Source: Zobellia galactanivorans (lineage in GTDB: Bacteria; Bacteroidota; Bacteroidia; Flavobacteriales; Flavobacteriaceae). From it: a stretch of 64,000 nt of DNA. Numbering within the stretch: position 1 is the first letter of the stretch; the number at the start of each line of letters is the position of its first letter. The stretch is taken from contig NC_015844.1 of NCBI RefSeq assembly GCF_000973105.1, forward strand, positions 4,088,501 through 4,152,500, in the 5' to 3' direction. The translations under genes and the position numbers were made by a program. The notes beneath the pieces are model-generated. The model searched no databases, was not told where the DNA came from, and saw only the letters and a list, made by a program, of their open reading frames with translations. Positions 1-64,000 of this stretch are shown in pieces.

Positions 1-1381
1 CTTGAATGTAAGGTTGCCGTATAAAACCTAGAGGGTCTGTTGAGCCCGGGTCTCCGGGTTTTCTTCCTGGTCTTGAATTTTGCCCGTTTACGGTTCCCGT
101 ACCAAATTCTTCAAAACCGGCCGGATGAATGGAATGGTACTGCCAATGGCGATCACCGGTTATGATGTAAAAATTTGAATCTAAATGGTGTTGCTTCAGC
201 CAATGGAAAAAAGCATCCCGTTCGTGTTGAAAGCCGCCGTAGCTTACATGGTTATCGTGCTTTGTACCATCATCGGGGCCAACAAGGGGAGAGGCTACAA
301 TAAATAGTTTAAAGGTAGCTGTGCTGGCAAGTAGGGTCTCTTTGATCCATGCTAGCTGTTCCTTGCCCCAAATAGATTTATGCGGACCATCGGGTTTATC
401 GTTGGCATCCCTATAATCGCGCCCTTCCGGCATCCAGATTTGTAGGTGTTTGTTTATTGGTCTCGTACGATAAGTGACGGCATTTTCATCTTCAAAAACC
501 GCTATCGGTGCCTGCTCCAAAAAAGTGGCCCGGGCTAAACTGGGTGAGGGCTCTTTGCCGTTCTCTACGTTATCACTATCGTTATACCGATATTCATGGT
601 CGTCTTTCATCAAATAGACAGGGGTCTGCCCTAAAAAACGGTACATACGGGGCATGGCCATTTGACGGTGCCATTTGGCCCGTAGTTCAGGACGTGTTTT
701 TGCGATTCCCTCCTTGTTGGGGTAATCGTAATACACCGTATCCCCGGTTTGAACCCAAAAAGAAGGGTTTAGTTTAGACATCTCTTCCAAAGCGGGAAAG
801 CCTAAGCTTCGGTCTTCACCTTCAGCGGCCTTACTTCTGCTTCCTGCGCGAAGTAGTCCTCCCCCAAGAAAAAATTTACCCAAATTTAAACAAGAGGTGG
901 CCACAAAAGAAACGGGCTTTTCCGAGTCGGTTGTTTGTAAGGTGGAAAATTGACTAACTGGCCCCTTCTGGGTTTTTGATGGAGTTGCCCCGAACCTTAC
1001 CCGCATAAAATAGGGGGTATCGGCATTGAGTCCGTCTACTTTATATTTTACAATAAAGTCCCTGTCCGGTATAGCTTCCAACCATGGTGAGGCTTTTGCA
1101 TTTTTGAATTTAGGATTGTTCGCAAGCTCAAATTTGGCAAAGCCACGCACTCCCTGAATATCATAACTAAGAAGCTCTTCCGCAGAATCGAAACCATTTT
1201 CCGGCATTGTGTTCATGCTCGTAAGCCGGGTCTGTAAAATGGCGGACGACTGGGTTACTTCACCTACCATTTGCGGAAAGCTGTATATGCTAGAACGATG
1301 TTCTATAAATTCATAGGGAGGTTTAAGCGATAATGCGGTTGCACCTGCACCGGTCAGTTTTATAAAATTTCGACGTTTCAT
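1..1381 (-). CDS. PhoD-like phosphatase (3' end outside window)
   Basis: Reading leftward from an ATG at 1381, the frame stays open to the window start, so the C-terminus is missing and at least 460 residues are present. The N-terminus MKRRNFIKLTGAGATALSL is a twin-arginine (Tat) signal, which fits a cofactor-bearing enzyme exported folded. Later motifs match the PhoD alkaline phosphatase/phosphodiesterase family: GDTVYYD, KDDHEYRYND and, near the edge, TGDRHWQYHS, all rich in metal-binding Asp, His and Asn. It follows the sulfatase gene by 46 bp on the same strand and is probably the last visible gene of the GH95 locus. A periplasmic phosphoesterase is inferred; the substrate is unknown and could be a phosphate or sulfate ester. 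Confidence 0.85.
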   Translation of the reverse strand, partial: MKRRNFIKLTGAGATALSLKPPYEFIEHRSSIYSFPQMVGEVTQSSAILQTRLTSMNTMPENGFDSAEELLSYDIQGVRGFAKFELANNPKFKNAKASPWLEAIPDRDFIVKYKVDGLNADTPYFMRVRFGATPSKTQKGPVSQFSTLQTTDSEKPVSFVATSCLNLGKFFLGGGLLRAGSRSKAAEGEDRSLGFPALEEMSKLNPSFWVQTGDTVYYDYPNKEGIAKTRPELRAKWHRQMAMPRMYRFLGQTPVYLMKDDHEYRYNDSDNVENGKEPSPSLARATFLEQAPIAVFEDENAVTYRTRPINKHLQIWMPEGRDYRDANDKPDGPHKSIWGKEQLAWIKETLLASTATFKLFIVASPLVGPDDGTKHDNHVSYGGFQHERDAFFHWLKQHHLDSNFYIITGDRHWQYHSIHPAGFEEFGTGTVNGQNSRPGRKPGDPGSTDPLGFIRQPYIQ

Positions 1382-1427
1382 AGATTCGACTTAAAAAAAT
1401 CGGTTTTTTTTGTAAAAGTAATAGGAC

Positions 1428-2996
1428 TTAATTGGTGAGGGACGCGGCCTTAGGTTTAGGGGACTTCAATTTACCCCAGTCTGGGCCTTCATCCCTGATT
1501 TTTTTCCAGGTACGGATCATTATGGGTTTTAGTTTTTCCACCGTTTCGGGTTCGGATGCGGCTAGGTCATTTTCTTGGCCAGGGTCGGTAGATAGATTGT
1601 AAAGTGCAAATTTTACGGGAACGGAAGACTTCATCCATTCTACTAAGGTACCTTCCTCGGTCTTTTCGGGAAACCATCCTAGAAGGGTGTAGTCATCATA
1701 ACGCATAGCCATGTGCGGCATTCTAAAATAGGTGTCCTCATGTGTGGGGAAAAGCCATAAGTAAGGCTCGTCCCTTTCAATTTTTTCCCCTAAAAAGGCC
1801 GAAAGGGCATCTTTTCCGTCCATATTTCTATCCGTAGGTATTTCCGCTTGGGCGAGTGTGGCCACGGTAGGCAGAAAATCGGTGGCGACGACCATGGCAT
1901 CACTGGTGGTTCCTGCCGGTATTTTTGCGGGATAGCGGACAATGCCCGGAACCCGGTGGCCACCTTCAAAAGGATAGCGCTTCATACCTCGGTATATCCC
2001 TGGGGTGCCAAAGCAATAATCGCGAATAGGCTCTTCCCATGTTCCTTGTGATTCCTCTAGATTGACCGGATGCTCAGGACCGTTGTCACTTGTAAAAATT
2101 ACCATGGTGTTATCATATGCGTTTTCATCCTCGACCGTTTTCATGAGGTCTGAAAAAGCATGGTCTAATTGGGAAACGGTGCCGTAATATTCTTTTTTAT
2201 TTGAGCTGATATCATATAGGGTACGGTCTACTCCTCCGTATTTGATTGTCTGCTCTAAGCTGTCGACGGTGGCGTTGTCGTATAAACTGCTGAATTTTTC
2301 AGGTGGGGCGATGGGGGTGTGCGGCTCATGGGTCGAGACTACCAGTAAAAAGGGTTTTGATTTGTCGCGCACCTTGGTAAGCCAATTGGTGGCTTCCTTG
2401 GTAAGTACATCTACATACCATCCATCTGTTTCGCCAACTTCTTCGCCGTTTCGTAGAAACTTTCCATAATTTTTAGGTCCGGAAAAGGCATTATGGGTAG
2501 AGGCGAACCAGTAATCGAAACCTTGGTCCCCAGGGCCCGGTTCATCATATTTTTCAGATTTTTCAAGTCTCGATAAATGCCATTTGCCCATAAATGCCGT
2601 TTCGTAGCCTTGGGTTTTTAAGAGTTCGGCTAGGGTAACTTCATCATTTTGCATATGGGCCCCATAGGCCCCTTGAATGTAGTAAAATCCGCTTCTGTAA
2701 GGATTTCTTCCGGTTAAAAGCCCTGACCGGGAAGGCGAGCAGACGGTTCCTGCCGAATGGCAATCGGTAAGCAATACCCCTTCCGAGGCAAATTTATCAA
2801 TACTGGGTGTCTGAATAATGGGGTTGCCATAGCATCCTAGGTCCCCGTAACCCAAATCGTCGGTTAAGTAAATGATGATATTGGGTTTTGGGTCAGCTTT
2901 CGCAATTTTCCCTGCTTTTTTAGAATTACAACTTGAGCCTAGTACGGCGGTAGCAAGGAGCAAAATATAATGGATGTTGGTAAACTTGAACTTCAT
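1428..2996 (-). CDS. S1-family sulfatase lipoprotein (CSPSR type)
   Basis: A 522-residue Cys-type sulfatase that should hydrolyse sulfate esters on algal oligosaccharides in the periplasm. The open frame runs further upstream, but I start at the internal ATG at 2996 because it opens directly into a lipoprotein signal with its lipid Cys in LGSSC (C23), and because the longer form would overlap the symporter gene. The N-terminal metal site is TDDLGYGD, the formylglycine Cys is C86 in CSPSR, and TSDNG lies mid-protein. No acidic run follows the lipid Cys, so an inward-facing anchor is likely. It lies 10 bp after the symporter and in the same operon as GH95. The exact S1 subfamily cannot be assigned by eye. 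Confidence 0.93.
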   Translation of the reverse strand: MKFKFTNIHYILLLATAVLGSSCNSKKAGKIAKADPKPNIIIYLTDDLGYGDLGCYGNPIIQTPSIDKFASEGVLLTDCHSAGTVCSPSRSGLLTGRNPYRSGFYYIQGAYGAHMQNDEVTLAELLKTQGYETAFMGKWHLSRLEKSEKYDEPGPGDQGFDYWFASTHNAFSGPKNYGKFLRNGEEVGETDGWYVDVLTKEATNWLTKVRDKSKPFLLVVSTHEPHTPIAPPEKFSSLYDNATVDSLEQTIKYGGVDRTLYDISSNKKEYYGTVSQLDHAFSDLMKTVEDENAYDNTMVIFTSDNGPEHPVNLEESQGTWEEPIRDYCFGTPGIYRGMKRYPFEGGHRVPGIVRYPAKIPAGTTSDAMVVATDFLPTVATLAQAEIPTDRNMDGKDALSAFLGEKIERDEPYLWLFPTHEDTYFRMPHMAMRYDDYTLLGWFPEKTEEGTLVEWMKSSVPVKFALYNLSTDPGQENDLAASEPETVEKLKPIMIRTWKKIRDEGPDWGKLKSPKPKAASLTN

Positions 2997-3006
2997 GTAT
3001 TTGGTT

Positions 3007-4620
3007 TTATTGAAATATGATATATAAAATGATGATGGACAGCAATAGCAATCCCGCCCAAAAGCGAACATCTTGGATGCCTTGGAACTTTTTGCCCGTT
3101 ATGAATTGTAAGGGATTGTCCCAGGTGTACGTTAATTGCGCTTTGTCAGGTCTAGGGGTGAGGTAGCTTACAATGAAATATATTACGGTGCAAATACAGA
3201 ACAGCCACCACGCTTGCATCATAAAGGGGATGCCCCATTCCGTCGTTATTATACTTGGTTTTCCGGAAAGTGTAGGAATAAAATCTACCGCAAAACAGGT
3301 CATGCCCAGAATGAAGCCTAAGGTCAATGTAATTAAAGAAGCTTCTTTTGTGCCCCGTTTGCTGAATACCCCAAAGAGGAATACGGTAGCTATCGGAGGG
3401 GCCAATGCGGCGGCTATCTTGTTTATGGCTTCAAAAATACTATTGAATCGACCTCCTTGGGTAGACCATGCCATGGCCAATATCATTACAACGACCGCCA
3501 CCCATTTGCCTATGCTTACTTGTTTTTGATCGCTTAGGGAGGGTTTCAGTCTTTTTGCGATATCTACGGCCACCAAGGTAGAACAGCTATTAAGGGCCGC
3601 AGCAATGGTGCTCATGAGGGCGGATAGCAGTGCGGCGGCAAATATGCCCTTGATCCCCACGGGGAGGAGTTCATTGATTAAAACCGGTAGGGTTTCATTG
3701 CTTGTGCTTATTTTATCCTTGAACAGTACGTAGCCTATGATGCCCGGCAAGACCATTATAAAAACGGGGAGAATCTTAAGGAAGCCGGCGAAAATAGGTC
3801 CTTTTTGGGCGTCGTCCTCACTTTTAGCGGCCAGAACGCGTTGAACTATGGTCTGGTCGGAACACCAATACCACAAACCGAGAATGGGGTAGCCTAAAAA
3901 TATCGAGTACCAAGAAAGTCCTGAATTTCCAGCATTTTCCCCACTTCTGATCATGCTCAGTTGGTCGGGTTTTATATGGTCTTTAAAATCGCTTAATGAA
4001 TGTATTCCAATTTCGGGGAGGGCATTAATGGCAAACAAGGTCAACACCAAGGCCCCGATAATCAAGACGACGGCTTGTACGGTTTCGGTTATTACTACGG
4101 CCTTCAATCCCCCAAAAATGGTATAGGTAGCGGTAATGACGGAAATGATCAAGATGGAGATACTCACATCGATTCCGAAAAAAGATTTAAAAACGATTGC
4201 ACCGGCATATAGGCTCATGCCGATATGAACGAACAAAGCCCCTAGTATGGCCATAAAGGCCAAGAATGAACGAGACTTGGAACTATATCTTTTTTCTAAA
4301 AACTCGGGAAGGGTAGAAATTTTGCTCCTAAAATAAAAAGGGGCGAAAATAAGGCCCAAGAGAATTAATACAACGGATGCCATCCATTCAAAATTCCCCC
4401 AAACAAGACCATCTTCAAAACCCGAAGCAGCCAAGCCTACCAAGTGTATGGTAGAAATATTACTGGCAAAAAGTGCGGCGCCGATGACTACCCAGTTTAG
4501 GCTGCGTCCTGCCAAGAAATAGTTGACGGAACTCATTTGGGTCTTTCTGGTAGACAGAATTCCCAAGGCCAAAATTGCCGCCAAATAAAAAATAATAATT
4601 ATTAAATCTACATTTTGCAT
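3007..4620 (-). CDS. Sodium:solute symporter (SSS/SGLT type)
   Basis: A 537-residue inner-membrane permease with about 13-14 hydrophobic segments. It carries the SGLT-like start MQNVDLIIIIFYLAAIL and the early-helix motif FLAGRSLNWVVIGAALFASN. The family couples sodium entry to sugar or other small-solute uptake. The frame is open further upstream, but the ATG at 4620 is preferred: it sits one base after the stop of the aldo/keto reductase gene and starts at the first membrane helix. The very tight spacing indicates translational coupling. From context it most likely imports the monosaccharide released by GH95 (L-fucose or L-galactose), which is inference. Confidence 0.93.
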   Translation of the reverse strand: MQNVDLIIIIFYLAAILALGILSTRKTQMSSVNYFLAGRSLNWVVIGAALFASNISTIHLVGLAASGFEDGLVWGNFEWMASVVLILLGLIFAPFYFRSKISTLPEFLEKRYSSKSRSFLAFMAILGALFVHIGMSLYAGAIVFKSFFGIDVSISILIISVITATYTIFGGLKAVVITETVQAVVLIIGALVLTLFAINALPEIGIHSLSDFKDHIKPDQLSMIRSGENAGNSGLSWYSIFLGYPILGLWYWCSDQTIVQRVLAAKSEDDAQKGPIFAGFLKILPVFIMVLPGIIGYVLFKDKISTSNETLPVLINELLPVGIKGIFAAALLSALMSTIAAALNSCSTLVAVDIAKRLKPSLSDQKQVSIGKWVAVVVMILAMAWSTQGGRFNSIFEAINKIAAALAPPIATVFLFGVFSKRGTKEASLITLTLGFILGMTCFAVDFIPTLSGKPSIITTEWGIPFMMQAWWLFCICTVIYFIVSYLTPRPDKAQLTYTWDNPLQFITGKKFQGIQDVRFWAGLLLLSIIILYIIFQ

Positions 4621-4621
4621 G

Positions 4622-5584
4622 TTAGTCGTTATATGCCCCGAAATCGAAATCTTTGTTCCGAAGTGGTTCAAGCAATGTAAGTAGCTTTTCAAGCATATCC
4701 TTATCCGCTAATTCTTCGCTCCAATCTACATTCTGGTTTAAATGGTAAAGTTGGTTGCAGCTAAACAATGTGGTCGGGATTTCAGAATTGCTTAAAGCGT
4801 ACTGAATTGCTAATTTTTCTATATGAACATTGTTTTCTTTGCAGAATTTAAGCGTTTTGTCCATGATGGCCAAGTCTTTTTTTGTAGTAGGGTACCAATC
4901 AGGAGGTCCTTGCTTCGTTAAGAGGCCGCTGGCAAAAGGGGAGGCGTTCACTAGGCCCATTCCTTTTTCTTTGATTTGCGGGACCAATTCCAATAACTGA
5001 TTGTTGATAAGTGTGTGATGATTGTGTACCAGTACCACATCTAAATCATAGTTGGGTATTACTTTGTTTAGTACTTCGATAGAGTAACATGAGATGCCGA
5101 CACATCTAATTTTTCCTGCTTTTTTTAAATCCCTCAAGGCAGTGAGTCCCTCGGTTAGGGCAGTGTCGAGATGTTTCCCCTTATCGTATTCGATATCATG
5201 CAGGAAAAGTATATCTAGATAATCGGTTTGAAGCCGTTTTAGACTAGATTCTACGGAATGGGTTATGGCATCGTATCGAAAATTCAATTCTGGCGGTAAA
5301 GAAGAAGTCTTTCCTGCTTTGGTAGACAATATGAATTTTGAACGGTCAATCCCTTTTAAGGCCTTTCCTAAAAGTATTTCCGATGTAGTGGGGCCATAGA
5401 CCGAATTCGTTCTTCCGTAAGCAGGGGAGGTGTCGAAATAGCTAATACCGCGGTCAAAGGCAGTTTGGACGGTCTTTAAAGCTTCGTTGGTTTCCCCTGT
5501 ATTGAACATCCCTCCAATTGCCGAGGCACCAAACCCTAGTTCACTAATTCTTATACCTGTATTTCCTAAGGTGTTATATTTCAT
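4622..5584 (-). CDS. Aldo/keto reductase resembling L-galactose/L-fucose dehydrogenase
   Basis: A 320-residue cytoplasmic NAD(P)-dependent oxidoreductase with the aldo/keto reductase tetrad visible: D51 and Y56 in FDTSPAYG, K89 in STKAG, and H129 in LFLHDIEYDKG. The segments LFLHDIEYDKG and NASPFASGLLTKQGPPDWYP closely resemble plant-type L-galactose dehydrogenase. L-galactose and L-fucose differ only at C6, so either sugar is a reasonable substrate, giving the lactone. It lies between GH95 and the symporter, one base from the latter. In this operon it would start catabolism of the sugar freed by GH95. Family assignment is firm; the substrate is inferred from similarity and context. Confidence 0.88.
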   Translation of the reverse strand: MKYNTLGNTGIRISELGFGASAIGGMFNTGETNEALKTVQTAFDRGISYFDTSPAYGRTNSVYGPTTSEILLGKALKGIDRSKFILSTKAGKTSSLPPELNFRYDAITHSVESSLKRLQTDYLDILFLHDIEYDKGKHLDTALTEGLTALRDLKKAGKIRCVGISCYSIEVLNKVIPNYDLDVVLVHNHHTLINNQLLELVPQIKEKGMGLVNASPFASGLLTKQGPPDWYPTTKKDLAIMDKTLKFCKENNVHIEKLAIQYALSNSEIPTTLFSCNQLYHLNQNVDWSEELADKDMLEKLLTLLEPLRNKDFDFGAYND

Positions 5585-5656
5585 TTAAGGTTTAGTTTCA
5601 ATGGTTATTGGCCCTGATAGGGTTTAATGCTTTAAATATCAGTTGTAGTAAACGGC

Positions 5657-8110
5657 TTATATGCCTTGAACGCTGTAGGTTTTACCCTGTTCCGTGTTGA
5701 ACTCAACAATCTGGTTCTTACGTTTCTTGGTCTTGATCTGTTTTCCGTCAGAAAACACTTTTACCTTGCTTCCGGCCTTTAGACTACAGGTCGTTCCGGC
5801 TTTGGACAATATTTCCAAGGAAGTGATCTGTTTATCCTTCCAACTGAAATCCAATTCAAAACCACCACGGGCACATACTCCGCTAAACTGACCATCGGCC
5901 CATTCTGAAGGTAAGGCGGGCAATAGGTCGAGGTATCCTTCCTGTGATTGGATCAGCATTTCGGAAATTCCTGCCGTCATACCTAGTGTACCGTCTACTT
6001 GAAATTGTCTGGCGCATATGGCAAATAGGGAAGAGTAGGCCTGTTCCTTTAAATAACCTTTAAAGATAGAGTTGGCCCTATCACCATCCCTTAATCGGGC
6101 CCAAAGACAGGTTTTCCAAGCTCTAGACCATCCTGAAGCCCCATCGCCCCTAAGTTCTAAGGTCTTCTTTACGGGTTCGATAAGTTCTGGGGTTCGGGTT
6201 ACGGAAATCACATTGCCGGGGAACAATCCATATAAATGGGAAGCATGACGGTGGTTTTTTTCCATTTGACCATAATCTTCGGTCCACTCTTGTAGTGTTC
6301 CATCTTTTCCGATTTGGGAAGGAACCAATCTGCTACGGGCAATGGAAACTTGTTTTCTTAGTTCAGGGTCAACGTCCAAAATTTCAGAAGCGGAATCGTA
6401 GTAAGAGAAAAGATCCTTTAAGATTTGCATATCTATGGTCGATCCGGCAACTATGGTCGTAAAGTAGTACATGCCTGTTATCTCGTCATAGAAATACTTG
6501 TATCCTTTTCCTTCCGGTGGATTTTCCGGTGAGTTGGAAGGGTTGGTTACCAACCAATCCGTGCCGGGGTATTCCACTAGGAAATCCATAAAAAATTCCA
6601 CGGAACCTTTCATTACCGGGTAAATGTCCTTAAGGTATTCCTTGTCTTGGGTAAACAGGTAGTGCTCCCACAAATGTGTGGTCAACCAAGCGCCACCAAC
6701 GGTAAACGTACCCCAAGTTGGGCCGTCCATAGGTGCGGCTACCCGCCATAGGTCGGTGTTTTGGTGGAATACCCATCCATCGGCGCCGTAATGTTCCTTG
6801 GCCACTTTCGCGCCTTGATCCGTCAGTTCCTTGACCATTGTAGTCAAAGGCTCGGAGAGCTCGGAAAGATTTGCGCTTTCGACCGCCCAATAGTTCATTT
6901 CTGTATTTATATTGGTCGTGTATTTTGAATCCCATGCAGGGTTCATGTCATTATTCCAAATCCCTTGAAGGTTGGCAGGCTGCGTGCCGGGTCTAGATGA
7001 AGAGATCAATAAATATCGGCCAAAATTATAGCATAAGGTAGATAATTGGGGGTCAGGACTTGATTGTATCTCGACCATGCGCTTATCGGTTGGCAAAAAG
7101 GAATTGTCGGTAGTGGGTAAGGTTAAGGAGACGCGATCAAAATATTCCTTGTAATCGGCCAATGCACTTTTTTTGATAGCGTCAAAGGAACTTTGCTGCA
7201 CTTTGGCAAGCATATCTTCCACACGTTTGTTTTCATCGGCACTTACATCTTTGTAGTTGACGAAGTTTGTTGCCGCTACAAAATAAAGGGTTGCGGCATC
7301 GGCATTTTTTATGCTTAGCATGGTGCCGTCTATACTCATTGTACCACCTTCGGGTACGGCCTTGATTCTAGCCTCATATCGTAACTTGCCCTCTACGCCC
7401 ATGTAGTCGGCGGACTTTCCGGTAAGTTTCAATTGGTCTTTACCTAGACCATCCATACGGAAGTAATCGGTAGCGTAGTTAGAGTGGGCACTGTTGCGTA
7501 CACCGCGTAGTTCGGCGTCAAAGTTGATGCTACCGGGCTTGTCGGCGGTAATGCGAATGGCAATCGTTTGATCAACGGCAGAGGCAAAAACTTCCTTTGT
7601 ATAGTTTACGCCCCCATAGGTGTATTCTACGGTTACCACTCCCGTTTTTAAATCTAAAGATCGGCGGTAGTTGTCAACGCTGTCCTGACCAAAAAAGAGA
7701 TGCAGGTTTGCGAGCGATTGATATTTTTGCTGCTCTACAGGGTAGCCCATTAGCGCACGTCCAAAAAGCTTGTGGGCCTTAATGGGTTCTCCGTTAAAAA
7801 TATACTTTTGAATTTCGGGCAGTTTTTTGTATCCTCCTTTTACGACTTGGGAATAGGGGCCACCTGACCAATAGGTTTCTTCGTTGAATTGAATTTTTTC
7901 TTCACCCGATTTACCGTAGACCATTGCACCAATTCGTCCGTTTCCGACAGGCAGGGCTTCTTCCCACATAGATGCGGGCTTGTCGTACCATAAGACGGTG
8001 GCCGGGTCAAAGCCGTTTTCTTTACTATCGGTATTTTGGGCAATCAATACACTCGAAGTGCATATTAGGGTTAGGAGTATTGTTCTTTTAAGGCGCATAA
8101 TCGATGACAT
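5657..8110 (-). CDS. GH95 alpha-L-fucosidase/alpha-L-galactosidase
   Basis: A glycoside hydrolase of family 95, 817 residues from the ATG at 8110; the ATG at 8098 is an equally good start and gives the signal peptide MRLKRTILLTLICTSSVLIA. N-terminal motifs EEALPVGNGRIGAMVYG and NEETYWSGGP are typical of the family. Probable active-site counterparts of the known inverting mechanism are N400 and N402 in NINTEMNYW, E529 in SNSPENPP and D706 in DGTLG. Known family activities are alpha-L-fucosidase and alpha-L-galactosidase. It follows susD by about 240 bp and precedes an L-galactose dehydrogenase-like enzyme. The C-terminal approximately 100 residues form a beta domain. It should act in the periplasm on oligosaccharides imported by the adjacent SusCD. 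Confidence 0.93.
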   Translation of the reverse strand: MSSIMRLKRTILLTLICTSSVLIAQNTDSKENGFDPATVLWYDKPASMWEEALPVGNGRIGAMVYGKSGEEKIQFNEETYWSGGPYSQVVKGGYKKLPEIQKYIFNGEPIKAHKLFGRALMGYPVEQQKYQSLANLHLFFGQDSVDNYRRSLDLKTGVVTVEYTYGGVNYTKEVFASAVDQTIAIRITADKPGSINFDAELRGVRNSAHSNYATDYFRMDGLGKDQLKLTGKSADYMGVEGKLRYEARIKAVPEGGTMSIDGTMLSIKNADAATLYFVAATNFVNYKDVSADENKRVEDMLAKVQQSSFDAIKKSALADYKEYFDRVSLTLPTTDNSFLPTDKRMVEIQSSPDPQLSTLCYNFGRYLLISSSRPGTQPANLQGIWNNDMNPAWDSKYTTNINTEMNYWAVESANLSELSEPLTTMVKELTDQGAKVAKEHYGADGWVFHQNTDLWRVAAPMDGPTWGTFTVGGAWLTTHLWEHYLFTQDKEYLKDIYPVMKGSVEFFMDFLVEYPGTDWLVTNPSNSPENPPEGKGYKYFYDEITGMYYFTTIVAGSTIDMQILKDLFSYYDSASEILDVDPELRKQVSIARSRLVPSQIGKDGTLQEWTEDYGQMEKNHRHASHLYGLFPGNVISVTRTPELIEPVKKTLELRGDGASGWSRAWKTCLWARLRDGDRANSIFKGYLKEQAYSSLFAICARQFQVDGTLGMTAGISEMLIQSQEGYLDLLPALPSEWADGQFSGVCARGGFELDFSWKDKQITSLEILSKAGTTCSLKAGSKVKVFSDGKQIKTKKRKNQIVEFNTEQGKTYSVQGI

Positions 8111-8250
8111 AGTCAATTTTTTTATTCTATAAATTATTAGACGATTGTATGGTTATATCTAGTGCTTGGAGAGTTTTAGGGAAAACTCAAGTTGAATCTA
8201 ATCTAAAATATGAATTAACATCGGGTTGTTAGGGTTCTTTCCCTAAATAT

Positions 8251-8287
8251 AAAAGAGTAGCAGAAGGTGATTCGCTACTACTCTTTT
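8251..8287 (-). terminator. Hairpin after susD
   Basis: A perfect 10-bp inverted repeat, AAAAGAGTAG and CTACTCTTTT, with a 17-base loop. It lies about 60 bp past the susD stop on the minus strand. The T-rich tail on that strand is short, so it may attenuate transcription or protect the susCD mRNA 3' end rather than stop transcription fully before GH95. Confidence 0.6.
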
Positions 8288-8348
8288 AAGCTAACTCAAT
8301 CTAAAAACACTATAAATCAAAACATAAACATTCAGGTATTGGCATTAC

Positions 8349-9800
8349 TTAATTCACATCCCACCATACACCGGCTTCGAATTTTTCTTCTACTATGCCG
8401 GGTTGGGCGGAAATAGCGGCTGAAAAATTATCGGGGTTGGAAATCGCTTCCGAGTAGGGGTATGGTTTTCTAACAATGGTTCCTTTTCCAGGATATAAGG
8501 TTTCAACGGGTTCGGTAGTGGCAACATAAACAGGGTAGCCCGTGCGTCTTACTTCGGCCCAGCCTTGATTGCCATCAGGGTAGAGGGCGCACCATTTTTG
8601 TTCTCCTATCAGTTCTCTTTGGTCCCTGCCGGACTCAAAATCGACCAAAGGTTCTGTAAGATAGGTGCCGGGGTCGAGGCCGTATTCTTCAAAGCTTGCG
8701 GCAATTGCTGCCTCATATGCTTCCTTGGCGGTCATGTTTACGTTCCATCCGTTTAGCGCGGCTTCGGCGATAATGAAAAGTACTTCGGAATAGCGCATTA
8801 CCCTTGTAGGGGAATCCAATGCCCTAAATTCATCTATTCCCATAATCGAAAGGTCGGGTGTGTTTTCGCCTAAAGTACCTAAGGGAATACCAACGTACTC
8901 TCCACTTGAGGCCGCAGGTTCTGCGTATACGGCAAGTCGCTCTAAATCGTTTCTGCTTTTAAGAAAGTCGATCATATAGGCCGAGGTTACATTTTCTTGT
9001 TTGGCCGCTTGTGTGGGGTCCATGTAGTACGGACTGCGATACGTGGCATCTTCTGGAATCCAATACTTAAAAGCGGCGTTGTCATTGCTATCGATGATCG
9101 GATACTTTCCGGGGTCGGCCATAATTTCTTCTATACCCGTTTTTGCCGTGGCTGCATCTACTAACGACATTCTCATGTAGATACGGAGCAATAATGAGTT
9201 TGCAAATCTTTTCCATCGCATCATATCCCCTTCAAAGATAACGTCGGCAGAACCCAAGCTTTGGCTCACATCGATCATACTGTTGGCCTCTTTTAGTTGC
9301 GCAATTAGATCGGTGTAAATGAATTCTTGGCTATCGTATTTGGGGTATATGGTCGCATTTTCATCGCTATCGGCCGAAAGTGCTTCCGAATACGGAATAT
9401 CCCCGTACCAATCCGTTAAGTTTTGATAGGCATAGGACCTAAGGATCTTACTGACTGCAATGGCGTTGGCATCGCCGGCTTCTTCCGCTAAGTCCAATGC
9501 TAAGTTCAGGTTTTTTAAATGTCCGCTGTAAACATTAAAATTGGTTCCGCTACCGTTAATGCTATAACGGTCATTGTCTACGTATACATCCCTGACATTG
9601 TACCTGGCCCAACTTACTTCAAAGTTTAGGATGGGATTGTAGGTTTTGAGAATGCTGACCTCTGCATTGGTGATTAAGGTGACGTAGGGTACGGAAGTCA
9701 AATCGTTAGGGCTGGTGTTCATTTCTTCGAAATCGTCTGTACAGCCCAAAACAGTACCTATGAAAATGAGTAATGCTATTGGTGTTTTATATATGTTCAT
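8349..9800 (-). CDS. SusD-like glycan-binding lipoprotein
   Basis: A 483-residue outer-membrane lipoprotein. The signal ends in GTVLGC and is followed by the acidic stretch TDDFEE, which resembles the Bacteroidota signal for surface display. The start EEMNTSPNDLTSVP is characteristic of the second SusD-like group (SusD-like_2), which differs from classical RagB/SusD proteins. The helical body carries TPR-like repeats. It lies 42 bp after the SusC gene and should form the lid of that transporter, binding the oligosaccharide and passing it into the barrel. Confidence 0.93.
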   Translation of the reverse strand: MNIYKTPIALLIFIGTVLGCTDDFEEMNTSPNDLTSVPYVTLITNAEVSILKTYNPILNFEVSWARYNVRDVYVDNDRYSINGSGTNFNVYSGHLKNLNLALDLAEEAGDANAIAVSKILRSYAYQNLTDWYGDIPYSEALSADSDENATIYPKYDSQEFIYTDLIAQLKEANSMIDVSQSLGSADVIFEGDMMRWKRFANSLLLRIYMRMSLVDAATAKTGIEEIMADPGKYPIIDSNDNAAFKYWIPEDATYRSPYYMDPTQAAKQENVTSAYMIDFLKSRNDLERLAVYAEPAASSGEYVGIPLGTLGENTPDLSIMGIDEFRALDSPTRVMRYSEVLFIIAEAALNGWNVNMTAKEAYEAAIAASFEEYGLDPGTYLTEPLVDFESGRDQRELIGEQKWCALYPDGNQGWAEVRRTGYPVYVATTEPVETLYPGKGTIVRKPYPYSEAISNPDNFSAAISAQPGIVEEKFEAGVWWDVN

Positions 9801-9842
9801 CTTGATGTATATTTAAGATTACACTGAATTTTTATGTTTGAC

Positions 9843-12800
9843 CTAGAAAGTTATTTTTGCGCGTAAGCCAATATTCCGGGCAGATGGGTTGGAAGCAAAT
9901 TCCGAACCTTGAGAGGATAGGCTGGCATCCTTATTGGAAACTTCGGGGTCAAAATTTTCATTGTTTTTGTACAGTAGGGCTAGGTTTCTTCCGAATAAGG
10001 AAAGATCAACAGCGCTAAGTCCAATTTTTTGAACGGTCTTTTTGGGCAGGGAGTAAGACAAGGTAACCTGTCTTAACTTTACATAAGAGGCATCGTAGAT
10101 CCATCTTTCCGCCCTTGCAAATGGGTTCCATCTAAAGTTGTCTAGATCTTTATAAACGGTATTGGGACTTCCATCTTCAAAAACACCGTCAAAAAGGTAT
10201 CCACCGCCATCTTCAAGGGGGTCACGAACGGAAACACCGTTTGCATTAGTGCCCGTAGTGCTTGTTAAAGCTCCCGTAGCCCAGCCATCTTGGTTGGTTC
10301 TAGAGTAGACGTCGCCGCCAATTTTAGCATCGATCAAAACCGATAGGTTGATGTTTTTGTAAGTGAAGGAGTTTGTGATCCCACCAAGCCAATCGGGCAT
10401 TATGTTGCCAAGCTTTTTTAGTTCACTGGTCAAAGGAACGCCATCGGCATCAACAATAGGTTTTCCATTTTCGTGATATACGAAGCCTTTCCCCCACATA
10501 TCGCCATAAGCACCGCCTACATCTGCAACTACGATTATTTGGTTGCCTTCTGCCTTGAATAATTCGAGACGTTCGATATTATCGTTTAAGGAAATGATCT
10601 TACTGGTGTTCTTCGCGTAATTCGCGGTAATGTCCCAAGAGAAGTTTTGGGTTTGGATAGGTGTTCCCGATAAGATGAGTTCTACACCTTCATTATTTAC
10701 CTGACCCGCGTTTATGACCTGGGAGTTAAAGCCGGAAGTTGGTGAAACTGGGGCGCTAAGTATTTGATTTTTTGCCACGGATTTGTAAAGCGTTAAATCA
10801 ATTCCCAATCTGTTATTGAAAAACTTGGTGTCTAAACCTACTTCACTAGAGGTAACCAGCTCGTTTACCAAATCGGATGGTGGCATGGCCGTACTCAAAC
10901 TGAAGGATGCATTATCGCCATAAGGCGTTGCGGCATTGTATGTGGCATCTAAACGATAAGGGTCTGTATCGTTACCCACCTGTGCAACACTTAACCTGAT
11001 TTTACCAAAACTTAGCAAACTCTTATTGGTTTTAAATGTTTCGGAGAACAACCAGCTCGTGGTTGCGGAAGGATAGAAATACGAATTGTTTGCTTCGGGT
11101 AGTGTAGATGACCAATCGTTTCTGCCGGTCAAATCAAGATAAAGTTGACTTTTATAGCCAAGTGAAAGGGCTAGGTATGCACTTTGGATTTCCTTCTCTC
11201 TTTGAAAGAAGGTGGTAGTAGGGGTTTCTTTGGCATTGGATAGGGAATAGGTGTCCGGTACCACTAATTTATTTACAAAGGAGTTCTGTAAACGGTACTG
11301 GTTGTTCATGATATTTGAACCTAGGTTGGCCGAGAGCGATAAGTCGTCCGTGATATTCTTAACGGCGGACAATAAGATATCTGCGTTGATTTCTTGACGG
11401 AAGTAGTTGCTGACGCTATAGCGACCCTCAGGGTCATTATTGCCATAGTATGCCCTTATTAGTTCAACTTGTTCATTGGAATAGTCTATACCTGCCCTGG
11501 TAGTAAGGCTTAACCAGTCGTTAAATTGGTATTTGAGGCTGGCCGAACCTATCAACCTATTTTTGGTTTGTGGGTTGAGGTTTTTGTACTGGATCCAATA
11601 CGGGTTGTTGTGCCATCTGTCGATCCAGCTGATTTGTGTTCCGTCTGGATTTTCAATATTGTTTTTCATATACTCCCAATCTACCTGTCTTGCGGTCCAA
11701 ATGGTTTGCATACCTATGTTGTTAAAGGTATATCCGGAACCGTTCAGGTTTCCGTGGGAACTGATGTAGGAAGCCTTTGCCTCAAAAGATAATTTATCCG
11801 TTAGGTCCGTGCTACCTGAAAAGTTGATGGTATTCTTTATTTGGTTGGTATTCGGTACCATACCTGTTTGGTCCGAGTTGGTAACCGATAGGCGCATAGT
11901 GCCCCATTCACCCGAATTGCTCATGGCTACATTGGTAACCCGTGTTATCCCTGTCTCGTAAAAGTTTTTAATGTTGTTTGGATTGGATACCCATGGAGTG
12001 GGGATACGTTCTCCGGTAGCTGGGTCGATTGGCGAGTTGAATTGTGGGAGTGATAGGATTTGACCGGGAGTTTGGGGGAAGCCCGCTTCAACCGCCCAGT
12101 ACAATTTGCCACCTGGAACTATATCCTCAGCCTGTACTTCATAATCTAAACGTGGGCCAAAACTTTCGTCTACACCATCATTTTTACCTCCGTTCAGTCC
12201 GTCTTTATACCAATACTGTTGACCGCCACCTTGACCGTATTCGTTCTGGTAATCCGGTAATAGAAGGGGCGAGCTCATGGTGACGGAATTTTCTATAGAA
12301 ACAGAAAAGCCTTTGCCTTTTCCTGATTTGGTAGTTATAAGAACAACACCGTTTGCTCCTCTCGAGCCGTAAAGTGCCGCGGCGTTCCCGCCTTTTAAGA
12401 TGGTCATTTCGGCAATATCGGAAGGGTTGATGTCCGCTGCACCGTTACCCATATCGGTAAAATCGTAGCCACCATTGGAGCTGGATACCACGGTGTTATC
12501 TATAGGTATGCCATCTACAACAAACAAAGGTTGGTTGTTTCCCGTCAATGATTGGTTACCCCTTATGGTTATCCGTGATGACGCACCTACGTTTCCGTTG
12601 GAGCTGTTTACGAAAACACCGGCTGATTTACCCGCCAAGGCGTTGATAACATTCGTTTCCGAGGTGTTTTTAATATCGTCGCCATCTATCTCCTGTACGG
12701 CGTAACCCAAGGCTTTTTTCTCTCGGGTAATACCTAAGGCGGTAACGACAACCTCGTTTAGTGATTGTACGTTTGGTTCTAAAGTAATATTGATGGTTGG

Positions 12801-13085
12801 GCTCGTTCCAACGCTAACACTCTTTTCAGTATACCCGATGTAACTGAATTTTAAAACATCACCGTTGTCGGCTTCAATGGTATAGTTACCATCAAAGTCG
12901 GTAACGGTACCCTTATTGGAACTTTCGTTGAGGACGGTGACCCCTAAGAGAGGTATTCCGGTTTCGTCTACAATGGTTCCAGAGATGTTTGGGCTCTGTC
13001 CTTGCATCGCACTTGCCAATAAAGAGCAAATGCCAAATAGCAGTAGTTTAATTTTTTTGGAAGGTAATTTGTTGATGGCTTTCAT
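9843..13085 (-). CDS. SusC-like TonB-dependent transporter
   Basis: A 1080-residue outer-membrane barrel that imports oligosaccharides using TonB energy. It has a signal peptide (to about residue 30), a carboxypeptidase-D-like repeat (about 32-110, with GTVTDFDGNYTI and FSYIGYTEKSV), a linker NEVVVTALGI, a plug (about 120-250, with PLFVVDGIPIDN and ALYGSRGANGVVLITTK), then a beta barrel ending in NIGLRAKITF with the expected terminal Phe. Its partner susD follows. The 215-bp gap upstream probably holds the locus promoter; I find no convincing TAnnTTTG box there. The tandem AraC regulators beyond the serine dehydratase are candidate regulators. Confidence 0.95.
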   Translation of the reverse strand: MKAINKLPSKKIKLLLFGICSLLASAMQGQSPNISGTIVDETGIPLLGVTVLNESSNKGTVTDFDGNYTIEADNGDVLKFSYIGYTEKSVSVGTSPTINITLEPNVQSLNEVVVTALGITREKKALGYAVQEIDGDDIKNTSETNVINALAGKSAGVFVNSSNGNVGASSRITIRGNQSLTGNNQPLFVVDGIPIDNTVVSSSNGGYDFTDMGNGAADINPSDIAEMTILKGGNAAALYGSRGANGVVLITTKSGKGKGFSVSIENSVTMSSPLLLPDYQNEYGQGGGQQYWYKDGLNGGKNDGVDESFGPRLDYEVQAEDIVPGGKLYWAVEAGFPQTPGQILSLPQFNSPIDPATGERIPTPWVSNPNNIKNFYETGITRVTNVAMSNSGEWGTMRLSVTNSDQTGMVPNTNQIKNTINFSGSTDLTDKLSFEAKASYISSHGNLNGSGYTFNNIGMQTIWTARQVDWEYMKNNIENPDGTQISWIDRWHNNPYWIQYKNLNPQTKNRLIGSASLKYQFNDWLSLTTRAGIDYSNEQVELIRAYYGNNDPEGRYSVSNYFRQEINADILLSAVKNITDDLSLSANLGSNIMNNQYRLQNSFVNKLVVPDTYSLSNAKETPTTTFFQREKEIQSAYLALSLGYKSQLYLDLTGRNDWSSTLPEANNSYFYPSATTSWLFSETFKTNKSLLSFGKIRLSVAQVGNDTDPYRLDATYNAATPYGDNASFSLSTAMPPSDLVNELVTSSEVGLDTKFFNNRLGIDLTLYKSVAKNQILSAPVSPTSGFNSQVINAGQVNNEGVELILSGTPIQTQNFSWDITANYAKNTSKIISLNDNIERLELFKAEGNQIIVVADVGGAYGDMWGKGFVYHENGKPIVDADGVPLTSELKKLGNIMPDWLGGITNSFTYKNINLSVLIDAKIGGDVYSRTNQDGWATGALTSTTGTNANGVSVRDPLEDGGGYLFDGVFEDGSPNTVYKDLDNFRWNPFARAERWIYDASYVKLRQVTLSYSLPKKTVQKIGLSAVDLSLFGRNLALLYKNNENFDPEVSNKDASLSSQGSEFASNPSARNIGLRAKITF

Positions 13086-13300
13086 AGATTATTAATATGA
13101 GTTTAATAATACTATAAAGTTAATATAGTCATCGTTGCATATTAGTTGATATGTTGCCCATATGATATACTATTTTGACGGAAATTCGCCGAAGTGGCTA
13201 AATGGGATAGTTATAGTAAAGTATTACTTGTTAAATAGATATGCGAAAGTAGTTTAAATGCGGAATCGAATTAAGGTGGTGGTTAAGTTAGGAGGATAGC

Positions 13301-14884
13301 TTAGCAGTTTTTAAAGCCTGTAGAAACCACGTTTTTGTTGTTGTTCAATTGGTTTTCGATTTTCTTGGCGGTTTTGGTGATGGCCAATCCACCAAGGCCG
13401 GTACACCTTAAGGTATGGGGTATGGCGTCACCTACCTTTTTCATGGTTTCGATTACCTCGTCTAAAGGTATGACCTGGTCGTAATCGGAAAGCGCCATGT
13501 TGGCCGATGATATGGCCGTTGAGGCGGCCATTACATTTCGGTTGAGGCAAGGGGCTTCGACGCGGTCCGCAACCGTATCACAAATAAGTCCTAACGAACT
13601 TTGAAGCGCCATGGATGCCGCTGCCAATGCTTGGTTTAACGAACCTTCTTTTAGGGTAACGACCCCAGCTGCGGCCATACCGGAAGCGGAACCGCATTCG
13701 CCCATACAACCGCCAACTTCTGCGGAAAACGTTGCATGTGCGGTAATGAAAACGCCGATGAGACCGGCTGCTAGCATGGCTTGTACCATAAGTTCCCTAG
13801 AGAGCCCCATGGTTGTGCCCGTGCCGATAATAGTACCGGGCAATGCTCCGCAGGACCCGGCTGTGGGGGCGGCAACGATTACTCCCATGGAACTTTTTAC
13901 TTCCATCATGGCCGAGGTGAACATGATGGAGTTGTTGAGGACATCGCCACGAACAAGTTCTTTTTTGGTCATTTTCTTTTTAAAAACCAATGATTGGCTT
14001 CCTAGTATTCGGTCATCATAGTGGGTGCCTTTTAGGCCAAGGTCGATAGAGTTTTTCATGATATCTACTATCGTTCCCATTTTTTCGAAGACTTCGTCCG
14101 AAGATATATTGCCCCTAGTGCTTTCGTAAGCGACGGCCAGTTCCCATAGGCTTAGGTTTTTGTCCTTGTTGTATTCGAGCATTTCCTCTACCGTAATAAA
14201 AGGAACGCTTAGATTTTTTCTCGATTTAATGGGGAGTACCGGTTCTATTGATATGATGTCGTTTGCGTCTTGTAGCGCCGTAATGCTTTCAAACAGAATC
14301 TTTTGGTCGCCCGAATTTGAGTTGATCAAGACAAATGTGCTGCCGTTTGGATAAATGGTACTCTCCTTAAGGTCTAGCGTTTTAAGGGTGTTGGCGGTTT
14401 GCTTAGGTGTGTCCGAGTAAATTAAGGTGGTGTGGAGGTCTCCGAATAGTGAAACTGGGGTTTGGTCTATTTCTATGATTTCGATCATGCCGCCGCCTGT
14501 GGATAGGCCTATGACTTGGTGGCTCGTTTTTTCGTTTTTTAATGTTATTTTGTAAGTATTGGGATGGGTGGCGCCAATAGGGTGTATATCTATGGTTACC
14601 TTAATATGGGCTTCATCCATATGGAGCTGGTAGTCCTTTAGTCGCTCGTCATCCGCATTCCAGCCTAACAGGCCTCCAAAAAGTCCCATATCGGATCCCT
14701 GTCCCGAATGGGTCGTGGCCAATGATCCATTGGGGTCGAATTCAATGTAGACTTCCGTAATGTCGTTTTTCATAATGTCTCTGCAGATTCTGCCAATTCG
14801 CAGTGCCGCTGCACAGTGGGAGCTTGAGGGGCCTCTCATTACGGGTCCTATTACGTCATTGAAAATACTGGGGAATAAGCTCAT
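13301..14884 (-). CDS. L-serine dehydratase-like Fe-S enzyme
   Basis: A 527-residue single-chain enzyme of the iron-sulfur L-serine ammonia-lyase family, which converts serine to pyruvate and ammonia. The beta domain begins IFNDVIGPVMRGPSSSHC. The alpha domain has APTAGSCGALPG (C345) and GGCMGECGSASGMAAAG (C393, C397), the regions that supply [4Fe-4S] ligands, and a late Cys in TLRCTGLGGLAITK. It is longer than the roughly 455-475 residues common for one-chain forms. The usual SSSHT is SSSHC here. It shares the strand of the GH95 locus but is 215 bp upstream of susC, so co-transcription is uncertain. A substrate other than serine cannot be excluded. Confidence 0.82.
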   Translation of the reverse strand: MSLFPSIFNDVIGPVMRGPSSSHCAAALRIGRICRDIMKNDITEVYIEFDPNGSLATTHSGQGSDMGLFGGLLGWNADDERLKDYQLHMDEAHIKVTIDIHPIGATHPNTYKITLKNEKTSHQVIGLSTGGGMIEIIEIDQTPVSLFGDLHTTLIYSDTPKQTANTLKTLDLKESTIYPNGSTFVLINSNSGDQKILFESITALQDANDIISIEPVLPIKSRKNLSVPFITVEEMLEYNKDKNLSLWELAVAYESTRGNISSDEVFEKMGTIVDIMKNSIDLGLKGTHYDDRILGSQSLVFKKKMTKKELVRGDVLNNSIMFTSAMMEVKSSMGVIVAAPTAGSCGALPGTIIGTGTTMGLSRELMVQAMLAAGLIGVFITAHATFSAEVGGCMGECGSASGMAAAGVVTLKEGSLNQALAAASMALQSSLGLICDTVADRVEAPCLNRNVMAASTAISSANMALSDYDQVIPLDEVIETMKKVGDAIPHTLRCTGLGGLAITKTAKKIENQLNNNKNVVSTGFKNC

Positions 14885-15093
14885 TGTAAAAAGTATATGG
14901 GTGAATGTTGCCTTGTTGTTTTTTAAAGTTATGAATTTTCTAAATATTCATATTTATATGTGATAAAAAGAGTAAAGTCTTTCGTTTTTTATGGATTATT
15001 GGTTATTGTTTGATGAAAATGCTGTTGATTCGTCTAAGTTAATACTTTTTTTGTAAATTCGAGTTTGTAACTCTATTTAAAAAAGTCTTATAA

Positions 15094-15966
15094 ATGAACG
15101 CTATTGGGTTTAAAGTACCTTTTTTTAGAGGTAAATCTTTATATATAGAAGAATGGAGTGATCGCAATTTTTACAAGGCGGTGCATTTTCATGAAGAATA
15201 CCAATTGACCTATATTTTTAAGGGGGAAGGAACCCTTGTGGTCGGTTCAAAGAGTTATGGTTTCAAACCGGGTGATTCATATCTGTTCGGGAAAAATTTG
15301 CCCCATGTTTTTAGAAATGAAAATAACGAAGCCTTAACCGAAGAGGAGGCCAGGGCCCACTACATTAGTGTGTTTTTTAATGCGGACTCTTTAAATTCTA
15401 TGTTGAATGGTGTGCCGGAAACCGGGCCTATTGTCGAACTTATAAAAAAGGCCGACCTAGGGTTGAAGCTAGATCGCTTGCAATCACCCAAACTACTCCG
15501 GTCAATGAGTCGTTTAAAATCGAAGAACGGTTTTGAACGCTTGCTGGAGCTATTGTACATATTGGAAGATATTGCGGTAAACGGAAAAAATGAATGTTTG
15601 GCCAACGAAAATTGTAAAACAATCAGCCACGATGAATATGGCATTCGGAAACTGAACGAGATTTTTAAATTTATGGAGAACAACCACTCCAATAGAATAA
15701 CATTAGAGGATATCGCTACGCGTTTTAATATGAATCCTTCCTCTTTTTGTCGATTTTTTAAATCTAGAACCCAAAAGACCTTTTCGCAATTTCTGATAGA
15801 GTTACGGGTGGCCAAGGCCTGTGAGTTAATGCGGTCCGGTGCGCACAATGCCAGCGAAACCTGCTTTACGACCGGGTTTACGAACCTTTCTAATTTTCAC
15901 AGGCAGTTCAAGAGTGTTATAGGTATGACGCCGACCCAGTATAGGGATAGTGTGGCTACGTTTTGA
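15094..15966 (+). CDS. AraC-family regulator with cupin sensor domain (copy 1)
   Basis: A 290-residue transcription regulator. The N-terminal half is a cupin-like sugar-sensing fold (FHEEYQLTYIFKGEGTLVVG, then FKPGDSYLFGKNLPH). The C-terminal 100 residues are the double helix-turn-helix, with FNMNPSSFCRFFKS and ETCFTTGFTNLSNFHRQFK. It is divergent from the serine dehydratase and next to the GH95 locus. A weak promoter is possible: TTG at 15024-15026 and TACTTTTT at 15043-15050, seven of eight matches to TAnnTTTG. The next gene is a paralog in the same orientation, 65 bp away, and the pair is probably one transcript. Control of the neighbouring sugar genes is inferred. Confidence 0.88.
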   Translation: MNAIGFKVPFFRGKSLYIEEWSDRNFYKAVHFHEEYQLTYIFKGEGTLVVGSKSYGFKPGDSYLFGKNLPHVFRNENNEALTEEEARAHYISVFFNADSLNSMLNGVPETGPIVELIKKADLGLKLDRLQSPKLLRSMSRLKSKNGFERLLELLYILEDIAVNGKNECLANENCKTISHDEYGIRKLNEIFKFMENNHSNRITLEDIATRFNMNPSSFCRFFKSRTQKTFSQFLIELRVAKACELMRSGAHNASETCFTTGFTNLSNFHRQFKSVIGMTPTQYRDSVATF

Positions 15967-16031
15967 AATAGCCTATTTATTAGGGGGGGGCTATGGGAGT
16001 AAGTTGATGTAATAATATAAACCAGACGATT

Positions 16032-16895
16032 ATGAAAAAGATTTTTTCTTTTGGGTCGAATGTTTCCGCCCGATTGTACGATTCGGGCCGTTCTATTGAC
16101 GAATTTGTCGTGTTATTGGTATTACGTGGAAAGGGTGAATTTTTTATTGGGGATAATGTAGTGCCCTTTGTGAAAAATGATTTATTCTTTTTTGCGGGAA
16201 GAATAGCGCGTTCGTTCAATGATGATCAAAATAATGGAAGGGAAAATAAATCGAACAACTTAAAAGTTATATCCTTGTTCTTCAACTTGAGTCAAATTGA
16301 AGAAGCCCTTAACAATGTGCCGGAAGCCTATCATATTAAAAAGCTGATTTCCTTTGCCGATTATGGGTTAAAGTTGTCCTGTACAGAAAACCGGGCTTTG
16401 GCGAATCAAGTCCTTCAAATCCACAAGGCCAAAGGCTTGCATAAGATGTTGTCGTTCTATAAGCTTATAGATCATGCGTCTAGAAACAAAGATATAATGG
16501 TACTGTCGGCAAAAGCGGCGATGAAATGTAATCAGGCAAGTGAAGAGCCGAAGCTGAGAAAAATCTTCGATTTTATTAAAGAGAATCATAGGGATACGAT
16601 CACATTGGAACAAATTTCGGCAATAGCAAACATGTCACCTACCGGATTTTGTCGATTTTTTAAGTCTCATGAACAAAAAACGTTTTCACAGTATTTGGCC
16701 GAAGTTAGAATCGAAAGCGCTTGTAAAATGCTGAAGGATAAGGGGTATTCTATTTCAGATTGTTGTTACGGAAGTGGTTTTAATAATTTATCGAACTTTA
16801 ATCGGCATTTTAAAAAGCAGACCGGGATGTCCCCCTCCGAGTATCGCATTAAAGTAACGGGAGATTGCTCCGGTAAAAACCGCAAGTGTGCCTAG
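16032..16895 (+). CDS. AraC-family regulator (copy 2, diverged sensor domain)
   Basis: A 287-residue paralog of the preceding regulator. The DNA-binding halves are clearly alike: both have the block FCRFFKS followed by QKTFSQ, and both have NLSNF before the last helix, here followed by NRHFKKQTGMSPSEYR. The sensor half is more diverged, with FVVLLVLRGKGEFFIGDN and no obvious HxH motif. This suggests duplication with conserved DNA recognition and altered ligand recognition. The pair could compete for or co-occupy operators of the adjacent locus; that is inference. Confidence 0.87.
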   Translation: MKKIFSFGSNVSARLYDSGRSIDEFVVLLVLRGKGEFFIGDNVVPFVKNDLFFFAGRIARSFNDDQNNGRENKSNNLKVISLFFNLSQIEEALNNVPEAYHIKKLISFADYGLKLSCTENRALANQVLQIHKAKGLHKMLSFYKLIDHASRNKDIMVLSAKAAMKCNQASEEPKLRKIFDFIKENHRDTITLEQISAIANMSPTGFCRFFKSHEQKTFSQYLAEVRIESACKMLKDKGYSISDCCYGSGFNNLSNFNRHFKKQTGMSPSEYRIKVTGDCSGKNRKCA

Positions 16896-17050
16896 ATAAG
16901 GCTTTAATAGGCAGGTATTTTGAAACCAATCGAGCTACTTTAAAAGTTAGGAATTAAGGAAAAACGGGGGCGGGTCGGCAAAGAAAACAAGAAAATAGTA
17001 TTGTTTTCGGCTAAAATGTATAACATGATTTCGTAAAATCTACCCTAATA

Positions 17051-17077
17051 TTGTGTGGCTTCTAGATGATACCTTTG
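17051..17077 (+). promoter_or_regulatory. Putative Bacteroidota promoter for the DPP-type peptidase
   Basis: TACCTTTG at 17070-17077 is an exact match to the TAnnTTTG -7 element of Bacteroidota. A TTG lies at 17051-17053, 16 bp upstream, slightly closer than usual for the -33 box. Transcription would begin near 17084, leaving a leader of about 55 bases before the peptidase start. Confidence 0.45.
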
Positions 17078-17139
17078 GGTGTTGTAGGGCAAAAGAAAAT
17101 TATTATCTAACAAGAGATTATTTGTAAAGAGGAATAACT

Positions 17140-19377
17140 ATGAAGAGAGCTGTATTGAACGTTCTATTGGCAATTTTGGTATTTGTGAATGTGGGCTATG
17201 CGCAAGAAGCGAAAAAACTGACCTTGGCCGATATTTATAAAAACGGTGAGTTTGGCCAGAAAGGCTATGGTCCGATCAGGTGGATGAAAGACAATAAGGG
17301 CTATTCTACATTGGAGGCGAACAAAGATTTATCAGGTAAGGATATCGTTAAGTACGATGCCAAAACCGGACGAAGGTCCATTGTCGTTTCAGCGGCCGAT
17401 TTAATACCTCAGGGAAGTGAAAAGCCATTGGTTATCAAAGATTACAAATGGTCTGAAGACAACACAAAACTTCTCGTTTTTACCAATACCAGAAAAGTGT
17501 GGCGCTACCACACCCGTGGCGATTATTGGGTATTGGACCTTGCTACCAAAAAACTGGTCCAATTAGGTAAAACCTTGCCCGAGGCTACTTTAATGTTCGC
17601 CAAGTTTTCCCCAGACGGTTCTAGGGTCGGCTACGTTAGCAACCTGAATATTTATGTAGAGGATTTGAATACGAACAGCTTTACCCAGATTACCAAAGAT
17701 GGGGGTGATCATATTATTAATGGCACCTTTGATTGGGTCTATGAGGAAGAATTGAATTGTAGGGACGGGTTTCGATGGAGTCCCGACGGAGAGCATATCG
17801 CGTACTGGCAATCCAATACAGAAGGTGTGGGCACTTTTTATATGATCAATAATCTCGATTCTATTTATTCAAAGCCTATTCCAATGCCTTACCCTAAGGT
17901 GGGCACACAACTTTCCGCCGTAAAAGTAGGCGTAGTACCGGCAAAAGGAGGAAGTACAAAATGGTTTGATATTCCCGGGGACCCAAGAAATAATTATTTG
18001 GCCCGAATGGACTTTATTCCGAATTCTAACGAAGTAATGATCCAACAGCTCAATCGTCCCCAAAACACGAATAAGGTGTATGTGGCCAATGTTGAAACCC
18101 TTGAATTCAAAAATATTCTAACAGAGAAAGATGAAGCCTTTTTGGATATTCACGATGATATTCGATGGTTGGATAATGAGAGATATTTTACATGGTCTAG
18201 CGAACGCGATGGTTGGTTGAAACTATATAAGGTCTCAAGAGATGGTTCGGATATTCAGCCGATTACCAAAGGGGACTTTGATGTAGTGAGTATCAACTGT
18301 ATAGATCCCAAAAGTGGTTATGTATACTATATCGCTTCGCCCGATAACTTTACGCAACGTTATTTGTACAGAAGTAGGATTGATGGAAAGGGTACTGCCC
18401 AGCGTGTAACACCGGCGTCAAATTCAGGTCAGAACTCTTATCAGATTTCTCAAAATGCCAAATGGGGAATACATGTATTCCAAAATGCAACGACACCGTC
18501 CGTATATTCGCTGGTAAGTCTACCTTCCCATAAAACGGTACGCGTACTTGAGGATAATAAGGAGCTGAAAGAAAAATATGATGCGCTAAAACTGAATCCT
18601 AAGGAGTTTGTAAAAGTTGATATAGGCGATGATGTTCTTGATGCCTTTATGATCAAACCGATTGATTTTGACCCTTCAAAAAAATACCCATTGTTGTTTT
18701 ACGTGTACGGTGAGCCTGCGGGTGCTACGGTTCAAGATAATTGGGGTGGAGGAAGCCTTTGGGACCAATATATGGCACAACAAGGCTACATCGTAATGAG
18801 CGTTGATAACAGGGGAACGAAAACCCCTAGAGGAAAAAAGTGGAGGAATGCCATATATGGACAGATAGGTATTCTAGCGTCTGAAGACCAAAACAAGGCG
18901 GCAAATAAAATAATCGATACCTATGGCTTTATCGATCCGGCCCGAGTGGGTATTTGGGGATGGAGCGGTGGAGGCCAGATGACCTTGAACTGTATGTTCC
19001 GTTACCCAGGGACTTATAAGTCCGGGTTGGCCGTGAGCTTCGTATCCGATCAAAGATTGTACGATGCCACCTACCAAGAGCGCTATATGGGCCTATTGTC
19101 TGATAATGCCAAAGGCTACCATGACGGTTCCCCTATAAATTTCGCCCAAAACTTAGAAGGTAATCTTATGGTCATACACGGTACGGCAGATGATAACGTG
19201 CACTACCAGAGTTATGAAATGTTGGTAGACAAGCTAATCGCCAATAATAAGATATTTGATATGATGTCTTACCCCATGAGGGCGCATGGCATTTATGAAC
19301 GGGAAAATACTTCATACCATCTAAGACAGACCATGGAAAATTTTTGGAAGGAAAACCTGCCGGCAGGAGGTAAATAA
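17140..19377 (+). CDS. Dipeptidyl peptidase IV-type serine peptidase (S9B)
   Basis: A 745-residue exported prolyl peptidase. A signal peptide (MKRAVLNVLLAILVFVNVGYA) is followed by an eight-bladed propeller containing the double-Glu substrate clamp in DWVYEEEL, then an alpha/beta hydrolase domain. The catalytic triad is readable: S609 in GWSGGG, D684 in HGTADDNVH and H716 in MRAHGIY, with spacing close to human DPP IV. The nucleophile elbow is GWSGGG rather than the common GWSYGG. It should remove X-Pro or X-Ala dipeptides in the periplasm. The aminopeptidase P-type gene downstream would complement it in proline-peptide breakdown. Decayed copies of parts of both genes lie between them. Confidence 0.93.
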   Translation: MKRAVLNVLLAILVFVNVGYAQEAKKLTLADIYKNGEFGQKGYGPIRWMKDNKGYSTLEANKDLSGKDIVKYDAKTGRRSIVVSAADLIPQGSEKPLVIKDYKWSEDNTKLLVFTNTRKVWRYHTRGDYWVLDLATKKLVQLGKTLPEATLMFAKFSPDGSRVGYVSNLNIYVEDLNTNSFTQITKDGGDHIINGTFDWVYEEELNCRDGFRWSPDGEHIAYWQSNTEGVGTFYMINNLDSIYSKPIPMPYPKVGTQLSAVKVGVVPAKGGSTKWFDIPGDPRNNYLARMDFIPNSNEVMIQQLNRPQNTNKVYVANVETLEFKNILTEKDEAFLDIHDDIRWLDNERYFTWSSERDGWLKLYKVSRDGSDIQPITKGDFDVVSINCIDPKSGYVYYIASPDNFTQRYLYRSRIDGKGTAQRVTPASNSGQNSYQISQNAKWGIHVFQNATTPSVYSLVSLPSHKTVRVLEDNKELKEKYDALKLNPKEFVKVDIGDDVLDAFMIKPIDFDPSKKYPLLFYVYGEPAGATVQDNWGGGSLWDQYMAQQGYIVMSVDNRGTKTPRGKKWRNAIYGQIGILASEDQNKAANKIIDTYGFIDPARVGIWGWSGGGQMTLNCMFRYPGTYKSGLAVSFVSDQRLYDATYQERYMGLLSDNAKGYHDGSPINFAQNLEGNLMVIHGTADDNVHYQSYEMLVDKLIANNKIFDMMSYPMRAHGIYERENTSYHLRQTMENFWKENLPAGGK

Positions 19378-19404
19378 GTCCCTTTAAAACTTTTGGTGTC
19401 TTCC

Positions 19405-19485
19405 TTTTTTACAGAAAAGCATGGCACGTAGAGGGGGATTAAAAGAGAACGGGCCCTCTTGTGGGAAACGAGGAAACGGGTAGTA
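19405..19485 (+). pseudogene. Remnant of the 5' end of an aminopeptidase P gene
   Basis: This intergenic stretch aligns with the first ~100 bases of the intact M24 peptidase gene at 21246. It shares ACAGAA, the 10-mer GCACGTAGAG and TTAAA before GAG, in the same order. Further on, after a frame change, it encodes GNEETG where the intact gene encodes GNEEVG. Translation gives MARRGGLKE against IARRAKLKE. The reading frame is broken and no product is expected. It lies directly after the DPP-type peptidase gene, where a full aminopeptidase gene once may have stood. Confidence 0.6.
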
Positions 19486-19532
19486 GTGCTGGAAGCCGAT
19501 TAAGAATTAATTAATTTTCAAAACATTTGACA

Positions 19533-21116
19533 ATGTCATATCCAACAGTTTTCTGCGGCGCAGGTATACGACCTTATTTAGCCTTTCTTCTTTTTATCAC
19601 AGGCGCTATTGCAACGGCTCAAAAAAAGGAAGGATCGTCTGAAAATGTAGAGCGACCTAATATTATATTCCTGCTTTCCGATGATCAGACGAGTGTAGCC
19701 ACTGGTTGTTACGGAAACGACCAGGTGAAAACACCCAATATGGACCAATTGGCCAAAGATGGTGTGTTATTTCTCAATCACTATAATACGACCTCTATAT
19801 GTATGGCGAGTCGGGCCAATATATTAACGGGGATGTATGAATACAAAACCGGGTGTAATTTCATGCATGGTGACCTTGGGGTAGACAAGTTCGAAAATTC
19901 CTATCCGGTGTTGTTGAAAGCAGCTGGTTATTTTACGGGCTTTGCGGGCAAGGTCGGATTTGTACTTGAGGGGGGAGATTCAGAAAAAATCGAGGACGGA
20001 TTGCCGGTAGGTTATTTTGACAAATGGGGCGGAGGGCCTGAACAAACCGAATACGAGACGGCCAAAAACCCGACTATAGCAGGATATGCGAAGGAATATC
20101 CACATAGCACACGGGCCTATGGTGCTTGGGCGGGAGATTTTATAAAGGAGGCGAAGAGTTCAGGGAAGCCGTTTTGTATGTCCATTAGTTTTAAGGCTCC
20201 CCATTTACCTTTTACACCCGATCCTTTCTTTGATGGGGTCTATGCCGGACAAACCTATAAAAAACCCGATAATTACGGAGCGGAAAATGCCACCCATTTG
20301 TCGCCCCAGGCAAAATCGGGCCGTCAGTATAATTCCTATAATTTTTGGAGGGAGTCGGAAGCGTCCTATCAAGAAGCCATTACAAAATACAATCAGTTGA
20401 TCCATGGTGTGGATTATGCCATTGGAATGATTCGTAAATCCTTGGCGGAACAGGGTGTCGATAAAAATACCATCATCATTTTTACAAGTGATAACGGCTA
20501 TAGCTGTGGAGCCCATAACCTTGCGGGAAAGGTACTGCCGTATGAGGAAGCTTCCAGGTCGCCATTTATCATCTACGACCCACGGGCGCCCCAAAGCCAA
20601 CGCGGTATTAAGCGGAAGACCGTAACGGCCAATATAGATATGGCCCCGACCATCTTGAGTTATGCCGGTCTTGAAATACCTGAAAATATGGACGGGGAAA
20701 ACTTAGTGCCCTTAATGGCGAAGGAGTCGGGTGTTGAAAGAGATCATATAGCCTTGACCAATATGTGGGGAAACGATGAAATTCAGGCCATGTCCGTGGT
20801 TACCGAAGCCTATAAATATATCTACTGGCAATATACCGATGAACGCATGCGGCCTACGGAAGAATTGTTCCATATTTCGGAAGATAAACTTGAAATGCAC
20901 AATCTGGCAAAGGATGACGCCTACAAAACGGAACTGGCCCAAATGCGGAAGCTTTATGATGGGCAATATAAGCGTTTGGTAAAAGAGGGGATAAAAGCGA
21001 ACGATTACGAAAAATACGCTATTCTGTTCAATAGAAATGCCCCGGAGAGCGCGAAGAAACAGTATCGTCAACTTACGTATAAGAAGATGATCGAGAAGAG
21101 TCGAAATAAGAATTAA
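19533..21116 (+). CDS. S1-family sulfatase (CMASR type), periplasmic
   Basis: A 527-residue Cys-type sulfatase. The frame can be read from a TTG at 19527, but the ATG at 19533 is preferred. A signal peptide ends near ITGAIATAQ. Metal-binding and active-site motifs are LLSDDQTS, the formylglycine Cys C90 in CMASR (the C-x-A-x-R form), and TSDNGYSCGAHN. There is no lipid-attachment Cys, so it should be soluble in the periplasm. It stands between two peptidase genes, an odd place for a sulfatase, and its flanks are peptidase-gene remnants, so it probably arrived by insertion or replacement. Substrate unknown; an algal sulfated sugar is likely. Confidence 0.92.
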   Translation: MSYPTVFCGAGIRPYLAFLLFITGAIATAQKKEGSSENVERPNIIFLLSDDQTSVATGCYGNDQVKTPNMDQLAKDGVLFLNHYNTTSICMASRANILTGMYEYKTGCNFMHGDLGVDKFENSYPVLLKAAGYFTGFAGKVGFVLEGGDSEKIEDGLPVGYFDKWGGGPEQTEYETAKNPTIAGYAKEYPHSTRAYGAWAGDFIKEAKSSGKPFCMSISFKAPHLPFTPDPFFDGVYAGQTYKKPDNYGAENATHLSPQAKSGRQYNSYNFWRESEASYQEAITKYNQLIHGVDYAIGMIRKSLAEQGVDKNTIIIFTSDNGYSCGAHNLAGKVLPYEEASRSPFIIYDPRAPQSQRGIKRKTVTANIDMAPTILSYAGLEIPENMDGENLVPLMAKESGVERDHIALTNMWGNDEIQAMSVVTEAYKYIYWQYTDERMRPTEELFHISEDKLEMHNLAKDDAYKTELAQMRKLYDGQYKRLVKEGIKANDYEKYAILFNRNAPESAKKQYRQLTYKKMIEKSRNKN

Positions 21117-21117
21117 A

Positions 21118-21186
21118 AAACAAGGATATTTGTGGCGGACTATGGGAAATTGCCTAAAAGCACCTCTACCGGAAGAAGCTAAATAA
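21118..21186 (+). pseudogene. Remnant of the 3' end of a DPP-type peptidase gene
   Basis: It starts directly after the sulfatase stop. Bases 21136-21187 align without gaps to 19327-19378, the end of the intact DPP-type gene, with 35 of 52 positions identical by hand count. The frame is kept to a common TAA: the remnant reads RTMGNCLKAPLPEEAK and the intact protein ends QTMENFWKENLPAGGK. It lies just upstream of the intact aminopeptidase gene, mirroring the remnant at 19405. Confidence 0.68.
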
Positions 21187-21245
21187 GTAACTAGCCCGTT
21201 TTTTGATGGTTCAAGTTTTAAGTTTAATTATTTGATATTTTATTC

Positions 21246-22649
21246 ATGTTTTCAACAGAAGAGTACATAGCACGTAGAGCGAAGTTAAAGGAGTTGATGG
21301 GGAGCGGATTGGTGCTTCTTATGGGCAATGAAGAGGTAGGTATAAATTTTGAAGACAATATATACCCGTTCAGGCAAGATAGTAGCTTTCTTTATTTCTT
21401 CGGAATACAGACAAATGGTTTGGCCGCTATTATTGATTTGGAAAGCGGGGAAGAACTGATTTTCGGCGATGACCCGTCTATCGATCATATCGTATTTTCA
21501 GGACCGATAGAATCATTGCAAAGCCAAGCGGCGAAAGTAGGGGTGACCCATGTGAAGTCGGGTACAGATCTATCCGATTATCTAGGAGAGGCTGTTTCTA
21601 AAGGTAAAAAAGTGCATTACTTGCCGCCTTATAGGGCGGAACATGCCTTGAAACTTACAGATTTGTTACATGTGCCTACATCGAAGCTTAAAGAGCAGAG
21701 TTCTACTGAACTTATAAAGGCTATTGTGCAACTGCGCACCATAAAGTCGGAAGCTGAGGTGGTAGAAATAGAAAAGGCATTGAATGTTACGGTAGACATG
21801 CACTATAAGGCCATGGAAATGGCCCAACCTTTAATTAAGGAGTCCGATGTATATGGGGCCGTCAGTCAGATTGCATTGGCAAAGGGTGTTGGTACTTCTT
21901 TTCCGCCCATCGTAACCATTAATGGACAGATTTTACATAACCACTATAGGGGTAATGAATTGAAAGAGGGGGATATGCTACTTTGCGATTGTGGAGCGGA
22001 GATAGCTTCCGGCTATGCAGGGGACCTGACACGTACTTTTCCGGTATCTAAAAAGTTCAGTAAAGACCAAAAGGAAATCTACAATATTGTTTTTGAGGCA
22101 TATAGTACGGCCGTGGCCTTGCTAAAGCCGGGGAGATTGTTTTTAGACGTTCATTTGGCGGCCTGCGAAAAAATTGTGGAAGGCTTGATAGCATTCGGTC
22201 TTATGAAAGGAAATGCAAAGGAAGCGGTTGCGGAAGGCGCCCATACCATGTTCTTTCAATGTGGCCTTGGGCATATGTTAGGACTTGATGTACACGATAT
22301 GGAAAACCTAGGGGAGCAATATGTAGGCTATACCGATACCTTAAAACAACGGACCGATTTCGGTTTCCGTTCCTTGCGATTGGGGCGTGCCTTGGAAGAA
22401 GGCATGGTAGTAACCGTTGAACCTGGTATTTACATCATTCCCGAGCTAATTGACCTTAGAAAAAAAGAAGGCAAGTATCTAGACTTTGTAAATTATGAGA
22501 TGCTTGAAAAATATAGGGATTTTGGGGGAATTCGAATTGAAGACGTGTTCTTGATTACCCCGGAAGAAGGGGGTAGGATACTCGGTAATAGATTGCCGGG
22601 CTCTGCTGCGGAAATAGAAGAGTTTATGCTATCTCATCAAAGATTGTAA
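21246..22649 (+). CDS. Aminopeptidase P-type Xaa-Pro aminopeptidase (M24B)
   Basis: A 467-residue cytoplasmic metallopeptidase that removes an N-terminal residue before proline. The N-terminal half is the creatinase/prolidase-like domain (RQDSSFLYFFGI). The C-terminal pita-bread domain shows the dinuclear metal ligands: Asp residues in LLCDCGAEIASGYAGDLTRT, His in GLGHMLGLDVHD, Glu in VVTVEPGIYI and Glu in GIRIEDVFLI. No signal peptide. It would act on peptides left by the DPP-type enzyme upstream. A strong terminator follows at 22705. Confidence 0.93.
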   Translation: MFSTEEYIARRAKLKELMGSGLVLLMGNEEVGINFEDNIYPFRQDSSFLYFFGIQTNGLAAIIDLESGEELIFGDDPSIDHIVFSGPIESLQSQAAKVGVTHVKSGTDLSDYLGEAVSKGKKVHYLPPYRAEHALKLTDLLHVPTSKLKEQSSTELIKAIVQLRTIKSEAEVVEIEKALNVTVDMHYKAMEMAQPLIKESDVYGAVSQIALAKGVGTSFPPIVTINGQILHNHYRGNELKEGDMLLCDCGAEIASGYAGDLTRTFPVSKKFSKDQKEIYNIVFEAYSTAVALLKPGRLFLDVHLAACEKIVEGLIAFGLMKGNAKEAVAEGAHTMFFQCGLGHMLGLDVHDMENLGEQYVGYTDTLKQRTDFGFRSLRLGRALEEGMVVTVEPGIYIIPELIDLRKKEGKYLDFVNYEMLEKYRDFGGIRIEDVFLITPEEGGRILGNRLPGSAAEIEEFMLSHQRL

Positions 22650-22704
22650 TTGCTTTTACAGTTAGGCTTGCAATCTTTGTTTTGAGTTAATCAGTTTTAG
22701 TAGT

Positions 22705-22731
22705 AGGCCTTGGTAAAACAAGGCCTTTTTT
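22705..22731 (+). terminator. Intrinsic terminator of the M24 peptidase gene
   Basis: The stem GGCCTTG pairs with CAAGGCC across a six-base loop and is followed by five Ts. It lies about 60 bp after the stop codon. Confidence 0.85.
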
Positions 22732-22830
22732 ATACCGTCGAATTTTTTTTTAGCTGCAAAAAGGGGAGCTGTACTGATATAAAATGCGGTACAGGTGATT
22801 AGAAAAAACATAGCGGTTTTAAGGCTATGG

Positions 22831-22862
22831 TAAAAAAAAAGCCGGTCATAACGACCGGCTTT
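22831..22862 (-). terminator. Intrinsic terminator of the SYLF gene
   Basis: AAAGCCGGTC pairs with GACCGGCTTT around a five-base loop. The run of nine As on the plus strand becomes a U tract for minus-strand transcription. It ends the SYLF gene 17 bp downstream of its stop and faces the plus-strand terminator across a short gap. Confidence 0.88.
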
Positions 22863-22878
22863 AATTTACCTTCTAAAA

Positions 22879-23427
22879 TTAATCTTTGTCGAGCAGCTCC
22901 ATGTCGGTATACTCAAACTTTTGTCCCCCAACGGAAAGATCGGCCATCAATCCCTTTTTGGGCTTGGCGAATACCACTACACCGTCGTCATAATTGGCAT
23001 TGGCAGCAACACCTTTTTTTAGGGCTACCGCTGTGGCCTGGGCAGAAAGTTCGTATTCCCCTCGTTTAAATTCGTTTAAGGCATCCGCTGTTTCGAAGAA
23101 TATAACTTCGGTCAACGCTTGTCCTCCGGCTTGAAGACCTACATCTAGTTTCTTTAGGTCGGCCATACCTACAGCTTTGCCCTTCTCATAAAGTACACCG
23201 TTACCAGATGCCCCTCCGATGATAAGTCCGCCTTCACCGACATTGGGAAATACAACGTATCCCGATGCATTTTTAAAGAACTGATCGAGTCCGTACTTGT
23301 CAGATTGTAATTTAATTTTCGCTTTCTCGGCATCGGATATAACTCTTTGGTCATCTTTGTCTTGGGCAAAGGAAACAAAGCTTATGCATACGAGTACCAT
23401 GGTTAAAATCGATTTTTTCATTTTCAT
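22879..23427 (-). CDS. SYLF/YSC84 lipid-binding domain protein
   Basis: A 182-residue exported protein. A signal peptide (ILTMVLVCISFVSFAQ) precedes a single SYLF domain: ASGYVVFPNVGEGGLIIGGASGNGVLYEKG is characteristic of the start, and QALTEVIFFETADALNEFK and GVVVFAKPKKGLMADLSVGG of the rest. The family binds phosphoinositides in eukaryotes; bacterial members are secreted or periplasmic and of unknown function. It is a single-gene unit with its own terminator. An ATG two codons in (23421) is an equivalent start. Confidence 0.9.
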   Translation of the reverse strand: MKMKKSILTMVLVCISFVSFAQDKDDQRVISDAEKAKIKLQSDKYGLDQFFKNASGYVVFPNVGEGGLIIGGASGNGVLYEKGKAVGMADLKKLDVGLQAGGQALTEVIFFETADALNEFKRGEYELSAQATAVALKKGVAANANYDDGVVVFAKPKKGLMADLSVGGQKFEYTDMELLDKD

Positions 23428-23609
23428 ATCACTATGTTTAAATTTAACTTCATTTAAAAATCAACTTGCATTGATTTCGATACAAAATTACCGGTCGATA
23501 TCAACCCATATTAGCGCTATGCATTGAAATTATGATGCAAAAAAAGAAGGTCGTCCCTTAAGAAATAAAGCGCTTTGGTTGTAATAAAAAAAGAAAAACT
23601 CTAGGGGGA

Positions 23610-24047
23610 TTAGACCAATATAACGAAGGGAGTGTTCCCTTCTTCGGTAGTAGAGGCACTAGCCATTGACTCAAGGCTTTTGTGGAGCATGATTTTTAGG
23701 TCTTCGAACGAGGTTGGTTTTTGAATATATTGATTGGCACCATCCGTTTGTAGTTGGTTTACCTCTCTGTCACGGTGGAATGTAGAATATACGATCACTT
23801 TAATGGCATCGAACCTTTGAAAGTTTCTGATATCGGTCAAACATTCAAAGCCGTTCATCAAGGGCATGTTCAGGTCAAGATAGATAGCGTCGGGCAAGGG
23901 TTTGGCGGAGAAAAGATCGTCCATAAGGTCAACGCCATTGTCGAATTGGGTCACCGTGGTGGGGATGTCGATTTCACTAAGGGCCTCTACGAACAACTCT
24001 CTATCATCATTGTCATCATCGGCCAAATATAGGTTTAGGTTTTTCAT
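23610..24047 (-). CDS. Single-domain response regulator (CheY/Rcp1-like)
   Basis: A 145-residue receiver with no output domain. The acidic pocket is in LADDDNDD, the phosphorylated Asp is D58 in IYLDLNMP, a Thr/Ser switch is in VIVYSTFH and the conserved Lys is in YIQKPTS. No kinase gene is adjacent, so its partner must be elsewhere. This kind of receiver usually works with PAS/GAF histidine kinases; the regulator at 60240 is similar in type. Confidence 0.9.
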   Translation of the reverse strand: MKNLNLYLADDDNDDRELFVEALSEIDIPTTVTQFDNGVDLMDDLFSAKPLPDAIYLDLNMPLMNGFECLTDIRNFQRFDAIKVIVYSTFHRDREVNQLQTDGANQYIQKPTSFEDLKIMLHKSLESMASASTTEEGNTPFVILV

Positions 24048-24677
24048 AAATAGCGAATAAGGTGTATATCTTTAATAAGGATGCATATTAGTGTCTTGCT
24101 TAGGCTCGGTCTAGAGGTGATCGAAATCAACTTGTTGAACTGTGTAGCACCTTAAGCATATCTCATTTTAAAAAATTAAAGGGGGATTTTACGCTGCAAA
24201 ATATGGCCCTTTGGCTGTATAAGGGGAGGGGATTGCGATAAATATTGACTCAATACGTTCTCGGGTCAATATGTCGTCTCTATATGATGCGTTCGCCCGG
24301 CTGAGTCAAGATGGCGTAAGATTGTGGGATCTTAATCGCTAAAAAATAATATCGTATTCGCAGCCGATATTTCGTGTTCGGCCACGGTTGGTTTTTGTGT
24401 GCGCACACAATTATTGTAAAATCCCTAGGTTTTTTCAAAATAGAAAATTACATTCGTAGATTCATGATCCTTTTGTGTCTTTGGTTTTAATGAAGGAAGA
24501 TGCTATGGAATCCGCTGGAATCTTACGACATCATAAGGGATGATCGTTCGAAAATTAGCTTGTAGAGTATAGGATAACGATATAAAAGGGTAGGGGCGAG
24601 GTCCTAGGTTTAAAAGAAAGCAAGGCCCTTATCGAAAACGTAAAATTATAAATTCAAACCATTTAGAAATTATAGAA
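24048..24677. other. Long intergenic region with an inverted repeat and operator
   Basis: There are 630 bp without a gene, between divergently read units. An 8-bp inverted repeat, ATATTGAC at 24242-24249 and GTCAATAT at 24265-24272, is separated by 15 bp. The 16-bp palindrome described in the next entry is also here. The long leader suggests complex control of the operon at 24678. I see no tRNA, riboswitch or conserved reading frame. Confidence 0.6.
24395..24410. promoter_or_regulatory. Putative LacI-family operator
   Basis: TTGTGTGCGCACACAA is a perfect 16-bp palindrome with the central CG step seen in LacI-family operators. It lies 267 bp upstream of the DUF1080 gene. A copy with 14 of 16 bases identical lies upstream of the LacI gene at 28834. 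No other copy was noticed in the window. The nearby LacI protein is the obvious candidate to bind both. Confidence 0.62.
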
Positions 24678-26081
24678 ATGAAGTACTTAAACCTTAGCAA
24701 GTTAAAATCCATCCGTTATGGCGGTGTCTTTTTATTTATGGCATCCGGTCTATTATTGAGTTGTGAACCTGAAAAGGAAGCCATACCATACATCGATCTT
24801 TTTGATGGAGAAACCTTAACGGGATGGACGCAAAAAGGGGGAGAAGCTATTTATGAGGTCAGGGACAATGCCATTGTCGGGACCACGGTCAAAAATACTC
24901 CGAACTCTTTTATGACCACTGATAAAATGTACGATGATTTCATTTTGGAATTGGATTTTAAAGTAGATCCTTCAATGAATTCGGGTATTCAGATCCGAAG
25001 CAATAGTTTTCCGTATTATATGAACGGAAGGATACATGGGTACCAAGTTGAGATCGACCCATCTGATCGGGCATGGAGTGCCGGTATTTACGACGAGGCG
25101 CGAAGAGGGTGGTTACATCCGCTGGCCGACGATAACGTAAAGGCCAAACAAGCCTTTAAGCAAAACGATTGGAACCATTATCGTATTGAAGCGATCGGTG
25201 ATACCCTAAAGACCTGGATCAACGGCGTGCCGGCGGCTCATCTTATCGATAGCCAGACTGACAGTGGGTTTATCGGCCTACAGGTACATTCTATACATAA
25301 AGACCAAAAAGCGGGAACCGAGATCGCGTGGAAGAACATCAAGATCCTTACCGAAGATCTACAGAAATATGCAAAGGAGAGTCCTCTTCCCGCCGTTAAT
25401 ATGGCCAACAAATTGACCAAGAACGAAAAGGATCAAGGTTGGGAATTGCTCTGGGACGGAGAAACGACCAATGGTTGGAGAGGCGCTAAATTGGAAACTT
25501 TCCCGACAAAAGGCTGGGAAATCAAAGATGGTATCTTAACGGTATTGTCCTCCGGTGGGGAAGAGTCCGCTGCAGGGGGTGATATTGTCACTACCAAAAA
25601 TTACGGTAATTTTGAGATTATGGTCGATTTTAAATTGACCGAGGGCGCCAATAGTGGTATAAAATACTATGTGGATACCAACATCAACAAGGGAGAAGGT
25701 TCTTCCATTGGTTTGGAATATCAAATCTTGGACGATGACAAACATCCTGATGCCAAAAAGGGAAACCACGAAGGAAGCCGTACCGTTTCTTCGCTTTATG
25801 ACCTAATCAAAGCGGATCCCAAAAAACCGATCAAACCTATTGGTGAGTGGAATACTGCCCGAATCGTTTCTAAAGACAACCATGTGGAGCACTACTTGAA
25901 CGGGGCAAAGGTATTGGAGTATGAAAGAAAAAGTGAAGCCTATAGAAAATTGGTATCTGAAAGCAAATACGTAAAGTGGCCTAATTTCGGTGAACTCGAT
26001 AGCGGTCAGATCTTATTGCAAGACCATGGTGACAGGGTTAGCTTCAAGAACATCAAAATAAAAACGCCTAAAAACCAATAG
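24678..26081 (+). CDS. Double DUF1080 lipoprotein (3-keto-glycoside hydrolase family)
   Basis: A 467-residue lipoprotein (signal ending LLLSC) with two tandem DUF1080 domains, each beginning LFDGETLTGW or LWDGETTNGW. Domain one spans about residues 35-215 (SGIQIRSNS, HGYQVEID), domain two about 255-465 (SGIKYYVD, LEYQILDDD, GEWNTARI). The family, now linked to 3-keto-disaccharide hydrolysis or elimination, has a concanavalin-like beta-sandwich fold. The Gfo/Idh/MocA gene follows after two bases, so the two are co-translated: one protein may oxidise a sugar at C3 and the other cleave the keto-glycoside. Probably repressed by the LacI protein at 27646. Substrate unknown. Confidence 0.88.
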   Translation: MKYLNLSKLKSIRYGGVFLFMASGLLLSCEPEKEAIPYIDLFDGETLTGWTQKGGEAIYEVRDNAIVGTTVKNTPNSFMTTDKMYDDFILELDFKVDPSMNSGIQIRSNSFPYYMNGRIHGYQVEIDPSDRAWSAGIYDEARRGWLHPLADDNVKAKQAFKQNDWNHYRIEAIGDTLKTWINGVPAAHLIDSQTDSGFIGLQVHSIHKDQKAGTEIAWKNIKILTEDLQKYAKESPLPAVNMANKLTKNEKDQGWELLWDGETTNGWRGAKLETFPTKGWEIKDGILTVLSSGGEESAAGGDIVTTKNYGNFEIMVDFKLTEGANSGIKYYVDTNINKGEGSSIGLEYQILDDDKHPDAKKGNHEGSRTVSSLYDLIKADPKKPIKPIGEWNTARIVSKDNHVEHYLNGAKVLEYERKSEAYRKLVSESKYVKWPNFGELDSGQILLQDHGDRVSFKNIKIKTPKNQ

Positions 26082-26083
26082 TA

Positions 26084-27412
26084 ATGACCAGTAGACGAAA
26101 CTTTATAAAGAAAACGGCAACCGGTTCAGTGGCATTGACTTTTGGCGGACTAGTATTGCCTTCTATGGCCAATGCGAACATCCTTGGAGCCAATGACCAT
26201 ATCAACTGTGCCATTATCGGGGTTCGAAGTAGGGCCAAGGCCCATGTGATGGCCATTCACCAGCAGAAGAACGCTAAAATTGTATACAGCTGCGACGTTG
26301 ATGATACCATATTGGAAGAACACAATAAATGGTGCCAGAAAAATATTGGATATATTCCTAAAATAGAAAAGGACTTTAGGAAGGTCTTGGAAGATAAAGA
26401 TGTAGATGCCGTTTTCATCGCTACACCCGAGCATTGGCACGCACCAATGGCCATTATGGCCTTACAGGCGGGCAAGCATGTCTATGTAGAAAAACCTTGT
26501 AGCCACAACCCTTACGAAAACGATTTATTGGTAAGGGCCCATAAAAAGTACGGTAAAAAGGTACAAATGGGAAATCAACAACGATCGGCCCGTACCTCGA
26601 TTATGGGAATAGAGGATATTAGGAATGGCGTAATCGGCGAAGTGTATAAAGGTGAGGCTTATTACAGCAGTAACCGCGGTTCAATTGGTAAGGGCAACGT
26701 TATAGACGTTCCCGACACCTTAGATTGGGAAATGTGGCAAGGGCCCGCCCCTAGGGAAAAATATAGGGATAACGTACACCCTTATAACTGGCATTGGTTC
26801 AAAACCTGGGGAACGGGTGAAGTACATAACAATGGTACCCATGAAATCGACATCTGCCGATGGGCCTTGGGCGTAGACCTTCCGGAAAGCGTTACTTCTT
26901 TTGGCGGGAAATATGCCTATGACGATGATTGGCAGTTTGTTGACAACCAGCAGGTGACCTATAAATATCCCGATAACAAGTTTATTACTTGGACCGGGCA
27001 TAGTCGCGGGAAGATAATGCCCAAACAACCAGGCCGTGGCGCTACCATTTACGGAAGCAAAGGCATCATTCAACTAGACCGTAATTTCTATAAGTTGTAC
27101 GACCTTGACGGTAATCTGCTTAAGGAGGAAAAAGAAGGGGCGACCAGTGCCACGACCAATACCATGGGACAGGGGCAGTTAGATGTAAATCATGTTGGTA
27201 ACTTCTTTGAGGCCATTAGAACCGATAAGTCTCTACATTCAGATATAAGTGATGCCAGTATCTCTACAATGCTCTGCCATTTAGGGAATATGGCCCAAGA
27301 TGCTGGGGAAACCTTAAAAATTGACCAGGCCACTGGAAAAATATTGAACAATGAAAAAGCTATGGCCCATTGGAAGCGTGAATACGCCGAAGGTTGGGAG
27401 CCTAAGTTATAA
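26084..27412 (+). CDS. Tat-exported Gfo/Idh/MocA oxidoreductase
   Basis: A 442-residue NAD(P)-dependent sugar oxidoreductase. The N-terminus MTSRRNFIKKTATGSVAL is a twin-arginine signal, so it should be exported folded with bound cofactor. The Rossmann start is CAIIGVRSRAKAH, with IATPEHWHAPMAIMALQAGKH and the active-site motif EKPCSHNPYE. The C-terminal domain has GEVHNNGTHEIDICRWAL. Exported family members with tightly bound cofactor can oxidise glycosides at C3. Paired with the DUF1080 protein it may form an oxidative deglycosylation route. A strong terminator ends the operon. Confidence 0.92.
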   Translation: MTSRRNFIKKTATGSVALTFGGLVLPSMANANILGANDHINCAIIGVRSRAKAHVMAIHQQKNAKIVYSCDVDDTILEEHNKWCQKNIGYIPKIEKDFRKVLEDKDVDAVFIATPEHWHAPMAIMALQAGKHVYVEKPCSHNPYENDLLVRAHKKYGKKVQMGNQQRSARTSIMGIEDIRNGVIGEVYKGEAYYSSNRGSIGKGNVIDVPDTLDWEMWQGPAPREKYRDNVHPYNWHWFKTWGTGEVHNNGTHEIDICRWALGVDLPESVTSFGGKYAYDDDWQFVDNQQVTYKYPDNKFITWTGHSRGKIMPKQPGRGATIYGSKGIIQLDRNFYKLYDLDGNLLKEEKEGATSATTNTMGQGQLDVNHVGNFFEAIRTDKSLHSDISDASISTMLCHLGNMAQDAGETLKIDQATGKILNNEKAMAHWKREYAEGWEPKL

Positions 27413-27469
27413 TATGTGGAAGCCTAGTGGTTTCCTCAACAGTTGATTTTAAATTTTGTGTTAGTTTTT

Positions 27470-27503
27470 AAAGTCCGTATGATTCGTTCATACGGACTTT
27501 TTT
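27470..27503 (+). terminator. Intrinsic terminator of the DUF1080 operon
   Basis: A perfect 13-bp stem, AAAGTCCGTATGA with TCATACGGACTTT, with a five-base loop and a T run. It lies between the convergent operon and LacI gene. Confidence 0.92.
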
Positions 27504-27645
27504 ATGGAAATGCTGTCAAAGAAGTAGCGGATACGGCAATGGGTTACGCCATAGGGCCTAGGGCCAATAGGGCGCGTGAAAGGATGCCCTTGGCTACAAC
27601 GGGATTTTGGTGTTTCTCCCGGAATAAAAGAAATCGGCCTACCGG

Positions 27646-28713
27646 TTAAACGCTATATTCAATGGCCGAAGCAACATTGAAGGAGTCGACATTTTCCTTG
27701 GTGACAATGTTCATGGGGGAACGATATTCCGGCTTTGGGGTTTTGTTCAGGAGCAAGTATTCAAATAGAATTTTTACGCCCATATACCCCTGTTCAAAGG
27801 GATGCTGGTCAATGGCGAAATCTATGGTACCCTTTCTGATATAGTCAAGGTTTTTCTGGTGTACGTCAAAACCAACGGTACGTATGTTCTGTAAATTTTC
27901 GCTTTGTAAAAAATCCGCTACCGTAAACAGGGCGCTCGAAGGAACAAATATGCCCGTGATATGGTCGGGTTTTGAAAATTCTTCGGTCAAGGCCCTGTAA
28001 ACCTCTTTAGGGGCAAAGCTCTCTACGAATATCTTATGTATCGGTTTCTCGTTTTTGTTCGTTTCAAAAAAGTTCATAAAACCTTTGATACGCGTTTCGA
28101 TCGCCAAGTGACTATCGACGTTTTTCTTTGACGTTAGTATGGCAATAGACTCCTTAGGGGCGGTAATGATATTCATCATCTTCCCACATAGATAACCACT
28201 TTTAAAGGAATCTTGACCGATATACGATAGCTTATCGCCGGTTTCCAAATCAATGTTTATCAAAACAAAGGGAATGTCGTTGGCCTTTAACTTTTCTACA
28301 AATGCTAGGGAGGTATTATAAAAAAAGGGGGCAAAGACAACACCGTTCGGCTTGAGTTTGAGTATTTGTTCAAGTGCCCGTTCGTACGATTTTAGGTCGT
28401 ACTGGTCAAAATAGTACCTATGGGTGATAACTCCGTATTTCTGGATTTCCTTGGCGGCGGATTTGAGACCTTTGTTCGGCCCGCTCCAAAATTGGTTTTT
28501 AGAGGCTGGGGTCGGAATTAAAGTGGCAATGGTATATTTTTTCTTGAAAGCCAAGGTACTGGCAAGGATGTTTCTTTCAAAATCGTACTTGTCAAGTAGT
28601 TTCTGTATGCGTTCCTTGGTTTTTGGCGATACCCCAGGGCGATTATGAATAACCCTATCCACTGTTCCTGTAGAGACTTTGGCCTCTTCGGCAATATCTT
28701 TTATCGTTTTCAA
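27646..28713 (-). CDS. LacI-family transcriptional regulator (TTG start)
   Basis: A 355-residue regulator. The N-terminal helix-turn-helix is KTIKDIAEEAKVSTGTVDRVIHNRPGVS, followed by a hinge and a periplasmic-binding-protein-like sugar sensor (about 60-330: GVVFAPFFYNTS, IPFVLINIDL, GYLCGKMM). The first codon is TTG at 28711-28713. The in-frame stop 12 bp upstream and the family's conserved N-terminus leave no ATG alternative. It is convergent with the DUF1080/oxidoreductase operon, and a near-palindromic operator lies about 120 bp upstream of its own start, suggesting autoregulation plus control of that operon. The effector is probably a sugar or an oxidised sugar. Confidence 0.93.
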   Translation of the reverse strand: MKTIKDIAEEAKVSTGTVDRVIHNRPGVSPKTKERIQKLLDKYDFERNILASTLAFKKKYTIATLIPTPASKNQFWSGPNKGLKSAAKEIQKYGVITHRYYFDQYDLKSYERALEQILKLKPNGVVFAPFFYNTSLAFVEKLKANDIPFVLINIDLETGDKLSYIGQDSFKSGYLCGKMMNIITAPKESIAILTSKKNVDSHLAIETRIKGFMNFFETNKNEKPIHKIFVESFAPKEVYRALTEEFSKPDHITGIFVPSSALFTVADFLQSENLQNIRTVGFDVHQKNLDYIRKGTIDFAIDQHPFEQGYMGVKILFEYLLLNKTPKPEYRSPMNIVTKENVDSFNVASAIEYSV

Positions 28714-28833
28714 TAGAATAAATTAAAAGGTCTGGTAGTTGAGTTCAATCCACTGGTTTAGCCAATTGTTCTTGAATGGATTGAGTTTCAAATGTACGTA
28801 TAAATCTAGTTTTATAAAACTGCTACGGGGCTT

Positions 28834-28849
28834 TTGTGTTCGCACACGA
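28834..28849. promoter_or_regulatory. Second putative LacI operator (autoregulatory)
   Basis: TTGTGTTCGCACACGA matches the palindrome at 24395 at 14 of 16 positions and keeps the central CG and the GTGT/CACAC arms. It lies upstream of the LacI gene, in the 230-bp gap before the next minus-strand gene. Confidence 0.58.
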
Positions 28850-28943
28850 AATTAAGGTCCCATTGTAGCTGCGAGTGTATCGGACATTGGAAATTATGCA
28901 TAGGACAAAGGATAGGGGAAGGGGCAACAGGATAAGTGGCCCT

Positions 28944-29267
28944 TTAAGAGTTGGACAATTGCTTGTTGGCCTCTTGTAAATTTTGGATGTCCTTAGAGAG
29001 AAACACGATTCTTTCACTTACTTTCTTTCTATTCCGGGTTAGCATAGGGGTCAGGTGGTTCAGTCGGGCTTTTAAGTTTATGAGTTTGATATTAAACTCG
29101 CGAACATCCTCAAATTTACTGGATGGGTATTTGGGAAAGTTCCCTTCAAAGGTTTTCTGAAGTTCGAAAGTCCGCCTTTTTAACTGGTTTAATCGGGCTT
29201 TCAGCGCGTTGGTGTCGGCTAGTATTTTTATTACATTTCGTTTTTTTGCTATACGTGGCGCTTTCAT
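28944..29267 (-). CDS. Small coiled-coil protein, function unknown
   Basis: A 107-residue protein. The frame is open upstream, but the ATG at 29267 starts the basic, helical sequence MKAPRIAKKRNVIKILA; the upstream part looks like untranslated sequence. The body is predicted by eye to be coiled coil, with repeating Leu, Lys and Arg (ALKARLNQLKRRTFELQ; LINLKARLNHL). No signal peptide or known domain is recognised. It stands at the edge of the catalase cluster. It could be a cytoplasmic structural or nucleic-acid-associated protein, but I cannot say. Confidence 0.6.
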   Translation of the reverse strand: MKAPRIAKKRNVIKILADTNALKARLNQLKRRTFELQKTFEGNFPKYPSSKFEDVREFNIKLINLKARLNHLTPMLTRNRKKVSERIVFLSKDIQNLQEANKQLSNS

Positions 29268-29557
29268 ATATAATTTTTTATAAAAGTAATGCGGTCTATT
29301 TTTTAGGAAGAATGCTATAACTAAAAATCTTATCCCGAAGCATCGGGTCGGAACAAGGCTGGTGGCCAAGGTAAAAAACTTTTGAATGCTTTTGTTACGA
29401 GGCATGTTTCAGTGATAAGAGTACTTTCCTCACTGTTTTTAACACTTATCATGGGCCGTGGGGTATTTGTACCAAAGTTTTTATAAAGACAACTTTCAAA
29501 TGGGAAGACCCCGGAAAATTGAGTTTCAGGGGTCTTTACCATATAGTTTAAATCGTA

Positions 29558-29902
29558 TTATTGCGCATCGGGCGGGAATATATCTTTGTCTTTGATATTC
29601 TGTTCTGGAATGGTCTCCAAAAATGCATAGAGGTCTGTATTTGCACTGGGGCCATAACCGGTCAATAAGGTCCCTTTCCCACCATCGCTAGTTTCCAAGA
29701 CATATAGTAAAGACATATCTGAGGGGTTGCTCATTCCTTCATAGCGATGCTCTTTCACAATTGTTATATCCTTTGCGGCATATGTTTTATCTGATTTGGT
29801 ACTCCTTAGTTTTTCGTTTATAAAGCGATACGAGTCGGTATACCCTAATTTTTCATAGCGTTTTATGTAATCGGTCTCGTGTTTTGCATATTCTGTACTC
29901 AT
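29558..29902 (-). CDS. Small conserved flavobacterial protein, function unknown
   Basis: A 114-residue soluble protein. The central block HRYEGMSNPSDMSLLYVLE, followed by KGTLLTGYGP, resembles a small Bacteroidota family often mislabelled as phosphoribosylpyrophosphate synthetase although far too short for that enzyme. It begins 25 bp after the catalase gene on the same strand, so it is probably co-transcribed and part of the oxidative or envelope-stress response. A weak hairpin (29504-29536) follows without a U tract. Confidence 0.72.
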   Translation of the reverse strand: MSTEYAKHETDYIKRYEKLGYTDSYRFINEKLRSTKSDKTYAAKDITIVKEHRYEGMSNPSDMSLLYVLETSDGGKGTLLTGYGPSANTDLYAFLETIPEQNIKDKDIFPPDAQ

Positions 29903-29927
29903 AATATTTTTCTTTTAGATGTTCAAC

Positions 29928-32069
29928 TTAAGCGGGTATGTTTTCCGCTTTTTTCCTTCTTTTCCAATTGCGGTGTTGGGCAATCGCTTTTATAAAACCT
30001 TCCGGATTTTCATTGATAAAAATGGCCTCATCCTCATGTATATCGATTATGGCCGTGTGTTTTAGAAAATCTTCGGCTTCACCACTTACCGAAATGGCTT
30101 TACAGTGCTTGTAACTTTCGTTTACGAATTTGGTGAATTTGGCCTGTGCCCTTAAGGCGGCAATAGAGGGCTCTCCGCCAGGGATGTAAAGGGCATCGAA
30201 CAGTACACTTTCCGTGGTCATGATTGCGGCATCGACCTGATGTTCCATGCCTTCATCGCATGTAACCGTACCCCCATGTGGAGCGATTAACTTTACCATA
30301 GCGCCTTCTTTTTCAAGGGCATCTTTTACAATTTTGAATTCGCTCATACGAAAGCCGTCACCTACCAGAACCGCGACCTGTCTTGTTGCAATCGAGTCGA
30401 AGGTGGTATGGGCCTGGCTCAGTTTAGGCGACTCATCTAGGTAGATTTTCTTCTCCGTGGGTTGCTGCGACTCAACATCGGCATCGGCACCTATGGCTTG
30501 ATTGATCGGTTTCTCAATGGAAGAAGGGACTTTCATACCTAAGTTCTTAGCTACTTTTTCCGCCAGACTCGAATCGATTCGATCGATCAGGTATAGCATT
30601 CGCCCTTTGATATGCTCGATCTCGCATTTGCCCAATTCAAAGGAGTATGCACTTGTTACATGTTCTTTTTCCCAATCGCTAAGGCTTCTGTAGAATAAGG
30701 CGGGTTGAGAGAAATGGTCGTTGAAACTTTCGCTACGCGTTCTTATTTTTTTAGCGTCAATACGCTCTTGGTATGATTCAAAACCGCCTTCTGCAACTGT
30801 GGAGAGGTAGGGGCATCCGCCACCTATGGAATTCGGAAAATAGGCCGTACGCCCTTTTGGGATTTCGGTCTGCATATGCCCGTCGCGCTGATTGTTTCGA
30901 ACTTCGGCAATGGGTTTGTTGATAGGAATTTGATGGAAATTGTGTGTTCCTAATCGAGAGAGCTGTGTATCTCGGTAGGAAAACAACCTACCTTGTAACA
31001 GGGGATCGTTCGTAAAATCTATACCGGGAACTATATTGCCCGGCAAGAAGGCGACCTGTTCCGTTTCCGCAAAGAAATTTTCAGGGTTGCGGTTCAGTAC
31101 CATTTTCCCGATTATCTTAACGGGTACCATTTCTTCGGGAATAAGTTTGGTAGGGTCCAAGAGGTCAAAATCGAACTTATGTTCATCTTCTTCGGCCACT
31201 ATTTGTAGTCCCAATTCCCATTCGGGATAGTGCCCTGCTTCAATGGCTTCCCATAGGTCTCTCCTGTGAAAATCGGAATCGGCCCCACTGATTTTTACAG
31301 CTTCGTCCCAAGTTACCGAGTGTACCCCTAGTTTTGGTTTCCAGTGAAATTTAACGAAATGCGCTCTTCCTTCCGCATTGATCAATCTGAAGGTATGTAT
31401 ACCGAAGCCTTCCATCATACGTAAACTACGTGGAATGGCGCGGTCGCTCATCACCCATATTTGGTTGTGTAAAGTTTCTGGTGTAAGCGAAACAAAATCA
31501 TAGAACGTGTCGTGTGCCGATGCCGCTTGTGGGATTTCGTTATTGGGTTCGGGTTTAACCGAATGAATGAGGTCGGGGAACTTCATGGCGTCTTGAATAA
31601 AGAAAATGGGCATATTGTTGCCGACCAAATCCCAAGTGCCTTCCTCTGTATAAAATTTAACGGCAAAGCCGCGTACATCCCTAGCTAAATCGGTTGAGCC
31701 TTTTGAGCCAGCAACGGTAGAAAAACGTGCGAAAACCGGCGTTTTTCGCGAAGTATCGGTAAAAATACCTGCCTTGGAGTATTCCTCTATGCTATCGTAT
31801 AATTCAAAATAGCCATGGGCTCCACTCCCCCGGGCATGAACAATTCGCTCTGGAATACGCTCGTGGTCGAAATTGTGGATCTTTTCCCGAAGAAGAAAAT
31901 CTTCTAAAAGGGTAGCTCCCCTTGGGCCCGATTTCAATGAATTATTGGTATCGTTTATTTTTAAACCTTGTTTTGTGGTCAAAGGTTGGTTTGAATAATC
32001 GACCCTGTGCTTTTCAAGCTGCTCGTCTTTACGGGTCGATACTGTTTCGTGTGTTTCTTCAGATTTCAT
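29928..32069 (-). CDS. katE: Large-subunit heme catalase (HPII/KatE type)
   Basis: A 713-residue clade 2 catalase that breaks hydrogen peroxide into water and oxygen. The active site is readable: H78 in RIVHARGSGAHG and N151 in LVGNNMPIFF, with the same 73-residue spacing as E. coli HPII. The heme-ligand Tyr is in RLFSYRDTQLSRLG. The extra C-terminal domain (about 565-700, VAVLVGDGFRMSEF to ALYIPGGEPS) is the DJ-1/glutaminase-like flavodoxin fold typical of large catalases. No signal peptide. It precedes a small unknown gene and follows a ferritin-like gene, together forming a peroxide-defence cluster. Confidence 0.97.
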   Translation of the reverse strand: MKSEETHETVSTRKDEQLEKHRVDYSNQPLTTKQGLKINDTNNSLKSGPRGATLLEDFLLREKIHNFDHERIPERIVHARGSGAHGYFELYDSIEEYSKAGIFTDTSRKTPVFARFSTVAGSKGSTDLARDVRGFAVKFYTEEGTWDLVGNNMPIFFIQDAMKFPDLIHSVKPEPNNEIPQAASAHDTFYDFVSLTPETLHNQIWVMSDRAIPRSLRMMEGFGIHTFRLINAEGRAHFVKFHWKPKLGVHSVTWDEAVKISGADSDFHRRDLWEAIEAGHYPEWELGLQIVAEEDEHKFDFDLLDPTKLIPEEMVPVKIIGKMVLNRNPENFFAETEQVAFLPGNIVPGIDFTNDPLLQGRLFSYRDTQLSRLGTHNFHQIPINKPIAEVRNNQRDGHMQTEIPKGRTAYFPNSIGGGCPYLSTVAEGGFESYQERIDAKKIRTRSESFNDHFSQPALFYRSLSDWEKEHVTSAYSFELGKCEIEHIKGRMLYLIDRIDSSLAEKVAKNLGMKVPSSIEKPINQAIGADADVESQQPTEKKIYLDESPKLSQAHTTFDSIATRQVAVLVGDGFRMSEFKIVKDALEKEGAMVKLIAPHGGTVTCDEGMEHQVDAAIMTTESVLFDALYIPGGEPSIAALRAQAKFTKFVNESYKHCKAISVSGEAEDFLKHTAIIDIHEDEAIFINENPEGFIKAIAQHRNWKRRKKAENIPA

Positions 32070-32126
32070 ATAAGTTCTTTTTATGGATTATAGGGGAATG
32101 CTTTGGTGTTGGGCTAAGGGCTTCCA

Positions 32127-32540
32127 TCAATCTCGTGATAGGATTTTAAAATGCTTTAGCGTAAATAGGTTTACCTCTAGCTTTACGGCCTGTTCAATAA
32201 ATAGGGCGATCAGTTCTTCGGAAAGGTTTGAAAGCATCATATATTGACAAATTTCGAAGGCCGTTTGGTCGAGCGATGCTATGTTCAAATGATAGAGGGG
32301 CTTAGTAATCAGGTAATCCTTCCCGTATAAATTCTTGTGCCAAGCCAGTAATCCACCTATATCGGTAGGTTGGTTCTTTCTTATGACCATTTGCCATATA
32401 TCCATTATAAAATCGGAACGTTCAAGTGCGCATCGCTCCATAAACGTGCGTATAAGTGGATTTTTGGTGCTGACGGCCCTTTCTGTATACCGTACCTCAC
32501 CGATAGCATAAACTTGCAAAAGACATTCAAGACCCTCCAT
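32127..32540 (-). CDS. Ferritin-like four-helix protein (distant DUF2383/PA2169 type)
   Basis: A 137-residue all-helical protein lying 57 bp upstream of the catalase gene on the same strand. The first half (QVYAIGEVRYTERAVSTKNP, FMERCALERSDFIMDIW) has the pattern of the PA2169/DUF2383 family, of which a clearer member lies at 34365. Iron-binding Glu/His pairs are not obvious, so it may be a degenerate or structural member. An association with peroxide stress is inferred from the operon. Confidence 0.62.
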   Translation of the reverse strand: MEGLECLLQVYAIGEVRYTERAVSTKNPLIRTFMERCALERSDFIMDIWQMVIRKNQPTDIGGLLAWHKNLYGKDYLITKPLYHLNIASLDQTAFEICQYMMLSNLSEELIALFIEQAVKLEVNLFTLKHFKILSRD

Positions 32541-32842
32541 AATTCAATAAGCTTTGTTTGTACCGTTATAAAATTATCGGTGCGGGGAGAATATCTTTGG
32601 CTGTAAAAAAAACATTATTAGTGCAATTGCCCATGATGCTCGAATGGCCTGTTCGTTTGGAATGGGCATGCTTGGATTTTTGTGGAAAGGGTACGGTTTC
32701 GAAGCCCCTATGGCCCTTATATATTAATACGGTAGCAGGGTAGGGCTATCGTACACATCTTTTGTGTTAAGGATAAGTGCGATGTAATCGATCATACTGG
32801 GAGACTCCAAGTAAATTGGTCTAAACTTTAAAACGCAATAAA
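32541..32842. other. Intergenic region between divergent genes
   Basis: About 300 bp separating the catalase cluster and the VOC gene. A 61-codon frame opens on the plus strand from a TTG (32558-32743), but it has no recognisable features. It probably holds both promoters; no clear TAnnTTTG element was found. Confidence 0.5.
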
Positions 32843-33247
32843 ATGAAGACACAAGCATACTTAGCCTTTGACGGCAATTGTCAGGAAGCCCTTAATTTTT
32901 ATGCCGATTCCCTTGGGGCCGAAATCAAGAATAGGCAGACCTACGCCGATAAGAAAATAGATGTGCCCGCATCGTATCGCGACCGGTTGCAACATGCCGA
33001 ACTAAAAGGAAAGGGAGTACATTTTATGGCCTATGATGCCGCACCCGACACGCCACTAACGGAAGGCACCAAAATACACTTGAGTATTGATTTGAACGAT
33101 AAAAAAGAAGCCGAGGAACTGTACGGGAAGCTTTCCGCGGGAGGACGTATACACCACGAACTAAGGGAACGTGAATGGAATGCCCTTTATGGACGTTTCA
33201 CGGATCGTTACGGTATCAATTGGATGATCAATTGTGACTTGAACTAG
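32843..33247 (+). CDS. VOC/PhnB-like glyoxalase-fold protein
   Basis: A 134-residue protein with the paired beta-alpha-beta-beta-beta units of the vicinal oxygen chelate superfamily: AYLAFDGNCQEALNFYADSLGAEIK at the start, HAELKGKGVHFMAYDA in the middle and GRFTDRYGINWMINCDLN at the end. This is the PhnB-like branch, whose members are often metal-free and of unknown substrate. The DUF421 gene follows after 32 bp in the same direction. Confidence 0.87.
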   Translation: MKTQAYLAFDGNCQEALNFYADSLGAEIKNRQTYADKKIDVPASYRDRLQHAELKGKGVHFMAYDAAPDTPLTEGTKIHLSIDLNDKKEAEELYGKLSAGGRIHHELREREWNALYGRFTDRYGINWMINCDLN

Positions 33248-33279
33248 AAAAATATTGAATCAGTTAAATAAAGAATATT

Positions 33280-33801
33280 ATGGAGGAGTGGTTTGAATTT
33301 TCATGGAATGCCTTGTTCGCAATCGGTCTGTCGGCTGTCGGTATTTATGCGGCCGTAATCATTATGACCCGTATTTGCGGGAAGCGTAGTTTCTCAAAAA
33401 TGTCGAGTTTCGATTTTGCCATGACCGTAGCCGTGGGTTCCATAATTGCAACTACCATTCTTTCAAAATCGGTAAGCCTGGCTGATGGGGTTGTAGGTAT
33501 AGTGGCCGTATACCTTTTACAAATGGGGGCGGCCTTCGCCAGAAGGAACGACATGGTGAAAAAAATGATGGACAATACTCCCTTATTGCTCATGGACGGA
33601 GCGATTATTTTAGAGGAAAACCTAAGGAAAGGCCGTGTGGCAAAGTCCGATTTGCGGGCTAAATTGAGAGAGGCCAATATAACCGAGCTATCGGAGGTTA
33701 AAGCAGTAGTATTTGAAACCACTGGCGATATTTCGGTACTCCACAAAGAACATCGACGCCCGATAGAGGATTTTCTACTTGAAGACGTTCAGCGTTCCTA
33801 G
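33280..33801 (+). CDS. DUF421 (YetF-like) membrane protein
   Basis: A 173-residue protein with three N-terminal membrane helices (about 10-30, 42-65, 68-85), the family motif RICGKRSFSKMSSFDFAMTVAVGS, and a cytoplasmic C-terminal domain (NTPLLLMDGAIILEENLRKGRVAKSDL). The function of the family is not settled; members are often stress- or sporulation-associated in other bacteria. It is likely in an operon with the VOC gene and ends at a strong terminator. Confidence 0.9.
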   Translation: MEEWFEFSWNALFAIGLSAVGIYAAVIIMTRICGKRSFSKMSSFDFAMTVAVGSIIATTILSKSVSLADGVVGIVAVYLLQMGAAFARRNDMVKKMMDNTPLLLMDGAIILEENLRKGRVAKSDLRAKLREANITELSEVKAVVFETTGDISVLHKEHRRPIEDFLLEDVQRS

Positions 33802-33831
33802 GGTTGTTAGAATTACAACCAAAATAAGAAT

Positions 33832-33865
33832 AAAAGGGTACGCTTGCTTTAGCGTACCCTTTTTT
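33832..33865 (+). terminator. Intrinsic terminator after the DUF421 gene
   Basis: AAAAGGGTACGCT pairs with AGCGTACCCTTTT around a six-base loop and runs into Ts. It is placed 30 bp after the DUF421 stop. Confidence 0.92.
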
Positions 33866-34022
33866 ATGGATACGCAATCAAGTCCAAACTCCATTGTAAA
33901 GGGTTCATTTCAATTTTGGTCACCAGCTATATTTGTCAGAGGTTTCAACGGTTATGCACCTTGATAGGGCGTAGGCCCTTTTGGGAAAAGTAAATTCGAA
34001 GTTGAATTAAAAAAGAAGAAAG

Positions 34023-34244
34023 ATGAACGATTTTAGTTATAAGTACACCATTATTTCCAAGAATTCGGGTAAAACCTTTTTTAGGGAGATTATGGATTTA
34101 AGTAAAATAGGGGTCTTGCTTAAAGATGGGTTTTTTGAATATATCGCCATCGAGGCCCAAATGAAACGTTTGGGCGAATGCAAGCTGGAAAATGAAGATT
34201 ATATCTGTATAGTAAAGCTGACCCGTGGCAAAATAGTGGCTTAG
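34023..34244 (+). CDS. Small hypothetical protein
   Basis: A 73-residue protein preceded by an A-rich start region (AAAAAAGAAGAAAG). Composition is ordinary for a soluble mixed alpha/beta protein (NDFSYKYTIISKNSGKTFF, YICIVKLTRGKIVA). No family recognised. It lies 120 bp before the PA2169-type gene, with a 7-bp hairpin AGTTGAT/ATCAACT at 34283-34300 between them. Possibly a stress-cluster member. Confidence 0.5.
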   Translation: MNDFSYKYTIISKNSGKTFFREIMDLSKIGVLLKDGFFEYIAIEAQMKRLGECKLENEDYICIVKLTRGKIVA

Positions 34245-34364
34245 CAGCAGTGTTTTTTTTACGGCCATATATAATGTTTATGAGTTGATCGGCATCAACT
34301 ATAATGTATAGATTATCGATATGCCAAACGGTAGGCATTAGAGTTACCGCTAAAAAATGAATAT

Positions 34365-34814
34365 ATGAATAGTGATATAAAAGAGATCGAAGAAAGTATA
34401 AATGATATTATACAAAAGAATGAAGACGCGATAAAGGGATATGATCAGGCTGTGGAAAACTCCAAAGAAATCGGACTAAAAAGCTACTTCCAAAATAAGG
34501 CGATCGAAAGGCGAAATTTTCTTTTGGAGTTAAAGGCGGCAACCCCTGCATTACAAACGAGGGAAGAGGTAGAAGGTAGCGTTACCGGAGCCTTGCATAG
34601 AACATGGATGGACATAAAGACTTTCTTTTCGGGCGACAATGATAAGGCCATGTTGGAAGAGGCCATTCGAGGAGACAAAGCGGCCATAGATGAATACAAC
34701 GAGGTGTTGACGGATACCCACCTGCCCCTTAAGGCGGCGGCAGTAATCAGAAAACAAAGAGATTGGTTGCTAGATGACTTGAAGACCATAAAAACCTTGG
34801 AAGACGTAAGGTAA
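34365..34814 (+). CDS. PA2169-family four-helix-bundle protein (DUF2383)
   Basis: A 149-residue ferritin-like protein. Helix signatures are INDIIQKNEDAIKGYDQAVEN, LKSYFQNKAIERRNFLLELK, GSVTGALHRTWMDIKTFFSG and LEEAIRGDKAAIDEYNEVL. The Glu/His set that binds a di-metal centre in ferritin-like folds is partly visible, for example the E-R-R-N-F and E-A-I-R-G-D-K segments. The family is common in general-stress regulons; its role is unknown. Its terminator is shared with the convergent phospholipase gene. Confidence 0.88.
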   Translation: MNSDIKEIEESINDIIQKNEDAIKGYDQAVENSKEIGLKSYFQNKAIERRNFLLELKAATPALQTREEVEGSVTGALHRTWMDIKTFFSGDNDKAMLEEAIRGDKAAIDEYNEVLTDTHLPLKAAAVIRKQRDWLLDDLKTIKTLEDVR

Positions 34815-34840
34815 ATACATATTGAAACCTTGTAATGGAA

Positions 34841-34864
34841 CAGCCCCTGACCAGGGGCTGTTTT
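34841..34864. terminator. Terminator between convergent genes
   Basis: CAGCCCCT and AGGGGCTG form a perfect 8-bp stem with a four-base loop followed by TTTT on the plus strand. It ends the PA2169-type gene and lies 12 bp past the stop of the opposite phospholipase gene, so it may serve both. Confidence 0.88.
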
Positions 34865-34875
34865 ATGTAAAATGG

Positions 34876-35724
34876 TCAAGGTCTTTTACGGTTTCTTTTT
34901 AAGATGTCGAACTCATTGGTCTTTATAACATAACCGATACGTAGCATGCTATGGTATTGTTCGTAGTCGATAAGGTTTTCGGTATGTCCGCTGAACCATT
35001 CAAGCATTATGTATTGGTTGGAGCTATGTTTGAAAGGCCTGTATTGTAGGCGGCTTCGTATCATACCTTTAAAGTCGTTGCTTAGCCCCTTTCTGAGCTT
35101 TACTTCAAATATAAGCCTGTCGCGTATAAAGTCGTGTGAAAGGGTTACTTCCCCTAGGCCCACATAATCGATAAGATCGGGGTTTCCCGATTGATAACCG
35201 TAGGGTAACCAAGCTTTAACCTGGAGCATGGTCTTTTGTGATAACAAGGTAGTGTATTCAAGGCTCAAACGGTTCCAGCTTCTAGAAAAGATACTATCAC
35301 GTCCGTTTGATTCATGTTCGAACACCAAACTGGCCAAGCCCTTAATTCTGTCGTCTGAATCGTAAAAGGCCTTCCCAACGCCTATGGTAGGGTTAAAGTT
35401 GATTTCTTTGAACGGGTATGAATCTTTATAGATATCCCAAAATGCTTTTTGGCTATAGGTCAAATAGAGGTACGTCTCCCAAGGCAACATACTTCTGGTA
35501 ATGATCTGTTTAAAACTGATTTGGTACTTGGCATTGGCGGTTGAACTGTTAATAGGTTTGTTCGAGGGTATACCGGTAATAAAATAATTGTCTTTATGTA
35601 TCGAGAACCTCGGTATGTTTTGCATGGTATCGCGCACTTCTTGTCGGGTAAGGGCTTGTGCGTTTAGGTCGGAAATAAGGAACAGTAGCCCCATTAATAT
35701 CCATATCGAGCTTTTGGCTTTCAT
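34876..35724 (-). CDS. Outer-membrane phospholipase A (OMPLA/PldA-like)
   Basis: A 282-residue beta-barrel lipase. The frame extends upstream, but the ATG at 35724 starts a proper signal peptide (SSIWILMGLLFLISDLNAQ). The signature FEHESNGRDSIFSRSWNRL carries the His, Ser and Asn counterparts of the E. coli PldA triad (H142, S144, N156). Alternating hydrophobic strands continue to the end, and length is close to the 289 of PldA. It should hydrolyse phospholipids that reach the outer leaflet when the outer membrane is disturbed. The TPR/LuxR regulator gene lies upstream on the same strand, 145 bp away. Confidence 0.9.
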   Translation of the reverse strand: MKAKSSIWILMGLLFLISDLNAQALTRQEVRDTMQNIPRFSIHKDNYFITGIPSNKPINSSTANAKYQISFKQIITRSMLPWETYLYLTYSQKAFWDIYKDSYPFKEINFNPTIGVGKAFYDSDDRIKGLASLVFEHESNGRDSIFSRSWNRLSLEYTTLLSQKTMLQVKAWLPYGYQSGNPDLIDYVGLGEVTLSHDFIRDRLIFEVKLRKGLSNDFKGMIRSRLQYRPFKHSSNQYIMLEWFSGHTENLIDYEQYHSMLRIGYVIKTNEFDILKRNRKRP

Positions 35725-35869
35725 AAGGGTGTTTTTTGTCGGGATAAAATAGATTCGCAAATTAACCCTTCGGAGCTACCATAGCCCTTGTGATACGATA
35801 AAATATTGGTTCAATAAAAAATGGGCGATGCTTCTTCCTTATAGGAAAGGTATAAATTCCAAACGCAGT

Positions 35870-37498
35870 TTATAGTGAAGCAATGAGCTCTTCAAGGTTA
35901 TCGCTGCGTTGTAGTCCCATTTTCTTACGTAAACGATGTCTTGTGGTATGTACCGATTTTGTGGAGATTCCCAATAGTCGGGCCATATCCTTGCTGCTTA
36001 GGTTCAGTTTGATCAGGGCACAGATTTTTTGGTCGGTTTGGCTTAGGTTGGGGTAGGTGCTGTTGAGCTTTTCGTAAAAGTCTTTGTTGACATCGGTAAA
36101 CCTAAGCTTGAATTCTTCCCAGTTGTTGGCATTACCCGCTGAAATCGATTTCAAGACCCTGTTGATTTCAGAGATTTTTACACTGCCGTCCTCTCCTTGT
36201 AATTCATTTTTGAGCTTTTTCAAAAATTCTTCTTTTTCAACCAGTTGAAGTGTAGAAGCCGCCAATTCTTTGTTCTTGGTTTCCAAGAGTTCGTTTGCTT
36301 TCTGCATTTCAAGGGCCTTGGTTTTTTCTAACAATCGTTTTTCGGCCCTGTGTTTTGAACGTATGTGCTTTACATAGACGAACCCAATGATTATCACGAA
36401 TATGAGGGAACTGGCCAATATAATACGTTGAAGCATCAAGATTTTGTCTTGTTGCTCCAATGTTTCCATACGTTGTTGTCTAATGATTTCTTGTTGACGT
36501 TCTTTTTCGAGTCTATATTCATTTTTGATTTCCATTAAGGAAATATTGTTTTTGCTCCTGCCATCGAAAAATTTACCGGTAAGTGCTTTTGCCTTGTTTA
36601 GATGGGTGTAGCCATCCTTGTAATTTCCCATAAGTCTATAGATTTCCGCCAATTTTTCATGAATGTATGGGGTGAAATCCATATGGCTTTTGTATTGGTC
36701 GGAAATGGCAATAGCCTTTTTGTAATAGTCCGTTGCTTTTTTTAATTGTCCGGTATTCTTATAAATAACCGCCCAATAGGCATATACTAGAACAAGGTAT
36801 GAAGGGGCATTTTCTTGAAACCACGGTTCAATTTCTATTAATATTCTTTCAGCTTCATCATACTTCTTATCCTCTCGAAGCACATAAGCTTCTTCAAACT
36901 TTATATAGGGCAGGGCCACCTCGTTTTGTTTATCGGAATAGTAGATATAACAACTATCAAGATATTTTTTTGCCAATTCAGGTTCGTTAAGTCCTCGATA
37001 AGTATAGACAAAGGTATAGTAGTTGTTCAAAAGATATTCCTCCTTCATTTTCCCCTTTTCAACGAGACCTTTGATGATATCACGTGATAACCGTAAATAT
37101 TTTATGGCCTCATCCTTCCTTTTGCTAAAGCTATACATAGCGCCGAGCCTACGGTAAATATGCGACTTCACTACTTCGTTATCGTTCGTGTCGGCTATAC
37201 TAAGGGCTTTCCAGGCGGTCTCATATGATTTGGAATAATTACCGCGATGGCCGTATTCTTCGGTAAGTTTGATCAGGGTGTAAAGGGCCTTTGTAGATTC
37301 GCCCGCTTTCAGAAAGGTATCGATTTCGTTTTCTATGGCCACAATGGCACTGTCTTGTTCAATGTCATCAGACGTATTTGTTCGGGGTATAGGTGTGCTT
37401 TTAGGAATGGAGGAGTCTTGGCCCCAAAGCGAAAAATTAATGAGCAGTGATAAAACAACAAGACCATGAGTAGGGCTAAGTCTTTTTGATAATAACAT
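35870..37498 (-). CDS. Membrane-anchored TPR regulator with LuxR-type HTH
   Basis: A 542-residue protein of a type common in Bacteroidota. A signal peptide (to about residue 27) is followed by periplasmic TPR repeats (about 60-330), one membrane helix (about 357-375, IILASSLIFVIIIGFVYV), a cytoplasmic coiled coil rich in Glu and Lys, and a LuxR-type helix-turn-helix at the C-terminus (KDMARLLGISTKSVHTTRHRLRKKMG, about 505-530). It would sense something in the periplasm or envelope and bind DNA from the membrane. It is divergent from the GH29 gene, with a 496-bp shared upstream region, and could regulate it; this is inference. Confidence 0.92.
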   Translation of the reverse strand: MLLSKRLSPTHGLVVLSLLINFSLWGQDSSIPKSTPIPRTNTSDDIEQDSAIVAIENEIDTFLKAGESTKALYTLIKLTEEYGHRGNYSKSYETAWKALSIADTNDNEVVKSHIYRRLGAMYSFSKRKDEAIKYLRLSRDIIKGLVEKGKMKEEYLLNNYYTFVYTYRGLNEPELAKKYLDSCYIYYSDKQNEVALPYIKFEEAYVLREDKKYDEAERILIEIEPWFQENAPSYLVLVYAYWAVIYKNTGQLKKATDYYKKAIAISDQYKSHMDFTPYIHEKLAEIYRLMGNYKDGYTHLNKAKALTGKFFDGRSKNNISLMEIKNEYRLEKERQQEIIRQQRMETLEQQDKILMLQRIILASSLIFVIIIGFVYVKHIRSKHRAEKRLLEKTKALEMQKANELLETKNKELAASTLQLVEKEEFLKKLKNELQGEDGSVKISEINRVLKSISAGNANNWEEFKLRFTDVNKDFYEKLNSTYPNLSQTDQKICALIKLNLSSKDMARLLGISTKSVHTTRHRLRKKMGLQRSDNLEELIASL

Positions 37499-37994
37499 TC
37501 AGTTCTATAATTTGTTAATACTTTCTTATATCAATCGTATCGAAAGCTAGGGCTTTTAATCGTAAAATAAGCAATTCCTAAATAATGGACGATTATTGGA
37601 TAGTGTAAGATCAAGTCTAATTAATTTCTTTCATTTATCAAAATTACCGATGCTTTCGCTTCCAACAAGAGCTTATTGTTATGCATTCCAATCTTGTGAC
37701 AATGTCGCCTGTATGGTGATTTTCAGTATAACAATGTTACTCTCTTATCTTAAATTTCTATTTTAGAAGGTAAATTTTTTGGAGGATTGAAATCTGTGAT
37801 GAGATTAAGGGGAAATTGGAGAATGGAGATAAAATTTGACCAGAATTTACCGGTAAAATACACTATACATAAACTCAACAGGCCGGTATAGATGCCCTTA
37901 TTTTTTAGTATTGGAGGTAAAAAGCCGTAATTTTCGGTTACCAATATTTCCTTCTTTTGGAGGGAAGCGTAAGCTTGATACAAATTTTAGGAAA
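37499..37994. other. Divergent upstream region of the regulator and GH29
   Basis: This is 496 bp between divergent starts and is AT-rich. A 77-codon minus-strand frame (37750-37983) has no recognisable product and is probably noise. Promoters of both genes must lie here; I could not place them with confidence. Confidence 0.5.
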
Positions 37995-39518
37995 ATGAGA
38001 AGGATTTACTTTGTTTTGATAGTGCTACTCGCCGGAAATTGGGGCAGCGCACAAGAGAAAAAATATGAAGCCGATTGGCAATCCCTAAAGGAGTATAAAA
38101 CCCCGGATTGGTTTCGCGATGCGAAGTTCGGTATTTATTGTCATTGGGGGCCGTATTCGGTTCCCGAGTATGAAAATGAATGGTATTCACATTGGATGTA
38201 TACTTCACCGAACAATCCCGAACACAAACAGGGAAAACGATTTTACGAGCACCATATAAAAACCTATGGCCCTTTAAATGAGTTTGGTTATAAAGATTTT
38301 ATACCCATGTTCAAGGCCGAAAAGTTCGACCCAGAGGAATGGGCCGATCTTTTCGAAAAGGCCGGCGCCAAATTTGCAGGGCCGGTATCGGAACACGCTG
38401 ACGGCTTTGCTATGTGGGATAGTAAGCTCACACCTTGGAATGCCAAAAATATGGGGCCGAAGCGCGATATAATGGGAGAGCTAGCCCGGGAAATCAGAAA
38501 ACGCGACATGAAATTTATTGCCACCTACCACCGTCAGTGGCTCTTCGGTTGGTTTCCTACATGGGACGAATCGACCGATGCCTCCGACCCACAATATGCC
38601 GATCTGTACGGCCCGAAGTTAAAAAAGGGCGATTTTCAATATCCATATAGTACCAAAGAGATTGACGAAGGAATAAAACGATACTATCCCGTTGGGGATA
38701 AAAAATTCAACGAAGAATGGTTGGCACGGCTCAAAGAGATCATTGATAATTATAATCCTGATTTGGTATGGTTCGATAATAAGATGGATGTTATTGACGA
38801 AGCTTATAGAAAGGAGTTTCTGGCCTATTATTACAATCATGCCCTAAAGAACGATCAAGAGGTAGTAGCTACCTATAAATTTTATGATTTTGCCAAGGGC
38901 ACGGCCGTTTTAGACGTAGAACGCGCGCGGATGAGCGAAATGAAGAGTTTCCCATGGTTGACCGATGATTCTATCGATTGGAAGGCTTGGAGCCATATCA
39001 GCAATCCCGATTATAAATCGGCCAATCGAATTATAGACTTTTTGGTAGATGTGGTAAGTAAAAATGGTTGTCTTCTATTGAATATTACCCCTAAGGCGAA
39101 TGGTGAAATTCCCGCTCCGGTACAAGAGCGCTTATTGGAAATAGGGGAGTGGCTCAAACAAAATGGGGAGGCCATCTACGGTACACGCCCTTGGCATGTA
39201 TATGGTGAAGGATCCACCCGCGTGATAGAAGGGCATTTAATTGAACGAAAGAACCCTGATAATACGGCAGATGATATCCGGTTTACGGTAAAAGGCAATA
39301 CGCTATATGCCATACAACTAGATTGGCCGAGTTCCGGTGAGACGGTCATTAGAACATTGGGGAAGAACAGCAAACAGCTTGAGAAGCAAATCAAATCCAT
39401 TGAACTGCTTGGGGCTTCCGACAAACTGAAGTTTAATAGAAAACCAGACGGTTTATATATCTACTTACCAAAGAAGCCTGTTGGGAAACATGCCTTTGTT
39501 TTCAAGCTAACTTTCTAA
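37995..39518 (+). CDS. GH29 alpha-L-fucosidase
   Basis: A 508-residue exported exo-glycosidase. The frame is open 28 codons further upstream, but the ATG at 37995 starts the signal peptide MRRIYFVLIVLLAGNWGSAQ. The fold signature WFRDAKFGIYCHWGPYSVPEYENEWY and the two His of YHRQW are typical of family 29. The nucleophile is D261 in NPDLVWFD. The C-terminal 110 residues form a beta-sandwich (GEWLKQNGEAIYGTRPW onward). It should release L-fucose from algal glycans in the periplasm. It is alone, between a regulator and the agarose locus, with no terminator seen after it. Confidence 0.95.
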   Translation: MRRIYFVLIVLLAGNWGSAQEKKYEADWQSLKEYKTPDWFRDAKFGIYCHWGPYSVPEYENEWYSHWMYTSPNNPEHKQGKRFYEHHIKTYGPLNEFGYKDFIPMFKAEKFDPEEWADLFEKAGAKFAGPVSEHADGFAMWDSKLTPWNAKNMGPKRDIMGELAREIRKRDMKFIATYHRQWLFGWFPTWDESTDASDPQYADLYGPKLKKGDFQYPYSTKEIDEGIKRYYPVGDKKFNEEWLARLKEIIDNYNPDLVWFDNKMDVIDEAYRKEFLAYYYNHALKNDQEVVATYKFYDFAKGTAVLDVERARMSEMKSFPWLTDDSIDWKAWSHISNPDYKSANRIIDFLVDVVSKNGCLLLNITPKANGEIPAPVQERLLEIGEWLKQNGEAIYGTRPWHVYGEGSTRVIEGHLIERKNPDNTADDIRFTVKGNTLYAIQLDWPSSGETVIRTLGKNSKQLEKQIKSIELLGASDKLKFNRKPDGLYIYLPKKPVGKHAFVFKLTF

Positions 39519-39868
39519 AATTAAAACGTATTCATTGTTTTATTAGCTGTGGCAACCAGCTTTTCAAGAATCGATGAAAAGAAATTGCTGCAGGATTCAT
39601 GCGTCTCCATTTTGAGTTCTGATCCTTCCGTTTAGATCATATGTTATACTCAAAACCATTTGTTCTATTCAAGCTACAAGGGCCTCGGTATTCCATTTTT
39701 TAGGGCTATGGAACGAGAAAAAAAGCATGTTTGATTAGAAGGTTAAAAATGGGTAAAAAGACGGTGTACACGGGTATAGTCGTGTGTCGAGTCATTTATT
39801 TTTGTACGTATTTACCCCTCTTTTTTGTGGTGTGGCCCCCTCTATTTTAACATTTTAAAAATCGGGCA

Positions 39869-39975
39869 TTTTGTCAAGTTGTAGTTTCTTTTAACACTTA
39901 CGGAAAGCAAAGTAAAATAGGGGGTTGCAGCGGTGTAGTAGACAAATAAATGGGTTTTGTCAAGTTTTTGTCAAG
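39869..39975. repeat. Three direct repeats of TTTTGTCAAG
   Basis: Identical 10-mers occur at 39869-39878, 39955-39964 and 39966-39975. The last two start 11 bp apart, about one helical turn, so a protein could bind both on the same face. They lie about 480-580 bp upstream of susC, and the last overlaps a possible -33 element. Candidate activator sites for the agarose locus. Confidence 0.6.
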
Positions 39976-40104
39976 CGCAATTTTTAGGAGTAAATTAACA
40001 ATATCTCTACTTTGGACATCAATTAAAGGGTATATGAAAATTAAAGGTACTCTTAATTGATAATTCAATAAATAAACTTCACTCATTTTAAACCAACTCG
40101 TATT

Positions 40105-40221
40105 ATGAAAAGTAAAAATCACTTTCCTTCTAACCATGCCCCACCAAATCTATTTGGTGTTCCCCTACGTGTATTCAAAAAAAATCACAACGGACATAAT
40201 GTTGATTTCATTTTTGTATAG
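40105..40221 (+). CDS. Possible 38-residue leader peptide
   Basis: An ATG frame of 38 codons ending at TAG (40219-40221) in the long leader before susC. The peptide begins MKSKNHFPSNHAPPNLFGV and is rich in Asn, His, Phe and Pro. It resembles nothing I know. The palindrome CACCAAAT/ATTTGGTG lies inside it. It could be a regulatory leader peptide, the relic of a gene, or chance. Confidence 0.28.
   Translation: MKSKNHFPSNHAPPNLFGVPLRVFKKNHNGHNVDFIFV
40142..40159. promoter_or_regulatory. Palindrome in the susC leader
   Basis: CACCAAAT and ATTTGGTG are perfect reverse complements separated by CT, an 18-bp dyad. It is 290 bp upstream of the susC start and could be an operator or a leader RNA hairpin. 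Confidence 0.42.
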
Positions 40222-40450
40222 GGGTACAATAGCAGAATCTTACGCCTCGAAAGCAAATTAAAGATTACAATAGATCAAGACTGTCCATAAACTAGAATGA
40301 TAGCTCAACATATTCATCTATAAATAAGTATTGGTCGCTAATTTTTTATCAAGGAGACCGTTTCGGTCAGGCTTGGATAGAGGCTTCAGGAGTAAGATTC
40401 CCCCAATTTTTTATTTCACTATGTCCATTTAAAATTTAACAAGAAACTAT

Positions 40451-43400
40451 ATGAATTTCAAACACATTTTTCATTTCGAATCCCACATTTTTCGCATGGG
40501 GTTGTTCTTGGTCTTTTGTCTAAGTACAGCGGCCGTGCAATCTCAAACTGTAAGTGGAACGGTATCGGCCGATGATGCGCCCTTACCTGGAGTTAGTGTT
40601 GTGGTCAAAGGGACCAACAATGGAGTTGTAACCGATTTTGACGGTCTTTATTCAATAAAGGCGGAATCTAGTGACGTCTTGGTCTTTAGTTATATCGGTT
40701 TTAAGACCAAAGAGGTAGCTATAAAAGGGAATAAAACCCTAAACGTTATTTTACAGGAAGACGTATCTGAACTTGATGAAGTCGTGGTAGTAGGATACGG
40801 TGCCCAAAAGAAAAAGGAATTGACCGGTGCGGTGGCACAGGTGAAATCTGAAGAGCTTATGAAAACCTCTACCTCAGATATCGGTGCCGCACTTCAAGGC
40901 CAGATAGCCGGGGTAAACGTAACGGCAAGTTCAGGGTCTCCGGGAGCGGAAGCTAACGTTCAGATTAGGGGGCTTACCTCGATCAATGGTGCTAACCGAC
41001 CGCTTTATGTGGTAGATGGAATTCCTTTTGAAGGCGATCCAAGGTTGAGTATAAACGAAATAGAGACCATTGATGTTTTGAAAGATGCGGCATCTGCAGC
41101 GATTTATGGAACTCGTGGTGCTGCGGGGGTTATTCTGATTACCACTAAGAAGGGTAAGGAAGGTCAAATGAAAATTGCCGTAGACAGTTATTACGGTCTA
41201 CAAAATATTACTTCTGGAACCCCGCTATTGAACGTGGAGGATAAATTGTATGCCACATTTGTTCAATCTGCCGCCTTGAGCGATAGAAGGTATGGTAACA
41301 CATGGACCACCATAGAGCAGAGTCCGCATTTCCTTACCAATAATACTAATTTGATGGACGTGGTAGAGAACGATATGGCACCGATTCAAAACCATAGTCT
41401 TAGACTTTCAGGCGGTAAAGACGGACTCACCTATAACGTAACAGGAAACTATTTTGATCAAGAGGGTATAGTAATTAAGTCTGGATATGAAAGATTCAAT
41501 GTAAGGGCCAATACCCAATTTAAAAAAGGTAGATGGGATATTAGCACGGCTATCTCATTTAGGGTAGAAGATAGGGAGTATGAGCCATGGGGCCTTTTGA
41601 GAAATGCCATTGGGTACAATGCGTATCAGCCTATTCTAGATCCGAGTACCAGTGTATTGGAAAATGCCGGTGATGGAACAGGTGCTACCAATCTCTCTTA
41701 TCTAGGCTATCAGTTTTTGCAAGAAGACAATCAAGAAAACCAGTACTTTGATGGAAATTTAAGTGTTACCTATAATATAACCGATGATCTTAAATTTACA
41801 ACGAGGGTGGCATCAAGCTATGACAATGGTACAAGAATAACCATCAATCCTAAGTTTATTGCTTATCGAGACGATGGATCCGAGGTTTCTACCCAACGTT
41901 CAAAAGTTAGAAACTTGAGTTTGTTGGCGAAGAAGTCTACTTTGGAGAGTATTATAAACTACAACAAAAGTTTTGGCGATCATAACATAAACTTTACGGG
42001 CGTATATTCTTCCGAAAAATATACCTATTCCCAATTTTTTGCGGAAAAGAGCGATTTGGCTTCCAATGATATTACGGTGCTCAACGGAGCAACGGCCGAC
42101 CCCAATGTGGGATCGGGTAATAATCCATGGACGCAGAATAGGGAAAGTACATTGATCGGTATGTTGGCACGACTTCAGTACAACTACAAGGGAAAATACC
42201 TTTTAAACGCATTTGTTAGAAGGGATGGGTCTTCTAAATTCAAAGAAGAACCTTGGGGAGTTTTTCCTTCTGTATCCGCGGGATGGAACGTGTCGGATGA
42301 AGGGTTCTGGGATCCCATAAAAAATACGGTCTCTTCTTTTAAATTAAGAGGAAGTAGGGGAACCGCAGGTAACCAAGGTATCGCCGATTATACCTATACG
42401 CCTACCATTACTCTAGATAATGATTATGTCTTTGGGGCCGATAAAAATGAGAACCTGGTTCTGGGAGCTATCCAAACGGGCTTTGCAAATCCTTTGGTAA
42501 GTTGGGAAACTTCGGTTTCATTGAATGGAGGTTTTGATTTGGGCTTTTTTGATAACAAATTGACCTTTTCGGGAGATTTCTATGAAACAAAAAAGGAAGA
42601 TATGTTGTTTCCTGTATTGCTACCACCAACAGCAGGAGGTGGGGCAAACGCCGAGGTGACCTTGAATGTTGGGGATATGACCAACAAAGGGGTGGAGTTT
42701 GCCATGAACTATCGCCACTCCGGTAAATTTTCTTGGAATGCGGGACTTACCTATACCAAGAATGACAATGTCATCACCAAAATGAGTGGTAGTAACAAAA
42801 TCATTTATTTTGATGATAGTAGTATCTCCGGACACGATAACGATCAAGATCTAATCTCTGCCTTGGCAGAAGGGTACGAAGGTGGAGCCTTCTTTTTGGT
42901 AGAGACCGATGGGACCATTAAAAATGAAGAAGAACTAGTGGAATACCAGAAAATCGTCCCCGATGCCAAACTGGGTGATTTAAAATATGTTGATTTTGAT
43001 AATAATGGAACCATTGATATCAATGACCGACAGTATATGGGAAGCGGTACTCCTGAATTTGAAATGGGCTTTAATTTTTCGGCCTATTACAAATCACTTG
43101 ATTTCTCCATGCAATGGTACGGATCCTTTGGGGCCGAAATTATAAATGGAAATAAAGCATTGGCTTATAAACTCGGAAACCACCAAGATTTAGTGTATCA
43201 ATGGACACCTCAGAACAACACCTCCGATATTCCTGTTAACAGAAATGCTACCCATAACAACTACAGGGGGCAGACCGATTATTGGTTAGATGATGGCACT
43301 TTCGTAAGGCTACGTAATATTTCCTTGGGTTACACTATTCCTAGGGATTACACGGAAAAATTGGGGATTACAAAGTTCAGGGTTTATGTAGCCGCCCAGA

Positions 43401-43534
43401 ATCCGCTTACGTTTACCAAATATGACGGATACGATCCAGAGGTCGGTAATAATGGACTTAGTACGAGAGGTATTGATAAGGGAACCTATCCTGTAAGCTC
43501 TCAAATACGAACCGGACTTCAAATCGAATTTTAA
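40451..43534 (+). CDS. SusC-like TonB-dependent transporter of the agarose locus
   Basis: A 1027-residue outer-membrane importer. A signal peptide (to about residue 32) is followed by the carboxypeptidase-D-like repeat (GTVSADDAPLPGVSVVVKG, GVVTDFDGLYSI), the linker LDEVVVVGYGAQKKKELTGA, the plug (IRGLTSINGANRPLYVVDG, AAIYGTRGAAGVILITTKKG) and a beta barrel ending IRTGLQIEF. The next three genes (susD, glycan-binding protein, agaB) are in order on the same strand, so its substrate is inferred to be agar or porphyran oligosaccharides. Confidence 0.95.
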   Translation: MNFKHIFHFESHIFRMGLFLVFCLSTAAVQSQTVSGTVSADDAPLPGVSVVVKGTNNGVVTDFDGLYSIKAESSDVLVFSYIGFKTKEVAIKGNKTLNVILQEDVSELDEVVVVGYGAQKKKELTGAVAQVKSEELMKTSTSDIGAALQGQIAGVNVTASSGSPGAEANVQIRGLTSINGANRPLYVVDGIPFEGDPRLSINEIETIDVLKDAASAAIYGTRGAAGVILITTKKGKEGQMKIAVDSYYGLQNITSGTPLLNVEDKLYATFVQSAALSDRRYGNTWTTIEQSPHFLTNNTNLMDVVENDMAPIQNHSLRLSGGKDGLTYNVTGNYFDQEGIVIKSGYERFNVRANTQFKKGRWDISTAISFRVEDREYEPWGLLRNAIGYNAYQPILDPSTSVLENAGDGTGATNLSYLGYQFLQEDNQENQYFDGNLSVTYNITDDLKFTTRVASSYDNGTRITINPKFIAYRDDGSEVSTQRSKVRNLSLLAKKSTLESIINYNKSFGDHNINFTGVYSSEKYTYSQFFAEKSDLASNDITVLNGATADPNVGSGNNPWTQNRESTLIGMLARLQYNYKGKYLLNAFVRRDGSSKFKEEPWGVFPSVSAGWNVSDEGFWDPIKNTVSSFKLRGSRGTAGNQGIADYTYTPTITLDNDYVFGADKNENLVLGAIQTGFANPLVSWETSVSLNGGFDLGFFDNKLTFSGDFYETKKEDMLFPVLLPPTAGGGANAEVTLNVGDMTNKGVEFAMNYRHSGKFSWNAGLTYTKNDNVITKMSGSNKIIYFDDSSISGHDNDQDLISALAEGYEGGAFFLVETDGTIKNEEELVEYQKIVPDAKLGDLKYVDFDNNGTIDINDRQYMGSGTPEFEMGFNFSAYYKSLDFSMQWYGSFGAEIINGNKALAYKLGNHQDLVYQWTPQNNTSDIPVNRNATHNNYRGQTDYWLDDGTFVRLRNISLGYTIPRDYTEKLGITKFRVYVAAQNPLTFTKYDGYDPEVGNNGLSTRGIDKGTYPVSSQIRTGLQIEF

Positions 43535-43590
43535 TATAATTTGATATGAAGATGAGCTATTCCGATAAAAAAAATGAAAAAATAAGAGTT

Positions 43591-45357
43591 ATGAAAACAA
43601 CGATAACAAAACGGTTATTTGCCATAATAATACCTGTGCTGGCATTTGTGGGCTGTTCTGACGATTTTCTTGAACAGACCAATCCTAATCAAATTTCTAC
43701 GGAAACCTTTTGGAAAGACAATAAAGACCTTGAACAAGGTCTAATTGGAACCTACAAAGGTTTTGCAAATGCTAACAACATAAATTTGGTAGGTGAACTT
43801 GCTAGAACCGATTTGGCTTGGGCAAGTGGGTATCAGCGTCCCAACAATACAAATGAGTATTATTTACAGATATTTAACGACGCTTCTTCCGTACCCAATA
43901 ATAAGTGGAGTGCAAACTATACCACTATATTCAGGGCCAACCAAGTTATTGAGGCGGCGGCAAAAATAGGCGAAACCTACACTACCGAAAAGGAGAAAGA
44001 AGAAGGGCTTATAATTCTTGCACAAGCCCGGTTTATAAGAGGATACATTTACTTTAATCTTTATAACACATTTAATAAAGGGGCGGTACCTATTTTTGAT
44101 TTCGTACCTGTCAAAGAAAGTGAGTTTTATCAGCCCATTGCATCGGCCGAGGAAGTAAAGAAATTCTACATGGAAGATCTTAAGTTCGCTTCCGAAAACC
44201 TTCCTGTTAGTTGGGAAGATAAGGAAAAAGGCCGTGTAACCGCAGGTGCCGCCGTGGCCGTTATGGGGCAATCGTATCTCTATGAAGGCGATTACGAAAC
44301 CGCATCGACTTATTTTAAGAGTGTAATCGATGATTATGGGTATTCATTAACGCCCAATATTGGTAGCAATTTTACCACTATGGACGAGTTCAACGAAGAG
44401 TCTATACTTGAAGTTGGTTATTCCTTGGATTTTAAGAACGAATTAGGCGCTTGGGATGGAAGGGATGTAGCCAATTCGGCTTACGTTAGACAGTTTACGG
44501 GAGGTGATGGTACTTGGCGAGGAGCGATTCCGGCAAACTGGCTTATTTTGAAATATCGTAATGAGCCCTTGGATTTTTCCGATTCTAGAAATAAGGTCGT
44601 CGATGAAGAGGGGAACGAAAGTTTTAGAAAGTTTAGTTTAAGAACATCGTGGTCCGTCGCTTTGGTAGACGATGAAGATATGGGATATTACTTAAGGGAA
44701 AAAACAGGGCAAGGTTCTGTTTTTAACGTTCGGATGACCGCTTTTTGGAGAAAACACACGAATTGGGATATCACGCGGTCAGAAGAAGAATTATCGCCTG
44801 GAAAGGTCAGGTCTGGCGTTAACGAACGTTTGATCCGTTTGGCCGAAATCTACCTTCAGTACGCCGAGTGTCAAATTAAATTGGGTAATGTAGATGAAGC
44901 CTTGGTCTATATCAATAGGGTAAGGAGAAGGTCTGGTGTTCAGTTATTGGGACTTAATGGCACAGGCGAGTTTCCGGCGAACGATCACGATAATAAAAGC
45001 TATGATGCCCAAAGCTTGATGGAACATCTTATGTATACCGAATTGCCTTTGGAACTATCTGCTGAGGGAGATGGAAACAGAAATATCGACTTGAGAAGAT
45101 GGGGGGTTAAAGCCGAACGTTTTAAAGAATTGGCACAAAGACGTTATACGGCTGATCATTATACGCTTTTGGATGAAGAAGGTAAAGAGGTAACCAGATG
45201 GGCTTCTATATTAAAGGAACTTCCTGCAGGTGATCCAGACATAGACGAAAATTGGAACGAGTTTCAAGAAGCAGCCAATAACTATAACGATGATCTTCAT
45301 GCCTATTGGCCACTGCCAAATTCTGAAATCATATCCAACCCTCAATTAAATGAGTAA
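43591..45357 (+). CDS. SusD/RagB-type glycan-binding lipoprotein
   Basis: A 588-residue surface lipoprotein. The frame can be read from an ATG at 43546, but the ATG at 43591 starts directly into the lipoprotein signal (KRLFAIIIPVLAFVGC). The Cys is followed by the acidic SDDFLEQ, a probable surface-export signal. RagB features include RFIRGYIYFNLYNTF, RLAEIYLQYAECQIKLGNVDEALVYINRVRRR, and the C-terminal AYWPLPNSEIISNPQLNE. It lies 57 bp after susC and partners it. It overlaps the open frame of the next gene by a few bases only if that gene's longer start is used. Confidence 0.95.
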   Translation: MKTTITKRLFAIIIPVLAFVGCSDDFLEQTNPNQISTETFWKDNKDLEQGLIGTYKGFANANNINLVGELARTDLAWASGYQRPNNTNEYYLQIFNDASSVPNNKWSANYTTIFRANQVIEAAAKIGETYTTEKEKEEGLIILAQARFIRGYIYFNLYNTFNKGAVPIFDFVPVKESEFYQPIASAEEVKKFYMEDLKFASENLPVSWEDKEKGRVTAGAAVAVMGQSYLYEGDYETASTYFKSVIDDYGYSLTPNIGSNFTTMDEFNEESILEVGYSLDFKNELGAWDGRDVANSAYVRQFTGGDGTWRGAIPANWLILKYRNEPLDFSDSRNKVVDEEGNESFRKFSLRTSWSVALVDDEDMGYYLREKTGQGSVFNVRMTAFWRKHTNWDITRSEEELSPGKVRSGVNERLIRLAEIYLQYAECQIKLGNVDEALVYINRVRRRSGVQLLGLNGTGEFPANDHDNKSYDAQSLMEHLMYTELPLELSAEGDGNRNIDLRRWGVKAERFKELAQRRYTADHYTLLDEEGKEVTRWASILKELPAGDPDIDENWNEFQEAANNYNDDLHAYWPLPNSEIISNPQLNE

Positions 45358-45424
45358 TATTTTAGAAGATGTTCGGGTTAGATTATTGAAAATGTCTAAA
45401 AACAAGCAATTAAAATATCATAAT

Positions 45425-47035
45425 ATGAAATACGCAATAAGAATATTAGCGGTCTTGGCCATCCTGTTCGTGGGCTGTGACGATAACGAATATGAGGCGC
45501 CCTTCCCCTTTTCCGATATAGGGTTTTATACCAGTAAAGGTACTGTCGATAACCTTCAGGTTAATATAGATGAATACCTGTCTTTTACCGATCTCTCCCA
45601 AGGTGCAGTGTCGCACAAATGGACAATAGAAGCTTCGGATGCCTTTTTGGAGGGGCCAATCGATAGACAGGATACAATTTTAGAGAAATTTATCATTGAA
45701 CCAAGAACAACAACCTCGTATGAAAAGACCGTACACGTACTTTTTCAGTCCTCGGGTACGAAAAAGGTAAGGCTACACAATACGTTTAATGAAATGGTTG
45801 TCTTTAAGGGGAATCGTGGAGATGTAGATTATGAAATGCCTGCGAAAAAAGAGGGCGATGTATACGTTATAGATACTACCTTTTTAGTGAAGGTTTATCC
45901 GAGATTGGTTCCTAAGATTAAAGTTAGAAATGACGATGTCGTAGTAAACCACGAAGCTACCGATACGGTATATATAGAGGCCGGTAGTAGCTTAGAGTTT
46001 ACCGACTTGACCACCATAGGTGAACCTACGGGCCGCACATGGTCTGTACGTAAGGCTTTAAAGCCAGGGGATGAAGTGGCGGAAAATCCGGTTTTGAACA
46101 GTAGTGGTGATTCTATCGCAAATATAACCTTTAATTCCTTGGGAAGCTTTAGGGTAAGCATGAACTCGTCGCGCTCAGGGCAAAATTTACCGGGTGCTTT
46201 TGCAAGTTACCAAATGACCGCACCTGTAAAGGTTATACCCTCTTCTAAACCTTTTGAACTGACCGGAGCGATTCGGGAATTGGAAGATGAAACCATACAA
46301 GTACCCTATAATGGAGAATTCACACCCTTTGGTGGTCAAGAAGAGTTTTTTACGGTAATGGTGAACGGAGAGGCTTTTGAGGTTGCCTCGGTTACCGTTA
46401 ACGAAGATGATGCCACAAAAATGGATATTAAATTGGCGGCACCTATTTACCGACCTGATGTAATTACAGTTTCTTATTCCGGAGGTACCATCGAGTCTAC
46501 CGATACACGAGAGGCCTTGCCATTTACCGATGAACCTGTAATCATGAGTACCGTGAACCTAGTGCCCGAGGCAATATCAGGTTTGGAGACCGGTGCGGAT
46601 AGCTGGGGTACATTTTGGAGTAATAAGGGAACTGTGGAGTATTCAACTGAGCAGGCTTCAACTGGTAATTATAGCCTGAAACTCCAAATTGAACCGGGTC
46701 AAGATAATGCAGAGGCTAGTGCTATGTTTGAAAACCCAATCATTTTTGAAGAAGGAAAATCGTATATAGTTTCTTATGATATGTACGTGAAACCAGGTGT
46801 GGTAGGTTCAGCTGATGCGGAGATGGGCTTATTCCTACTTCAGAACTGGAATTTCCAAGTACGGACTCTTTTTGAGCATCCTGAAGGCGTTTGGGTAACA
46901 ATCACAAATGAATATGTCAATACTTCGTCTTTATCACAATTCTATCTTAGAATTCTTACTAATGCTGACAAAACTACGGCTGCAACCGTGTATTACGATA
47001 ACTTCTCTATCATTGAAAAAGAAGAGAGGCCATAA
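45425..47035 (+). CDS. Surface glycan-binding lipoprotein (PKD-like, CBM-like C-terminus)
   Basis: A 536-residue lipoprotein with signal IRILAVLAILFVGC and the acidic DDNEYE right after the Cys, expected for surface exposure. The frame is open to 45350, but the ATG at 45425 fits the signal peptide. Domains appear to be PKD-like beta repeats (residues about 30-280, with YLSFTDLSQGAVSHKW and FTDLTTIGEPTGRTW), an immunoglobulin-like segment (about 285-370), and a C-terminal jelly roll (about 380-530) like carbohydrate-binding modules of the CBM4/9 kind (GNYSLKLQIEPG, YIVSYDMYVKPG). Its place between susD and agaB suggests it captures agarose at the surface. No catalytic residues seen. Confidence 0.83.
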   Translation: MKYAIRILAVLAILFVGCDDNEYEAPFPFSDIGFYTSKGTVDNLQVNIDEYLSFTDLSQGAVSHKWTIEASDAFLEGPIDRQDTILEKFIIEPRTTTSYEKTVHVLFQSSGTKKVRLHNTFNEMVVFKGNRGDVDYEMPAKKEGDVYVIDTTFLVKVYPRLVPKIKVRNDDVVVNHEATDTVYIEAGSSLEFTDLTTIGEPTGRTWSVRKALKPGDEVAENPVLNSSGDSIANITFNSLGSFRVSMNSSRSGQNLPGAFASYQMTAPVKVIPSSKPFELTGAIRELEDETIQVPYNGEFTPFGGQEEFFTVMVNGEAFEVASVTVNEDDATKMDIKLAAPIYRPDVITVSYSGGTIESTDTREALPFTDEPVIMSTVNLVPEAISGLETGADSWGTFWSNKGTVEYSTEQASTGNYSLKLQIEPGQDNAEASAMFENPIIFEEGKSYIVSYDMYVKPGVVGSADAEMGLFLLQNWNFQVRTLFEHPEGVWVTITNEYVNTSSLSQFYLRILTNADKTTAATVYYDNFSIIEKEERP

Positions 47036-47056
47036 CAATTGTTGAGTGTTTGAGAT

Positions 47057-47086
47057 AGAGGGAGAATTGAAATATTCTCCCTTTTT
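47057..47086 (+). terminator. Terminator between the glycan-binding protein and agaB
   Basis: AGGGAGAAT and ATTCTCCCT form a perfect 9-bp stem with a six-base loop, followed by five Ts and a further T-rich stretch. It ends 35 bp before the agaB ATG. Confidence 0.85.
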
Positions 47087-47121
47087 ATCCTTTTTTCATT
47101 TTAAACAAATTACGTATAAAC

Positions 47122-48183
47122 ATGTATTTAATATATCTTAGGTTGGTCTTTTGCTGTGCCCTTTTGTTGGGGTGTGGCGACAATTCAAAATTTGATAGTG
47201 CAACGGATTTGCCGGTTGAACAAGAACAAGAACAGGAAACGGAACAAGAGGGAGAACCCGAAGAAAGTTCGGAGCAAGACCTTGTCGAGGAGGTCGATTG
47301 GAAGGATATTCCCGTACCCGCCGATGCAGGACCGAATATGAAGTGGGAGTTTCAAGAGATTTCCGATAATTTTGAATATGAGGCCCCTGCGGATAATAAG
47401 GGGAGTGAATTTCTCGAAAAGTGGGACGATTTTTATCACAATGCCTGGGCAGGCCCAGGGCTGACCGAATGGAAACGGGACAGGTCCTATGTAGCCGATG
47501 GCGAGCTAAAGATGTGGGCGACAAGAAAACCGGGCTCCGATAAAATAAACATGGGGTGCATTACTTCTAAGACCCGAGTGGTCTATCCTGTTTATATTGA
47601 AGCAAGGGCAAAGGTCATGAACTCTACCTTGGCTTCGGATGTTTGGCTCTTAAGTGCCGATGACACCCAAGAGATAGATATTCTAGAGGCATATGGGGCC
47701 GATTATTCCGAAAGTGCCGGAAAGGATCATTCCTATTTTTCTAAAAAGGTACACATAAGCCATCACGTCTTTATTCGAGACCCATTTCAAGATTATCAAC
47801 CAAAGGATGCCGGTTCTTGGTTCGAAGACGGCACCGTCTGGAACAAAGAGTTCCATAGGTTTGGTGTGTATTGGAGGGATCCATGGCATCTAGAATATTA
47901 CATAGACGGTGTTCTGGTGAGGACCGTTTCGGGAAAGGACATTATCGACCCCAAACACTTTACGAATACAACGGATCCCGGTAATACGGAAATCGATACC
48001 CGCACCGGTCTCAATAAAGAAATGGATATTATTATCAATACAGAAGACCAAACTTGGCGGTCTTCACCGGCCTCGGGTTTACAGTCTAATACCTATACGC
48101 CAACGGACAATGAATTGAGCAATATAGAAAACAATACGTTCGGGGTCGATTGGATCAGGATCTATAAACCTGTAGAGAAATAA
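47122..48183 (+). CDS. agaB: Beta-agarase B, GH16 lipoprotein
   Basis: A 353-residue endo-beta-1,4-agarase that cleaves agarose into neoagaro-oligosaccharides with retention of configuration. The catalytic motif is E184-I-D186-I-L-E189 in TQEIDILEAYG: nucleophile E184, acid/base E189. The signal ends in CCALLLGC, giving a lipid-anchored, cell-associated enzyme. A Glu/Gln-rich linker (about residues 33-57) joins the anchor to the catalytic domain (about 60-350; WKRDRSYVADGELKMWATRK, HRFGVYWRDPWHLEYYIDG). Length, sequence and numbering agree with AgaB of Zobellia galactanivorans as I remember it. It may be expressed apart from the upstream genes because a terminator intervenes. Confidence 0.97.
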   Translation: MYLIYLRLVFCCALLLGCGDNSKFDSATDLPVEQEQEQETEQEGEPEESSEQDLVEEVDWKDIPVPADAGPNMKWEFQEISDNFEYEAPADNKGSEFLEKWDDFYHNAWAGPGLTEWKRDRSYVADGELKMWATRKPGSDKINMGCITSKTRVVYPVYIEARAKVMNSTLASDVWLLSADDTQEIDILEAYGADYSESAGKDHSYFSKKVHISHHVFIRDPFQDYQPKDAGSWFEDGTVWNKEFHRFGVYWRDPWHLEYYIDGVLVRTVSGKDIIDPKHFTNTTDPGNTEIDTRTGLNKEMDIIINTEDQTWRSSPASGLQSNTYTPTDNELSNIENNTFGVDWIRIYKPVEK

Positions 48184-48250
48184 GAAAATCCTTCTTTTGC
48201 TTTGGTCGCGCCCGTGAGCTTATGATTCGGCGCTGTCTAAATAGTTTTAT

Positions 48251-48306
48251 AAAACCATAGGTAGTTCCCCCTTTGTTCAAACTACTTGCCTATGGTTTTT
48301 TTTATG
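48251..48306 (+). terminator. Intrinsic terminator after agaB
   Basis: AAAACCATAGG pairs with CCTATGGTTTT, extended inward by TAGTT/AACTA, and followed by a run of Ts. It closes the agarose locus. Confidence 0.92.
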
Positions 48307-48451
48307 TTTTATTCCAGAAAGATGACTGGGGTCATATGATGTTATTTATCTTTTTCTTCCCATAAAAACATTACCGAAAAGGCTTGACCTAGCGGTGATT
48401 TTTAGTTAATTTCATGCTGAGATTTACGTCTTCGTTTAAATAAACATCAAG

Positions 48452-49357
48452 ATGGAGTATATAGATTATTACAAGGTTTTGGGCGTACCCAAGAATGCCA
48501 CTGAAAAGGAAATTAAAAAAGCATACAGAAAACTGGCAAGAAAGTACCATCCTGATGTAAACCCCAACGATGCGGCTGCCGAGAAAAAATTCAAGGAGGC
48601 CAACGAGGCCAATGAGGTTTTGGGCGATCCTGAAAAGCGAAAGAAATACGACCAGTACGGAAAAGACTGGATGCATGCCGAAGAATTTGAGAAAGCCAAG
48701 GCCCAACAACGGGGCTCTCGGGCAAGTTCAGGGCAGGGCCAAGATTTTGGTGGAGGCGATTTTTCCGATTTCTTCGAGTCTATGTTCGGTGGGGGCGGAT
48801 TTTCCCAAGGAGGCTTTTCCTCTCGGGGAGGACAACAGGTACGGTACAGGGGGCAAGACCTGAACGCCGAACTCCGGTTAAATTTGCATGATGCCTATAA
48901 GACCCAAAAGCAGACCCTGACCGTAAATGGAAAGAACATAAGAATCACCATTCCTGCCGGAATCGAAAACGGCCAGACCATTAAAATTGCGGGGCACGGC
49001 GGTCCGGGCCGTAATGGCGGACCCAAAGGAGATCTTTATCTCACCTTTATCATCGATAACAATACCCCGTTCAAAAGAGACGGAAACCATTTGTACAAGA
49101 ACGTTGACCTAGATCTGTATACCGCCATCTTAGGGGGGGAAATTACGGTCGATACTTTCGATGGAAAGGCAAAACTCAAGGTCAAACCTGAAACCCAAAG
49201 TGGTACTACCGTAAAATTAAAGGGCAAAGGTTTTCCTATCTATAAAAAGGAAGGTCAGTTCGGAGATTTGTTCATTACATACAATGTGAAGACCCCTACC
49301 GGTCTTTCCGATCAAGAAAAGGAACTGTTCAAAAAATTGGCATCCCTTAAAAACTAA
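48452..49357 (+). CDS. cbpA: CbpA-type DnaJ co-chaperone
   Basis: A 301-residue J-domain protein. The J domain (about 1-70) has the HPD motif at residues 33-35 (KYHPDVNP). A Gly/Phe-rich region follows (about 90-130, [20 protein letters not shown]), then two C-terminal substrate-binding domains without the zinc finger, so type II rather than classical DnaJ. It stimulates DnaK. The cbpM-like gene starts four bases after its stop, the standard arrangement of this pair. Confidence 0.95.
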
Positions 49358-49361
49358 GATT

Positions 49362-49652
49362 ATGCAGCAAGAAGAATATGTATCGGTTACCGAATTCTGT
49401 AACGGCCATAGTATTTCTACAACGGTCATTAGTCAGTTGAACGAATTTGGACTTGTAAGGGTCATACAGCGTAGTGATAGCTTGTACATTCCTATGGAAG
49501 AGCTTCCCAAGGCCGAAAAAATACTGAGGTTACACACCGATTTGAATATTAACCTTGAAGGAGTAGAAGTCATTACACGGCTGCTCGAACGTATCGAACG
49601 AACCGAAGAAGAGCTCACAAGGCTTAAGAACAAATTGAGCCTTTACGAGTAA
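49362..49652 (+). CDS. cbpM: CbpM-like chaperone modulator (MerR-type HTH)
   Basis: A 96-residue protein with a MerR-like start (VSVTEFCNGHSISTTVISQL) and a coiled-coil end (LLERIERTEEELTRLKNKL). CbpM binds the J domain of CbpA and inhibits it. Assignment rests on size, fold pattern and the four-base spacing to cbpA. Confidence 0.9.
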   Translation: MQQEEYVSVTEFCNGHSISTTVISQLNEFGLVRVIQRSDSLYIPMEELPKAEKILRLHTDLNINLEGVEVITRLLERIERTEEELTRLKNKLSLYE

Positions 49653-49688
49653 GGCCGTCTTTGTATACTACATGATAAAGGCTCTAGG

Positions 49689-50096
49689 TCAAAGCAAGGC
49701 TTCCTTCGTAGCTTTGTCTTCTTGGCGCCGTGAGGCCTGATATTCCTTTGGAAGTTCCCCGTATACCTTTTTAAAACATTTGGTAAAATACGAAGCCGTA
49801 TTGGATCCTGACATGTATAGGATTTCCTTAACGGTCAGGTCAGTGGTCTCCAATAACTGTTTCGCCCTTTTAAGCCTGAATCTTCTAATAAATTCCCCAG
49901 TGGATAGTCCAGTATATTCCTTGAACTTATTGTAAACGGCACTTCGGCTCATAGAAAGTGCGCTAGTGAGCGATTCTGCATTGAACTTGGCGTCCATTAT
50001 GTTCATTTCGAGCAGTTCAATAACACGGTTTAAAAATTCTTGGTCGGGTGATGTAACCATTATTTCACTTGGCGACAGCATAACTTCACGTTGCAT
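49689..50096 (-). CDS. Stand-alone AraC-type HTH, probably a hybrid two-component regulator tail
   Basis: A 135-residue protein from the ATG at 50096 (a TTG at 50108 is also in frame). It is nearly all one AraC-type double helix-turn-helix: LTSALSMSRSAVYNKFKEYTGLSTGEFIRRFRLKRAKQLL and ILYMSGSNTASYFTKCFKKVYG. The leading segment QREVMLSPSEIMVTSPDQEF is the linker that normally follows the receiver domain of hybrid two-component systems (HTCS) controlling polysaccharide loci. The similarity continues a few codons above the start (SRWELRNYMQ) until a stop at 50130-50132. So it looks like the DNA-binding end of a lost HTCS, perhaps still expressed as a free DNA-binding protein. Confidence 0.62.
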   Translation of the reverse strand: MQREVMLSPSEIMVTSPDQEFLNRVIELLEMNIMDAKFNAESLTSALSMSRSAVYNKFKEYTGLSTGEFIRRFRLKRAKQLLETTDLTVKEILYMSGSNTASYFTKCFKKVYGELPKEYQASRRQEDKATKEALL

Positions 50097-50432
50097 ATAG
50101 TTTCTCAATTCCCATCGTGACGAATAAATTTAATCGAACCCATATATTTCGCCTGCTTTTACCCTTAAAAAATCAAAAGTGTTATGGTTTTAAACATATG
50201 TTTCGATCCCTAGGGACAAAAACGATGCGTTGGGACGAACCAATGAATTAAAAGGAGAGGGGAAGCTATCGGCTGTTTAGGCCAAAACAACGCTACGATT
50301 TCTATACAAAAGACATTTGTTCTACAATTAAGAGTGATAGTTTTATGGAATTTGAAAGATTAATGACATTTTTGGGGAAGGACCTAAAGCGCGTCATTTT
50401 TAAATTCGATTTTTATTCCAAATATAAAAACT
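50097..50432. other. Intergenic region before the CSVAR sulfatase
   Basis: This is 336 bp of AT-rich sequence between the HTH gene and the divergent sulfatase. No receiver-domain remnant, terminator or clear promoter element was recognised. Confidence 0.45.
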
Positions 50433-52301
50433 ATGAAGTTACACCTTGTTTTTCCTGTACTTGCCTTACTACTTAATCTGTGCTGTAAGGAAGAGGAAAA
50501 AGTCGACCAAAAACCACCGAATATTGTCTGGATCGTTTCGGAGGATAATTCAAAACACTATTTGAAGTTGTTCGATGAAAACGGAATAGAGACGCCTAAT
50601 ATCGAAGCTTTGGCAGAACATGGCATACAATTCGATCGTGCGTTTTCGAACGCTCCCGTTTGCAGTGTGGCACGGTCTACGATTATATCGGGTTGCTACG
50701 CGCCTAGAATCGGGGCACAGTTCCATAGGCGTTCGAAATTGGTGCCCATGCCCGATAGTTTACGAATGTTTCCGGCCTATCTCCGTGATGCAGGCTATTA
50801 CACGGCCAATAACAGCAAGGAAGATTACAACCTTGTAAAAAGTGATGATGCTTGGGACGAATCGTCTGGAAAGGCCACATGGAAAAAACGCAAGGGGAAC
50901 CAGCCCTTTTTTTATGTACATAATATAGGAACTACCCATGAATCGCGGGTACACTTTCCTGAAAGCGATATGGAAAATGTGCCGACCATCACCCAAGGGG
51001 AAAAATATAAGGTGCAACCGAATCATCCCGATACTGAGCTTTTCCATTATACGAACGCCCGTTATCGCGATAAAATCAAGGAAATGGACGGCCAATTGGG
51101 AGAAGTGGTCAAGGCTCTTGAAGCAGATGGCCTTTTGGAAAATACCTTCATTTTCTACTACGGAGACCATGGCGGGGTATTGCCGGGCAGTAAAGGCTAC
51201 CTCTATGAAACCGGACTACACGTGCCTATGGTAGTTCGTATTCCTGAAAACTATAAAGATTGGGTCGACTTAAAAATAGGAAGTAAAACCGATCGCTTCG
51301 TAAGCTTTATCGATTTGGCACCAACGGTACTGAACTTGGCCGGCGTTCAAATACCCGAACAAATAGACGGCAAGCCGATTTTGGGAAATGGGGTAGACGC
51401 AAAAGAACTAGATCAAGAAAATGTCACCTACGGATATGCCGATCGGTTCGATGAAAAGTACGATATGGTGCGCTCCGTGCGTATGGGCAAATACAAATAC
51501 ATAAGAAACTACCAGCCCTTTAATTTTGACGGATTGATGAATGAGTATCGTTACAAACAAGCAGCTTATGGCGAATGGGAAAAAATGTACGAAGAAGGAA
51601 GGTTAAACGAGCAACAGTCCGCCTTTTTCAAATCGCGGGCCCCAGAAATGCTCTACGATGTAGAAAGCGATCCCTATGAAACCGTCAATTTGGCCGGTGA
51701 CCCTAAATTCGAAGCCAAGGTTCAAGAAATGCGCGGTCTACTGAACGACTGGGTCGAAGGTATGCCCGACCTGTCGTTTTATCCTGAATTTTACTTGATA
51801 GAAAATGCCTTTGATGCGCCCGTAGAATTTGGAAGGACACATCAGAAGGAAATTCAAGATTATATAGCAACGGCCAACCTAATGTTGGAAGAAGCTGCAG
51901 CTGTACAAGCACAATTAAAAGACTTGCTGCAATCTTCGGATCCATGGCAACGGTATTGGGCATTGATCGTCTGTAGTAGTTTCGGTGACGGCGTAAAGGC
52001 CCTTGTCCCTGACATTAAAGAAATAGCGAAAAATGACGGGCAAGCGGTCAATAGGGTAAGGGCTGCGGAATTTCTGGGAATGACCAAGACCGGTGATCCC
52101 GTTCCTATTATGCTAGAGGCACTTTATTCGGCCCAATACGAGACCGAAGCCCTATTGATCTTAAATTCCATTGTGCTTTTGGGGTCACATGACTACGGAT
52201 ATAATTTCCCGATTGACGAGCGTAAGATTTCCCCTGATTTCAGGAAAAAGAAATCGGAGGTCGTCCGTCGATTGGAATTTTTAAAAACCTCAAAAAAATA
52301 G
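50433..52301 (+). CDS. S1-family sulfatase with CSVAR motif and helical-repeat C-terminus
   Basis: A 622-residue sulfatase. The metal-binding start is IVSEDNSKHY, as in heparan-sulfatase-like and S1_8-like groups, with GDHGG later. The predicted formylglycine Cys is C77 in CSVAR, in which the third residue is Val rather than the consensus Pro or Ala. The signal region (PVLALLLNLCC) suggests lipidation, but the residue before the Cys is Leu or Cys rather than Gly, Ala or Ser. After about residue 480 the sequence becomes HEAT-like alpha repeats (SSDPWQRYWALIVCSSFGDG; NRVRAAEFLGMTKTGDPVP). Next to agaB and another sulfatase; substrate unknown. Confidence 0.9.
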   Translation: MKLHLVFPVLALLLNLCCKEEEKVDQKPPNIVWIVSEDNSKHYLKLFDENGIETPNIEALAEHGIQFDRAFSNAPVCSVARSTIISGCYAPRIGAQFHRRSKLVPMPDSLRMFPAYLRDAGYYTANNSKEDYNLVKSDDAWDESSGKATWKKRKGNQPFFYVHNIGTTHESRVHFPESDMENVPTITQGEKYKVQPNHPDTELFHYTNARYRDKIKEMDGQLGEVVKALEADGLLENTFIFYYGDHGGVLPGSKGYLYETGLHVPMVVRIPENYKDWVDLKIGSKTDRFVSFIDLAPTVLNLAGVQIPEQIDGKPILGNGVDAKELDQENVTYGYADRFDEKYDMVRSVRMGKYKYIRNYQPFNFDGLMNEYRYKQAAYGEWEKMYEEGRLNEQQSAFFKSRAPEMLYDVESDPYETVNLAGDPKFEAKVQEMRGLLNDWVEGMPDLSFYPEFYLIENAFDAPVEFGRTHQKEIQDYIATANLMLEEAAAVQAQLKDLLQSSDPWQRYWALIVCSSFGDGVKALVPDIKEIAKNDGQAVNRVRAAEFLGMTKTGDPVPIMLEALYSAQYETEALLILNSIVLLGSHDYGYNFPIDERKISPDFRKKKSEVVRRLEFLKTSKK

Positions 52302-52536
52302 TTTAGGGGATATCATTTTTTCGTCTCAATGAGCTAGTTGCCTTCTTTAATACTTAATAAGTGGTTTTCTACCTGTGTACCGATGTTTGTTTTTTAGTTG
52401 GAGTCCCAATTATTTTGGAGTAGAAAGGAAAGGAATCGTTTTATAGGCACGAGCACTACAATATCATACCTATACAAAGTTGCTTGAGCAAGAGGCCAAA
52501 AAGAAGAAAAATAAGAACATTCATAAAAAATAATAA

Positions 52537-54381
52537 ATGGGAATACTAAGTAAAGTATTGTACGCATGGGCCTTAGGTTCTAGCCTTTTGGGTACGATGG
52601 CAATGGCACAAACAGATAAAAAGCCAAATGTGATCATAATTTTGACCGATGATCAAGGCTATGGGGATATTGCGGCCCATGGCAACAAGGTTATCAAAAC
52701 GCCAACAATGGACAAGCTACACGATGAGGGCGTCCGTTTCACGAATTTTCATAGTGGAACGACCTGCGCGCCTAGCCGGTCGGGTTTGTTAACGGGAGTG
52801 GACGGTAACCGTGCGGGAGTATGGCATACCATTGGCGGCGCCAGTTTGCTTCGTGAAAAGTTTGTATTGATGCCCCAGATCTTTGAGGAAAACGGATATG
52901 CTACCGGAATGTACGGAAAATGGCATTTGGGCGATGCCTATCCGTACCGCCCCGAAGATAGAGGGTTTCAAGAAACCGTAGTACACGGAGGAGGAGGTGT
53001 AGGTCAAACCCCCGATTATTGGCAGAACAATTATTTTGATGACACGTATTGGCGAAACGGGGTTCCCGAAAAGTTTGAAGGCTATTGCACCGATATCTTT
53101 TTCTCGGAGGCAATGGATTTTATGGAAAGAAAAAAGGACCATCCTTTTTTCCTCTATATCTCATTGAACGCCCCTCACGGCCCATTGAACGTACCCCAGA
53201 AGTATTACGATATGTACAAGGGCGAAAAAACCATCAACGATGACCAAAAGGCCTATTATGGTATGATCACAAATATTGACGACAATATCGCCCTTCTAGA
53301 TAAAAAACTGGAAGCCTTGGGTTTGAAAGACAATACCATTTTGATTTTTATGACGGATAACGGTACCCAGACGGGACATAAAGTGGTTAAGGGAAAAGTT
53401 CAAGGTTATAACGCGGGTATGCGTGGGCATAAGGGTTCACAATACGAAGGCGGACATCGTGTCCCTTTCTTTATGCGTTGGAAAGACGGCAAGCTAACAG
53501 GGGGTCGCTCGATCGATCAACTGGCTATGAATTTTGATGTGCTTCCTACCTTGATCGACCTATGTGATTTGGGGAAAGTTCCAAATCTAGGTTATGATGG
53601 AAAAAGCTTGGCGCCCTTGTTGAACCAAGAAGTGGAGAAGCTTCCGCACCGCTATTGCGTAGTAGACAACAATCGTTTACAGCAACCTGTAAAATGGAGG
53701 ATGAGTGCTGTTATGGATGACGATTGGAGACTTATAGATGGCAAAGAACTATATCATATTAGGAAAGATCCCGGACAAGAAAAAGACATCGCTTCAAAAC
53801 ATCCTGAAAAGGTAAGGGAGATGCGTGAAGCCTATGAAAAGTGGTGGGACTATACGTCGCGTGATTTTTCGCGTTACGAGGCCTATAAAGTTGGTGTGCC
53901 TTCAATTGAAGAAACCACGATTACCGTTCATGACCTGCATAGCTCGGATCCCATAGCGTGGAACCAATCGTATATACGAGATCCCGAATCTGGCAAAAAA
54001 CCGGCCTTTGCCGATGGGTTTTATATGATAGATGTACAACAGGACGGATATTATGAAATTGAGTTGCGTAGATGGCCCAAGGAATCGAACCTGGCATTCA
54101 ATGCTACGCCACCACAGTTCGGACAGGCGGAAAAATGGTATAAGGTTTTGCCCCAAGGTGTTTCGTATCCGCTAAAAAGTGCGAGTTTAGATATTGATGC
54201 ACTGCATCTGGATAGTCCCGTTGACATGAAGTCAACTAACGTAACCTTTAAGGCGTATTTGGTGAAAGGCCGTAAACGTTTAAAAACGAGTTTTATTAGG
54301 GAAGACGGTGTTCGTTTTGGAGCGTTTTATGTCTATTTGAGAAAGGTGGGGGCCTTATCCGACCAAAAGGAAACCAAATAG
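52537..54381 (+). CDS. S1-family arylsulfatase-like sulfatase (CAPSR type)
   Basis: A 614-residue exported sulfatase. The signal peptide ends near LLGTMAMAQ. Active-site motifs are ILTDDQGYGD, the formylglycine Cys C77 in CAPSR, MYGKWHLGD and MTDNGTQTGH. The last 150 residues (from about 460) form a beta domain absent from the shortest family members. It follows the CSVAR sulfatase by 235 bp and may share its transcript. A terminator follows. Subfamily and substrate cannot be fixed by eye. Confidence 0.93.
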   Translation: MGILSKVLYAWALGSSLLGTMAMAQTDKKPNVIIILTDDQGYGDIAAHGNKVIKTPTMDKLHDEGVRFTNFHSGTTCAPSRSGLLTGVDGNRAGVWHTIGGASLLREKFVLMPQIFEENGYATGMYGKWHLGDAYPYRPEDRGFQETVVHGGGGVGQTPDYWQNNYFDDTYWRNGVPEKFEGYCTDIFFSEAMDFMERKKDHPFFLYISLNAPHGPLNVPQKYYDMYKGEKTINDDQKAYYGMITNIDDNIALLDKKLEALGLKDNTILIFMTDNGTQTGHKVVKGKVQGYNAGMRGHKGSQYEGGHRVPFFMRWKDGKLTGGRSIDQLAMNFDVLPTLIDLCDLGKVPNLGYDGKSLAPLLNQEVEKLPHRYCVVDNNRLQQPVKWRMSAVMDDDWRLIDGKELYHIRKDPGQEKDIASKHPEKVREMREAYEKWWDYTSRDFSRYEAYKVGVPSIEETTITVHDLHSSDPIAWNQSYIRDPESGKKPAFADGFYMIDVQQDGYYEIELRRWPKESNLAFNATPPQFGQAEKWYKVLPQGVSYPLKSASLDIDALHLDSPVDMKSTNVTFKAYLVKGRKRLKTSFIREDGVRFGAFYVYLRKVGALSDQKETK

Positions 54382-54420
54382 GGACGAGATTGTATTAGGG
54401 AATTGTAGTATTTGAAAACG

Positions 54421-54453
54421 GGGAGCCAATCTATAATAGGAGGTTCCCTGTTT
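54421..54453 (+). terminator. Terminator after the CAPSR sulfatase
   Basis: GGGAGCC and GGTTCCC form a 7-bp stem with one G-T pair, followed by TGTTTTTATTTT. It lies 40 bp after the sulfatase stop. Confidence 0.68.
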
Positions 54454-54489
54454 TTATTTTCGGGGTTTTCGGATTCTTGTGCTTTAGGC

Positions 54490-54523
54490 AAAAAAAAGCC
54501 AGGGAACCCTAAGGCTCCCTGGC
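54490..54523 (-). terminator. Terminator of the third susCD operon
   Basis: GCCAGGGA and TCCCTGGC form a perfect 8-bp stem, and the run of eight As before it on the plus strand gives a U tract for minus-strand transcription. It comes 52 bp after the susD remnant's stop, so it probably originally served that lost gene. Confidence 0.85.
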
Positions 54524-54574
54524 GACAAACTAACTCAACAAACAACTCAATATGTATCTTTGAAACTCGGCATG

Positions 54575-54721
54575 TTAATATCCCGTGTTTTGAACCATTG
54601 AAGGCGCTTTTTCTATTTCTAACTGTGGTATAGGAAGGTAATATTGTCTTTCGAACCATGGTCGCTCAACAACTGTGTACTCTTCGTTGGTCAAGGTGCC
54701 GTCTGCTGCTTTTAGTTTTAA
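54575..54721 (-). pseudogene. C-terminal remnant of a second susD
   Basis: Directly after the TAA of the intact susD, and in the same frame, 48 codons continue to a second TAA (54575-54577). They encode a SusD C-terminus: EEYTVVERPWFERQYYLPIP, then QLEIEKAPSMVQNTGY. The intact protein ends EEFTIETRPFDKKQYYLPIP, then QSEINRTEALIQNEGY, clearly homologous but not the same. There is no start codon, signal or N-terminus, so it is not a functional gene unless reached by stop read-through. Confidence 0.85.
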
Positions 54722-56473
54722 TTAATATCCTTCGTTTTGAATAAGTGCCTCAGTTCTATTAATTTCTGATTGCGGTATTGGTAAGTAGTACTGTTTTTTA
54801 TCAAATGGTCTTGTTTCAATTGTAAATTCTTCAAAAGAAACATTTTCATCAAGATCTTTTGTCCAGCGAATACCTTTTACGTCAAAACCAAGATTATCTT
54901 CATTTAACCAACGTCTTTCGTCAAAGAAGTTATGGCCTTCAAAGGCAAGCTCTACCCGTCGCTCTCTTTTTATTGCCTCTAATAGTTCTGGACCACTAGC
55001 TGTAATAGCGGGTTGCAAGGCTCTTTCCGATACTCTACTTACATATCTTCTTGCCGTCTCTTCATCTCCAGCTCTAAATGAAGCCTCCGCATAATTTAAA
55101 TAAATTTCCGCAAGCCTATAAATGATATAGGGTCTTCCTGGGCTGGCTTGTTTTACATCCGTACCTAAGGCCTCATTTTGAAATTTTCGCATTGCATACC
55201 CAGTTGTAGAACCATGTCTAAAGTTTCCTAAGGTTTGTTGGTCTTGTGAAAAGGAGTCCAAACCATCTGGGACAATGCTATTATCTACAGAAATAGAATA
55301 ATCAATAGGTCTTCCTCTAAAAATGGCCCCTTGATAATTGATGTTGGCATAAAAACGCATTTCGCGATTCTCGTACGGGTTTGCAGTATCATAAGAAGGA
55401 CTGTTGGTAGTGTTACCGTCGTCCATATTATAAATTAAGGTGTGGTTATGCAATGGTGTAGAAAGACTCCATCCATCAAAACCTCTAGGCGATTGCGCAT
55501 TGTCAGGTTGCGTCGTTACATCGGTGCCGAAGCCAAAAACAGTTCCCCCAAAAGGTCTTGCGAACAAGATATCTTGATTGGCTGATAAAAATAGTTCTTG
55601 GTAAGCCTTAGCATTTGGAGTACTTATCAAATCTCGATCCCCTACCAAATCAATGACCGCTTTAGCAGCATCTGCGGCATCTTGCCATTTGTTGGGCTTG
55701 TCATAGGTGTACAATTCCAAATTAGATGTTTGCGGAGCCATAGACGGGTCGTGCAAATCACTCGCTGCATATAACAAAGTTCTAGATTTTAAGGCCAATG
55801 CAGCCAATCTTGTAGCTCTGCCAAATTCTCCACTTTCTCTAGTTAGCGGCAAAAGTGGAGCGATTTCATCTATTTCACTAACTATAAAATCTACGACCTC
55901 TTGATAACTATTACGAGGAATATTAAAGTCATCATCTAGCGTTGTAGCCGAGGTTAATAATGGTACGCCCCCAAAGAACTTTAATAGTTTTGAATACTGA
56001 TTAGCCCGTAAAAAACGCATCTCTGCCTTTAAGGCTTCTATTTCATCAGGATTATTTATTTGAGCCTCACTACCTTCAACCAATTCTAAAAATACATTGG
56101 CTTGTCTTACATAGGTATAAAGGTCTTGCCATTTTTGACCTAACTGTCCTACATTTTGAGAAGACCAACCCTTAAGAACACCAAAGATGTCCAAGGCTTG
56201 TGTTGCTGCGTTGAAATTCATTCTAGCTTCAAGGGATGCTATCTCCACATTCATGTAACGTGCCCAAAATTGGCTGCCAGCCCCAAATGATTCCGTACTG
56301 TTATAAGTAGTAAGTAATAACTGTTCAACTTGTTCAGGTGTACTCAATACCAAATCACTGGCAAAAGAGTCCCTTACGTCTATATCCAAGCTTTCTTCAC
56401 AACTGCTAAAGGTCATAAAGAACGCCATCAGCATTGTAATGCTTATTTTTTTTATTGCTTTATTATTTCTCAT
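54722..56473 (-). CDS. SusD/RagB-type glycan-binding lipoprotein (third pair)
   Basis: A 583-residue lipoprotein. The frame extends into the susC gene, but the ATG at 56473 lies 10 bp after the susC stop and opens the signal ISITMLMAFFMTFSSC, followed by the acidic EESLDIDV typical of surface-exported lipoproteins. RagB features: MRFLRANQYSKLLKFFGGVPL, YRLAEIYLNYAEASFRAGDEE and the C-terminal QYYLPIPQSEINRTEAL. It pairs with the SusC upstream. A second SusD C-terminus follows its stop. Confidence 0.95.
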   Translation of the reverse strand: MRNNKAIKKISITMLMAFFMTFSSCEESLDIDVRDSFASDLVLSTPEQVEQLLLTTYNSTESFGAGSQFWARYMNVEIASLEARMNFNAATQALDIFGVLKGWSSQNVGQLGQKWQDLYTYVRQANVFLELVEGSEAQINNPDEIEALKAEMRFLRANQYSKLLKFFGGVPLLTSATTLDDDFNIPRNSYQEVVDFIVSEIDEIAPLLPLTRESGEFGRATRLAALALKSRTLLYAASDLHDPSMAPQTSNLELYTYDKPNKWQDAADAAKAVIDLVGDRDLISTPNAKAYQELFLSANQDILFARPFGGTVFGFGTDVTTQPDNAQSPRGFDGWSLSTPLHNHTLIYNMDDGNTTNSPSYDTANPYENREMRFYANINYQGAIFRGRPIDYSISVDNSIVPDGLDSFSQDQQTLGNFRHGSTTGYAMRKFQNEALGTDVKQASPGRPYIIYRLAEIYLNYAEASFRAGDEETARRYVSRVSERALQPAITASGPELLEAIKRERRVELAFEGHNFFDERRWLNEDNLGFDVKGIRWTKDLDENVSFEEFTIETRPFDKKQYYLPIPQSEINRTEALIQNEGY

Positions 56474-56483
56474 AATTCTTTTT

Positions 56484-59400
56484 TTAGAAACTAAAATTAA
56501 CACCCAAAGTATATGTTTTTAGGGGAGTATATTGTGCTCCTCTAAAATTGTTATACCCTGTAGCTTCAGGGTCAAGGCCCAAGTCCCAGATATCTGAGAA
56601 AAAAGTGGCTAGGTTAAACCCTCTGGCAAACAGGCGAACATCAGCAAATTTGATAACATCGCTTTTTAAAGTGTACGAAAGTTCCACTTCTTTAAGGCGT
56701 ACGAAAGAGGCGTCAAAATAGTAAATGTCAGCAAAACCATCAATTCCGTCTATTTGCCCTCCACTTATAGCATCTCCTTGCGCGAACGCTCTTGGGTAGA
56801 TTGAGTTTGTATTGTTTGGCGTCCATCTTTCATTGAATACAAATTCTGGTTTTGCGCCTGATTGATCAAAGAATACCAACGTTTCTGCTTCAGCTTGCCC
56901 TTGAAACAAGAAATTGAAACCAAAAGATTTGTAATTGAAGCCCCCATATATACCGTATTGTACTTGTGGAATGTTTGAAGTTGATGTTCTGATAAAATCA
57001 TTTCCATCAACTACACCATCATCATTTACGTCTACGTAAATTGGTTCTCCCGGTACAGTGCCCTCTCTTTTAATAGGAGTAGCATCAACCTGGGCTTGGT
57101 CTTTAAAGATTCCATTGGTCGGGAAAACATTATTATAGGAGTCTATTGGTTTTCCAGCTTGCTTTTGGGAATCTAGAATATTTTCTCCCTCAGGTAATGA
57201 AACTACTTCGTTACGAGCATTTGTAAAATTCATTCCTAAATTATAAGAGAAGTTATCGTTTACTTGATCATTCCAAGCCAATTCAAATTCGTAACCCCAG
57301 CTTCTGGTCTCACCTATGTTTTCAGCCGGAATTTGACTATTCTGTAATCCTATAAACCCAGGAATGGCCCCTGATCTATTCACTAAAATATCAGATCTAT
57401 CTTGTTCGTAGTAGTTGAGATCACCTGATAATTTACTATCAAACAAGGTAAAGTTCAAACCAATGTTCCATAGCTTAGCCGTCTCCCAAGTAACATCAGG
57501 ATTTGCTAGCCTAGCAAGATTATAGGTATTGGAAAAATTTTCACCATTTTCTCCCAATACATAATAATTTGGAAATCTTGTGCCTAATGGATTATTTGTG
57601 TTGTCCGTATTTGTTCCAAGATCAAACAAGGAAAGAAATTGGTTGGGACCAATACGATCGTTACCCATTTTTGCCAAAGAAGCTCTAAGTTTTAAACCGT
57701 CGATCCAACTAACATTCTCTAAAAAACTCTCTTTGTCTATTGCCCAAGAGGCAGCAACGCTCGGGAATGTCCCATAACGATTACCTTCTCCAAATCTACT
57801 GGATCCATCATATCGCATTGTAAAGTCGATAAAATATTTTTTCTTAAGATCATACGATAGCGATCCAAAGAAATCTTGTCTTTTAAACTCAGAACTAGTT
57901 CCGCCCGAAGACTGCCTATCATCATTATTACCTTGAAATAATTCTCCTCTTCTAGCATCAGGAAATCCACCAACTTTAGTAGCAAAGAAATCATTTGAAG
58001 CATTATTCAGCCTTTCCATTCCCACGAAGGTGCTTATGGAGTGGTCACCAAACTTGTTATCGTAATGTAAACGTGCATTATAGATTTGTTCATCAAATTT
58101 ATCAAATCTCTCGGTCAAGATACGTTCTGTTCCTTGCTGATTAGATCCAATTCTTGGCTCAAAAGTTCCGTCATCCGATTGTGCATAAAATGTCCAAGGA
58201 GAATACCAAGTCTTTCTATTGGTCTCTATTTTTCTAAACCCTGTAAATCCTTTTATGCTTAAACCTTTTATCAATTTGTCTAGATTCCAATCTACCGTAA
58301 AACGTCCTGTTATGGTATTTGTAAAGATATCATCGAACCCAGAGGCATTACTAGAGGTTAAAATAGGATTTCCTTCATCGCCTCCTCGTGCAGGAAGACC
58401 ATTGGGGTATCTTGCAATTTCATTTGGCGGTAAACCAAAAATTAGTTTATAAATATTATTGGCATTAACACCTGGCGCAGTCCTTTTACCAAAACGTGTA
58501 GCTAAATCCACTCCTAATTTAAAGTTATCGGTTAAATTGACATCAATATTAGAACGAAGTTGGTATTGCTTAAAACCTAAAGAACCTGATTTGTATAAAC
58601 CTTTTTGTTCTATAAAATCACCACTTACGAAATACTTTGCTTTTTCGGCACCTCCAGAAACAGAAAGAGATGTTCTAGATTCAGGAGAAGTCTTTGCCAA
58701 TACCTCATCGGCCCAATCAGTATTTGGAAAACCAGCAATATCCTCAGGTGTAAATACAGGATCTGCATCAGCACCATTAACTCTTGCATTTATTTCATTT
58801 TCGTAGGTTGCAAACTGGTTTACATTCATCAATTCTGGCCGCTTGGTAAAAGATGAAACGTTGTAAGCATGAGAGAAATTGATTTTCGGCTTGCCTGATT
58901 TACCTCTTTTTGTGGTTACCAAAATTACCCCGTTGGCTGCCCTAGAACCATAAATTGCAGCAGCGCCATCTTTAAGTACTGTAAGTGATGCAATATCTTG
59001 TGGAGCCAATTGAGAGAATGATCCTGAGGGAACACCGTCTATAAGAATTAAAGGACTGTTGTTACCAAGGGTAGACTTACCTCTAATCAAGATTGTTGTG
59101 GCATCATCATCTGTATTACCACCACCGCCATTACCTGCACCTGGTACACCACCACGGTCACTAATGATTAACCCAGAAGCCCTACCAGCTAAAGATTTAG
59201 CTACATCTTTACTTGATGATTGCTCAATTGCCTTGTTGTCAATAGTACTTACCGATCCCGTTACCTCTCCTTTTTTCTTGGTTGAATACCCCAATACAAC
59301 CACCTCTTCAAGTTTGGCCGCATCTTCTTCTAGTGTAACGTTAATTTCAGTTTGGCTGCCTACTTGTACCTCTTTTGTAGAATAACCGATATATGAAAAT

Positions 59401-59714
59401 ACCAGCACCTTCTGATCGTCGTCTACTTCAATACTGTAATTTCCATCAAAATCTGTAGAAGTACCTTTAGTACTTCCTTTAATGAGGATAGTTACACCAG
59501 CCAATGGGCCCATGGCATCCGAAACGGTACCGGTTACGGTTCGTTGGATTGGATTGGTGGTGTGGTCATTTTCCAATGACGGCTCCGTACTACCGGAAAT
59601 CGCGTGTGATTGGATTGGAATCGTTACTGTTAAGATCATTACGAACTTAAGAACGATTAATCTCTTGATGGAGTTGCTTGGGCAGCCCGCATCAGTAAAC
59701 CATTTGATTTTCAT
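56484..59714 (-). CDS. SusC-like TonB-dependent transporter (third pair)
   Basis: A 1076-residue outer-membrane importer. The signal region is longer than usual (VMILTVTIPIQSHA ends near residue 38), followed by an extra segment before the carboxypeptidase-D-like repeat (TVTGTVSDAMGPLAGVTILI, GTSTDFDGNYSIEVDDD). The linker is LEEVVVLGYSTKKKGEVTGS. The plug has an unusual Gly-rich insertion (GAGNGGGGNTDDD) before ILIRGKSTLGNNSPLILIDG. The barrel ends TLGVNFSF. It leads susD by 10 bp. Its substrate is unknown; the two sulfatases converging on this operon suggest a sulfated glycan. Confidence 0.95.
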   Translation of the reverse strand: MKIKWFTDAGCPSNSIKRLIVLKFVMILTVTIPIQSHAISGSTEPSLENDHTTNPIQRTVTGTVSDAMGPLAGVTILIKGSTKGTSTDFDGNYSIEVDDDQKVLVFSYIGYSTKEVQVGSQTEINVTLEEDAAKLEEVVVLGYSTKKKGEVTGSVSTIDNKAIEQSSSKDVAKSLAGRASGLIISDRGGVPGAGNGGGGNTDDDATTILIRGKSTLGNNSPLILIDGVPSGSFSQLAPQDIASLTVLKDGAAAIYGSRAANGVILVTTKRGKSGKPKINFSHAYNVSSFTKRPELMNVNQFATYENEINARVNGADADPVFTPEDIAGFPNTDWADEVLAKTSPESRTSLSVSGGAEKAKYFVSGDFIEQKGLYKSGSLGFKQYQLRSNIDVNLTDNFKLGVDLATRFGKRTAPGVNANNIYKLIFGLPPNEIARYPNGLPARGGDEGNPILTSSNASGFDDIFTNTITGRFTVDWNLDKLIKGLSIKGFTGFRKIETNRKTWYSPWTFYAQSDDGTFEPRIGSNQQGTERILTERFDKFDEQIYNARLHYDNKFGDHSISTFVGMERLNNASNDFFATKVGGFPDARRGELFQGNNDDRQSSGGTSSEFKRQDFFGSLSYDLKKKYFIDFTMRYDGSSRFGEGNRYGTFPSVAASWAIDKESFLENVSWIDGLKLRASLAKMGNDRIGPNQFLSLFDLGTNTDNTNNPLGTRFPNYYVLGENGENFSNTYNLARLANPDVTWETAKLWNIGLNFTLFDSKLSGDLNYYEQDRSDILVNRSGAIPGFIGLQNSQIPAENIGETRSWGYEFELAWNDQVNDNFSYNLGMNFTNARNEVVSLPEGENILDSQKQAGKPIDSYNNVFPTNGIFKDQAQVDATPIKREGTVPGEPIYVDVNDDGVVDGNDFIRTSTSNIPQVQYGIYGGFNYKSFGFNFLFQGQAEAETLVFFDQSGAKPEFVFNERWTPNNTNSIYPRAFAQGDAISGGQIDGIDGFADIYYFDASFVRLKEVELSYTLKSDVIKFADVRLFARGFNLATFFSDIWDLGLDPEATGYNNFRGAQYTPLKTYTLGVNFSF

Positions 59715-60239
59715 AAATTTGAATTAGTTAGAGTTAAACATGCCCCAGGATCAATGGGGTAATACTTTACATCATGCTTGGCATGAAATTCTAAAGGGGA
59801 ATGTTGGTGCATTCTCCTTTTTTGGTCGGTTACATCTTGTGTTTTTTCACTTAGGGTTCAATATTTTAATGCGTTAGGTCGAAATATGAATTTGATAATA
59901 TGCAATTGAATTTTACAAAAGAAGCATAAAAAAAGAGGGGAGTATTTGCGAAATTTAACTAGCGGTAACACTATTTTACCATTTTTCAGGTTTAATGGCG
60001 GTAATAGTGTTAAAAATTCAGTTTATGAAGGGCGAAGGAAGCCTCAACCGCAAGGTGGGCTTTTTTGAAGGGAAGTATTTCTTCGTGCTTACAGGTTGAA
60101 TTGAAAAGGGTACTCCTATAAACAAAGAAAGCTAACCAGAAAGGCTTGGTGACTTTCTAGTTAACTTTATTATAAGTTTTATAAAACGATATTGTCTGAA
60201 TACAGTCCCGAATAGACTAATAGCTTAATAGGCTTAAGA
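59715..60239. other. Intergenic region upstream of the third susC
   Basis: This is 525 bp, read on the minus strand as the tail of the kinase/regulator operon and then the promoter region of susC. The only clear element is the terminator at 60128-60168. No exact TAnnTTTG box was found near susC. Confidence 0.5.
60128..60168 (-). terminator. Terminator of the kinase/response-regulator operon
   Basis: On the minus strand AAAGTTAACTAGAAAG pairs with CTTTCTGGTTAGCTTT, 16 bp including two G-U pairs, with a nine-base loop and a T-rich tail. It lies about 70 bp past the response regulator stop and separates this operon from the third susCD operon. Confidence 0.8.
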
Positions 60240-60647
60240 CTAGCTGGCTTTCAGCTGGGTAAATACGAGTTCGAGCTGTTCGGTTTTTATGGGTTTTACA
60301 AAATAGTCGCAAATTTCATTTGCCCTTTTTGCCCTGTCGATATCAATGGGATCCAAAGAAGAAGAAATCATATAGATGCTTATTTTCTTTTTGAGTTGAT
60401 ACCTGATCTTATCGAATTCCTTTAAAAACTGAAATCCGTCCATAACCGGCATATCGATGTCGAGAAAAATAACATCGGGTAATTCGGTGTCGCTATCAAG
60501 GTGGTCGGTTATATAATTGAGGGCCTCTTCTCCATCCTCAAAGTCCATGGTACTTGCGTCTAAACGCATATTTTCCATTTTTTTTACAACAGTATATCGA
60601 TAGATATAATCGTCATCGATGATACAGATTTTCGGGGTTTTACTCAT
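60240..60647 (-). CDS. Single-domain response regulator, partner of the adjacent kinase
   Basis: A 135-residue receiver. Acidic pocket in CIIDDDYIY, phosphorylated D63 in IFLDIDMPVMDG, Ser/Thr switch in MISSSLDP, Lys in YFVKPIKT. No output domain, so it acts by protein contact or phosphotransfer. It starts nine bases after the kinase stop, so the two are co-translated. Confidence 0.93.
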   Translation of the reverse strand: MSKTPKICIIDDDYIYRYTVVKKMENMRLDASTMDFEDGEEALNYITDHLDSDTELPDVIFLDIDMPVMDGFQFLKEFDKIRYQLKKKISIYMISSSLDPIDIDRAKRANEICDYFVKPIKTEQLELVFTQLKAS

Positions 60648-60656
60648 GTGTTATGC

Positions 60657-63323
60657 TCAATTAAAATTTATTATGAACGTAGTTCCGACGTTGACTTGAC
60701 TGCTAGCGGTAATAGTTCCCCCCATAGCCTCTACCTGCGATTTGGTCAAGAATAGTCCCACACCTTTGGCTTCAGGATGCCTATGGAATACTTTGTTAAG
60801 TCCGAACAGTTTATTGCCGTGCTTTTCGAGGTCAATACCCAGGCCGTTGTCTTTGAACTGCAGCATTATTTTACCATCTACCATCATTGATTTTATCTCT
60901 AATTCAAGTATACGTTCTTCGCTTCTGTATTTTATGGCATTGCTTATTAAATTCAAGAATATGCTTTTTATATATATGGTATGGTAACGTATGGTCTGAC
61001 ATTCCGAAAAATCAGCGGTAATTCGGGCTCCCGATTTTAATATTTCACCGGCTAAAATTTCTTCGGTTCGGTGAAGCACCTGTTTAAACTTAATTTCGGC
61101 AATATCGTCTTCATTATGTTCACTTTTGATTTTTAACGTTTCAACTAGAGTATTTAGTGTTGAGGTAAGGTGATTTATTACCGTTTCGAATTTGTCGAAT
61201 AAACTTTCACGAAGGGTTTTGCTATCGGTAGTTTTGTAAATGTCTAGTAATGAGTTCAGATTGCTTACCGGGGCACGAAGGTTATGTGAGGTGATATGGG
61301 TGAAGTCGGCCAGTTGTTGGTTTTTGTCCGTTAATGTTTTGGCGAGTATTTCAAGGTTTTCCTTTGCTTTAAGAATTTTTCTTTGTGCTGCCTTTTGTTT
61401 GGTAATATCACGAACGGCCAATGAAACCAAGGTGCCTTCCTCGGTTTGTAATGGGGCCATATTTATTTGAACCGGTATTTTTTGACCTGTTTTTCGAATG
61501 CCGAAAAGCGGTTCGGTTATACCCAATTGCTTCACTTTTGAACCGTTGAAGAATGAACTTATATTTTTCTTGCTGATAGGTAAGACCTCTTGGGGTATGA
61601 TTTTGGAAACGGGCTGGTTCAACAATTCTTCTGAGGTAAACTGAAATAGGTGTTCGGTTTGCTTGTTGGTGAGTTGGATATAACCAGAGCTGTTAATGAT
61701 GACCATGGCATCTGGCGCCGATTCTAAAAGTCCCTTAAATTTCTTTTCGGCCATTTTGAGTTCGGTGACATCTTGGGCCGTACCGATCAGTTCTACAACT
61801 TCACCTTTCTTATCGAGAATTACCTCGCCAATATTATTTATGATCTTTATATTGCCCTTAGCCGAAATGATACGATGTGTATAGCTTTGAAATACTTTGC
61901 TTTTTAGACTTTCTTTATTATGCATAATTATCACCTCACGGTCATCGGGGTGTATATAGCTCAGAAAATCTTCGAATGTAAGCATAGTAGTGCTATTATC
62001 GATTTCAAGTATTCGCAAAAGGTTTTTTGAGTGAAAGGTCTCATTGGTATACGGGCGATAACGCCAATGACTTATTTTTGTAAGTTGTTCGGCATAATTC
62101 AAACGCTCGTTTTTAATGACCAGTCTGCGTTCTATTTCCTTTAATCTTGATATGTCCGTAGCCACTACGGTAAAACCGATATTTATTCCTTCTTCGTTTC
62201 TTAGGTTGGATACCGTGGCCTGAACGGGTACACTTGTACCATCTTTTCGGATATAGTTCCATTCCCTTGTATCACTGAGGTCTTCATAGGTGATATCGGA
62301 ATAGTGGTTAAAATTTACGGGCGATTTGCCGATCAGGGTGGCTACATCATACTTGAACTTTTTTACTTCTTCTAAAGGCAGGAAATCGGCAGGTGTTTTT
62401 TTTCCGATCATTTCTTCGGCCGAATAGCCTAAAAGCTTTTCGGCCCCTTTGTTAAAATGGTCGATAAAGCCCGATTCGCTCGTAGAGAAAATTACGTTGT
62501 GGTTCGAATTGAAAATAGATCTCAACTGGGCATGGGCCTTATTCAGTTCCAATTTTGAAAATGTAACATCACTGATATCTTGAACAAGACCGACCACATT
62601 TTTTAAATTGCCGTCTACGATTTCGGGTTTTCCGATGACACGGACCCATCGGCGATTGCCCTTGGCGGTAATAAGTTCAAAGTTAAGGTCAAATGGCTTC
62701 CCATTTTCTATGACATCTTGAATGAGGCTTTTGATTTTGGGCCGGCTGTACTTTTCTTCAAAGAAATTTACGGCTTCCTCAAGGTTAGGGGAGTAGTCTT
62801 CGGCAACCTCATGTATTTCACGGGTTATTTTACTCCAGTATACTTTGTTATCGGTTAAATCGATTTCCCAAGTGCCCAATCGGGCCACTTCCTTTGTTTG
62901 GGCGAAAATATCCTCCGTCCGTTCTTTTTTGAGTTCATTTTCCTTGTGTGGGGTAATGTCTATGGTATTGATAAAAAGCCCCCCGATCTCTCCTTCAGAA
63001 ATGAACCAGGGGAAAATCTCCCAATGGAGCCATTTTACCACCCCGTTTTTATCCATAAAACCGGCCTCATCGGTCGTGTTTATCGCCTCGGTAAGACATT
63101 GTTGGTGGATTTCTTTTGAGCTTTCACTTATTTTAGGGAATAAGTCATAGTAGCTACGCCCCACTATTTCTACCCCTTGTAGTTTATATTCTTTTATCCA
63201 ACGCTGTGATGCGGCAATACAATGCATATTCTTATCGAGCATTACAATAGTAGTGGGCGCCTGTTCGATGAATATTTTATGGTATGGTATTTTTGATTCC
63301 GCTTTTTCGGTCGATTTCTCCAA
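60657..63323 (-). CDS. Multi-PAS soluble histidine kinase (TTG start)
   Basis: An 888-residue cytoplasmic kinase without membrane segments. By eye there are five PAS/PAC units (about 10-130, 130-255, 265-390, 400-515 and 525-645; examples NHNVIFSTSESGFIDHFNKG and APDAMVIINSSGYIQLTNKQ). A short coiled coil leads into the dimerization helix with phospho-His H680 in SHNLRAPVSN. The ATPase domain shows NLISNAIKYR (N box), DNGLGIDLEKHG (G1) and GVGLFLTKSQVE (G2). The first codon is TTG: a stop lies 30 bp upstream and the next ATG is inside the first PAS domain. It likely senses small ligands or redox state. Confidence 0.93.
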   Translation of the reverse strand: MEKSTEKAESKIPYHKIFIEQAPTTIVMLDKNMHCIAASQRWIKEYKLQGVEIVGRSYYDLFPKISESSKEIHQQCLTEAINTTDEAGFMDKNGVVKWLHWEIFPWFISEGEIGGLFINTIDITPHKENELKKERTEDIFAQTKEVARLGTWEIDLTDNKVYWSKITREIHEVAEDYSPNLEEAVNFFEEKYSRPKIKSLIQDVIENGKPFDLNFELITAKGNRRWVRVIGKPEIVDGNLKNVVGLVQDISDVTFSKLELNKAHAQLRSIFNSNHNVIFSTSESGFIDHFNKGAEKLLGYSAEEMIGKKTPADFLPLEEVKKFKYDVATLIGKSPVNFNHYSDITYEDLSDTREWNYIRKDGTSVPVQATVSNLRNEEGINIGFTVVATDISRLKEIERRLVIKNERLNYAEQLTKISHWRYRPYTNETFHSKNLLRILEIDNSTTMLTFEDFLSYIHPDDREVIIMHNKESLKSKVFQSYTHRIISAKGNIKIINNIGEVILDKKGEVVELIGTAQDVTELKMAEKKFKGLLESAPDAMVIINSSGYIQLTNKQTEHLFQFTSEELLNQPVSKIIPQEVLPISKKNISSFFNGSKVKQLGITEPLFGIRKTGQKIPVQINMAPLQTEEGTLVSLAVRDITKQKAAQRKILKAKENLEILAKTLTDKNQQLADFTHITSHNLRAPVSNLNSLLDIYKTTDSKTLRESLFDKFETVINHLTSTLNTLVETLKIKSEHNEDDIAEIKFKQVLHRTEEILAGEILKSGARITADFSECQTIRYHTIYIKSIFLNLISNAIKYRSEERILELEIKSMMVDGKIMLQFKDNGLGIDLEKHGNKLFGLNKVFHRHPEAKGVGLFLTKSQVEAMGGTITASSQVNVGTTFIINFN

Positions 63324-63493
63324 GTTGGCTGGGTTTATAAGAATATACCTTCAAGATAGTTATAATTTACTGATGAGGGCTTTGGCTTTTTGTTTTTTTG
63401 TCTGTAAATGATGAAAATGGTCCAAAAGTGCCCTAAAGGCATGTAAATATTCCATAAATCCTTTGATTTTAAGCTTTTGAGAGAGTTTTTGAC

Positions 63494-63700
63494 TTATTTC
63501 AGTTGATAGCCTTCTTTGTAAGTTGTAGGGGTATGGTGGGTAGCGGCCTTAAACTGTCGCTTAAAGTTGGACAAGGTTCTAAACCCATTTTGGTAACAGG
63601 CTTGTAAAGCGGTCATTTTTTTATCGATAAGTAATTTACAGGTATGGCCGATCCGTATTTCGTTTACGAACCCATGAAGGTTTTATTGGCCTGGTATCTT
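63494..63700 (-). pseudogene. Decayed AraC-family regulator, C-terminal part
   Basis: Reading left from about 63680 on the minus strand gives FVNEIRIGHTCKLLIDKKMT, then ALQACYQNGFRTLSNFKRQF and a tail to TAA at 63494-63496. This is the second helix-turn-helix of an AraC regulator, resembling those at 15094 and 16032. Just upstream a one-base frame change would be needed to continue into YQANKTFMG, and the rest of the protein is missing, so it is broken. Confidence 0.68.
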
Positions 63701-63767
63701 GGCCCATGAGTCGGCCCTAAAGGGAGGCGGGCTTATACAACTACCCGATTTTACGTTTGACAAATAG
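63690..63767 (+). pseudogene. Possible LysR-type regulator C-terminal remnant
   Basis: The plus strand here reads GILAHESALKGGGLIQLPDF and then TFDK before a TAG at 63765-63767. This has the look of the last residues of a LysR-family ligand-binding domain. A strong plus-strand terminator follows 30 bp later, as it would after a real gene. No upstream part remains. The match is short and the family call tentative. Confidence 0.33.
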
Positions 63768-63797
63768 GCTGTACCGACCCATTGGTTATTTTTTTAG

Positions 63798-63837
63798 GTT
63801 GAGACCGCCCCCATTTTGTACGGTCTCAACTTTTTTT
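63798..63837 (+). terminator. Strong terminator with no intact gene before it
   Basis: GTTGAGACCG and CGGTCTCAAC form a perfect 10-bp stem with a 13-base loop, followed by seven Ts. There is no intact plus-strand gene upstream within 9 kb, only the possible LysR remnant. Confidence 0.9.
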
Positions 63838-63899
63838 GTTTATACTTCGACGAAGTCTACTATAAATGTGATCTTTGTAGTTAGAAGTATTTCTGAAGT

Positions 63900-64000
63900 A
63901 TGGCTACGATCAAACATAAGTTAAAAGAACGCATCAAGGAGTTGACCTGTCTCTACGAGGTAACTTCCATAATTGTAAATTCAGATTTTGACCAGCTTGA
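63900..64000 (+). CDS. Start of a probable sensor protein (3' end outside window)
   Basis: An ATG at 63900 opens a frame that runs off the window after 33 codons, beginning MATIKHKLKERIKELTCLYE. The pattern KERIKELTCLYE is typical of the helical lead-in to GAF or PAS domains in flavobacterial signalling proteins, often histidine kinases. Too little is present for a firm assignment. Confidence 0.55.
   Translation, partial: MATIKHKLKERIKELTCLYEVTSIIVNSDFDQL

Follow-up and report, generated by a model that had tools for sequence, protein, structure and literature searches.

The window, i.e. the whole stretch of 64,000 nucleotides analysed here, comprises positions 4,088,501-4,152,500 of the single-contig genome of Zobellia galactanivorans (5,521,712 bases). 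Its forward strand carries an intact gene for a DPP-type serine peptidase (17140-19377; DPPIV_N and Peptidase_S9 by Pfam), the product of which shares 88% protein identity with the DPP of the congeners G003 and G004, and an intact gene for an M24 peptidase of the aminopeptidase P type (21246-22649; Pfam), with orthologues in the same two congeners. Between them, on the same strand, is located a sulfatase gene with an intact open reading frame (19533-21116; Sulfatase PF00884 and SGSH_C PF16347 by Pfam) and orthologues in five other Zobellia genomes. The PF00884 sulfatase is predicted to be of the polysaccharide-utilization type, its orthologues lying in a SusC/D-GH16 cluster. Most of the remaining nucleotides between the two peptidase genes, all read on the plus strand, resolve into fragments of genes and spacers. 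Positions 19378-19486 (m24') are a fossil of the DPP-M24 spacer plus the 5' end of M24, with an internal deletion, and 19488-19532 (a') are a fossil of the 3' end of another sulfatase gene, gene A, together with the original leader between A and the sulfatase. Downstream of the sulfatase, 21117-21132 is probably a frameshifted remainder of its own C-terminal tail, 21133-21189 (dpp') is a fossil DPP 3' end with a left limit uncertain by approximately 5 bp, and 21190-21245 repeats the DPP-M24 spacer ahead of the intact M24 gene.

By Pfam, the present neighbours of the sulfatase are a serine dehydratase, two AraC-type regulators, DPP and M24, a gene content fairly described by the first-pass annotation as unrelated peptide degradation. 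The serine dehydratase and the regulators (13301-16895) lie upstream of DPP, a place where G003 and G004 have none of them; outside the genus, the order serine dehydratase-AraC-AraC-DPP-M24 is shared by three genera of the family (L164, L165, L166). Among the nine Zobellia genomes of the genus set, the own genome (G000) included, serine dehydratase was found (E up to 1e-60) in that of the window only. On the other side, the gap of 10.5 kb (G003) or 7.5 kb (G004) between M24 and a Ysc84-like gene is missing in the window (22650-22878), and homology between the window and G007 downstream of M24 begins at 22796. Upstream of DPP, the sulfatase, M24, gene A and a further sulfatase gene, B, no strict match to the Bacteroidetes-type promoter consensus was found, and the single loose match precedes gene B. 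No mention was found in the literature searched of the locus tags ZGAL_3547-3552, 3573 and 3579, which were tentatively assigned to the region by counting.

A decayed M24 5' end behind DPP had been recognised in the first-pass annotation, and so had a decayed DPP 3' end behind the sulfatase; both fossils are real, with refined limits. Against the M24 start, positions 19378-19532 reach a local score of 46.5, attained by none of 1000 dinucleotide shuffles (maximum 37). The refined fossil 19378-19486 again scores 46.5 against the spacer and M24 start of its own genome (0 of 2000 real stretches of the window, maximum 37.5), more than against those of G003 (36.5, 0/2000 controls) or G004 (32.0, 5/2000), and its summed score over the three is 115, compared with a control maximum of 105.5. 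Boundaries for the tests with 2000 real stretches were set after the alignment had been seen. A repeat finder reports as the longest direct repeat in 19250-21400 the pair 19420-19447 and 21266-21293 (28 nt, 79%).

The right fossil passes the shuffle test alone by a narrow margin (score 38, maximum 36.5, 0/1000); in alignment with shuffled controls both fossils beat every shuffle. Among real stretches, none of 2000 reaches the summed score of 21128-21189 against the DPP 3' ends of the own genome, G003 and G004 (114, control maximum 74), nor that of 21128-21245 against the DPP end plus spacer of the same three (151.5, control maximum 85.5). DPP-derived sequence is firm from 21138, and approximately 21117-21132, at the left edge of this fossil, aligns better with the C-terminal codons of the sulfatase than with the DPP end. 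Blastn to the G003 sulfatase extends to 21130, beyond the present stop (21116); the summed score of 21117-21132 as sulfatase tail is reached by 65 of 2000 controls, a weak test of a short piece. When the nine genus genomes were searched by BLAST, no DPP or M24 ends were among the matches listed, neither for 19378-19532 (non-self E 0.054 or worse) nor for 21110-21245 (non-self E 0.026 or worse), which indicates that decay has put the fossils beyond the reach of an untargeted genome search, their support coming from targeted comparison. No convincing alternative source of the fossil spacers was among the matches listed.

M24 is present in three of the nine genus genomes (G000, G003 and G004), and DPP in the same three. 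DPP adjoins M24 in G003 and G004, with spacers of 53 and 57 bp and no sulfatase between them. Among a wider sample of loci with an M24 relative (the best 80 of 110 confirmed), 10 carry a co-oriented DPP gene no more than 100 bp ahead of M24, and some of the remainder are too short on that side to show one; in four other family genomes (L164-L167), too, DPP precedes M24, by 35-152 bp. DPP beside M24 without a sulfatase is widespread, and relatives of the kind that the first-pass annotation had named as support for a duplication, with the two genes adjacent and no sulfatase, do exist. In the joined regions of G005, G007 and G008 tblastn (E up to 1) found no trace of DPP or M24; the G005 region stops short of the place upstream of the Ysc84-like gene.

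Sulfatase orthologues occur in six of the nine genus genomes (own, G003, G004, G005, G007 and G008; 82-88% protein identity). In all five other Zobellia that possess one, it is located behind gene A in a SusC/D-GH16 cluster, away from DPP-M24. Gene A is followed directly by the sulfatase in G003, G004 and G008, and three genes lie between the two in G005 and G007. Downstream, gene B is the next neighbour in four of the five relatives, G004 being without B. The distance from the DPP stop to the sulfatase start is 43.8 kb in G003 and 48.9 kb in G004, with the sulfatase downstream on the same strand. The corresponding cluster of the window lies 31-33 kb downstream of the sulfatase between the peptidase genes, also on the same strand. 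It has kept, by Pfam and synteny, gene A (50433-52301, plus strand) and gene B (52537-54381, plus strand), sulfatase genes upstream and downstream of the ancestral sulfatase position, respectively, and lacks the intervening sulfatase. Genes for a GH16 enzyme, SusD and a TonB receptor also belong to it, with a fucosidase gene nearby (Pfam); judged from gene order, the cluster appears to be the agaB cluster of PMC5613140. Sulfatase relatives (E up to 1e-100) were found in 13 of 397 genomes of the family, and of four such hits outside the genus whose surroundings were inspected (G009 twice, G329, G351) none lies beside DPP or M24. By synteny, the sulfatase appears native to this neighbourhood, its original place being the cluster in the same window.

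The cluster itself varies among species. In G007 (L156, 1593-7930) a sulfatase, a TonB receptor and a SusD gene are located between gene A and the sulfatase, and G005 likewise has three genes there; the N-terminal region of the sulfatase of both is unlike that of the other species, as if replaced along with the three-gene insertion. A large cluster regulator (1378-1411 aa in G005, G007 and G008) is a 135-aa stump in the window (49689-50433), which keeps the AraC-type DNA-binding domain and differs from G007 by one internal deletion of approximately 3.9 kb. No regulator-like ORF was found at that place in G003 and G004.

The empty site between genes A and B retains a scar. Positions 52467-52536 (plus strand) are all that is left of the cluster's sulfatase copy, its 3' end, and over these 70 bp they match the G007 sulfatase end at 90% (E 1.6e-20; 0/2000 controls); 56 of 63 positions are identical, the differences being six transitions and one transversion. 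The other 165 bp of the site (52302-52466) match neither sulfatase ends nor the corresponding sequence of the relatives above controls. Neither a derivation of 52302-52400 from the beginning of the three-gene insertion seen in G005 and G007 (sum 37 versus a control mean of 36.4, reached by 850 of 2000) nor an extension of the scar into 52400-52470 (651/2000) withstood the controls.

Matching material is found on the left side of the sulfatase between the peptidase genes. Compared with the end of gene A plus the A-sulfatase leader, 19486-19532 scores 43 against G004 (control maximum 29.5, 0/2000), 27.5 against G003 (3/2000) and 18.5 against G008 (128/2000), and the sum of the three is reached by no control (0/2000). 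Blastn to G004 begins at 19493, in the last codons of gene A and 40 bp before the sulfatase start codon; in the BLAST of 19378-19532, the A-sulfatase junction of G004 is among three non-self matches tied at the top (33.7 bits; E 0.054). As sources, the G005 and G007 sulfatase leaders and the end of gene A in the window itself were rejected (373/2000 controls reach the sum). By these alignments, the left fossil ends at approximately 19486 and is followed by the end of gene A and the old leader. The moved block accordingly begins in the last codons of gene A, and it probably ends in the last codons of the sulfatase. As its leader matches G003 and G004, and not G005 and G007, it stems from a G003/G004-like arrangement without the three-gene insertion.

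The tail of the relocated sulfatase shares 42 of 56 positions with the G007 end, and the scar shares 43 of 58 with that tail. Two different sulfatase 3' ends in one genome show copying and subsequent loss of the source copy, not cut-and-paste. The relocated gene as a whole is also too divergent from G007. The synonymous-codon difference between the relocated sulfatase and G007 is 143/436 = 0.328, versus 0.104-0.170 in seven neighbouring cluster genes; 8 of 15 overlapping sections of the gene reach 0.36, compared with 1 of 132 control sections. These differences are clustered along the gene (4/5000 shuffles), and no such clustering is present between Z. galactanivorans and G003, G007 and G003, or G003 and G004 (967, 748 and 617 of 2000, respectively). 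In trees of blocks that were picked after the divergence profile had been seen, the relocated copy and G007 group together in the high-divergence blocks (support 89) and in block 990-1580 (70), and G007 groups with G005 in the first 150 nt (83). Outgroup-rooted trees of the whole gene (41-56) and of the low-divergence blocks place the root around the relocated copy and G007, with supports of 41-67 overall, and those of the whole sulfatase do not resolve whether these two are closest kin. The simplest reading of this mosaic is that the copy predates the split from G007 and that the two sulfatases, while both were present, exchanged patches of sequence; recombination with an unsampled species could also account for the excess divergence. 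G007 has no trace of DPP or M24 and no second sulfatase copy in the 88 kb examined, though this dating requires that its ancestor had them.

We consider it probable that the sulfatase moved within its chromosome by a copy-then-loss route, the copy having arisen in a tandem duplication that reached from the end of DPP to the end of the sulfatase. The ancestral order on one strand would have been DPP-M24, 44-49 kb of other sequence, and A-sulfatase-B, as still found in two relatives (one without B). A tandem duplication would then have created a new joint between the last codons of the sulfatase and the last ~55 bp of DPP, with the product DPP-M24-...-A-sulfatase | dpp'-M24-...-A-sulfatase-B. 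A deletion in the first copy, from approximately codon 30-35 of M24 to the end of gene A, would have left DPP-m24'-a'-sulfatase-dpp'-M24. Two sulfatases may thereafter have coexisted 30-50 kb apart, apparently swapping sequence patches, until in the window's species the cluster copy was deleted but for its last 70 bp, and in the nearest relative, G007, the cluster copy would have been kept and the peptidase locus lost. The first-pass annotation had likewise invoked a tandem duplication, and a duplication does explain the order DPP, m24', sulfatase, dpp', M24; its duplicated unit, a DPP-M24 pair alone, is not supported, the unit being most simply the segment bounded by the 3' ends of DPP and the sulfatase.

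Several observations agree with such a duplication. In the relatives with the older order (G003 and G004), DPP, M24 and the sulfatase lie on the same strand within one segment. A novel joint of sulfatase end to DPP end is present, with dpp' behind the sulfatase (0/2000 controls), although its exact position is blurred by the tail piece (65/2000). Complementary remnants occur at both sites, i.e. m24', a' and dpp' at the new one and the sulfatase scar at the old one. Source and target are moreover close together and on the same strand, both of which a tandem duplication needs; in a genome of 5.52 Mb, the probability that a copy lands by chance on that strand and no more than 49 kb upstream is ~0.4%. 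No remnants of other genes of the segment were found between m24' and the sulfatase or in the nine genus genomes, and none of these nine has both sulfatase copies, which lowers the claim for a large duplication. The fuller reading, in which a segmental tandem duplication followed by complementary losses relocated the gene in nature and left both junctions and the source scar legible, the coexisting copies exchanged sequence and two related species fixed opposite copies, is one that we favour only slightly.

The final anatomy alone fits an insertion with a target duplication of ~200 bp as well as it fits tandem duplication and deletion. In such a direct insertion, with long target duplication or by template switch during replication, the stretch from the end of A to the end of the sulfatase would have been copied into the DPP-M24 junction in one event, and the source lost later. 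It would yield the same arrangement in a single step, with a duplicated target of only ~215 bp (DPP end, spacer and M24 start, as estimated from the alignment), and would leave no remnants of the rest of the segment, as observed; an extra gene indeed lies between direct repeats of the target, with the empty site in G003 and G004. Events of this kind are described for Helicobacter pylori in the accessible text of PMC1643837. Direct insertion does not, however, predict that source and target share a strand and lie no more than 49 kb apart, unless template switching was short-range, and we regard this route, the main rival, as possible but rather unlikely. The fossils at both junctions, the empty and filled sites of the relatives, the source scar and the two distinct sulfatase 3' ends are direct observations. 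The preference for tandem duplication over direct insertion, like the order and number of the losses and the exchange of sequence, should be taken as our reconstruction of the locus.

An import of the finished DPP-m24'-sulfatase-dpp'-M24 arrangement by homologous recombination from an unsampled Zobellia lineage could be read from the raised synonymous difference to G007 (0.328 versus 0.104-0.170 for the neighbours), from the lack of DPP-M24 in G007 and from the upstream serine dehydratase confined to the window's genome among the nine of the genus. Against it, the fourfold-site differences of DPP and M24 to G003 and G004 (0.58-0.63) resemble those of the gene at 24678 close by (0.60-0.64) and give no hint that a sampled lineage was the donor, and the Ysc84-like gene next to DPP-M24 in the window also follows the pair in G003 and G004, at distances of 10.5 and 7.5 kb. 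An import would merely shift the relocation to another species and leave the fossils unexplained, and we hold it to be improbable. The history proposed in the first-pass annotation, in which a DPP-M24 pair was duplicated and its inner M24-DPP part replaced by an unrelated sulfatase from outside, fits the order of the fossils, but it is contradicted by the cluster with its scar 31-33 kb downstream on the same strand (31 kb off in the same window), where relatives keep the sulfatase, and by the gene A end carried in the moved block, and we give it almost no credence.

An origin by a transposon or insertion sequence was considered; the seven genes scanned (DPP, sulfatase, M24, serine dehydratase, the two AraC-type regulators and the Ysc84-like gene; larger ORFs, Pfam) include no transposase. 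Seven weak inverted pairs, given without a chance control, are present in 19250-21400, and two of them span the sulfatase: 19372-19392 with 21213-21233 (21 nt, 76%) and 19296-19309 with 21359-21372 (14 nt, 86%).

Tandem duplication and random loss (TDRL) is a model used for mitochondrial gene orders. Relocation of the sulfatase by duplication and loss would share its logic, leftover pieces included; the TDRL literature found concerns animal mitochondrial genomes, unlike the bacterial chromosome treated here. For the related SNAP hypothesis, an experimental follow-up by Cao and others was reportedly published in 2022. In SNAP (Brandis and Hughes 2020, PMC7055797), a segment is duplicated under selection and different genes are lost from each copy; the accessible text of that paper regards pseudogenes with matching active copies as possible remains of the process and states, as of 2020, that there was no direct empirical evidence for it yet in modern bacterial species. 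The present locus resembles SNAP as there described in its duplicated segment, complementary losses and altered gene order. It differs in that only losses and junctions are seen, and no selection for the duplication, and in that the net change is one gene instead of a scrambled segment. Insertion with long target duplication (Nobusato et al. 2000, via PMC1643837) was found by comparing related genomes, the inserted gene lying beside long direct repeats of the target, and is, in the accessible text of PMC1643837, often tied to restriction-modification genes; here, in contrast, a metabolic gene was moved inside its own neighbourhood from a source site that is known and bears a scar. Transposed genes of Arabidopsis, as far as described in the accessible text of PMC2869330, are likewise flanked by repeated host sequence and can be traced to a parental site, but belong to a eukaryote, with recombination through circles as the mechanism proposed. 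Our literature search, with most subscription journals outside its coverage, found no bacterial example in which fossils at both junctions accompany a scar at the source, and the origin of the sulfatase and the scar at its source are new here.

Gene moves in bacteria that do not involve mobile elements are mostly inferred from orders before and after the event, because the intermediate scraps vanish. At this locus scraps are kept at both ends, so that the steps of the route (duplicate, diverge, delete) are legible and can be given a rough date by comparison with a related species. If the reading by duplication and loss is true, it would be evidence of the kind that SNAP was said to lack. Its signature, ends of the flanking genes beside the moved gene together with a scar where that gene used to be, offers a search pattern for other genomes. 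For Z. galactanivorans, an enzyme gene of a polysaccharide cluster now lies between peptidase genes, in a genome in which the same cluster is also without most of its large regulator gene.
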